Below, in pieces: positions 1 through 37,125 of a stretch of 37,125 bases of DNA (within the stretch, counting starts at the first letter, position 1; each line of letters begins with the position of its first letter). Location: assembly GCA_026461075.1 (NCBI GenBank), contig JAPJNH010000149.1, positions 1 through 37,125 on the forward strand, written 5' to 3'. The position numbers were made by a program, and so were the translations under genes. The notes under the pieces were generated by a model, which did no database searches, had not been told where the DNA came from, and was given only the letters and a program-made list of their open reading frames with translations. The DNA is from Chitinophagales bacterium (lineage in GTDB: Bacteria > Bacteroidota > Bacteroidia > Chitinophagales > CAIODY01).

Positions 1-1862
1 TTAGGCGTTCTAACAATACTCGTTCCATTAGGATCTTCTGTTACCACAGGTAGTACATGCATTCCTGCACCGGCCACAAAGCGATTATTCGCTGTCACCG
101 GCAAATGTCCGGTAACTTCTAAAGCCGATTGCCAAAGCTTAAAAGCGGTATTCGCTGTAAAAATATTGTCTTGATATAATACAGTCAGATTCAGCAAATC
201 AGTGAAGGGGCCCACAAAATAAGGAGAGCCAAATACAAAGAGATGAATTTGATTTTTTGAAGCCTGTAAATCCGTCAATTGTTCAATGAAGGCGTTTGAA
301 AAGCCAAAGTTTTTAGCGGCGAATCGATTGATCAAATGCGCATCAATAATTAACTGATTTTTTCTTGGAAGCAGATAATTGAAAACAGAGTCGGGCATTT
401 GATTCTTGTAGCAGAAATATCGAATTGGACGGTTTGTTTCCTTAGCTGCTAATTGAAAAAATGTACTCATAGTGTCCATTCCAGCCACATACCAGAATAA
501 AGTGTCCGTTGTTTGAAAGTTCCAGTGCTGTAAATTATGAGACTGAAAACTAGTCGCAGCGTGGTCGTACAGATTTTGAATTAAGTTATCATATTGGTTT
601 AGGTCTTGCGTTATATTACGCGGATCAATAGGTTGCCAATGATTGAGTCCTAATTTGTATTTGTAGTAAAGCACTTTCCGAACGCGGTTATCTATCTCCG
701 CTTGCGTTATCAGACCTCTATCGCGGGCATTTAAAATCGTATCTATACTTGCGGGTACATCAGAGACAAACAACAAAATATCATTACCAGCTAATAGAGA
801 TTTTAACGCAACTTGTGCGCCGTTTAGTCCTTGCGCAGCACCTTTCATATTTAATGCATCGGTAAAGGATAATCCATTAAATCGAAGTTCTTTTTTTAGT
901 AAATCGGTTACCACATTTGCCGAGAGCGATGCAGGTGTATTACTTGAATCCAGAACAGGAACAGATAGATGAGCCACCATTACGGATTGCACACCCGCAT
1001 TGAACATTTCCTTGAAAGGACGCAATTCTAAAGAGTCTAAGCGACTTTTAGTAAAATTCAATTTTGGCAAGCCATAGTGTGAATCTGTTTCGGTGTCGCC
1101 ATGACCCGGAAAATGTTTAGCGCAAGCCATTACATTATTAGACTGTAATCCTTTCATATAGGCTATTCCCTTACGCGAGACTAATTTCCAATCATCTCCA
1201 AATGAACGATCATAGATTACAGGATTCATTTTATTATTATTCACATCCACAACCGGAGCGAAATCGATATTTATACCAACGCGACGACACTGCATGGCTA
1301 CAGCAGCCCCCATCTTTTCGATTGCGTATTCATGCAAGTTACCAAATTGCCCATCAGTATCAGGAGGGATTGCTCCTAAGGTCATTTGACGAGGAAAAGC
1401 ATGTACAGAATCCAAACGCATGGCTAGACCCCATTCTCCATCTACACTCACGAAGAGTGGCGTTTTAGCATTTTGATTCATCCGATTGATGAGCATAACA
1501 TGGCGATAAGGTGAGCCTTGCATCATAATTACGCCACCGAGATTATACTGTTTTACCCAATTGATAATTTGACGAGAAAGAACAGAGTCTTTATTCGTAT
1601 AAACGGGCATCATAATTAACTGCGCTATTCGTTCGGTATCGTTCATTGCGGCTAATTGTTGATCAATCCATAAAGCGGTGTCTCCGAAAGTTTTAAAGTT
1701 CGTACTGAGTCGATTCGGCGTCCATTGTATGGCCTGTTCCTTCTTTGCTTTTATCTTTTTGTGTTTGGCCTTACGACGTGTTTTAGCATTCACTTGTAAG
1801 ATGCTAAAAATGACTAATCCGCAAAGCAGGATAAAACTAAATCGGGAAATACTATTTTTCAT
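1..1862 (-). CDS. Secreted GH3 beta-N-acetylglucosaminidase (NagZ-like), 3' end outside window
   Basis: The reverse strand reads openly from an ATG at 1862 to the window edge, giving 620 residues with no stop, so the gene is partial at its 3' end. Residues 1-26 form a signal peptide (hydrophobic core ending VNA). The hallmark KHFPGHGDT...DSH stretch lies at about residues 245-262; its Asp-His pair is the general acid/base of NagZ-type GH3 enzymes. TDALNMKG at about 333 carries the expected Asp nucleophile. Such enzymes release N-acetylglucosamine from peptidoglycan fragments or chitin-type sugars. The visible part is already far longer than E. coli NagZ (about 340 residues) and includes a second, C-terminal GH3-type domain. 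In Bacteroidota such proteins often continue into a class C beta-lactamase-like serine hydrolase domain; whether this one does cannot be seen. It is transcribed divergently from recO across a 99-bp gap. Confidence 0.9.
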   Translation of the reverse strand, partial: MKNSISRFSFILLCGLVIFSILQVNAKTRRKAKHKKIKAKKEQAIQWTPNRLSTNFKTFGDTALWIDQQLAAMNDTERIAQLIMMPVYTNKDSVLSRQIINWVKQYNLGGVIMMQGSPYRHVMLINRMNQNAKTPLFVSVDGEWGLAMRLDSVHAFPRQMTLGAIPPDTDGQFGNLHEYAIEKMGAAVAMQCRRVGINIDFAPVVDVNNNKMNPVIYDRSFGDDWKLVSRKGIAYMKGLQSNNVMACAKHFPGHGDTETDSHYGLPKLNFTKSRLDSLELRPFKEMFNAGVQSVMVAHLSVPVLDSSNTPASLSANVVTDLLKKELRFNGLSFTDALNMKGAAQGLNGAQVALKSLLAGNDILLFVSDVPASIDTILNARDRGLITQAEIDNRVRKVLYYKYKLGLNHWQPIDPRNITQDLNQYDNLIQNLYDHAATSFQSHNLQHWNFQTTDTLFWYVAGMDTMSTFFQLAAKETNRPIRYFCYKNQMPDSVFNYLLPRKNQLIIDAHLINRFAAKNFGFSNAFIEQLTDLQASKNQIHLFVFGSPYFVGPFTDLLNLTVLYQDNIFTANTAFKLWQSALEVTGHLPVTANNRFVAGAGMHVLPVVTEDPNGTSIVRTP

Positions 1863-1961
1863 ACTTAAATTTACCTCGTTAAGTTCCGTTCAAAGCCTTT
1901 AAAATAAAAGAAAGGGGCTCAGAGCTTTTCAACTAATCAATGTTTAATCAGGACAGGCGGC

Positions 1962-2666
1962 ATGTTACATCAGACAGAGGGGATTGTTATCAGAAATATA
2001 CCGTATCGCGAGACGAGTGTAATCTGCACCATTTTTACTGAGAAATTTGGCAAGCAAAGTTATATCGTCAACGGGGTAAGAAGTGCGAAGAGTACAACCA
2101 AAACGCTTTTACAGCCGCTGAGTTTATTAGATTTAATCGTCTACAAGCGTGCCAATGTAAACCTCGAACGTATCAAGGAGTTAAAGGCTTTGCAATTATA
2201 TACCCGCATTCCATTTGAGCCCATTCGACAGACGATTACATTTTTTATTTGCGAGTTATTGCAGAAATCATTGACGGAAGATTTAGAAGATCAGACTTTG
2301 TATCAATATATCAAACAGGCTTTATTGCATTTGGATAAGGAGGATTGCGAAACGGGCACCTACCCTATTCAATTTATGTTTGAATTAAGTCAATATTTAG
2401 GCTTTGGTCCTCAAGGAGAGCAGATTGACAACTGCGTCTGTTTCGACCTTAGACAAGGGATTTTCAGTCTTGAATTACCTCCATATGCAGAGTTTTTGGT
2501 GGGCGATGATTTGCTTGCCTTCAAAAAATTATGGTTAGACAGTCCGGGCAAATGGAATATGCACGAACGTCGTAAGATTTTAGCACTCTTGGAACGCTAT
2601 TATCAATTGCACATCGCAGGATTTGGGAGTTTGAAGACGCCACAGGTTTTGCAAGGCCTTTTTTAG
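1962..2666 (+). CDS. recO: DNA repair protein RecO
   Basis: This 234-residue protein begins HQTEGIVIRNIPYRETS, the typical N-terminal OB-fold opening of RecO, followed by KFGKQSYIVNGVRS and the helical C-terminal half. RecO works with RecF and RecR to load RecA onto SSB-coated single-stranded DNA during gap repair and recombination, in the cytoplasm. Length matches the family (about 230-250 residues). Only two of the four C-terminal zinc-type cysteines seen in some RecO proteins could be present (DNCVCFD at about 162-168), so the zinc finger looks reduced, as I would expect in Bacteroidota. The ATG at 1962 is the first start and fits the family N-terminus. No clear TAnnTTTG promoter is visible in the 99 bp before it. 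The next gene has its own promoter, so recO is probably monocistronic. Confidence 0.93.
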   Translation: MLHQTEGIVIRNIPYRETSVICTIFTEKFGKQSYIVNGVRSAKSTTKTLLQPLSLLDLIVYKRANVNLERIKELKALQLYTRIPFEPIRQTITFFICELLQKSLTEDLEDQTLYQYIKQALLHLDKEDCETGTYPIQFMFELSQYLGFGPQGEQIDNCVCFDLRQGIFSLELPPYAEFLVGDDLLAFKKLWLDSPGKWNMHERRKILALLERYYQLHIAGFGSLKTPQVLQGLF

Positions 2667-2687
2667 CTGTTAATCACGTGTTAAGTA

Positions 2688-2718
2688 CTTGTGATATTTG
2701 AGAATACTATTAAATTTG
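2688..2718 (+). promoter_or_regulatory. Bacteroidota-type promoter for the TlpA-like gene
   Basis: A -33-like CTTG (2688-2691) is followed after exactly 19 bp by TAAATTTG (2711-2718), a full match to the TAnnTTTG -7 consensus of Bacteroidota. Transcription would begin near 2725, between a TTG at 2698 and the ATG at 2746. This supports the ATG as the true start. A CACGTG palindrome at 2675-2680 lies just upstream. Confidence 0.7.
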
Positions 2719-2745
2719 CCGAATAACCTTTTTATAGCTTTTGAA

Positions 2746-4233
2746 ATGAAAACGAAATTTTTACAACTACTGACCTTTTTCGCGTTCGCAAGTACGATTG
2801 TATATGCGGGTGACAAGAATAAGGTGACCGCCAAAAAGGAAGACACAAAAACTGGTTATCATATCAGTGTAAAGCTTAACAATTTCAAGGATACCGTATT
2901 GTATTTAGGAAACTATTATGGTGATAAAAAATACATCAAGGATACGTGTAAAGTTCGCCGTGGTGAGACTTTTGTATTCAACGGAAAGGAGCACCTGCCA
3001 GAAGGTATTTATATCGTGGTTACACCAACGATGAAGTACTTTGAGATGATGATAGGCAAGAACCAAGATTTCAGTATCGAAACGGATACCAGTGATTTTG
3101 TTGGTCACATGAAAGTGACGAACTCGACGGACAATTCCTTGTTTTTAGATTATTTAAAATTTTCAACGCGCATGGGTACGGAGATGGAGATGTTGAACAG
3201 ACAGTTTCCTGGTGTACGTAAAATGCCTGCGGACAGTGCTCGAGTAGTGAAGCGTATGACTGAAGTGGATAGTCTGCTTAGAAACTATCGTGTTCAGTTT
3301 ACGAAAGAACATCCAGAAGTTCTTTTAGCTTCGATCTTTAAGGCTATGCCGGAGCCGGTGGTTCCTGATTTTCCACGTTTAGCGAATGGTCGTAGAGATT
3401 CTATGAATGAATTTTACTATTTCCGTAATCACTTTTTTGATGCATTTGATTTCAGTGATGAACGTTTATTGTATACTCCTATTTATCATGCTAAGACAGA
3501 AAAATACTTGGAGCAATTGACGGTTCAGCATCCTGATTCTTTAATCCATAGCTGCGATTATTTAGTTGGCAAATCGAAGGCGAATAAGGAGATGTATAAA
3601 TGGATGGTTTGGTATTTGACCAACAAGTATGAAAACTCAAAAATAATGGGCTTTGATGCGGTGTTTGCGCACATGGGTAGAGAGTATTATTGTAACGGAG
3701 GAGCTTACTGGGTAGATTCTACCAAGTTGAAAAAGATTTGCGATCGCGTAACAATCGTAGAAAATACAATTATTGGGCATCCGGTAATTAATATGATTTT
3801 ACAAGATAGCAGCGCGAACAATCACTATTTCCATCAAGAAATGAAGCGTAAATACACTATCGTTTGGGTATGGAATAGTACTTGTGGGCACTGTCAGAAG
3901 GAGACTCCAGAATTATTAGAGGTGTATGAAAAGATTCATAAGAAGTACGATTTTGACGTAATTACTATTACGGAAGAGCGTATGACGAACAAAGACGATC
4001 CAACCATGAAAAGCTGGAGAAAATATTTGCGCGAACATCCAAATCCTTGGTTGAACTTGCGTGACATGAACAATTACTACGATTTCAGAACGGTATTCGA
4101 CGCCTATGCAACACCTAAGTTATTTGTGATAGAATCAGCAACGCACAAAATTGTTGCCAAGCAATTAGGAGTTAACCAGGTAGAAGATTGGTTTGAGAAG
4201 AAAACAAAAATGGAAGCTCAACAAAAGAAATAA
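2746..4233 (+). CDS. Secreted TlpA-like thioredoxin-fold protein with N-terminal DUF4369-like domain
   Basis: Starting from the ATG at 2746, the 495-residue product opens with a signal peptide (MKTKFLQLLTFFAFAS..., cleavage probably after VYA). A beta-rich N-terminal domain resembling DUF4369 follows (about 35-130), then a helical middle of the DUF5106 kind (about 135-340). A C-terminal thioredoxin fold carries the redox motif CGHC at residues 380-383. This architecture is common in Bacteroidota periplasmic thiol-disulfide oxidoreductases related to TlpA/ResA. Their usual role is reducing or exchanging disulfides of exported proteins or cytochrome maturation partners; the actual partner is unknown here. 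No lipobox cysteine follows the signal peptide, so it is probably soluble. A possible upstream TTG (2698) lies before the predicted transcription start and would spoil the signal peptide. A strong terminator follows directly, so this is a single-gene unit. Confidence 0.85.
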   Translation: MKTKFLQLLTFFAFASTIVYAGDKNKVTAKKEDTKTGYHISVKLNNFKDTVLYLGNYYGDKKYIKDTCKVRRGETFVFNGKEHLPEGIYIVVTPTMKYFEMMIGKNQDFSIETDTSDFVGHMKVTNSTDNSLFLDYLKFSTRMGTEMEMLNRQFPGVRKMPADSARVVKRMTEVDSLLRNYRVQFTKEHPEVLLASIFKAMPEPVVPDFPRLANGRRDSMNEFYYFRNHFFDAFDFSDERLLYTPIYHAKTEKYLEQLTVQHPDSLIHSCDYLVGKSKANKEMYKWMVWYLTNKYENSKIMGFDAVFAHMGREYYCNGGAYWVDSTKLKKICDRVTIVENTIIGHPVINMILQDSSANNHYFHQEMKRKYTIVWVWNSTCGHCQKETPELLEVYEKIHKKYDFDVITITEERMTNKDDPTMKSWRKYLREHPNPWLNLRDMNNYYDFRTVFDAYATPKLFVIESATHKIVAKQLGVNQVEDWFEKKTKMEAQQKK

Positions 4234-4237
4234 GATT

Positions 4238-4268
4238 AAATCCCTCCAATTCGGAGGGATTTTTTTTG
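4238..4268 (+). terminator. Rho-independent terminator after the TlpA-like gene
   Basis: TCCCTCC (4241-4247) pairs with GGAGGGA (4253-4259) across a 5-nt loop, extended by A-T pairs, and runs straight into eight T residues. It starts a few bases after the stop codon at 4233. Confidence 0.92.
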
Positions 4269-4317
4269 GTTTTCCACAGGCGACCGAAATTGTTAAGAAT
4301 AAAAGTAAAGAAGGGCC

Positions 4318-4346
4318 TTTTAAATCCTTCGGATATGGTATCTTTG
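4318..4346 (+). promoter_or_regulatory. Bacteroidota-type promoter for the purF-like gene
   Basis: TATCTTTG at 4339-4346 matches the TAnnTTTG -7 consensus in full. A weak -33 (TTTT, 4318-4321) lies 17 bp upstream. The leader to the TTG start at 4386 would be about 30 nt. Confidence 0.65.
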
Positions 4347-4385
4347 CCGTGCGATTTTTTTTGAAAACATTTCAATTTTCAGACC

Positions 4386-6287
4386 TTGTCAGATCCGATT
4401 AAGCATGAATGCGGTATAGCCTTCATTCGTTTGTTAAAGCCACTTTCTTATTACCAAGAAAAATATGGAACAGCCTTGTATGGCTTGAACAAATTGTATC
4501 TCCTGATGGAGAAACAACATAATCGCGGTCAGGATGGTGCTGGGATGGCGACTGTAAAATTAAATTTACGCAGTGGTCAGCCTTTTTACAATATCAATAA
4601 AAGCAATAGCAAACAAGCCATTGCAGAATTGTTTGAGCGTGTGCATCAAGATGTGGCCAAGGTGGAGCAATCAAACCCTGCTCTAGCGAAAGATGCTGAA
4701 TGGATGAAAAACCATGTGCCTTTCTTAGGCGAGGTTTTAATGGGCCATTTACGCTACGGCACACACGGCGGTAACGGATTAGACCGTTGTCACCCTTTTG
4801 TAAAAACGAATGGCTGGTTAAGCAAGAATTTAATCACGGCGGGCAATTTCAATTTAACGAATACAGATGAGGTTTTCAGTAACCTAGAGCAAAGTTCAAC
4901 CTACTTCAAGGACCGCTTCGATACGACAGCCGTTTTGGAAACATTAGGAAATTTCTTAGAAGAAGAGGTTGATAAATCATACGATCAATTAGTTTTAAAG
5001 GGGATAGAACCGCATCAAGCTGCCAAGGAAGTGGGGGATCATATTCAGATGATGAATATCTTGAAACAAAGCGCGCAGTGGTTTGATGGAGGTTATGCTA
5101 TTATGGGTATTTTAGGACATGGCGATGCTTTTGTCATGCGTGATGCTGCGGGTATTCGTCCGGCGTTCTTCTATCAAGATGAGGAGATTGTTGTTGCCGC
5201 GAGCGAACGTCCTGCGATTCAAACAGTGTTTAATTTAAAAGAAGGACAGATTCAAGAATTAAAACCTGGACATGCCTTGTTAGTGAGCAAGAACGGAACT
5301 GTTACAGAGTCTGCCTATTGTGAACCGAAGGAGAAAAAATCTTGTTCTTTTGAGCGTATTTATTTTTCGCGCGGCAGTGATATTGAAATTTATGATGAGC
5401 GCAAAAAATTAGGGAATCATCTAGCGGAGTCGGTGTTACGTGAAGTAGAATTTGATTTCAAGAATACGGTATTTAGTTATATTCCGAATACCGCAGAAGT
5501 TTCGTTTTATGGCTTAATCAAAGGCATTGAAGATTATATCAATACTTGGAAAAGGGAGCACATCAAAAAGCACCAATATCATTTAGATGAGTCTAAATTG
5601 GATCATTTGCTGAGTATGCGTCCGAGAGTGGAGAAAATTGCGATTAAGGATGCGAAGTTGCGCACGTTTATCACGCAAGACAATGCGCGTAATGAAATGG
5701 TGCAACACGTTTATGACATCACTTACGGTAGTATTCGTTCTGGAGAAGACACGATGGTTGTGATTGATGATTCAATTGTAAGAGGAACTACCTTGAAGGA
5801 AAGTATCATCAAAATGTTGGATCGTTTAGGTCCACGTAAAATTGTGATTGTTTCCTCTGCGCCACAAATTCGCTATCCGGATTGTTATGGTATTGACATG
5901 AGCAAATTAGGCGATTTCGTTGCTTTTAGAGCTATGTTAAGTTTGTTAGAAAAGAGCGGACAGAATCATTTGCAAGAGGAGGTTTATAAAGATTGTAAAG
6001 CACAGGAACAGCTTCCTAAAGAGGAGGTACGCAATGAGGTAAAGCGTCTGTATGAGCTATTTAGTGCAGAAGAAATCAGTGAAGAGATTTCAAGAATTTT
6101 AACGCCAGTAGATTGTAAAGCGAGCGTTAAAATTATTTATCAAACAGTAGAAGACTTACACAGAGCTTGTCCGAATCATTTAGGTGATTGGTATTTCACT
6201 GGCGACTACCCTACTCCGGGTGGTAATAAAGTCGTAAATAAAGCCTTCATTAATTTTATGGAAGGCAAAAACGAAAGAGCATATTAA
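4386..6287 (+). CDS. purF: Amidophosphoribosyltransferase, long Bacteroidota form (PurF family)
   Basis: The product is a class II glutamine amidotransferase fused to a type I phosphoribosyltransferase. The family reaction moves glutamine-derived ammonia onto PRPP to make phosphoribosylamine, the first step of purine synthesis. C9 in HECGIAF would be the N-terminal nucleophile after removal of a short propeptide. RYGTHGG (from R123), GNFNLTN (about 152) and RDAAGIRP form the glutaminase site, and VVIDDSIVRGTT (about 457-468) is the PRPP loop. At 633 residues it is well over the 470-500 of ordinary PurF, with extra sequence in both halves. Bacteroidota often encode this long form beside a standard PurF, so it could be a paralogue with a shifted role. 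The start must be TTG at 4386: an in-frame TGA sits at 4362 and no ATG or GTG lies between it and the Cys codon. The stop overlaps the next ATG by one base. Confidence 0.88.
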   Translation: MSDPIKHECGIAFIRLLKPLSYYQEKYGTALYGLNKLYLLMEKQHNRGQDGAGMATVKLNLRSGQPFYNINKSNSKQAIAELFERVHQDVAKVEQSNPALAKDAEWMKNHVPFLGEVLMGHLRYGTHGGNGLDRCHPFVKTNGWLSKNLITAGNFNLTNTDEVFSNLEQSSTYFKDRFDTTAVLETLGNFLEEEVDKSYDQLVLKGIEPHQAAKEVGDHIQMMNILKQSAQWFDGGYAIMGILGHGDAFVMRDAAGIRPAFFYQDEEIVVAASERPAIQTVFNLKEGQIQELKPGHALLVSKNGTVTESAYCEPKEKKSCSFERIYFSRGSDIEIYDERKKLGNHLAESVLREVEFDFKNTVFSYIPNTAEVSFYGLIKGIEDYINTWKREHIKKHQYHLDESKLDHLLSMRPRVEKIAIKDAKLRTFITQDNARNEMVQHVYDITYGSIRSGEDTMVVIDDSIVRGTTLKESIIKMLDRLGPRKIVIVSSAPQIRYPDCYGIDMSKLGDFVAFRAMLSLLEKSGQNHLQEEVYKDCKAQEQLPKEEVRNEVKRLYELFSAEEISEEISRILTPVDCKASVKIIYQTVEDLHRACPNHLGDWYFTGDYPTPGGNKVVNKAFINFMEGKNERAY

Positions 6288-7045
6288 TGAATAAAACTAT
6301 ATTAATCACAGGCGCTACGGCAGGTATTGGTGAGGCTACTGCTAAGAAATTTGCAGCGAATGGTTATCGCTTGATTATCACCGGTCGCCGTAAGGAACGC
6401 TTAGCACAATTGGCTGAACAATTGAAAGCCGCACACGCTATAGATATTCATTGGGCAGCCTTCGATATTCGTCAACGTGAAGAAGTAAAAGCATTTGTGG
6501 ATGGCTTACCTGAAGAATGGAGAAGCATTGATATTCTAGTTAATAATGCAGGTTTGGCAGCAGGTTTATCTGCAATCCAAGATGGCAATATTGATGATTG
6601 GGAAACGATGATTGATACGAACATCAAAGGACTGCTTTACATGACAAGATCGATTGCACCATTGATGATAACAAGAAACAGTGGTCATATTTTTAATATC
6701 GGTTCTATTGCAGGAAAGTACGTCTATGCGAACGGGAATGTATATTGTGGCACCAAACACGCAGTGAATGCTTTGAGTGAGTCGATGCGTATCGATATGC
6801 TTCAACATGGTATCAAGGTTACGGCTATACATCCTGGTGCTGCAGAAACAGAATTTTCATTAGTTAGATTTAAAGGAGACGAAGAGCGTGCAAAGAAAGT
6901 GTATGAAGGATTCCAACCATTAACAGGAGCGGATGTTGCAGACACCATTTTCTATTGCGCGAATTTACCTGCACATTATTGCATTAATGATTTGGTTATC
7001 ACACCAATCACACAAGCGGGTTCGCACTATTCTGTAAAAAAGTAA
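6287..7045 (+). CDS. Short-chain dehydrogenase/reductase, YdfG-like
   Basis: This 252-residue classical SDR has the cofactor-binding TGATAGIG at residues 8-15, the structural NNAG motif near 87, a Ser in the NIGSIAG stretch, and the catalytic pair Y153/K157 (YCGTK). The basic TGRRKERL after the second strand favours NADP(H). Overall it resembles the YdfG group, which oxidises 3-hydroxy acids such as L-serine or L-allo-threonine, but the true substrate cannot be read from sequence. The C-terminus (DLVITPITQAG) is typical of this subgroup. Its ATG shares one base with the stop of the purF-like gene, so the two are almost certainly co-transcribed and perhaps translationally coupled. No metabolic link between them is evident. 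The next gene, rho, has its own promoter. Confidence 0.9.
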   Translation: MNKTILITGATAGIGEATAKKFAANGYRLIITGRRKERLAQLAEQLKAAHAIDIHWAAFDIRQREEVKAFVDGLPEEWRSIDILVNNAGLAAGLSAIQDGNIDDWETMIDTNIKGLLYMTRSIAPLMITRNSGHIFNIGSIAGKYVYANGNVYCGTKHAVNALSESMRIDMLQHGIKVTAIHPGAAETEFSLVRFKGDEERAKKVYEGFQPLTGADVADTIFYCANLPAHYCINDLVITPITQAGSHYSVKK

Positions 7046-7051
7046 ATGCGG

Positions 7052-7082
7052 GTTGGAAAATAGCAGAAAAGGCTTATCTTTG
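7052..7082 (+). promoter_or_regulatory. Bacteroidota-type promoter for rho
   Basis: GTTG (7052-7055) is followed after exactly 19 bp by TATCTTTG (7075-7082), a full -7 match. It begins seven bases after the SDR stop. The predicted leader to the rho ATG at 7170 is about 80 nt. Confidence 0.75.
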
Positions 7083-7140
7083 TTAAGTCTAAAGGGCTTA
7101 TTCTAGCTCAAACTATTTCCAAAACATTTTTTATCGACTG

Positions 7141-7157
7141 ACAATTTTTGAAATTGT
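7141..7157 (+). other. Small hairpin in the rho leader
   Basis: ACAATTT (7141-7147), loop TTG, AAATTGT (7151-7157): a perfect 7-bp inverted repeat ending 12 nt before the rho start codon. It is AT-rich and only marginally stable. It could influence translation initiation or be chance; no T-run marks it as a terminator. Confidence 0.35.
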
Positions 7158-7169
7158 TATTTAACTTTT

Positions 7170-8924
7170 ATGTACGACATTTTACAATTAAACGAACTCC
7201 TATTACCGGAGTTGAAAGACGTTGCCACGAAGATGGGAATGAAGAATTTCAATCGTCTTAGTAAAGAGCAATTGATATATCAAATCTTAGATCAGCAAGC
7301 AATCATAGGCAGCAAGGCTGCTATTGCAAAAGGAGAAGAACCTGCACCAGTGGTACGTCCGAAAGGCCGTCCAACTACAGATGCAAAGGATGATAAGCCA
7401 AAGCCTCGCGCTAAAAAGGCGGCTCCGAAGGAAGGTGAATTACCACTTGCTATAGAATTGAACAAAGAAATGCAGATTACGCCAGTTCCTACTGAGTTGC
7501 CGAATTTGCCTGCTGAATCCAGCATTGCTCCTCCTTCAACGAATGAGCGTGCTCCACGTCAACACGACAACAGAAATCGTCCGCAGCAAGATGGTCGTGG
7601 CCGCATGCCACATCCTCGTGAGCGCGAAAACCGTCCGCAACACACACATCCTAGACCTGAACATACGCAAGCACCTGTTGCTTCGCAAACAGACGCTCCT
7701 GCACCAGAAGGTGTAGTTGCTGCAGAAAATCAAAACGGACCACGTCCTGAATTTCGCAGAACCCCTCCTCCACCGCCGGCTCCATCGAAATATAATATGA
7801 TGATTGAGTTGGAAGGTATTATTAACGGAGAAGGTGTTTTAGAGATTGTGCAAGAAGGTTTTGGTTTCTTAAGAAGTGCCGACTACAATTACTTAAATTC
7901 TCCAGATGATATTTATGTTTCACCAGGACAGATTAAGATGTATGGTCTTAAAACTGGTGATACGGTAATCGGAACGATTCGTCCGCCGAAGGAAGGAGAA
8001 AAATATTATGCATTAACGAAAGTAGAATCGGTGAATGGCCGTACAACGGATGCTGTACGTGATCGCGTACCATTCGACTTTTTAACACCATTGTTCCCAA
8101 ATGAGAAATTGAATTTGGTATACAAATCAGATTCATATTCTACTCGTTTGATGGATTTGTTTACGCCAATTGGTAAGGGACAACGTGGACTCATTGTTGC
8201 ACAGCCTAAAGTTGGTAAAACAATGTTATTGAAAGAAGTAGCAAACGCAATTGCAGCTAATCATCCTGAAGTTTATTTAATAGTATTATTGATTGACGAA
8301 CGTCCGGAAGAGGTAACAGATATGGAGCGTAGTGTAAACGCAGAAGTAATTGCCTCTACATTTGATGAGCCAGCTGACAAGCACGTTAAGGTATCTACCA
8401 TGGTTTTAAATAAAGCAAAACGTATGGTTGAATGTGGTCATGATGTAGTTATCCTTTTGGATAGTATCACTCGTTTGGCTCGTGCGCACAATACGGTTGC
8501 TCCGGCATCTGGTAAGGTATTGAGTGGTGGTGTTGAGGCTACTGCTTTATTGAAACCTAAGCAGTTCTTTGGTGCTGCACGTAAGATTGAAAATGGCGGC
8601 TCCCTTACTATTATTGCAACAGCTTTGATTGAGACGGGCTCGAAGATGGATGAGGTTATCTTTGAAGAATTCAAAGGAACAGGTAATATGGAGTTGCAAT
8701 TGGATCGTAAATTAGCGAATCGTCGTTTATTCCCTGCCATGGATGCGGTGGCAAGTAGCACACGTAGAGAAGACTTGTTACTTGACAGAGAGACTTTACA
8801 GAAGATGTGGATCTTGAGAAATCACTTAGCAGAGATGCGTCCAGAAGAGAGCATGGAAATGTTACTTCGTCATATGAAAGGAACGAAGAGCAACGAAGAG
8901 TTCTTAACTACGATGAATGGCTAA
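7170..8924 (+). CDS. rho: Transcription termination factor Rho with long disordered insert
   Basis: Rho is a hexameric RNA-dependent ATPase that binds nascent RNA and terminates transcription. The order is: Rho N-terminal helical domain (about 1-45, with [14 protein letters not shown]); a low-complexity stretch rich in Pro, Arg, His, Gln and Ala (about 50-205); the cold-shock-like RNA-binding domain (from about 210, EGFGFLRS); then the ATPase core with the P-loop QPKVGKTM (about 345-353), [10 protein letters not shown], and the Walker B/switch region [13 protein letters not shown]. Length is 584 residues against 419 for E. coli; the whole excess is the insert. Such inserts are known in Bacteroidota Rho and reported to drive phase separation in Bacteroides thetaiotaomicron. 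It has its own promoter, an 80-nt leader, and a terminator shared with the convergent gene. Confidence 0.97.
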
Positions 8925-8945
8925 TCGGACTTAATTAAACGAAAT

Positions 8946-8985
8946 AAAAAAATCCCCATTTTGCAAAGCAGAATGGGGATTTTTC
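8946..8985. terminator. Bidirectional terminator between rho and the convergent transglutaminase-like gene
   Basis: AAAAATCCCCATT (8948-8960) pairs with AATGGGGATTTTT (8972-8984). The stem continues inward through one mismatch to TGC/GCA around an AAA loop. An A-run on one flank and a T-run on the other let it work for rho on the plus strand and for the gene ending at 9004 on the minus strand. Confidence 0.92.
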
Positions 8986-9003
8986 TTTAGCGAATAATTA
9001 GAC

Positions 9004-12000
9004 TTACTTAAAGCCCAATTGTTTGTTATCGCTAGATGAAATCTTGTTCATTGTATCTTTGAACGCAAGATATTCAGCAGGGGTAATGACATCCTTTTTA
9101 TAACGTAGTTTACGCACTACTTCCATTTTAGCACCTACCATTTTATAAGTAACAGAGTAACTAACGAAGTCGTTTTCAATACTAGTATTTTTAGGAACTT
9201 CTGCGAATTTCAATCCTGCAGGCACTTCTACCAACATCTTTTCATAATATTGCTCACTACCTGCATACTTCCATAACAAGAAATCATAGCTTCGCTTTTC
9301 TAATGAAACGAAATCGAGAGAGGTGATACAATCACTCCAAGGCATTTTTAAAATGTGTAAACCTGCCACTTCATTCACTTCGTTCTTCACGGTGAAATTA
9401 TACGTGTAGGTAACGGTATCCAACAATTCTTTCAAGTCACTAAATTCTAATTTGTTCAACTTCAAAACATTTTTAAAGTCGCTACTTAGTGTTTGCGTCA
9501 TATCCTTGTCTTGTTGTTCTTTACCACTTGCACCATAAGCAGAACGTGCGGCCGAAGCGAAATCACCTGAACGATAGGTGGTACGATTAACGATCAAATC
9601 ATTTTCCTTAAAAGAAACATTCGAAACGCGTGTAATGGTATTAAGCGGACGATTTACGGAAGACATTTGCTCAAGATTCACTTGAACAGAATCATTCGTA
9701 ATAACTTCACGTGGGATACGCAAAACCAAAGATTTACGTTCATTATCAGGAATAGTAGAGAAGGACAATTTATTGTCGGTCAATTCAACAATATACTCTT
9801 TGCCTTCACAAATAACGGTAGCAATACAGTGGTTGAATGCAGTCGAAGGAAGAATCATATCATGATCTCCGTTATCACGCGTATCAACAAGCATTAAACT
9901 AGCCTTAATATTTACTTCGTTACACATTGCTACAAACAAGGTAGCAAGGTCTTTACAGTCGCCTAATTTTGTATTTAAGGTACGGCTAGCGCGTTGCGGA
10001 ATTTGCGCGGAGTGTAAGAAAGAAACATTGCTATAGTTCATGTTCTTTTCAATATAGTCGTAGATAACTTTTACCTTCTGCAATTCGCTCAAGTTGCTGG
10101 CTTTGTCTTTAAATATTTCAGCAACTGCTTCTTTAATTTCAAAGTCGCCTTTTGCTTTGCTAGAAGACAAATCAGAATACCAGTTGGCAACATATTTCCA
10201 ATCAGGCATTGAAGAGTATTCAAGGGTGATACCACAATCAGCAGCAGGAGGCATATAAGGCTCTGCTTTCATTCCCGGTTGATCACGCATTTCCCAAACG
10301 TAGCGCTTATAATTATCGATATCGGTAACTACAGGTTGCATATTAGAGTTATTGACGCGCCAATTGAAATCTTTCTTGTTAGGGACTAACATAGAATAGC
10401 GAGAAAGTTTGCAAGGGTAACGATAGTTGAAACCAAATTTATCAAAGAAGTGTTGTGACAATTTTGTGCTTTGATAATTCTGCACTTTATAAGAGATATG
10501 AATTACATCTCCTACTTCAAGGCCTGTGAATACGCAGTAGCTATCGTTACGTTCCGCTTCAGTTTTGTCGCCATTTTCTTTGATTACTTCAGCTTTATCA
10601 AAGGTTAAGTTTTGACCGTAGGAATTGTAACTAACGGAGTATTCTTTCCAATCCTCCACACCGGCAGGCTTAAGAATTTTGATTAAAATTTCATTACGCT
10701 CTTCGGAAGCGCCTTCTGGGTAGAAGATAAACTGCGTTTCATTTAACAAAACAACTGAATTATCTTCTGGATAATCTTCAGCTTTCGGAGCAGCTTTAAT
10801 TAAGTCATCAATGTTTGTTGAATCGAAGTTGGCAAACATTTCCTTTTTCTCTTGTAGCTCACGGAGTTTTTTACGCGCATCATAGTCGGTTGGATCGAAG
10901 TAGATGGCTTTTTTATAGGCTTTAATCGCTTCTTCCTTTTCATTTTGAGCTTCATAAATACGACCCATAGAATTCCACAATCCGCTTGCGTAAGGTGCTT
11001 GCTCAATAGTCTTTTGTTGCCATTCCAAAGCTGTTTTGTAATCTTGACGATTATAGTACAATGTAGCTAGGTCATCATAGAAATCAACCTTATATGGTTC
11101 ATTTTGTGCACGCAACTGATACAATTGTAAGCCATCTGCAAATTTACCCATATCAAAGTAATTGCCGGCGATGGTGGTCAACACGTCGTCATCGTAATTC
11201 GTCTTAAAATATTTTACAAGTACTGCGTTTGCTTTTTTATTGCTCTTACTTACATTTTGAACGACCTTATATTTGAAGGCTACAAAATCTGAATTTTCAG
11301 GATACTTCGAATATGCGCTGTTAATCATTTTGATCGCGTCATCAATTTTCTTTTGAGAAAGTAATAAGTTGATACGCTTTAACGTTGTAGCTTCAGAAAC
11401 GCCGTATAGTTCTTCCATACGATCGATCAATTTTTCTACTTCAACAAAATCTTCTTTGCTGTTAGCCTCACTGTAACGAAGTTTTAGACTTTGCATATTA
11501 TCTGGCGTCTTCGTCTTTAACTTCTCTTCCAACTTAGAATAATCGGTTTGGTTACCATCGCGATTATAGGCATTCATCATACGCATAATAACGTGAGCGT
11601 TGTTAGGGGCCAATTCCATAGCGTGTTTCAAGGCTTTACGCACTTCGAACATACGTTCATCACGTAGGTAGATGCGCGCTTGCATTAATACATTCATGAT
11701 ATTATTGGGATCCTTTTCAACTAATTTATCAAAATACTCTTCGGCAAAGAAAGACAGATGCTTTCCTTTCGAAGTTCCTTTAGCATAGGTCTGATAAGTT
11801 GTTGAGCTTTTTAAGTTTAACGGATTCGCGTTTTCATCTGTTAGACGAATCATAAAGTTGGCGTTATCATTTTCACTTTCACCAATTTGAACAAGGATAC
11901 GATTTGCACCTTCATTCAACTTAATTTTATAGTTAAACACGTCCACATCACAATCACGCTCTTCCGCTTCAGAAATTACAAGTTTATCATTTACCCACAC

Positions 12001-12768
12001 ACGGAAAGTTCCGCCACAACCAGCGCGAAGCCAAACATCTTGTGCTGTTGGACTTTCGACAAAAGTTTGCGCATACATGATTGAGTTGCTCACTCCTAAA
12101 TAGAAGGAAAAATCGAACCATTTATCTTTACGAATATTTTTCGCATCGAACCATTTGATGGTTGCCCCTACTTTATTTTTAAACTTAGTTTCGCTTTGAT
12201 TTCCGGCATTTAACACGCCAAAGTCTTTATTAAAGCCATTTCCGGAAGTGTTATCGAAAGTACCTAGGACTTGCCAATTTTCAAGCGCTCCAATTTTACC
12301 AAACTCAGTATATGATTGTTTAAAGTTGCCCAATTTCGCATAATGATAACCTAGTTGACTTTGGCATAAGGCTTTGATGGTACCATTTGCACGAGGATCT
12401 TTCATGATTTTTTGCAAGAAAGCCATGTGAGGTGCATCCAATTTCTTAGCTCCATCCATTACAAGACCAGTCCACCAAAGCGCATAGAGGTAAGGGAAAG
12501 GATTTTCAGAAGCATCGTAAAAACGAGTGAAATGCTGGAAAGCGAGATCTTCATGATCATCATCATCTTCTAGAAATGCTAAGGCTAATTCCGCTTCCGC
12601 CTTTGTAGAAGGATCTTTAGCACAAGCTTCGAAGGCTAATTTCGCTTCCTGATTTTTATTTTTGTTGTAAAGAGTCCAAGCTTCTTTGAGCGTTTGAGCA
12701 TTTAATGAGAAAGCCGACAAAAACAGAAAAGAAAAAATTGCCAGCAAAGATTTGAAGGTGGTTTTCAT
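9004..12768 (-). CDS. Large secreted TPR, DUF3857 and transglutaminase-like protein
   Basis: Starting from the ATG at 12768, the 1254-residue product has a signal peptide (MKTTFKSLLAIFSFLF..., cleavage near LNAQ). Next come N-terminal TPR-like helices and a beta-sandwich segment (about 180-320) resembling galactose-binding-like domains (NDKLVISEAE, GANRILVQIGE). TPR repeats follow to about 640, then a DUF3857 domain (about 680-850), then a transglutaminase-like fold. The latter shows its Cys in KLGDCKDLATLF (about 937) and a His in FNHCIATV, so the papain-like site looks intact. These proteins are exported in Bacteroidota; the activity (protease, transglutaminase or binding) is unknown. An upstream ATG at 12789 would add seven residues and weaken the signal peptide. 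A TATCTCTG at 12825-12832 (minus) is a one-mismatch -7 candidate. It stands alone and ends at the terminator shared with rho. Confidence 0.85.
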   Translation of the reverse strand: MKTTFKSLLAIFSFLFLSAFSLNAQTLKEAWTLYNKNKNQEAKLAFEACAKDPSTKAEAELALAFLEDDDDHEDLAFQHFTRFYDASENPFPYLYALWWTGLVMDGAKKLDAPHMAFLQKIMKDPRANGTIKALCQSQLGYHYAKLGNFKQSYTEFGKIGALENWQVLGTFDNTSGNGFNKDFGVLNAGNQSETKFKNKVGATIKWFDAKNIRKDKWFDFSFYLGVSNSIMYAQTFVESPTAQDVWLRAGCGGTFRVWVNDKLVISEAEERDCDVDVFNYKIKLNEGANRILVQIGESENDNANFMIRLTDENANPLNLKSSTTYQTYAKGTSKGKHLSFFAEEYFDKLVEKDPNNIMNVLMQARIYLRDERMFEVRKALKHAMELAPNNAHVIMRMMNAYNRDGNQTDYSKLEEKLKTKTPDNMQSLKLRYSEANSKEDFVEVEKLIDRMEELYGVSEATTLKRINLLLSQKKIDDAIKMINSAYSKYPENSDFVAFKYKVVQNVSKSNKKANAVLVKYFKTNYDDDVLTTIAGNYFDMGKFADGLQLYQLRAQNEPYKVDFYDDLATLYYNRQDYKTALEWQQKTIEQAPYASGLWNSMGRIYEAQNEKEEAIKAYKKAIYFDPTDYDARKKLRELQEKKEMFANFDSTNIDDLIKAAPKAEDYPEDNSVVLLNETQFIFYPEGASEERNEILIKILKPAGVEDWKEYSVSYNSYGQNLTFDKAEVIKENGDKTEAERNDSYCVFTGLEVGDVIHISYKVQNYQSTKLSQHFFDKFGFNYRYPCKLSRYSMLVPNKKDFNWRVNNSNMQPVVTDIDNYKRYVWEMRDQPGMKAEPYMPPAADCGITLEYSSMPDWKYVANWYSDLSSSKAKGDFEIKEAVAEIFKDKASNLSELQKVKVIYDYIEKNMNYSNVSFLHSAQIPQRASRTLNTKLGDCKDLATLFVAMCNEVNIKASLMLVDTRDNGDHDMILPSTAFNHCIATVICEGKEYIVELTDNKLSFSTIPDNERKSLVLRIPREVITNDSVQVNLEQMSSVNRPLNTITRVSNVSFKENDLIVNRTTYRSGDFASAARSAYGASGKEQQDKDMTQTLSSDFKNVLKLNKLEFSDLKELLDTVTYTYNFTVKNEVNEVAGLHILKMPWSDCITSLDFVSLEKRSYDFLLWKYAGSEQYYEKMLVEVPAGLKFAEVPKNTSIENDFVSYSVTYKMVGAKMEVVRKLRYKKDVITPAEYLAFKDTMNKISSSDNKQLGFK

Positions 12769-12845
12769 AGTAAAAATAATTGGATACAAATTACAGAAGA
12801 TTATGCTTCTTTTAAACTAGATGCAGAGATAAATTTTTAATTTTA

Positions 12846-14447
12846 TTGAAATTTCAAAAAAGCGTGATTAAGTCGACTTCCTTAACGGCATTTCTTTTAG
12901 CCACCTTAGGTGCTGGACTTTTATTTATTGGTTGGCCTACCTCGCCTGCTGTTTGCTTCCTTTTCGTAGGGTGGATTCCTTTTTTACTATTAGAAGAGCT
13001 TCCATTAAATGGTTTGGGTCGTTTTATATGGCGTTATTGGGGATTGGTACTTTGGAACGCTGCATGCACCTGGTGGGTTTGTAATGCTAGTTTGGCAGGC
13101 GGTATTGCAGCCATTCTCTTGAACAGCCTATTAATGAGCATTCCTTTCGGTTTGGCACGCGTCGTCAGGAGATATTGGGGCCAAGTAACTTCGTGGATTA
13201 GTTGGATAATTTTTTGGTTGGCCTTTGAAAAAATCCACTTGACATGGGAACTAACATGGCCATGGCTCACGTTGGGAAATGGAATGGCCATGTATCCGCA
13301 AATGGTACAGTGGTATTCGATTACAGGACATCTAGGCGGATCCTTATGGATTTTACTTTCGAACTTATTGCTTTTGCAAATCTTTTTCAGCAAAGGCTCA
13401 ACACAACGGATTTGGTTCTTTTCATTCTTAGCAGTACTGGCCTTTCCCCTGACTATCTCTTGGCATTTATTGCAGAAGAAAAATTTGAACGATAGCACGG
13501 CTGAAAAGATAAGAGTGACGGTGATTCAACCTAATATCGACCCGTATAACGAAAAGTTTGATGCAAATAGCGGAGATAAAATATTAAGCAAATTCATTCG
13601 CCTGAGTACTGAACATACGGATGAAAGAACGAGCCTATGTATTTGGCCTGAAACTGCGCTTCCGAGTGTTGTAGAATGGGGACATTCCGAAGGCACACAA
13701 CAAATGAATGCCTTATACAATTTTGTTGCACAACGACCGAATATGGGGCTGTTGACAGGCGCTAATGTGATGGAAATATATCACTATCCAAAAACAGTAA
13801 CGAGCACACATTACGGAAACGGAAACAATTACTACGACTTTTTCAATAGCGCAATTTATCTAAAATCCTTTGCGCCATTACAGCGTTATGATAAATCAAA
13901 ATTAGTACCTGGCGTTGAACGCATCCCTTATCCTGGCATTGTAGTACCTATACTAGGCAAGACCATGATTGATATGGGAGGTAGTGTGCAGAATATTGCC
14001 ACACAAGAGGAACGCACGGTAATCTGGAAGGATAATATTGGCGTCGCTCCAGCCATTTGCTATGAATCTGTTTTTGGTTCTTACCTAACACCGTTTGTAC
14101 GTAACGGAGCGAATTTAATTGCCATTATGACTAACGATGGATGGTGGGGTAATACGGAAGGACACCGTCAGCATCTTCACTATGCTTCGCTTAGAGCCAT
14201 TGAATGTCATCGTAGTATTGCACGAAGCGCGAACACGGGCATAAGTGCAACTATTCTGCCTACCGGAGAAATCACCGAGCAATTAGGATGGTGGAAAGAA
14301 GGTGCCATTGAAAGCGAATTACCAATTTTTAAAGATGAGACCTTATTTGTTAAATATGGAAATGTTTTTGAATGGGAATTTGTAGCCTTAGCGGCTATTT
14401 TATTACTAGTGTTAATTTCTGAACAAATTATCAAAATAATTATATGA
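12846..14447 (+). CDS. lnt: Apolipoprotein N-acyltransferase
   Basis: Lnt adds the third acyl chain to the N-terminal Cys of lipoproteins at the inner membrane. The N-terminal third holds several hydrophobic segments (from LTAFLLATLGAGLLF onward). The nitrilase-like domain shows the triad: E269 in CIWPETALPS, a Lys in RYDKSKLVPGVE, and C405 in PAICYESVFG. A final membrane segment closes the 533-residue protein (VALAAILLLVLIS). No ATG is available at the front: the first start is TTG at 12846, with GTG at 12864 as the alternative. Both leave the first membrane segment whole. It overlaps the following flavin reductase gene by four bases (ATGA), which indicates one transcript. The gene is divergent from the transglutaminase-like gene, with about 77 bp between the starts. 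Confidence 0.93.
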   Translation: MKFQKSVIKSTSLTAFLLATLGAGLLFIGWPTSPAVCFLFVGWIPFLLLEELPLNGLGRFIWRYWGLVLWNAACTWWVCNASLAGGIAAILLNSLLMSIPFGLARVVRRYWGQVTSWISWIIFWLAFEKIHLTWELTWPWLTLGNGMAMYPQMVQWYSITGHLGGSLWILLSNLLLLQIFFSKGSTQRIWFFSFLAVLAFPLTISWHLLQKKNLNDSTAEKIRVTVIQPNIDPYNEKFDANSGDKILSKFIRLSTEHTDERTSLCIWPETALPSVVEWGHSEGTQQMNALYNFVAQRPNMGLLTGANVMEIYHYPKTVTSTHYGNGNNYYDFFNSAIYLKSFAPLQRYDKSKLVPGVERIPYPGIVVPILGKTMIDMGGSVQNIATQEERTVIWKDNIGVAPAICYESVFGSYLTPFVRNGANLIAIMTNDGWWGNTEGHRQHLHYASLRAIECHRSIARSANTGISATILPTGEITEQLGWWKEGAIESELPIFKDETLFVKYGNVFEWEFVALAAILLLVLISEQIIKIII

Positions 14448-15319
14448 TTATCGATCCAAAAGAAGTAGCCACCGCAAAATTGCATGGTTATATGTTGAGT
14501 GCAATTGCGCCTCGTCCAATTGCTTTTGCGAGTACTATAGATGCAGAAGGCAATGCCAACCTTGCCCCCTACTCCTTCTTCAACGCCTTTGGCAGTAACC
14601 CAGCCACTTTGGTATTTAGTCCTGCACGCAGAGTGCGTGATAATACGATTAAACATACCTTAGAAAATGTTCGTCAATGTGGGGAGGTTGTGATTAATGT
14701 TGTGGACTATAAAATGGTCCAGCAAATGAGTTTAGCAAGTTGTGAATATCCGGCAGGGACGAGCGAGTTCGTGAAGGCAGGATTTACACCGATTGCTAGT
14801 GAGAAGATCAAACCGTTTCGTGTAGCGGAGTCACCGGTTCAATTTGAATGTAAGGTGAAGGATATCATTGAAACAGGTATGGAAGGCGGTGCAGGCAATT
14901 TGATTGTATGCGAAATAGTATTAATGCATATCAATGATCAAGTACTTGGTGAAGATGGAAGAATCGATGCGAATAAAATCGACTTAGTCGCTCGTATGGG
15001 AGGAGATTGGTATTGCAGAGCGAGTGGGGATGCTTTATTTACGATACCTAAGCCAAATGAAAAATGTGGGATTGGATTCGATCAATTACCTATCGAAGTT
15101 CGGACTAGTAGATATTTAACAGGAAATGATTTAGGACAATTAGCTAACGTAGAACGTATTCCAGAAGCTGATTCCGCTAAAATCGAAAGTTTGGTTTTAA
15201 GTCTATCGAATCAGTATCCGAAAGAAAGTCTAGGATCACACTTACATCAATTGGCGCATGAGTTATTAGAAAACAACCGTGTGGAAGATGCTTGGCAAGT
15301 TTTACAATTCAAATTCTAA
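14444..15319 (+). CDS. Flavin reductase-like FMN-binding split-barrel protein
   Basis: The 291-residue product matches the flavin reductase-like (DIM6/NTAB) family: SAIAPRPIAFASTIDAEGNANLAPYSFFNAFGSNPATLVFSP is the typical N-terminal run of the FMN-binding split barrel (positions about 18-60), followed by an NVVDYKMV/CEYPAG region. Members use FMN either to reduce free flavins or as an oxidoreductase cofactor; the substrate is not evident. About 90 residues beyond the barrel form a helical tail rich in Glu and Leu, longer than in minimal family members. The ATG lies inside the lnt stop region (4-base overlap) and the stop is two bases from the next ATG, so it sits in the middle of an lnt-flavin reductase-peptidase transcript. 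Confidence 0.85.
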   Translation: MIIDPKEVATAKLHGYMLSAIAPRPIAFASTIDAEGNANLAPYSFFNAFGSNPATLVFSPARRVRDNTIKHTLENVRQCGEVVINVVDYKMVQQMSLASCEYPAGTSEFVKAGFTPIASEKIKPFRVAESPVQFECKVKDIIETGMEGGAGNLIVCEIVLMHINDQVLGEDGRIDANKIDLVARMGGDWYCRASGDALFTIPKPNEKCGIGFDQLPIEVRTSRYLTGNDLGQLANVERIPEADSAKIESLVLSLSNQYPKESLGSHLHQLAHELLENNRVEDAWQVLQFKF

Positions 15320-15321
15320 AC

Positions 15322-17442
15322 ATGAAAAAAATATTCTTATTTACTCTTTCAGGATTACTGAGTGTTAGTAGTTGGGTGAGTGCGCAAAATATCAAGTACC
15401 CTAAAACGGACACGATTAAACAGGTGGACGATTATTTTGGAACGAAGATCAGCGATCCATATCGTTGGTTGGAGAATGATACGGCAAAAGCAGTGATGCA
15501 ATGGGTTGATCAAGAAAATGCCGTGACGGAGGGCTATTTAAGCACTGTGCCTTATCGCGATAAAATAAAAACACGATTAAAGGAACTACAGAATTATACA
15601 AAAATCGGTTCCCCATTCAAGAAAGGAAACTATTTGTATTATTCTAAAAATGATGGCTTACAGAACCAAGCTGTGATTTACAGACATGCCTTAAACAATG
15701 AGCTTCCGACTATAAATTCAGAAAATGATGAAGTTTTTATTGATCCTAACCTATACGCTAAGGATGGTACAGTTTCACTAGGAGGAATGCAGTTCAATAA
15801 AGAAAATACGCTGATGACTTACACATTAGCTAAAGCTGGTAGTGACTGGCAAACGATGTATGTGAAGGATGTTATCACAGGTCGCGTTTTAGCAGATACT
15901 ATTCGCTGGGTAAAGTTTGGTGGTACTACGTGGCACGGTAACGGCTTTTTCTATAGCGGTTATCCAAAGCCTGACGAGAAGAAAATGTACAGCAATGAAA
16001 GCGTCAACCAAAAGGTTTACTATCACACATTGGGCACCCCTCAAAGCGAAGATCAAATTGTGTATGAAGATGATGCACACGCGCACAGATACTATTCGGT
16101 TTATACAACGGAGGAAGAACGCTACTTGTTTCTTGACATAAGTGAAGGCACTTATGGTACTGAACTTTGGTACAAGGACATAGATGGCGGTGAATGGAAA
16201 CTTCTTTTTGCAGGTTTCGAAAACGAATACAGTGTCATTGATACTTATGGAGACAATTTATATGTTCTAACGAACGATCATGCTCCTAACAAGCATCTAG
16301 TGCGTATGAACATTAATGAAAATAACAATGAAAATTGGACTATCATTATTCCAGAACAGGAAATGGTGCTAGACGGTGTTGGATTAGCGAACAAGCATTT
16401 TTTCGCTCATTACCTTCAAGATGCAAAAGCGTTAGTGACAGAATACGGATTGGATGGCGAAAAAATTAGAGGGATTGATTTGCCAGGCATTGGCACCATA
16501 TCATCTTTTGGCGGAGAGCGCTTAGACAATGATTTCTACTATACCTTTAATACCTTCACCTCTCCTGCTAGCATTTTCCATTATAATTGCGAGAATGGGA
16601 TGAGTGATTTGTATAAGGCGCCTGAATTAAAATATAATCCTGATGATTATGTAACGGAGCAAGTATTTTACAATTCTACTGACGGAGCGAAAGTGCCCAT
16701 GTTTATTGTGCACAAAAAAGGAATCAAATTAGACGGTAACAATCCTTGTTTGCTTTATTCTTACGGTGGGTTCAGTATCAATTTGACACCTAGTTATTCT
16801 GCCTCTAGAATGCTGTTTTTAGAGAATGGAGGAATCTATGCGATGCCAAACATACGTGGTGGCAACGAATATGGAGAAAAATGGCATAAAGGAGGAATGC
16901 TTGAAAATAAACAACAGGTCTTCAATGATTTTATAACTGCGGCAGAATGGTTAATAAAAAACAAGTACACTTCAAAATCAAAGCTCGCTATCAGTGGTAG
17001 AAGCAATGGAGGTTTATTAATCGGCGCTTGTATGACACAACGTCCTGATTTATTCAAAGTCGCATTACCTGGTGTTGGCGTACTAGATATGTTGCGTTAT
17101 CACAAATTCACTGTAGGTTGGGGATGGAGTGTAGAATATGGCAATAGTGATTCTAAAGAGGCTTTCAATTATTTGATTAAATACTCTCCGTTACATAATG
17201 TTCGTAAAGCAGCCTACCCTGCGACCTTAGTCACTACCGGAGATCACGACGACCGTGTTGTTCCAGCACATAGTTTTAAGTTTGCTGCCACTTTGCAGAA
17301 GAATAATACAGGTAAGAATCCAAGTTTGATTCGCATCGACAAAAGTGCAGGACATGGTGCTGGAAAGCCTTTGAGCAAACAAATAGATGAAGACACCGAT
17401 GTCTGGAGTTTTGTATTCTACAACCTAGGAATGAACTATTAA
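15322..17442 (+). CDS. Secreted prolyl oligopeptidase family serine peptidase (S9A)
   Basis: From the ATG at 15322 the product has 706 residues, with a signal peptide ending near VSAQ, then the S9A N-terminal signature YPKTDTIKQVDDYFGTKISDPYRWLE. A seven-bladed propeller follows, then the alpha/beta-hydrolase domain. The triad is S561 in GRSNGG, an Asp in GDHDDRVVP (D644) and H678 in SAGHGAG. It should cleave short peptides after proline in the periplasm or outside the cell. The residue before the nucleophile Ser is Arg rather than the more usual Gly of GGSNGG. An in-frame TTG at 15292 is rejected because it lies inside the preceding gene and would bury the signal peptide. The stop codon overlaps the stop of the convergent EEP gene by four bases. 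Confidence 0.93.
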   Translation: MKKIFLFTLSGLLSVSSWVSAQNIKYPKTDTIKQVDDYFGTKISDPYRWLENDTAKAVMQWVDQENAVTEGYLSTVPYRDKIKTRLKELQNYTKIGSPFKKGNYLYYSKNDGLQNQAVIYRHALNNELPTINSENDEVFIDPNLYAKDGTVSLGGMQFNKENTLMTYTLAKAGSDWQTMYVKDVITGRVLADTIRWVKFGGTTWHGNGFFYSGYPKPDEKKMYSNESVNQKVYYHTLGTPQSEDQIVYEDDAHAHRYYSVYTTEEERYLFLDISEGTYGTELWYKDIDGGEWKLLFAGFENEYSVIDTYGDNLYVLTNDHAPNKHLVRMNINENNNENWTIIIPEQEMVLDGVGLANKHFFAHYLQDAKALVTEYGLDGEKIRGIDLPGIGTISSFGGERLDNDFYYTFNTFTSPASIFHYNCENGMSDLYKAPELKYNPDDYVTEQVFYNSTDGAKVPMFIVHKKGIKLDGNNPCLLYSYGGFSINLTPSYSASRMLFLENGGIYAMPNIRGGNEYGEKWHKGGMLENKQQVFNDFITAAEWLIKNKYTSKSKLAISGRSNGGLLIGACMTQRPDLFKVALPGVGVLDMLRYHKFTVGWGWSVEYGNSDSKEAFNYLIKYSPLHNVRKAAYPATLVTTGDHDDRVVPAHSFKFAATLQKNNTGKNPSLIRIDKSAGHGAGKPLSKQIDEDTDVWSFVFYNLGMNY

Positions 17443-18554
17443 TTCAAATCAAGAACAGAAACTAAGGGATAATGATCTGAAAAAGGCTGCTTTACCAAAT
17501 AGGTGGAGCAGCTTTTTATTTTAGGAGAAACGAACATGTAATCAATGCGCAAGGTTGGAACTAAGCCGGTATAGCTTTTTCCAAAACCAAAACCTGATTG
17601 TAAAAACACATCCGTCAAATTATTACCAATCGCGGTATAGGTATAAGATGCTGGCGTGTCATTCATATCACCACAGACAATTACCTCATAAGGCGAAGCG
17701 GCAATTGCTTCAGCCACTTTATCCGCTTGACTGCTTCGACGAAGAAAAGCACGCTTTATCTTGCGGAGGATGTTGGTAGTAGCAGAAAGATCTTTTTGAT
17801 TTTCCATTTTCACATTATCCAAAAACGCATATTCGCGCTCCGCTAATTTTATACTTTGCAAATGCATATTAAAAACACGATAGCGCTTATTTTTAATACA
17901 TACATCTGCATAAGAGGCGGAATTGTGTGTTTTACCAAGGTTTATCTGACCAGAGTCTACGATCGGATATTTGGAGAAGATTGCAATCCCCCACTCGTCT
18001 GTTTTGCGGAGTTTTGTAGTGATTTGAAAATAGTGATAAGGATAGCCTAGTGACTTTGTTAATTCAAGGGTGGTATGGTAATCAGGTTGGCTTCTACCGG
18101 ATGTATTATAGTATTCTTGAAAGCAAATAATATCCGGATTTTCCTTTTTGATTAAGCGCATAATATTACGCTCGTTGTCGCCTTTTTTATCCCACTCATA
18201 CAAATCAAAAATGCGAACATTATACGACATCACTTTAAGGTAATTGTAATTTTCATTTCCGTCGCCAATGCTAAAGCCAAAAGAGAAAGTTCTAAGAACG
18301 AATGGTATTCCTATTAAAAGGGCTATCCCTGAAAGATAAGCCCAATATTTCAATCGAATCACCCAATAAATAAGTGCAAGAAAATTGAGTAAATAGAGAT
18401 AAGGAAATGCAAGTGAAAGAAAACCTATCACCCAAAAAATCTTAGGGCTAAGGAACGCATTTAAGTAAGTTAGAACGAGCAGGACGAATAGGATCAGGTT
18501 AAAGAAAACACTGAGTCGACGTATCCAACTTGTTTTGGTAGGGCTATTAGGCAT
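17439..18554 (-). CDS. Membrane-anchored endonuclease/exonuclease/phosphatase family protein
   Basis: The 371-residue product starts with about three hydrophobic segments (residues 13-90), followed by an EEP domain. Its motifs appear in order: MSYNVRIFD, ICFQEYY, FNMHLQS, CGDMNDTP, RIDYMFVS and a final SDHYPLVSVL, covering the metal-binding and catalytic Glu, Asp, Asn and His. The catalytic domain would lie outside the cytoplasmic membrane if the hydrophobic part spans it an odd number of times. Members hydrolyse phosphodiester bonds in nucleic acids or lipids, or phosphomonoesters; the substrate is not decidable. The gene follows the rhomboid gene by eight bases on the same strand. Its stop (17439-17441) shares the TTAA with the stop of the convergent peptidase gene, and no terminator is visible between them. 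Confidence 0.88.
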   Translation of the reverse strand: MPNSPTKTSWIRRLSVFFNLILFVLLVLTYLNAFLSPKIFWVIGFLSLAFPYLYLLNFLALIYWVIRLKYWAYLSGIALLIGIPFVLRTFSFGFSIGDGNENYNYLKVMSYNVRIFDLYEWDKKGDNERNIMRLIKKENPDIICFQEYYNTSGRSQPDYHTTLELTKSLGYPYHYFQITTKLRKTDEWGIAIFSKYPIVDSGQINLGKTHNSASYADVCIKNKRYRVFNMHLQSIKLAEREYAFLDNVKMENQKDLSATTNILRKIKRAFLRRSSQADKVAEAIAASPYEVIVCGDMNDTPASYTYTAIGNNLTDVFLQSGFGFGKSYTGLVPTLRIDYMFVSPKIKSCSTYLVKQPFSDHYPLVSVLDLN

Positions 18555-18562
18555 GCAATGCT

Positions 18563-19438
18563 TTACTTTTTATTACTTATGCTAAAGAGAAATTCTTTCT
18601 CTTCCTTACTTAAGCTTTCGTAGCCTGACTTAGAAATCTTTTCAAGGATAATATTCACCTTTTCTTCTTGCAGTTTTTCTTTGACTTCTTTATCCGCTTG
18701 CATCCTGCGATATACAGGTTTTCTATTCTTCGGCTTCGGTTGAAAGATCGTGCTTAATTTATCTAAGAGCCAATAAAAAGGACTTGCTAAATCACTCCCT
18801 TTTTGTAATTGAAATGCATAGAACCATCCAAGCAAAGCACCGCCTAGATGCGCAATGTGGCCACCTGCATTTCCCATAGGTATATTGATAAAATCTATTA
18901 CCCCCATACCGATAACCACCCATAGTAAACGAATTCTTCCTATGAATAATAAGTTGATTTCGTATTGTGGTGCGAATGTTACTGCAGCGGCCATAATAGC
19001 CATTACAGCTCCAGATGCGCCGAAAGCTACTCCATTTAACGCATGAAAATTGGGTAATATGGTAAAGGCTAAAATAAAGAGGATTCCACCACCTAAGGCG
19101 CCAAACAGATAAATGGGAAGAATGCGACGAAATCCAACTAAATCCTCCGTTATACGCCCAAAGCCGTACAAACAAAGCACATTCATCAACAAATGCCAAA
19201 GGTCGCGATGAAAAAATGCATGTGTAATTAAGGTCCATGGACGTCTTAAAACAAGATCCCATTCAGAGCTCAACATAAAATGATGTAAGGTAAATTGCTC
19301 CAAAGCATCGACAGCACTTGTTAAGCCTGCGATTCCCACAAAAGACAAAACGATTCGATACACCAAAAAGATCGCAATATTTACTGCAATCAATCGGTTG
19401 ATCATACTCTTTAAATTAAATCCAAAATTTTCAAACAT
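18563..19438 (-). CDS. Rhomboid family intramembrane serine protease
   Basis: The 291-residue polytopic membrane protein shows the rhomboid landmarks. RPWTLITHAFFHRDLWHLLMNVLCLYGFG gives the L1-loop WR-like start and helix 2 HxxxN. The catalytic Ser is S142 in GASGAV, and the catalytic His is H197 in GGHIAHLGGALLGW. It cleaves membrane proteins within or near their transmembrane segment. Residues from about 225 form a cytosolic, charged tail ending VNIILEKISKSGYESLSKEEKEFL, a short helical motif often seen at the end of Bacteroidota rhomboids. It lies 37 bp downstream of the GH2 gene and eight bases before the EEP gene, so the three probably share a transcript. A TATACTTG in the 37-bp gap differs by one base from the -7 consensus and might give the rhomboid and EEP genes their own promoter. 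Confidence 0.93.
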   Translation of the reverse strand: MFENFGFNLKSMINRLIAVNIAIFLVYRIVLSFVGIAGLTSAVDALEQFTLHHFMLSSEWDLVLRRPWTLITHAFFHRDLWHLLMNVLCLYGFGRITEDLVGFRRILPIYLFGALGGGILFILAFTILPNFHALNGVAFGASGAVMAIMAAAVTFAPQYEINLLFIGRIRLLWVVIGMGVIDFINIPMGNAGGHIAHLGGALLGWFYAFQLQKGSDLASPFYWLLDKLSTIFQPKPKNRKPVYRRMQADKEVKEKLQEEKVNIILEKISKSGYESLSKEEKEFLFSISNKK

Positions 19439-19475
19439 AAGCGTAATCCTAAAGCAAGTATAAGTAAATAATTGC

Positions 19476-21557
19476 TTAATGAAGCGGTGTTTGATATTTT
19501 TTCACAAAGCATTCTTGCGCACGATAGTAGGCCTTTTTCTTTTCGCCGTAATAATCAATCAAACTCCAGCTTGCGCCCGGCCAACAATCATTCAGTTGCC
19601 AAAGCACACTACCCATACAGCGCGGGGAAGCAAGACGTTGCGCTTCTAAAGCCGTTTTCATGGCATCTGCTTGCAATAATTGCGTTGCCATTAGATATTC
19701 CTTAAAGGAATTAAACGTAAGCCCATACATCCTCAAATAGCCTTCTAAATTTGCTTGACCTGTTGGGTGCTTTTGATGATGCGTAAACAATGGCGAAGAA
19801 AGGTTTAACGAAGAATCAGGCAATACGATTTTCAGACTTGCATAGCAAGGCCAACTTTGCATACCGAATTCACTGGCGAAGCGCGGAACTTTTTTGGCAT
19901 AGGTTTCATAGGGTTCCATTCCCCACCAAACACCCCAGTAATGGCTATCGCCACGACTGAGCGATTCAGGATGTCCCCAACCAATTTGCGGCGAGGAAGA
20001 CACGTAAGGGACATGCGATTGTTGTGCTTTTAAAAAATCAGGAATCGCCTGCTGAAAGCGTTCTTGATAGTCGTGCCAGATGCTAGCACTATCACTTGCA
20101 GTATAATGCAAGCTCCGTTGCCAGCCCCAGTTCCACCACCCTTCTTCAATTTCATTATTACCGCACCAGATGGCGATACAAGGATGTTTTTCTATACGGG
20201 AATAATTATCCCTCCATTCGTATTCTTCATCGCTCTTATTCAAATTAGTATAGGTGAGATAAGCACTCTTCAATAGTTTTGGATACATGGCGCAAGCGTA
20301 CATAAAATCCTGCCAAACCATGATGCCGAGGCTATCACAGAGTGAATAAAAATCATCCGATTCATAAATTCCGCCTCCCCAAATACGTATCATATTCATG
20401 TGTGCTTCTTTCGCGGCGGATAGTAATTTAACACGTTGTGCATGTGTAACGCGAGCTGGGAAAACGTCCATTGGAACGTAGTTCGCGCCTTTCATATAGA
20501 CAGGCTTGCCATTTAATTTAAAATAGAAAGAAGCTGAATTGGCATTGTTAGCAGAGTCGAGCGACTGCACTAACTCAATCGTACGAATACCAAATTCTGA
20601 ATTGGCAATTGTCTTTTGGTTCTTCGCATTGATCCAATATAACTCGTACATCTGCTGAACACCCAAATCATTGGTCCACCACAGCTTCGGATTAGAAACA
20701 TTGAACTCGAAGATACTTTCTGCCTCGCCTTTTTGAAGATTTACCTTTTGAATTTTAACAGGCACGAATGAGCTAGCACTTCCTTTTTCTCTAATAAGTA
20801 AGATGCTATTTATGAAAACACTGTCGAGCTCACATTTATATGAATAATGCAATTTCATATGCGCAACAGAATCTACTTTTTCTGTTTCAATAAAAACATT
20901 TTCCATTAGAAAATCATCCCAAGCTCTTAAATTTACGGAGCGCCAAACACCGACGCCAAGGAATCTTGGAGCGAAATCCCATCCAAATTGATATTGTGCT
21001 TTACGCAAAAAAACGCGCTCACCTTCCGGCAGTTCGTAATGATTCATTTTGACAAATAAATCCTTGCGGTACTTCGCAATTTTTTCTGCCGAATAAAATT
21101 TTAGCTGCAATACGTTCTCTCCTTTTAACAAACTACCACCCACATTCACCACATATCTCCGGAACATATTATCGCAAATGCGAACGAATTGCCCGTTCAA
21201 ATACAATTCACAATAGGTATCTAACCCTTCAAATACCAATTCCTGATTGGCTTTCTGCAAAAAAGGCGAATCCACGTAGAATTTACAACTATATACCCAA
21301 GCACAGGTATCTACCCACTTCAACATTTTTTCATTTTGCCCGAAAAAAGGATCTGGAATGAGTTGATTTTGCAGAAGATCGGTATATACCGAACCGGGAA
21401 CAGTTGCGGGAAGTATGTTTGAATCGCCCCAACGCTGGAAGCTCCATTTTGCGGTCTTTTCCGAAGAATTCAAACTTTGTAACAATACCTTTTCTTGCGC
21501 GAAAAGCAATTTAGGCCCCCATAGAAAAAATAAAAAAATAAAATAGACGCGCTTCAT
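19476..21557 (-). CDS. Secreted GH2 beta-mannosidase, lacking the usual C-terminal domains
   Basis: After a signal peptide (cleavage near LLFAQ), the protein has the beta-mannosidase type N-terminal domain (ATVPGSVYTDL, LVFEGLDTYCELYLNG), an Ig-like domain and a TIM barrel. The acid/base is E469 in WCGNNE and the nucleophile is E563 in ASEFGMQSWP, both intact. WQLNDCWPGASWSLIDYYG is also typical of GH2 mannosidases. The enzyme should release beta-1,4-linked mannose from N-glycans or mannans outside the cytoplasm. It stops at 693 residues, right after the barrel, where relatives run to about 850 with two more Ig-like domains. Only 37 bp separate the stop from the next gene, so no remnant lies downstream. 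It is divergent from hutU. Confidence 0.88.
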   Translation of the reverse strand: MKRVYFIFLFFLWGPKLLFAQEKVLLQSLNSSEKTAKWSFQRWGDSNILPATVPGSVYTDLLQNQLIPDPFFGQNEKMLKWVDTCAWVYSCKFYVDSPFLQKANQELVFEGLDTYCELYLNGQFVRICDNMFRRYVVNVGGSLLKGENVLQLKFYSAEKIAKYRKDLFVKMNHYELPEGERVFLRKAQYQFGWDFAPRFLGVGVWRSVNLRAWDDFLMENVFIETEKVDSVAHMKLHYSYKCELDSVFINSILLIREKGSASSFVPVKIQKVNLQKGEAESIFEFNVSNPKLWWTNDLGVQQMYELYWINAKNQKTIANSEFGIRTIELVQSLDSANNANSASFYFKLNGKPVYMKGANYVPMDVFPARVTHAQRVKLLSAAKEAHMNMIRIWGGGIYESDDFYSLCDSLGIMVWQDFMYACAMYPKLLKSAYLTYTNLNKSDEEYEWRDNYSRIEKHPCIAIWCGNNEIEEGWWNWGWQRSLHYTASDSASIWHDYQERFQQAIPDFLKAQQSHVPYVSSSPQIGWGHPESLSRGDSHYWGVWWGMEPYETYAKKVPRFASEFGMQSWPCYASLKIVLPDSSLNLSSPLFTHHQKHPTGQANLEGYLRMYGLTFNSFKEYLMATQLLQADAMKTALEAQRLASPRCMGSVLWQLNDCWPGASWSLIDYYGEKKKAYYRAQECFVKKYQTPLH

Positions 21558-21590
21558 TTATACAAGATACTAAAAAGCCTTTGAAAAACT

Positions 21591-21621
21591 TTTCAGCTAC
21601 CCACTTGTTTATGTATTTTTG
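21591..21621 (+). promoter_or_regulatory. Bacteroidota-type promoter for hutU
   Basis: TTTC (21591-21594) is followed after 19 bp by TATTTTTG (21614-21621), a full -7 match. Initiation would fall near 21628, giving a leader of about a dozen nucleotides to the ATG at 21640. A TTG at 21619 lies inside the -7 element and cannot be the start. Confidence 0.7.
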
Positions 21622-21639
21622 CACTCTAAATTTTCCCTT

Positions 21640-23304
21640 ATGAACTTCCCTACCGGAAAAAGAACTATAAAATCCCCAACAGGAAATACCTTAACGTGTA
21701 AGAACTGGGTTGCGGAGGCTGCATACAGAATGATTCAAAACAACCTTGATCCAGATGTTGCAGAACGTCCGGAAGACCTGATTGTTTATGGTGGTCGTGG
21801 TAAGGCTGCACGTGATTGGGAATCGTTCGATAATATCCTTGCTTCATTGCGCAATTTGGAAGAAGATCAAACTTTGTTAGTTCAAAGTGGAAAGCCTGTC
21901 GGCATTCTACGTTCTCATCCAGACGCTCCCCGCGTTTTGATTGCTAACTCCAATCTTGTTGGCAATTGGGCGAATTGGGATCATTTCTCTGAATTGGAGA
22001 AAAAGGGTTTGATGATGTATGGTCAAATGACCGCTGGTTCATGGATTTATATCGGTTCGCAAGGTATTGTGCAAGGAACCTACGAAACCTATTTAAGTTT
22101 GGCGGAAAAGCATTTCAACGGTTCTTTGAAAGGAACATTGAACGTAACTGCTGGACTAGGTGGAATGGGTGGCGCTCAGCCTTTAGCGATTACGATGAAC
22201 GAAGGTGTGTGTTTGGCTGCTGATGTGGAGGCTTGGCGTATTCAAAAGCGTATTGATACGCGTTATATCGACAAGATGACACACAGTATCGAAGAAGGCG
22301 TTAAATGGGCTTTGGAAGCGAAAGAAAAAGGAGAAGCGATTTCTATTGGTGTGGTTGCAAATGCAGTTGATTTATTACAATACCTTGTAGACAATAATAT
22401 CAAAGTAGATACGCTTACAGATCAAACATCTGCACATGATGAGTTGATTGGTTATTTCCCAGAACACATGTCGGTGGAAGAAGCCAATAAATTCCGTGAA
22501 AGCAATCCAGAAGCTTATCGTGAGAAGAGCTGGGATACCATGGCACATCACGTTAATTTGATGTTAGAATTACAAAAACGTGGAGCTATCACTTTCGACT
22601 ACGGTAACAACTTACGTGGACAGGCAAAAGACAAACGCGGTATCAAAAACGCCTTCGACTTCCCAGGCTTCGTTCCAGCTTATATCCGTCCCTTGTTCTG
22701 TGAAGGTAAAGGTCCTTTCCGTTGGGTAGCCTTAAGTGGCGATCCAGAAGATATTTATACTACCGACAAAGCCTTGATGGAGCTTTTTCCTGAAAACAAA
22801 GGTTTACATCGTTGGTTGACAATGGCCAAAGACAGAATCGCGTTCCAAGGACTTCCGGCACGTATTTGCTGGTTGGGAATGGGCGATCGTGAGAAGGCTG
22901 GTTTATTGTTCAATGAATTAGTGCGTACTGGAAAAGTGAAGGCTCCGATTGTTATTGGTCGCGACCATTTAGATACCGGTTCTGTTGCTTCACCAAATCG
23001 TGAAACAGAGGCGATGAAGGATGGTTCTGATGCTGTTGGTGACTGGCCAATTTTGAATGCTTTAATTAATACAGCAGGCGGTGCTAGTTGGGTTTCTTTC
23101 CACCACGGTGGTGGCGTAGGAATGGGCTATAGCTTGCATGCAGGAATGGTTATCGTAGCGGATGGAACAGAAGCTGCTGATCGTCGCTTACGTCGTGTAT
23201 TGCATAACGATCCAGCGATGGGCGTTATCCGTCACCACGATGCTGGCTATGAATTAGCAACTGAAACGGCTAAAGAACATAATCTAGTCATCGGACAGAA
23301 ATAA
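21640..23304 (+). CDS. hutU: Urocanate hydratase
   Basis: The 554-residue product is full-length urocanase (family about 550-560). It converts urocanate to imidazolone propionate in histidine breakdown, using tightly bound NAD+ as an electrophile, in the cytoplasm. Recognisable stretches include [18 protein letters not shown] near the N-terminus, the Rossmann-type [10 protein letters not shown] (about 170-180), the [15 protein letters not shown] region that holds the conserved active-site Cys, and [15 protein letters not shown] near the end. The ATG at 21640 gives the family N-terminus [15 protein letters not shown]. Neither hutH nor hutI nor a formiminoglutamate enzyme is in the window, so the pathway genes are dispersed or incomplete. 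A promoter directly before it and a strong terminator directly after make it a single-gene unit. Confidence 0.96.
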
Positions 23305-23321
23305 CGATTCTACAAAAACTC

Positions 23322-23358
23322 AAAAGGCGTGAGCTTCGAAAGAAACTCACGCCTTTTT
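23322..23358. terminator. Terminator after hutU, also suited to the convergent queD operon
   Basis: AAAAGGCGTGAG (23322-23333) pairs perfectly with CTCACGCCTTTT (23346-23357) around a 12-nt loop and ends in a T-run. The A-run on the other side makes it functional for minus-strand transcription leaving queD at 23477. Confidence 0.92.
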
Positions 23359-23417
23359 TATTTATTACCCAGATTTGATAAAAATGGCTTTAGTGGTAAT
23401 ACCGACAAGTAAAGAAT

Positions 23418-23459
23418 TTTTAATCCTTAATCTTTAATTATTCATTATTCACCATTCAT
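23418..23459. repeat. Six tandem degenerate heptamers (period 7)
   Basis: Consecutive 7-mers on the plus strand read TTTTAAT, CCTTAAT, CTTTAAT, TATTCAT, TATTCAC, CATTCAT. The register is exact with no indels, and the first three and last three units form two sub-types. It lies between the hutU terminator and the queD stop, in untranslated DNA. It recalls the short heptanucleotide tandem repeats known from cyanobacteria, but its function is unknown. Confidence 0.65.
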
Positions 23460-23476
23460 CGACTCCCTTTCACCAA

Positions 23477-23926
23477 TTAGTTGTCCGTCAAAACCCACTC
23501 TGCATAAGAGCTTGGCGTTTCATCTAAGCGAACACTAAACAGGCGAATATTATCTGGCAACGCGTTTTGAATGCTGTTTTTAAAAGCCAATAAAAGATTC
23601 TCACATGAAGGTTGATAATCGGTTAGAATCACCTTTTCAAACTCGTTACGTAACAAATCATTCTTGGTATAAGGGGCGTGCTCATTGAGTACTAAAGCAT
23701 GATCAAAAATATTCACCACCTTTTCATTCACGATCTTTTTCAAATCGGTGAAATCAACCACCATCCCTTGTTTCGGACTTCCTGCACGCTGCTCTACTTT
23801 ACCAATTACAGTCACAGACAAATGATACGTGTGACCATGGATATTCTTACAAGGACCATCATATCCATATAAAGCATGGGCCATATCGATGGTAAATTTC
23901 TTCGTTACGCGTACAGTATCTTGCAT
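23477..23926 (-). CDS. queD: 6-carboxy-5,6,7,8-tetrahydropterin synthase / 6-pyruvoyl-tetrahydropterin synthase family
   Basis: The 149-residue product has the zinc-binding His in DMAHAL and the CKNIHGHTY motif, which supplies the catalytic Cys and two more zinc His residues. A DFTDLKK stretch, the FDHALVLN catalytic His region and a Glu-containing PSCENL motif follow. The family turns dihydroneopterin triphosphate into 6-carboxytetrahydropterin (queuosine/deazapurine route) or a pyruvoyl-pterin. Bacterial members of this length are usually QueD. No other queuosine gene is in the window. The gene starts two bases after the DUF4835 stop and is the last member of the minus-strand operon, facing the hutU terminator. 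Confidence 0.9.
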   Translation of the reverse strand: MQDTVRVTKKFTIDMAHALYGYDGPCKNIHGHTYHLSVTVIGKVEQRAGSPKQGMVVDFTDLKKIVNEKVVNIFDHALVLNEHAPYTKNDLLRNEFEKVILTDYQPSCENLLLAFKNSIQNALPDNIRLFSVRLDETPSSYAEWVLTDN

Positions 23927-23928
23927 AA

Positions 23929-24840
23929 TTATCGGGCTCCGGTTATGCGCTTGTATCTGTTGGAATTCATCGGATCACAGCGCGTTAAAATTTGATACGA
24001 TTGTTGTTTCTCTTGCGGCGTACCTCCCGCAAAAATATTCGCTAACTCATCGGATTTAGAGGCAAAGAAAATGCTTATCCAAACAGCATTTGGACTATCC
24101 TCATACATCTTTTCAATCTGCTTCAAACAATTTAAAATAGTAGCTCTGCCCATCGCTTCATTCGTATACATCATATCCAAACCAAGTCGATGATAGTTAT
24201 ACATCAACATTCGAAACGACTCGAAGCGTTGATTCACAATATTTTCATTTATCCAATATCTATTCTTCAAGTTCTTTTCAAAAGGCTTCCATCCATCCTC
24301 ATCTACATTCTGCATAATATTGACAATATTCTTTGCCTTATCAAAATAGGCTTGCCCTCCTTTTGCTGAGAATGAATCATAATCCAATCCAATGACCATA
24401 TACGCATAGAATGCCAACATGGAAGTCAAATTGGAAATGTATTTGTTATCCTCATATTCCAATGGCTGATATTCCACATAATTCACTTTCCAGTCTTTAT
24501 CACTGAAATTAAAAAGCGTCGTTGTATAAGAAGAATTATGAACGGGGCGTGATGACTGAATCGTTACTTGGAATTTATAATTATCACTTCCTAACTCCTC
24601 CGTTACCGTAATCAGCATACTGCATTCAATTTTCTCAGCCACTTCATAAGCGTCGTCTGTCCACTTACGGTTATTCATAAATTCAAATACAGATTTCTGT
24701 AAAGTCTGAAAGATCCTTGGATCCGCGGTTTGAAGCTTTGGCGTATTTACCTTCACCATACACTTCAACTCTTGTGCTTGTGTATTTACCACAAACAAAC
24801 TACTGAGTACTATTAGTAAAAGACAAATACGTGCTTTCAT
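23929..24840 (-). CDS. DUF4835 family exported protein
   Basis: The 303-residue product starts with a signal peptide (MKARICLLLIVLSSLFVVNTQAQ) followed by LKCMVKVNTPKLQTADPRIFQTLQKSVFEFMNNRKWT, characteristic of DUF4835 proteins of Bacteroidota. Further family-like parts are the STTTLFNFSDKDW-type strand region and FYAYMVIGLDYDSF. Databases also label this family PorD and connect it with type IX secretion; I give that from memory. The window contains a T9SS-sorted protein, so the system should exist in this organism. The ATG shares one base with the coaBC stop and queD follows after two bases, so translation is likely coupled. In many relatives the gene after it is recN; here it is queD. Confidence 0.8.
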   Translation of the reverse strand: MKARICLLLIVLSSLFVVNTQAQELKCMVKVNTPKLQTADPRIFQTLQKSVFEFMNNRKWTDDAYEVAEKIECSMLITVTEELGSDNYKFQVTIQSSRPVHNSSYTTTLFNFSDKDWKVNYVEYQPLEYEDNKYISNLTSMLAFYAYMVIGLDYDSFSAKGGQAYFDKAKNIVNIMQNVDEDGWKPFEKNLKNRYWINENIVNQRFESFRMLMYNYHRLGLDMMYTNEAMGRATILNCLKQIEKMYEDSPNAVWISIFFASKSDELANIFAGGTPQEKQQSYQILTRCDPMNSNRYKRITGAR

Positions 24841-26033
24841 TATTTACTCATTTTTGATAAACAATATTGAAGAATCTCCTGCGCTATTTCTGTCTTCGAT
24901 TTTAATCCAAGACTAGTAATACTGCCGTTTTTATCGAACAAACTTACTTCGTTCGTATCTACTCCGAAGCCGGCGTTAGGATTACGCAAGCTGTTCATCA
25001 CAATAAGATTCGCATTCTTCTTCTTCAACTTCTCTTTTGCATAGGCAACTTCGTCATTTGTTTCTAAAGCGAAGCCAACGAGATATTGCTTTGCCGTCAC
25101 TTTCTTCCCAATATCAGCTAAAATATCTTTGGTTTTCACCAATTCAATTTCCATTTTATCCGACTTCTTAATTTTGGAATCTACCACCTTCTTCGGCGTG
25201 AAATCGGCTACCGCAGCGGAACAGATAATTAATTGCGACTTCGGTACAAACTTCATCATCGCAGCATACATCTCTGCAGCCGCACAAACATAAAATACTT
25301 CAATGTTAGGATTATCCACTTTAAGCGAGGTTGGCCCTAATACTAATTTCACCTTGGCACCTAGAGCGGCAGCAGCCTCCGCCAAAGCGATGCCCATTTT
25401 ACCACTACTATGATTACTGATATAACGCACCGGATCAATGGCTTCTTGTGTCGGACCAGCATTAATCAACACTTGCTTACCACTTAAAGGCCCCTTACTG
25501 AAATGCTTTTCAAGTGTATCCACCAACTGCTCCGGTTCAGCCATTCGCCCTTCCCCATTCAACCCACTTGCTAATTCACCTGTTCCAACTGGAATGATTT
25601 TTACCTTATCCCCTTTCAAACAATCGATATTACGCTGTGTGGATGGGTGATGCCACATATCGACATCCATGGCTGGAGCTACGAAAACAGGGCAGCGTGC
25701 AGAAAGATAAACGGCGGTTAGGAGATTATCGCAACTACCATTCGCCAACTTCGATAATGAATTCGCACTAGCAGGAGCGATTAAAAAAGCATCGGCCCAA
25801 AGTCCGAGCTCTACGTGATTTGACCATTGCTGCTCTTCACTTAACGCACTTAAGACAGGATTTTTACTGAGTGTTGCCAATGTAAGTGGTGTAATAAATC
25901 GTGTCGCGGCATCGGTCATGATAACCTTTACCTCTGCACCAGCTTTAATTAATAAACGAACAGTATTCGCTGCTTTGTAGGCTGCAATACTTCCTGTTAC
26001 GCCGATGATGATTTTCTTACCCTTTAATGACAT
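24840..26033 (-). CDS. coaBC: Bifunctional phosphopantothenoylcysteine decarboxylase / phosphopantothenate-cysteine ligase
   Basis: The 397-residue fusion makes 4'-phosphopantetheine for coenzyme A. The N-terminal CoaC flavoprotein half shows GVTGSIAAYKAANTVRLL, the ADAFLIAPASANSLSKLANGSCDNLL stretch and PAMDVDMWHHP with the conserved Met and Asp of the active site. The C-terminal CoaB half begins near residue 185 with VLINAGPTQEAIDPVRYISNHSSGKMG, the nucleotide-binding and dimer region, followed by ICSAAVADF and VGFALETND. Length is normal (about 400). It lies five bases after the NTF2-like gene and overlaps the DUF4835 gene by one base, inside the long minus-strand operon. Confidence 0.96.
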   Translation of the reverse strand: MSLKGKKIIIGVTGSIAAYKAANTVRLLIKAGAEVKVIMTDAATRFITPLTLATLSKNPVLSALSEEQQWSNHVELGLWADAFLIAPASANSLSKLANGSCDNLLTAVYLSARCPVFVAPAMDVDMWHHPSTQRNIDCLKGDKVKIIPVGTGELASGLNGEGRMAEPEQLVDTLEKHFSKGPLSGKQVLINAGPTQEAIDPVRYISNHSSGKMGIALAEAAAALGAKVKLVLGPTSLKVDNPNIEVFYVCAAAEMYAAMMKFVPKSQLIICSAAVADFTPKKVVDSKIKKSDKMEIELVKTKDILADIGKKVTAKQYLVGFALETNDEVAYAKEKLKKKNANLIVMNSLRNPNAGFGVDTNEVSLFDKNGSITSLGLKSKTEIAQEILQYCLSKMSK

Positions 26034-26038
26034 ATCTA

Positions 26039-26407
26039 TTAATATTTCAATACTCGTGAGCGATAGATTTTTTCGCCTGCAAGCTCTAACACTTCACCTA
26101 CCAACAAATCTGTTTCGCCAGCAGTGCTTCGAACATATTCCATAAAGATCTTGTCTTCGTTAACAATGAGCGTTTGCAATTGATAATGAAGCGTCGGCAT
26201 ACGGTCGAAGGCGCCTTGCCACCAAGATCTAAAAGCAGGATGACCGCTAATCTGACCCTTGGTTTCTGGTTGCGTAGCTAATAAGCGTGGTGAAAAATGA
26301 ACGGCCTCTTCATGATACAATTCAAGCAGATGCTCGATATTGTGTTCGTTGAAGGCGGCAATCCATTTCTGCGCCAGCGATTCGTTATAAGCTATTTTAG
26401 CATTCAC
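26039..26407 (-). CDS. NTF2-like / SnoaL-like small protein
   Basis: The 122-residue product has the NTF2-like cone-fold pattern: an N-terminal helix with WIAAFNEHNIEHLLELYHEEAVHFSP, then GQISGHPAFRSWWQGAFDRMP, then three strands to the end. This fold includes SnoaL-like isomerases, ketosteroid isomerases and many binding proteins, so no function can be assigned. Initiation must use GTG at 26407, directly abutting the TAA of the aldehyde dehydrogenase gene (TAA then GTG, no spacer). The nearby ATG at 26401-26403 is out of frame. This arrangement suggests translation by reinitiation after the dehydrogenase. Confidence 0.75.
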   Translation of the reverse strand: MNAKIAYNESLAQKWIAAFNEHNIEHLLELYHEEAVHFSPRLLATQPETKGQISGHPAFRSWWQGAFDRMPTLHYQLQTLIVNEDKIFMEYVRSTAGETDLLVGEVLELAGEKIYRSRVLKY

Positions 26408-27940
26408 TTAGAAATCGAATTTGATACCTTGTGCTAACGGCAATTGTGTACCGTAGTTGATAGTATTTGTTTGACGACGCATATACGCTTTCCAAGCATC
26501 ACTACCACTTTCACGTCCGCCACCTGTTTCTTTTTCTCCACCGAATGCACCGCCGATTTCAGCGCCGCTAGTTCCGATGTTTACGTTTGCGATTCCACAA
26601 TCACTACCATTAACACTCAAGAATAATTCCGCCTCACGTAAGTTACCAGTGAAGATGGCAGATGACAATCCTTGCGGCACGTTATTCTGCATAGCGATAG
26701 CCTCTTCGATCGTGCTATACTTCATCACATATAATATCGGAGCGAAGGTTTCGTGCTGAACGATTGCAAAATGATTTTCAACTTCCATGATACAAGGCTT
26801 CACGTAACAACCGCTTTCGTAGCCAGCGCCACTCAATACACCTCCTTCTACGATTACTTTAGCGCCTTCTGCTTTTGCCTTCTCGATAGCACTGTTGTAC
26901 ATTGCAACCGCATCCGTATCGATTAATGGTCCCATATGATTCTTTTCATCTAATGGGTTGCCAATCACGATTTGAGAATACGCAGAGGCTAATACTTGTT
27001 TAGTTTTCTCAAAAATACTTTCGTGAACGATTATACGACGAGTAGTAGTACAACGTTGACCAGCAGTTCCTACAGCCCCAAACACAGCACCAGTCAATAC
27101 CATTTTCAAATCAGCATGTTCGCTAACGATGATGGCGTTGTTACCACCTAATTCTAATAAGCTACGTCCTAAACGTTCTGCCACTTTCGACGCAACTGCT
27201 TTACCCATACGTGTAGAACCTGTTGCAGAAACTAAAGGAATGCGCGTATCTGCCGCAAGACGTTCGCCAATTTCACGACCACCATTCACAATTACACTTA
27301 AACCTTCAGGAAGATTATTATTCGCTAAAACTTCTTGGATAATATTTTGACAGGCAATTGAACACAAAGGTGTTTTTTCACTTGGCTTCCAAATACAAAC
27401 GTCACCACATACCCACGCCAACATACTGTTCCAAGACCAAACGGCAACAGGGAAATTGAAAGCAGAGATAATACCTACAATCCCGATTGCATGCCATTGC
27501 TCGTACATACGGTGATTCGGACGTTCTGAATGCATCGTTAAGCCATAAAGCTGACGACTCAATCCAACAGCGAAATCACAGATGTCAATAATTTCTTGTA
27601 CTTCTCCTAAACCCTCTTGATAGGACTTCCCCATTTCATAAGAAACGAGTGCTCCTAGAGCAGCTTTATGTTTGCGGAAAGCGTCACCCATTTGACGAAC
27701 AATTTCACCACGCTTTGGAGCGGGTACGTTGCGCCAAACTTTAAAGGCTTCTTCAGCTTTAGCGATAGCAGCTTCATATTCATCGGTAGAAGCAGCAGTG
27801 CAAGTTGCGATAAGCTTCCCATCTGTCGGAGAGTAAGAGCTTAATAAGCCACCTTTTCCAGTCATCCATTCGCGGCCCGTACTAACGCCGCTATTTTCAC
27901 TTTTAATACCTAATTCGGTCAAGAAATTTGCGATATCCAT
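26408..27940 (-). CDS. Aldehyde dehydrogenase, ALDH7 (alpha-aminoadipic semialdehyde dehydrogenase) type
   Basis: The 510-residue product is a full-length NAD(P)+-dependent aldehyde dehydrogenase, with catalytic C297 in GTAGQRCTTTRR, general base E263 in ELGGNNA, cofactor Asn in AFNFPVAVWSWN, and FGGEKETGGGRESGSDAWKAYMRRQT near the C-terminus. The ELGGNN form and the RCTTTRR run resemble ALDH7A1/antiquitin and bacterial AmaB, which oxidise alpha-aminoadipic semialdehyde in lysine breakdown; the substrate is inferred from this likeness. It heads the minus-strand operon to queD. A TATCTTAG 18 bp before the ATG (27959-27966, minus) is a one-mismatch -7 candidate. No other lysine catabolism gene is nearby. 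Confidence 0.9.
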   Translation of the reverse strand: MDIANFLTELGIKSENSGVSTGREWMTGKGGLLSSYSPTDGKLIATCTAASTDEYEAAIAKAEEAFKVWRNVPAPKRGEIVRQMGDAFRKHKAALGALVSYEMGKSYQEGLGEVQEIIDICDFAVGLSRQLYGLTMHSERPNHRMYEQWHAIGIVGIISAFNFPVAVWSWNSMLAWVCGDVCIWKPSEKTPLCSIACQNIIQEVLANNNLPEGLSVIVNGGREIGERLAADTRIPLVSATGSTRMGKAVASKVAERLGRSLLELGGNNAIIVSEHADLKMVLTGAVFGAVGTAGQRCTTTRRIIVHESIFEKTKQVLASAYSQIVIGNPLDEKNHMGPLIDTDAVAMYNSAIEKAKAEGAKVIVEGGVLSGAGYESGCYVKPCIMEVENHFAIVQHETFAPILYVMKYSTIEEAIAMQNNVPQGLSSAIFTGNLREAELFLSVNGSDCGIANVNIGTSGAEIGGAFGGEKETGGGRESGSDAWKAYMRRQTNTINYGTQLPLAQGIKFDF

Positions 27941-28014
27941 AATGTTATTTTTACCTTGCTAAGATACAAAAAAGGATTCACTGAAAGGAGGACAAATTTG
28001 CTTGATTTCGTAAT

Positions 28015-28539
28015 CTACAGAGATTTTGAATACAACACTTTCCAACGAGAATCCTGCTGCTGCTTCACCCATGTTATGTTCTTATAGCCAGCATCACGTA
28101 TGCATTGATTAATCATTTTACTTAACCCTAATGGATAGTCGATAATTCCATTCTCATTTGCTCTAATATAAACGCCATCTGACACTTTAAAAATACCGTT
28201 CATACCTTTAACGGTCAAACCATCGATATAATTACTTGGTAATTGACCTGGCAGGAGTTCTGAAACACCAAATTTTTCATCCAGAACATAAATTTTTTGT
28301 TTAAAATTATTCTCAACTAAACGCCCTCCTTTAAATGTCTCGAAGATTTGTAGAAGAGAGGCTATCCCTGCTGCAACACCCAAAAAACGATGCTGAGGAT
28401 TCTCAGACAGCATCAAAGCACTCGAAAGCAAACCTCCAGCAAAGGTCCTCGTATAGGGATCAACTTTGGGCGAAAGCGATTTTAAACTAGCATAGGCCAA
28501 TGTCCCTACAGCCAATGTTTTTAATTCTTTGTTTTTCAT
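28015..28539 (-). CDS. Unrecognised protein with hydrophobic N-terminal half
   Basis: I do not recognise this 174-residue protein. It starts MKNKELKTLAVGTLAYASLKSLSP without a normal signal peptide cleavage site. Residues 1-70 hold two or three weakly hydrophobic, Gly/Ala/Ser/Leu-rich segments (LAVGTLAYASL, FAGGLLSSALML, FLGVAAGIASLLQIF) that might insert in a membrane or pack as small-residue helices. From about 80 it becomes soluble with mixed charge (KIYVLDEKFGVSELLPGQLPSNYI, then GVYIRANENGIIDYPLG). It ends in a Lys/Trp-rich stretch. It has its own intergenic region upstream and lies 74 bp from the dehydrogenase gene, on the same strand. The long open frame with a proper ATG favours a real gene. 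A phage-derived or lineage-specific protein is possible. Confidence 0.6.
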   Translation of the reverse strand: MKNKELKTLAVGTLAYASLKSLSPKVDPYTRTFAGGLLSSALMLSENPQHRFLGVAAGIASLLQIFETFKGGRLVENNFKQKIYVLDEKFGVSELLPGQLPSNYIDGLTVKGMNGIFKVSDGVYIRANENGIIDYPLGLSKMINQCIRDAGYKNITWVKQQQDSRWKVLYSKSL

Positions 28540-28875
28540 ATTTATAAATTTGATTCTTAAGGATTAAATTTTATTCCAATATTCAGTATCTGTAAAAAAA
28601 CTAATTCAATTAAACTTGTTAAACATAAACTTACATTTTGTAAAAACACCTAATTAATCCGCTAAAAATCACAATCAAAATTTCAGACCGAAAATAGTTT
28701 TAAGCACAATATTTACAGCTTCATTCGCTAACAAATGCACGAATTAACTCGTGCATTTGTTAGTAAACGCAAAATCATTCATTTTTATTTCAACAAAGTC
28801 CTCCTAATTTTAATTATTTCGTTAAATAGCCGATGGAAAGGTATTTTTTCCGAACTTTGCAGTTCTCTAATTTCT
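28540..28875. other. Gene-free intergenic region (336 bp)
   Basis: This is the only stretch of more than 300 bases without a gene in the window. It lies between two divergent starts (28539 minus, 28876 plus) and is AT-rich. It holds the 15-bp inverted repeat at 28728-28763. GAACTTTG at 28852-28859 is a one-mismatch -7 candidate for the receptor gene. On the minus strand I see only weak -7 candidates for the unknown gene. No RNA gene or small open frame is convincing. Confidence 0.7.
28728..28763. repeat. Perfect 15-bp inverted repeat with 6-nt spacer
   Basis: CTAACAAATGCACGA (28728-28742) and its exact complement TCGTGCATTTGTTAG (28749-28763) flank the spacer ATTAAC. Neither side carries a T-run, so it does not look like a rho-independent terminator. 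It sits 113 bp before the outer-membrane receptor ATG and 189 bp before the divergent unknown gene. It could be an operator, an RNA hairpin, a recombination site or a mobile-element relic. Confidence 0.85.
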
Positions 28876-31347
28876 ATGAAAAAAATATCCCTTTTAGTAC
28901 TTGTTTTTAGCGCAATATTCAGCATTTCTTTCGCACAGCAGATGCAAGGCAATATGCCTCCGCAAGGTGCTCGTCCAGCCATCGGCTCCGTTACAGGAAA
29001 GATCTACGATAAAGAAACTAAAGAACTGCTACCCTATGCAGTCATTGAAGTTATTTCAGTGCGTGAAAACAAAACCGTCGCAGGCGCAGTGAGTGATGAC
29101 AAAGGCGCTTTCAATATCACGCAGATTCCCGTTGGGAAAATGACTCTTAAAGTCTCTTTCGTAGGCTATAATGTAAGCACTACAGAGCCTTTTCTCCTAC
29201 TCCCTAACGCTCCTACTAAAAACTTCGATAGCATACTTCTAACTAGAAATCAAAACCAACTCCGTCAGGCACAAATCACTGCGGAAAAGCAGATGCTAGT
29301 GCAAAACCTTGACAAACGCGTATTCAATAACGACCGTAACCTCGTTTCAGCAGGCGGTACGGGCAACGACGTACTCCGTCAAGTGCCCGGTGTAAATGTC
29401 GATATCGATGGAAAGATTTCTCTTCGAGGAAATGAAAATGTAACTATTCTTATCGATGGTCGACCAAGTAGTATTCTAGGTAGCGATAAAAAAAGTGTGC
29501 TTTCCAGTATCCCAGCTGCCTCGATTGAAAGTATTGAAGTTATTACCAATCCAAGCGCTAAATACGCTGCCGAAGGGATGTCTGGTATCATCAATATCGT
29601 GATGAAGAAAAACAAATTACAAGGTTTTAATGGACAAGTAACTGCTTCTGCTGGTACCATCGACAAATATACGGGCGGACTAAACATGAGCTATAGAAAT
29701 AAAAAATGGAATTTCTACGGCAGTTATATGGGCAAAGACGAACATCGTCGTGGAAGCGGTTCTAGCTATCGCGAGACGAATCAATTTGATAGCACCTATT
29801 ATATGTTACAGTCTGCATCGATGCCTTCGGAAAACAAAAACCATTTATTGGGTGCAGGCGCAGAATATAGTCTTGACAAATACACCACTTTCGGAACGCG
29901 TGTAAACTTAAACTTAGAAAACGAAATCCAACCAGAGAACATCGTCTATCGTTACCTAAACGAAGACAGCATCTATACCAATAGCATTTTCAGATTCAAC
30001 GACCAGAACAATAAGAATCAAAACGGGGATATCAACTTCAGCCTACGTAAAAAATTCCCAACGCCTAAAGAAGAGTTAAGTGCTGATTTAACCATTTCGA
30101 ATATGTCGCGTGATGGCCGTCAAGATTATATACAAGAAGACTCGTTACTAAGCATTTTCGCACATAGTGGCATCCGAAGTAAAGCACAAGTGCAAATGAT
30201 CAACGCGCAAGTAGACTATACTGTTCCTAACGGAGAATTCGGTAAATACGAGCTTGGCGGACGTATTGTTCGTCGTCATAGCGACGCAGATTATCTTGGG
30301 CTACTATATCCTAGTACTTCGATGGAAGGCGCTTATATTAATCAAGACATTAGCAACCATTTTGTTTTTACAGAACAGATTTCAGCGGCATATTTGACTA
30401 AGTCAGGTATTTTTAAAAGTTTTGCGTATCAACTTGGTTTACGCGGTGAATACACCCTACAAGATATATTTCTCACCAATAACAGCTTTTTTCAAAAGAA
30501 TCGTTATTTCAACTTCTTCCCAACAGCGATTATCCGTCAACCATTAAGCAAAAAAGATCAAATCCAATTGAGCTATAGTCGTCGTATTAACAGACCAAAT
30601 CCGCAAAGCCAAAACCCATTTTTAGATATCTCCGACCCTCAAAACAAACGTCAAGGAAACCCAGGATTAAAACCTGAATTAGTGCATTCAATTGAGTTGG
30701 GTTATCAAAGAAGCTTAGAAAAATACAGCATCAACGCAAGCCTTTACTACCGTCATAGTAATAATTTACAGATTCGTTATCGTTCAGTTTTACCGGATGG
30801 AACGTCCTTAATTTCTTTCTTGAATGCCTATTCTAGCGATAACTATGGATTAGAGGCAACAGGCAATATGACCTTCAGCAAGAAATGGGATGCGATGTTG
30901 AACCTGAATGTTTATGAATCAAAAATTAACGCTGCCAATATCGAAGCGGATTTACAAAACAATTTCCTTTCTTGGTCGGGTAGATTTAATACGAATTATA
31001 GAATAACGAAGTTCAGTGCCTTGCAAGCTTCTATTAACTATCAAGCGCCGATGGTAATCGCACAAGGAAAGTTTGCATCCACACTGGTTATTTCGGGAGG
31101 ATGGAAAAATGACTTATTCAAAAACCGTCTTAACCTGACTTTGAGTGTGATGGATGCTTTGAGTCAGATGCGTATGGACATGACAACGTCCGGACCAAAC
31201 TTCAAGCAACATTCGATTCGTCGTCGTGATAGAGGGATCGTAATGCTTACTGCAATTTATCGTTTCGGAGCAATGTCCAATGAAATGGCAGGAAAACGCC
31301 CTAGCAGAGGTCGCATGGAAGGAGGTCCTTCCATGGATGACATGTAA
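28876..31347 (+). CDS. TonB-dependent-receptor-like outer-membrane beta-barrel protein
   Basis: Starting from the ATG at 28876, the 823-residue product has a signal peptide (cleavage near SFAQQ). A carboxypeptidase-like regulatory beta-sandwich follows (about 35-125; VTGKIYDKETKELLPYAVIEV, VSFVGYNV), then a plug domain (about 140-240; DVLRQVPGVNVDIDGKISLRG, IDGRPSSILG, IEVITNPSAKYAAEGMSG). The rest is a beta-barrel of the OMP_b-brl_3 kind (NRPNPQSQNPFLD, NPGLKPELVHSIELGYQ). Members of this group lack a known ligand and have no SusD partner; none is present here. An upstream in-frame ATG at 28735 is rejected, since it lies inside the inverted repeat and would bury the signal peptide. GAACTTTG at 28852-28859 may be the -7 element. 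The product ends in a Met/Gly/Arg-rich tail. Confidence 0.92.
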   Translation: MKKISLLVLVFSAIFSISFAQQMQGNMPPQGARPAIGSVTGKIYDKETKELLPYAVIEVISVRENKTVAGAVSDDKGAFNITQIPVGKMTLKVSFVGYNVSTTEPFLLLPNAPTKNFDSILLTRNQNQLRQAQITAEKQMLVQNLDKRVFNNDRNLVSAGGTGNDVLRQVPGVNVDIDGKISLRGNENVTILIDGRPSSILGSDKKSVLSSIPAASIESIEVITNPSAKYAAEGMSGIINIVMKKNKLQGFNGQVTASAGTIDKYTGGLNMSYRNKKWNFYGSYMGKDEHRRGSGSSYRETNQFDSTYYMLQSASMPSENKNHLLGAGAEYSLDKYTTFGTRVNLNLENEIQPENIVYRYLNEDSIYTNSIFRFNDQNNKNQNGDINFSLRKKFPTPKEELSADLTISNMSRDGRQDYIQEDSLLSIFAHSGIRSKAQVQMINAQVDYTVPNGEFGKYELGGRIVRRHSDADYLGLLYPSTSMEGAYINQDISNHFVFTEQISAAYLTKSGIFKSFAYQLGLRGEYTLQDIFLTNNSFFQKNRYFNFFPTAIIRQPLSKKDQIQLSYSRRINRPNPQSQNPFLDISDPQNKRQGNPGLKPELVHSIELGYQRSLEKYSINASLYYRHSNNLQIRYRSVLPDGTSLISFLNAYSSDNYGLEATGNMTFSKKWDAMLNLNVYESKINAANIEADLQNNFLSWSGRFNTNYRITKFSALQASINYQAPMVIAQGKFASTLVISGGWKNDLFKNRLNLTLSVMDALSQMRMDMTTSGPNFKQHSIRRRDRGIVMLTAIYRFGAMSNEMAGKRPSRGRMEGGPSMDDM

Positions 31348-31364
31348 AAAAAGAGTGGGTAATT

Positions 31365-31955
31365 TTAAACCACCTTTAAGGCAGTCAATAAAAATTCAAT
31401 CACTTTAGGGAAGTGAATATATTCTAGTCCTTGTACTTTCTTGCGGATAGTATCTACCTCGTCATTGGGATCGATGCTACACTTCGCTTGGAACAAAACA
31501 GGCCCTTCATCATAATTGGCAGTTACTTTATGAATGGTGATACCAGTCTCCAGTTCTCCTGCAGCCTTCACTGCTTCGTGCACGTGCATCCCGAACATCC
31601 CTTTACCACCGTACTTCGGCAGCAAACTTGGATGAATATTTATAACAGGGGCTGAATGATTTTCAAGGAATGAAACAGGTACTTGCCACAAAAATCCAGC
31701 AAGCACAATTAGGTCGACTTTTTCTGAAATGTAATTGGATATCTTAAAATCAGGTGAACGCCATTCTTCCCGATTGAAGACAAAGTGAGGGACACGAAAT
31801 TTTGTTGCTACTTCAATAACGCCAGCATCGGCTTTGTTGGTGAAAATACCTGCTACTTGAATATGATCGTATGCATGAAAGTAAGCGCATATCGCTGCTG
31901 CATTCGAGCCTCTCCCACTTGCAAAAATCACTATGCGCTGCGGCTGTTCCGTCAT
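31365..31955 (-). CDS. purN: Phosphoribosylglycinamide formyltransferase (GART)
   Basis: The 196-residue product transfers a formyl group from 10-formyltetrahydrofolate to GAR, the third step of purine synthesis. It shows the N-terminal ASGRGSNAAAI phosphate-binding motif, VLAGFLWQVP, the catalytic NIHPSLLPKYGGKGMFG with Asn and His, and GITIHKVTANYDEGPVLFQ containing the conserved Asp. ATG at 31955 is preferred over in-frame GTG (31958) and TTG (31961). It follows the bactofilin gene by 11 bases on the same strand. Another purine gene, purF-like, lies far away at 4386. It converges with the receptor gene, with 17 bp between the stops and no good terminator. Confidence 0.95.
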   Translation of the reverse strand: MTEQPQRIVIFASGRGSNAAAICAYFHAYDHIQVAGIFTNKADAGVIEVATKFRVPHFVFNREEWRSPDFKISNYISEKVDLIVLAGFLWQVPVSFLENHSAPVINIHPSLLPKYGGKGMFGMHVHEAVKAAGELETGITIHKVTANYDEGPVLFQAKCSIDPNDEVDTIRKKVQGLEYIHFPKVIEFLLTALKVV

Positions 31956-31966
31956 CACCAAGTAAA

Positions 31967-32392
31967 TTAAACTACGCCTTTCTTTTGTTTCGCACTTAAG
32001 TCGGCTGCACTATTTGTACTAGTGGCATTTAATGAAACAGTATGTGCTGTCATGGTACAATTACCATTGAATTTTGCACCGCTTTCAATTACTAATTTTC
32101 CTACACTGATATTGCCGTTAACGACAGCAGATGACTTTAAAAATAAAATATCTTTCGCTTCGATATTGCCGGTAACCTGACCAGAAATATCGGCGCTGTA
32201 ACAAGCGATATTTCCATCGATAGAACCAGCGGCACCGATTACCACTTTCGCTTTCGACTGCATATTACCTGACATGTATCCATCTAAACGAATATCTCCA
32301 TCACTCGTCATATCACCTTCGATACGTGTACCTTGGTTAATTGCCGTTGGCATTACCGTTGTAACTTTTGATTTAGATTCGAATACAGACAT
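31967..32392 (-). CDS. Bactofilin (polymer-forming cytoskeletal protein)
   Basis: The 141-residue product is a bactofilin: a short disordered N-terminus (about 1-20), a right-handed beta-helix with repeating short strands and glycines (IEGDMTSDGDIRLDGYMSGNM, GSIDGNIACYSADISGQVTGNIEAKDI, VNGNISVGKLVIESGAKFNGNCTM), and a polar C-terminal tail ending KQKKGVV. Bactofilins polymerise without nucleotide into membrane-associated filaments and often control local peptidoglycan remodelling. The gene lies 11 bases after an M23 peptidase gene, a pairing seen in many bacteria, where the filament localises or regulates the peptidase. Confidence 0.93.
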   Translation of the reverse strand: MSVFESKSKVTTVMPTAINQGTRIEGDMTSDGDIRLDGYMSGNMQSKAKVVIGAAGSIDGNIACYSADISGQVTGNIEAKDILFLKSSAVVNGNISVGKLVIESGAKFNGNCTMTAHTVSLNATSTNSAADLSAKQKKGVV

Positions 32393-32403
32393 GATAATTT
32401 ATT

Positions 32404-33285
32404 TTAATTGAAATTTATAAATGCTTTCGGGTTGACCGCTATTCCGTTATACCACAATTCCAAATGCAGATGAGGGCCATTCGTTAATTCACCTGTATTA
32501 CCTACGACGCCTATTACTTCGCCGGCAGTGACAAAATTACCAACTTTTTTAAACAAAATAGAGCAATGTTTATAAGTCGAAATCAGGTTGCTACCGTGCT
32601 GAATGCTGATAGTGTACCCTGTCTCCAAGGTCCAATCGGCAAAAATCACTTTACCCGCCAAAACAGCCTTAATAGCCTCGTCTTTGGCACAAACTACGTC
32701 TACACCAAAATGATTTGCCACCGGATTGAACAAGTTGGTGATCGTTCCTTTAACGGGACAGAAAAAGTAAAAATCATTAATGCTCCCAACATGCTTCACG
32801 TCGCGCGCTCCTTTGCTAACTGAAAATTTATCCTGCGTTTCCACTTGCTTACGGAGCTCCATTTCCGCCTCCGACTTACTACCAAGACGGATGGTATCAA
32901 AATTCTTGACATCCGTTTTAGATGGGGCATCCGGCAACTCAGTACTTACTTTATCGTTGAGGATTTTATTCAGATTTTCGATGTAGTGATTATGCGCATC
33001 AACCATTTCTTGTAAGGAATCTGCACGTTCAACCAACTCCACTACTTGCTGTCGAGCACCTCCTTCTCCATATCCTGGGATATATTCCTTTAAGGGAGTG
33101 AAAACCACCAATAAAACAGTTAATGTAACGAGGAGAACCGTTAAGGAGCTCATCACAATAAACAAATTGAGCAATGACAAACGCAGAGAAATACGCTCCT
33201 CGTACGTTTGATCGTCGACAATCATCAAGCGATATTTATGCTTGAGTTGAACCCAAAATTGTTTTTTATCGAATATTTTTTTCAC
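32404..33285 (-). CDS. Membrane-anchored M23 family metallopeptidase
   Basis: I choose GTG at 33285, giving 293 residues. The family N-terminus KKQFWVQLKHKYRLMIVDDQTYEERISLRLS follows it, and the -7 element TATTTTTG at 33302-33309 (minus) lies only 17 bp upstream; an earlier in-frame ATG (33429) lies before that promoter and inside the aroC start. After a basic cytosolic segment comes one transmembrane helix (about residues 40-65), a coiled-coil-like stretch (VVELVERADSLQEMVDAHNHY...), and the LytM/M23 domain. Its zinc ligands lie in NHFGVDVV (His, Asp) and GPHLHLELW (HxH). It should cut peptidoglycan cross-links or stems in the periplasm, and likely works with the bactofilin encoded next to it. 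Confidence 0.88.
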   Translation of the reverse strand: MKKIFDKKQFWVQLKHKYRLMIVDDQTYEERISLRLSLLNLFIVMSSLTVLLVTLTVLLVVFTPLKEYIPGYGEGGARQQVVELVERADSLQEMVDAHNHYIENLNKILNDKVSTELPDAPSKTDVKNFDTIRLGSKSEAEMELRKQVETQDKFSVSKGARDVKHVGSINDFYFFCPVKGTITNLFNPVANHFGVDVVCAKDEAIKAVLAGKVIFADWTLETGYTISIQHGSNLISTYKHCSILFKKVGNFVTAGEVIGVVGNTGELTNGPHLHLELWYNGIAVNPKAFINFN

Positions 33286-33301
33286 TTGCTGCTCTAAGCT
33301 A

Positions 33302-33309
33302 CAAAAATA
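33302..33309 (-). promoter_or_regulatory. -7 promoter element for the M23 peptidase operon
   Basis: Read on the minus strand, 33309 to 33302 is TATTTTTG, a full TAnnTTTG match. A TTTG lies 15 bp upstream (33328-33325), somewhat closer than the usual spacing. It would start the M23-bactofilin-purN transcript just before the GTG at 33285, leaving a very short leader. Confidence 0.6.
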
Positions 33310-33399
33310 CGGCAAAAAACGACGCAAACGGACTAAAAAAGCAAAAAACCATGCGCACAAAGCTTGCAGGCTAAGGAAGCAAGAAGCTAATAAAAACCT

Positions 33400-33407
33400 T
33401 ACCTTTG
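33400..33407 (+). promoter_or_regulatory. -7 promoter element for aroC
   Basis: TACCTTTG at 33400-33407 fully matches TAnnTTTG and lies four bases before the aroC ATG at 33412. No clear -33 partner sits at the usual distance. If it is used, transcription starts at or next to the ATG. Confidence 0.5.
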
Positions 33408-33411
33408 AAGG

Positions 33412-34518
33412 ATGAATAGCTTCGGTCAATTATTTCGTGTTACGGTTTTTGGAGAATCACACGGTCCGGCCATTGGTGCAGTCATTGATGGCTGTCCTGC
33501 AGGCTTTGAATTGAATAGCGAAGCCATTCAAGAAATGCTCGACAGACGCCGTCCTGGAGGGAATGCTTTGGGAACAGCGCGCAATGAAGCAGATCAGATT
33601 GAGATACTTTCAGGTTTATCAAACGGAATGACTATCGGCAGTCCGATCGCTTTTATTATCCGCAACCGCGATACCCGTTCACAAGATTATAACTCCATTA
33701 AGGAGGTCTTTCGTCCTAGTCATGCCGACTTCACCTATGAAGCGAAATACGGCTTGCGGGAGCAATCTGGTGGCGGACGCTCCTCGGCTCGCCTAACGGC
33801 GCCCCTCGTCGCTGCTGGTGCCATTGCCAAACAATTACTTGCTAGTAAAAATATTCATTGCTACGCCTATATCTCGGCTATTGGCAATACGCGTTGGGAA
33901 ACGCCGATTGAATGGACGACAGACGAAAAAACTGCATTAGCACATTTAGCAAATACTAATTGGCAAAGTGCTAAAATTCCTTGTCCGAATGAGTCTGCGC
34001 AACAATCGATGCAAAACTGTATCGAAGAAATTGCACAGAATGGAGACACGATCGGTGGCGAAATTTCATTTTACGCCTGCGGAATGCCGGCCGGATTAGG
34101 TGCGCCACTCGCTAATAAATTATCGGCACAGCTAGCGCATGCGATGAGCTCTATTAATGCGGTTCACGGTTTTGAATTTGGGAGTGGATTCGCTGGAACT
34201 AGTATGAAAGGCTCCGCGCACAATGATGTTTTTACAGCTATTGACGAAACGCAAGCACGTACCGCGAGCAATTACTCTGGTGGCTTGCAAGGCGGCATCA
34301 GTAATGGAATGCCTATCTATGGAAAAGTCGCATTCAAGCCGATTTCAAGCATTCGTACGCCACAACAAATGCTCAATAAAGACAATCAATTGATTGAAAA
34401 AACAATCGAAGGCCGACATGATGCTTGTCCGGTACCACGTGCAGTGCCAATTGTAGAGGCGCATTTAGCGTTAACTTTATTAGATGCTTATCTTCAAAAC
34501 CGACTTTCAAAATGGTAG
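33412..34518 (+). CDS. aroC: Chorismate synthase
   Basis: The 368-residue product converts EPSP to chorismate, the last step of the shikimate pathway, with reduced FMN, in the cytoplasm. The N-terminus NSFGQLFRVTVFGESHGPAIG is the family signature, which fixes the start. LDRRRPGG, YEAKYGLREQSGGGRSSAR and the GRHDACPVPRAVPIVEA C-terminal signature are all present. The usual RETA near GGRSSAR reads RLTA, a small deviation. The final seven bases overlap the next gene. It is divergent from the M23 operon across a 126-bp region carrying both promoters. Confidence 0.97.
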   Translation: MNSFGQLFRVTVFGESHGPAIGAVIDGCPAGFELNSEAIQEMLDRRRPGGNALGTARNEADQIEILSGLSNGMTIGSPIAFIIRNRDTRSQDYNSIKEVFRPSHADFTYEAKYGLREQSGGGRSSARLTAPLVAAGAIAKQLLASKNIHCYAYISAIGNTRWETPIEWTTDEKTALAHLANTNWQSAKIPCPNESAQQSMQNCIEEIAQNGDTIGGEISFYACGMPAGLGAPLANKLSAQLAHAMSSINAVHGFEFGSGFAGTSMKGSAHNDVFTAIDETQARTASNYSGGLQGGISNGMPIYGKVAFKPISSIRTPQQMLNKDNQLIEKTIEGRHDACPVPRAVPIVEAHLALTLLDAYLQNRLSKW

Positions 34519-34919
34519 AAAACAAAACCTATTTTAGAACACTTAGTATCCTTAGTTTATTAATTGGTGCTTTGGTAGGAATGGCCACCGTCAATCATTT
34601 CACGACTCAAACGGAGGGATTACTTTGGTTGCCTGCCATTCTATTAAGTGCCTATGCACAAATCAAATTAAATAATGACCGTCCTTTTCTTTATAGCCTC
34701 TGGATGGGGATTTGTCAAGGAATGGCGATGTTGGTCATTCACAATTTGTTTTGGTCGAGCTACCTAAAGCATCGTCCAGATTTGTTACTTAAGGCTGTGA
34801 CTGAAAAAGGATTTAAATTCCAAATGTTCGTAATGTCTATAGTCATTAGTATAATCTATGGCCTTGTATTATTCGGCCTTGTATGGCTTTATAGAAGGCT
34901 GTTTGCAAAAAAGGGTTAA
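34512..34919 (+). CDS. Small four-helix membrane protein, unrecognised
   Basis: The ATG at 34512 lies inside the last codons of aroC (7-base overlap in another frame) and gives 135 residues. Four hydrophobic segments are visible: about 10-28 (LSILSLLIGALVGMA), 36-50 (GLLWLPAILLSAYA), 63-82 (LWMGICQGMAMLVIHNLFW) and 105-127 (MFVMSIVISIIYGLVLFGLVWLY). It ends in a basic RRLFAKKG tail, so both ends are probably cytosolic. I do not recognise the family; size and topology recall DUF4199 proteins of Bacteroidota, without firm motifs. The overlap with aroC implies co-transcription. Confidence 0.7.
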   Translation: MVENKTYFRTLSILSLLIGALVGMATVNHFTTQTEGLLWLPAILLSAYAQIKLNNDRPFLYSLWMGICQGMAMLVIHNLFWSSYLKHRPDLLLKAVTEKGFKFQMFVMSIVISIIYGLVLFGLVWLYRRLFAKKG

Positions 34920-34960
34920 ATTGATTGTCGCTTTTTCAGGATATGACAGCAGAATAAAAT

Positions 34961-37015
34961 TTATAGCTTCGTAAATTTACTTGTAAGCGCATTACCATTA
35001 CTATCTATCACTTTTACATAATATAGGCCATTTGTCAATGCGCTTATATCAATAGTTGGGATATTACTAAGCTGCTTGTACACCAAAGAACCTACCACAT
35101 TATAAATTTCAACTGATTTTATTGTTGCTAAAGAACTAAGACGCAATGACACAAAATCGGAGGACGGATTGGGGTAAAGACTAAGAATATTTTTTTCAGA
35201 AACTACTTCCTCGGCTAACGTCCCCTCGTTTGAATCAAAATTAATATTATCAAGATAAAGTATATTTCCACCACCTTCTATTCCTTCAAATTTTAACATC
35301 ACTCCATTCGTGTTATCTAAACTATGAAGGTTTATATAGGCTCTTTGCCATTCTGCACTATCAGGATAAAAATAAGCAGTTGTATCGTCTGCGGCGGTAG
35401 CTAAGGCTGATCCAGATTTTAACCAAATTGATTGCCAATGGTCACCACAATCTGTACTTACTTGTACATTCAGGGTGTCGTGAGAAAATGAATCTTTTTT
35501 AGCATATGCAAAGTCAAACGTAAGTCCAACATTAGTTTTACCTGTTAAATCAACTACTTTGGTTAATAGCAAAGAATGGGAACCTGCTTGATTATAATTT
35601 GCATATTCAGGAAAAAGCCAAACAACGGAATAAGAAGACTTTGAATAAGCGCCTAATTCAAATGGCGAATTCCAGTAGGTGTTAAGATTTTTCTTTATGA
35701 TAAAAAGTCCTTCAAAAAAGGGCTTAATAAAAAAGGTTTCTGTCCCAACATAGTTTTCAAAACCTGCATGAATGGAATGATACACATTATTTGTATCTAC
35801 TAAATGATAATAAATAGCGGATTGTGTATTTGATATATTGTTGGCTGAGTTATAATCGTATTTATTTGCATAGGACCACTGTGAGTTACCAACGGTATGA
35901 CCATTCACTTGAAAAATTCTTCCAACTAAAGTATCAAAGCCACCTAATAAACCAATTTTGGGAAAACTGATTACGATTGAAGAGTCTTTTAATAAAAATC
36001 CATTCCAGTTCTGTGTCATATAGTTAGTCCAATAGTTGGTTGAACAAAGTATTTGCAAGGAAGTAATGGCAGGCTGTGTATAATTGGTTATTTTATAAAT
36101 AGGGGTAATGGAATCAGCACAATAGCCTGTTGGAATGGTGTTCACATTTTCAATTCCAACATCGGTTAAGTTATTAGGAACTGGAATCGGAGGGCTGTAT
36201 GCTGCTTGTAATACTGAATAAGAATTTTTATTACCTGCATAGCCATCATCTTGGATAAACCCAACAAAAGACAGTTGAGAGTAATCATAAATATAAATAC
36301 TTGGGGACACATTGAGACGAATCTTGTAATGCAGAGTGTCGGTTTGCCCTATGTTCCATATTCTATTTAGCGTAATTCCATGATTCCAGTAAACTGGAAA
36401 ATAATCCCAAGCTAGATTAAAATAATCTTTTATACCGTTATCACCTGTTGGATTTTTAAGGTGGATTTCTTTTTCAGCCAAACACAATCTAAATTTTATC
36501 TCACCAATTGTACTATCGTGAGCTATGTAATTTTGTGTACACTGAACAATAACCGTAACATTGACACTATCAAATGTATTATTGAAAGCATGGTTGATAT
36601 TTAAAGTAAATGGAGATAACGAAGTGCTACGATTATTGATCTGTGGCTGTGTTAAGTTATAGAGTTTACCTGTATCCGTATTACCTGGTTGTAAAAAAGC
36701 TTTGCCATCTTGCAATCCATAAGGTCCTTTTATATTATTGAGTTTATAATAGTTTTCTCTTCGATTTCCAGCACCGGATTTATTGGCTATATGACCTTGA
36801 AACAGACTGGAACTGTTATAAGATATTTTGTATTTTAAAGCAATAGCCGAAGCAGTGTTTTGTAACAGGAATGCGTCAAAAGTTGGTTCTTCAGTGGCAC
36901 TTTCAAATAAACTTTCATTTCCAAATTCCTCAATTAGTTGAAGTCTTTGGGATTGGCAATAGGCGGTTATAGAACATAATAGCAATAGTGGCAAAAGGAA
37001 GAAATATCGATTCAT
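34961..37015 (-). CDS. T9SS-sorted protein with Omp28/thioredoxin-like domain lacking CxxC
   Basis: The 684-residue product has a signal peptide (cleavage near TAYCQ). Residues about 25-165 resemble the Omp28-type thioredoxin fold of Bacteroidota secreted proteins (LQLIEEFGN..., TFDAFLLQNTASAIALKYKISYN, ENYYKLNNIKGPYGLQDGK). However, the segment at 29-44, where relatives have CxxC, contains no cysteine. A middle region of beta-rich sequence follows, then a jelly-roll-like domain (about 480-605; LTFDFAYAKKDSFSHDTLNVQVSTDCGDHW and LDNINFDS). The C-terminus is a type A T9SS sorting domain (LSLYPNPSSDFVSL..., VEIYNVVGSLVYKQL, LTNGLYYVKV), so it is exported across the outer membrane and attached or released. 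It faces the aroC operon and is separated from it by 41 bp with no clear terminator. Confidence 0.85.
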   Translation of the reverse strand: MNRYFFLLPLLLLCSITAYCQSQRLQLIEEFGNESLFESATEEPTFDAFLLQNTASAIALKYKISYNSSSLFQGHIANKSGAGNRRENYYKLNNIKGPYGLQDGKAFLQPGNTDTGKLYNLTQPQINNRSTSLSPFTLNINHAFNNTFDSVNVTVIVQCTQNYIAHDSTIGEIKFRLCLAEKEIHLKNPTGDNGIKDYFNLAWDYFPVYWNHGITLNRIWNIGQTDTLHYKIRLNVSPSIYIYDYSQLSFVGFIQDDGYAGNKNSYSVLQAAYSPPIPVPNNLTDVGIENVNTIPTGYCADSITPIYKITNYTQPAITSLQILCSTNYWTNYMTQNWNGFLLKDSSIVISFPKIGLLGGFDTLVGRIFQVNGHTVGNSQWSYANKYDYNSANNISNTQSAIYYHLVDTNNVYHSIHAGFENYVGTETFFIKPFFEGLFIIKKNLNTYWNSPFELGAYSKSSYSVVWLFPEYANYNQAGSHSLLLTKVVDLTGKTNVGLTFDFAYAKKDSFSHDTLNVQVSTDCGDHWQSIWLKSGSALATAADDTTAYFYPDSAEWQRAYINLHSLDNTNGVMLKFEGIEGGGNILYLDNINFDSNEGTLAEEVVSEKNILSLYPNPSSDFVSLRLSSLATIKSVEIYNVVGSLVYKQLSNIPTIDISALTNGLYYVKVIDSNGNALTSKFTKL

Positions 37016-37125
37016 GTTAAATAATAAAATGTTGTAGCACTATTTGTCTATTGGCTATACTGCTTCTAATCAACAACAAAAAATTAACCAAATGATTTAA
37101 TTTGCATTATATTAAAATTAAATAA
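37016..37125. other. AT-rich upstream region of the T9SS-sorted gene
   Basis: These 110 bases precede the minus-strand gene start and reach the window edge. They are very AT-rich. I find no full TAnnTTTG element on the minus strand and no gene. Confidence 0.6.

Follow-up and report, generated by a model that had tools for sequence, protein, structure and literature searches.

The perfect palindrome located upstream of an outer-membrane receptor gene in the analysed stretch of Chitinophagales DNA (37,125 nucleotides, the window) was found to be real, yet it was not a receptor-specific feature. It is best explained, with moderate confidence, as a relic REP-like element, that is, as one copy of a low-copy dispersed hairpin (a perfect palindrome no shorter than about 30 bp, accompanied by a GCGTT tag that is mostly on one side) carried by two species of one Chitinophagales genus and spread by a RAYT-type Y1 enzyme. 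A dispersed family, a minimum palindrome length, the tag, wobble-free covariation, a degenerate Y1 gene nearby and empty sites were all observed. According to this explanation, a Y1 (RAYT-like) transposase would have recognised the tip of the hairpin together with the tag and spread the element as single-stranded DNA. The enzyme would later have been lost; none was found in the source genome of the window (G000), and the gene of its nearest congener (G002, a Chitinophagales MAG) is degenerate. The arm pairing would be maintained either through selection on a DNA hairpin or through template switching, with one arm serving as the model for its partner.

This family, from a little-studied genus, has few enough members to be counted, and its sites include orthologous, species-specific and empty ones. 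It offers a workable case for setting ssDNA-hairpin selection against replication template switching as the way in which perfect palindromes are kept, and also for following the remnants of a REP system after transposase decay. Repeats linked to atypical RAYTs of Bacteroidota are given only a few lines in the available passages of PMC6006769.

The palindrome and its neighbouring genes

An earlier note on this DNA had described perfect 15-bp arms with a six-base spacer at 28728–28763, and both the coordinates and the letters proved exact. On the forward strand, the left arm CTAACAAATGCACGA (28728–28742) is followed by the loop ATTAAC (28743–28748) and the right arm TCGTGCATTTGTTAG (28749–28763), and the conserved core GCACGAATTAACTCGTGC, common to the window copy and to other copies, extends over 28737–28754. 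The one-sided tag, GCGTT on the reverse strand (AACGC on the forward strand), is located 2 nt past the stem, at 28766–28770. This was the single inverted repeat of the window with arms of at least 15 and a loop of 3–10, compared with a mean of 0.02 in 100 dinucleotide shuffles. When the 56-nt palindrome stretch was folded as RNA, it reached −24 kcal/mol (z −8.25), and 0 of 200 shuffles were equally stable. The genome-wide search for the arm, which the earlier note had proposed, found the exact sequence (0 mismatches) in G000 at this site only, with four single-arm matches of two mismatches elsewhere; it was the central core that recurred.

The palindrome stands between a divergent gene of 174 aa without a Pfam match (28015–28539, reverse strand) and the receptor gene, with CarboxypepD_reg-like, Plug and OMP_b-brl_3 domains, which by our reading of its start occupies 28876–31347 on the forward strand. 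The mechanical ORF of the receptor begins at 28735, within the hairpin, but the ATG at 28876, with which a signal-peptide-like sequence begins, is by our reading the likelier start. Just before the receptor, at about 28810–28865, a block is conserved in G000 and G002. Bacteroidota promoters carry a −7 box, TAnnTTTG, which is resembled by the putative element GAACTTTG within this block (28852–28859, forward strand), and we take it to mark the receptor promoter. Since this promoter-like block is downstream of the repeat, the hairpin would fall outside the receptor transcript, which makes it unlikely that the repeat serves the receptor as a 5′ RNA hairpin. The window copy, being upstream of the inferred promoter, probably has no dedicated regulatory job.

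Another of the roles proposed earlier was that of an operator for the receptor or the divergent gene; the regulator binding there would be dimeric. A palindrome located between divergent genes, and kept at the orthologous place in G002, would suit such a role. This explanation was nevertheless judged very improbable, because the core was present in the 420 nt upstream of the gene in only one of 77 receptor relatives, namely the congener, and because the variable outer positions change together, something that half-sites acting independently would not require. Furthermore, 23 of the 27 copies are downstream of at least one gene, and the copies other than that of the window are mostly at gene 3′ ends. 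A site-specific inversion or dif/Xer site, to which the two inverted arms and the 6-nt spacer had pointed, deserves almost no credence: there are 27 copies in two genomes and their arms differ, five copies are present in G000 where a Xer/dif site would be expected once per chromosome, and gene order and orientation across the palindrome are identical in both species.

Distribution and anatomy of the hairpin family

Run on 40 relatives, a covariance model derived from 22 copies found five copies in G000 (contigs C81, C87, C63, C20 and C153) and 22 in G002, and no copies in G001, G003 or G004. Weak matches were obtained in G005, G012, G026, G031 and G037, and those displayed mostly resembled ordinary terminators. 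The exact core GCASGAATTAAYTCSTGC was detected in 3 of 396 genomes of the order (G000, G002 and G005, the latter at one site inside an ORF); these genomes were a sample drawn from a larger group, and the restriction to this genus therefore holds for that sample and for the exact pattern. Viral contigs gave 0 exact core matches, phage records gave short matches in 45 of them at an E-value limit of 10 and none with 80% query coverage, and the five matches in Rfam were all below the gathering score. Among the titles and passages available from the literature on Bacteroidota RAYTs, REP palindromes, quasipalindromes and REPINs, none described this hairpin family. Two other identities were rejected: an uptake signal, as GCGTTA and TTTAGTAT showed no enrichment in the sampled DNA, and an integron attC site, suggested by the GCGTTA/TAACGC ends and set aside on polarity alone.

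The anatomy was measured in 26 of the 27 copies, L212 being left out with a loop one base shorter. The core GCASGAATTAAYTCSTGC was present in 24 of these 26, and L155:2740 and L214 carried other, still symmetric, letters. At each of the six outer pairs of the arm (positions 10 to 15 from the axis), pairing was Watson-Crick in 26/26 copies, in a measured set restricted to copies with pairing out to position 11; at position 16, it was down to 16/26. The identity of the outer pairs differed among copies, and G-T pairs were not observed in any of them. As 22 copies had been found by core patterns alone (the other four came from the covariance model), their outer positions were unselected. In the alignment of 22 rows, the 132 cells of columns 9–14 included 44 double changes, 0 one-sided changes and 0 unpaired cells, and the covariation score was 0.493, compared with 0.140 in shuffles and with a maximum of 0.143 when the partner was slid. 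The unusual trait of this family is that pairing within each copy stays perfect even though the outer arms vary between copies. Since neither a G-T pair nor a mismatch occurred in the variable outer pairs, the arm pairing is kept at the DNA level.

These properties also bear on the explanation that the palindromes arose in place, or were maintained, purely through template switching during replication and without a transposase. According to the available parts of PMC8794818, template switching can create and maintain perfect stems, and its expected product is perfect, wobble-free pairing in which changes come in pairs. The window copy and its orthologue L141 do differ through paired changes; by our reading, these were three among seven outer pairs in an ungapped comparison, or one paired substitution and one paired deletion in a gapped one. 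An origin in place would leave the common core, the tag and the position beside a Y1 gene unexplained, and this explanation was considered distinctly unlikely. Within the REP-like reading, template switching could serve as the upkeep of the arms.

The sole interior mismatch was an A.C at position 3, in the loop, which was present in the three GCACG-type copies of G000 and in no other measured copy. The C at 28747, in the loop of the window copy, was found in all three of these copies and in 0 of the measured G002 copies. Two of the three have orthologues of the T form in G002, so the hairpin tips seem to change in concert within a species. The AACGC tag was located at no more than 17 nt from the stem in 18/26 copies (on one side in 17, on both in 1, and on none in 8), with a chance expectation of 2.8% per copy; the resulting binomial P of about 2e-22 treats the copies as independent of shared descent.

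Placement of the copies and empty sites

All 27 copies were intergenic, 15 of them between convergent, eight between tandem and four between divergent genes. The divergent class comprised the window copy (counted there and not as tandem, once the early ORF start of the receptor had been corrected by hand), its G002 orthologue and the two copies beside the Y1 gene.

The preference for convergent genes agrees with the main rival explanation, in which the copies would be bidirectional terminators or 3′-end RNA hairpins with a favoured tip, alike through copying or convergence, and the window copy would terminate or shield a transcript that is upstream or antisense. Among gaps of at least 60 bp without a hairpin at the same loci, 7/55 were convergent (P 1.4e-7 for the 15/27, obtained with a crude gene caller). 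Copies L160, L211, L212, L213 and L214, with A- and T-runs around the stem, were terminator-like by eye, an ordinary terminator of G000 stands where G002 has L213, and most of the weak model matches displayed from other genera were terminator-like as well. By a lenient count, 16/26 copies, the window copy included, reached 5 T within eight bases, either inside the arm or immediately past it. This qualifies the earlier statement that the repeat lacks a T-run, which held for an unbroken run but not for the arm itself, where 5 T in 8 bases occur on either strand.

Despite these similarities, the terminator explanation was judged rather unlikely. The window copy was not listed by the terminator scan of the window and is located between divergent genes, and it consequently does not correspond to an intrinsic terminator (a stem rich in G+C with a T-run behind it, at the 3′ end of a gene); instead, it has the family core and tag, neither of which termination needs. 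Separate terminator-like hairpins, conserved in both genomes, adjoin several of the copies. In addition, the variable stem is free of G-T pairs, though RNA would tolerate G-U.

The flanking gene pieces of 14 G002 copies were sought in G000, and 12 were found. Ten orthologous intergenic regions were compared, all of them shorter in G000. The hairpin was absent from G000 in eight of the ten (L142, L144, L145, L146, L152, L153, L154 and L158), the L213 region contained the ordinary terminator in its place, and an orthologous hairpin was present in both genomes at L156/L211. Concerning the L155 and L157 regions, the covariance model found no copy on the corresponding G000 contigs. Further orthologous hairpins were the pairs window/L141, L159/L143 and L212/L214. 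The empty G000 sites fit a gain in G002, and they may alternatively reflect a loss in G000. No target-site duplication or exact border was readable between filled and empty sites, the intergenic DNA being too diverged. The idea that the repeat is the trace of a small mobile element, also put forward in the earlier note, was supported by the dispersed copies, by the filled and empty sites and by the two copies beside a Y1 gene.

Additionally, L213 and the G000 terminator (L235) had a similar outer stem, AAAAGGC/GCCTTTT, with the family tip on the G002 side, as if the tip had been exchanged.

The Y1 gene and comparison with known repeats

A search with PF01797 in three genomes yielded 0 matches in G000 and two each in G001 and G002. 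Two family hairpins are located 37 and 153 nt upstream of one of the Y1 (RAYT-like) genes of G002; both are on its 5′ side, and no family hairpin was found in the stretch read on the other side. In the 124-aa product of this gene, TRMT replaces the [DE]H.H of its relatives and the YI..Q helix is missing. Lacking an HUH motif and a catalytic tyrosine, this protein should not cut DNA. A search of solved structures with it gave 0 hits. Relatives of the gene were detected in 19/40 genomes at E ≤ 1, including several weak matches, and no Y1 gene was found in G000 either by this search or by that with PF01797. As for the Y1 locus, the stretch read in G000 showed only a more distant hpd match, and in G001 the hpd-hgd pair was kept and no Y1 was found there by tblastn. 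Given that no Y1 was found in G000 and that the catalytic residues are missing in G002, the window copy is probably a relic.

Perfect hairpins were also counted at fifteen Y1 loci (the G002 locus, L167 and 13 from other genera) and at control loci, which came from earlier searches and were a non-random sample. With stems of at least 10, there were 12 hairpins in 19.0 kb at the Y1 loci (in 7/15 of them) compared with seven in 105.3 kb of control; with stems of at least 9, the counts were 20 (in 8/15 loci) and 12. Among the Y1 loci of other genera, a hairpin with a stem of at least 9 was present within 500 nt in 6/13 and in none of the other 7/13.

Several observations weigh against the REP-like reading: the degenerate Y1 gene has hairpins on one side only and no counterpart in G000, 7/15 Y1 loci are hairpin-free (stem of at least 9, 500 nt), 8/26 copies are tagless, no target-site duplication was readable and several copies (L160, L211–L214) are terminator-like. 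A different proposal, which we regard as unlikely, is a repeat recognised more by its shape than by its sequence, in which the tip and the tag would be read, the arms would be rewritten in pairs at the DNA level and the tips would be concerted per species, the degenerate Y1 protein having been domesticated as a hairpin-binding protein devoid of nuclease activity.

As for known systems, the available parts of PMC6006769 describe TnpA_REP genes of subclass 2.6, mostly from Bacteroidetes, with atypical hairpins on their flanks that lack GT[AG]G and of which further copies occur elsewhere in the genome. The present family shares with them the Bacteroidota host, the missing GT[AG]G foot and, in G002 only, hairpins next to a Y1 gene that recur at other places in the genome; this likeness is one of description. 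In contrast to subclass 2.6, the Y1 gene beside these copies no longer has the HUH motif or catalytic tyrosine, and no such gene was found in G000. The hairpins are also long and perfect, with outer arms that vary freely, whereas the structures of that subclass are termed weak in the same passages.

The family resembles the canonical GTAG REPs and their RAYTs, as presented in the available parts of PMC3733652, in its short intergenic palindromes, in the tag at one end, in the link to a Y1 transposase and in the existence of subfamilies with alternative complementary stem residues. Canonical GTAG REPs often show G-T pairing according to that source, whereas the variable stem has none here, GTAG is missing and the GCGTT tag is 1–12 nt from the stem. 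Neither GTAG nor GTGG was present at the 5′ foot of the hairpin, which in the window reads ...TTCATTCG on the forward strand and ...GCGTTTA on the reverse strand. The palindromes are dispersed and intergenic like REPs, but their five and 22 copies are few for such elements, for which more than 100 copies per genome are usual according to the passages available from PMC2817692.

Other REP-like loci were observed in these genomes. At L167 (contig C32 of G002), a second Y1 gene (1381–1857, reverse strand) with the HUH motif and tyrosine intact was accompanied by four hairpins of another kind, three of them around CCCCATTGGCTTTAGTCCAATGGGG then GACATTT, which makes it a second REPtron-like locus. 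A longer Y1-type protein (SNHIH) is encoded at 776–2289 of L170 (contig C271 of G001) among GTAGTC-containing hairpins, closer to the canonical GTAG REPs. At L168 (contig C124 of G001), the Y1 gene starting at 1489 is broken early, with 23 codons from the start to the first stop.

The repeat of another relative, G020 (L181), is likewise a palindrome, perfect and centred on TTAA, that stands near a Y1 gene and has many copies, several of which are preceded by GCGTAA or similar. Unlike the present family, its stem CTATGGACTT is constant in the perfect copies, the other copies having mismatches. It was therefore rejected as a parallel for the free arms, and its constant stem, which counts against the REP-like reading, indicates that RAYT systems do not in general have arms that change freely. 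In G020 (L181, L239–L253), the TATGGACTTAAGTCCATA repeat was found at 17 places per strand; three of these are around a Y1 gene, and on contig C16 some of the copies were arranged in a run, about 100 nt apart.
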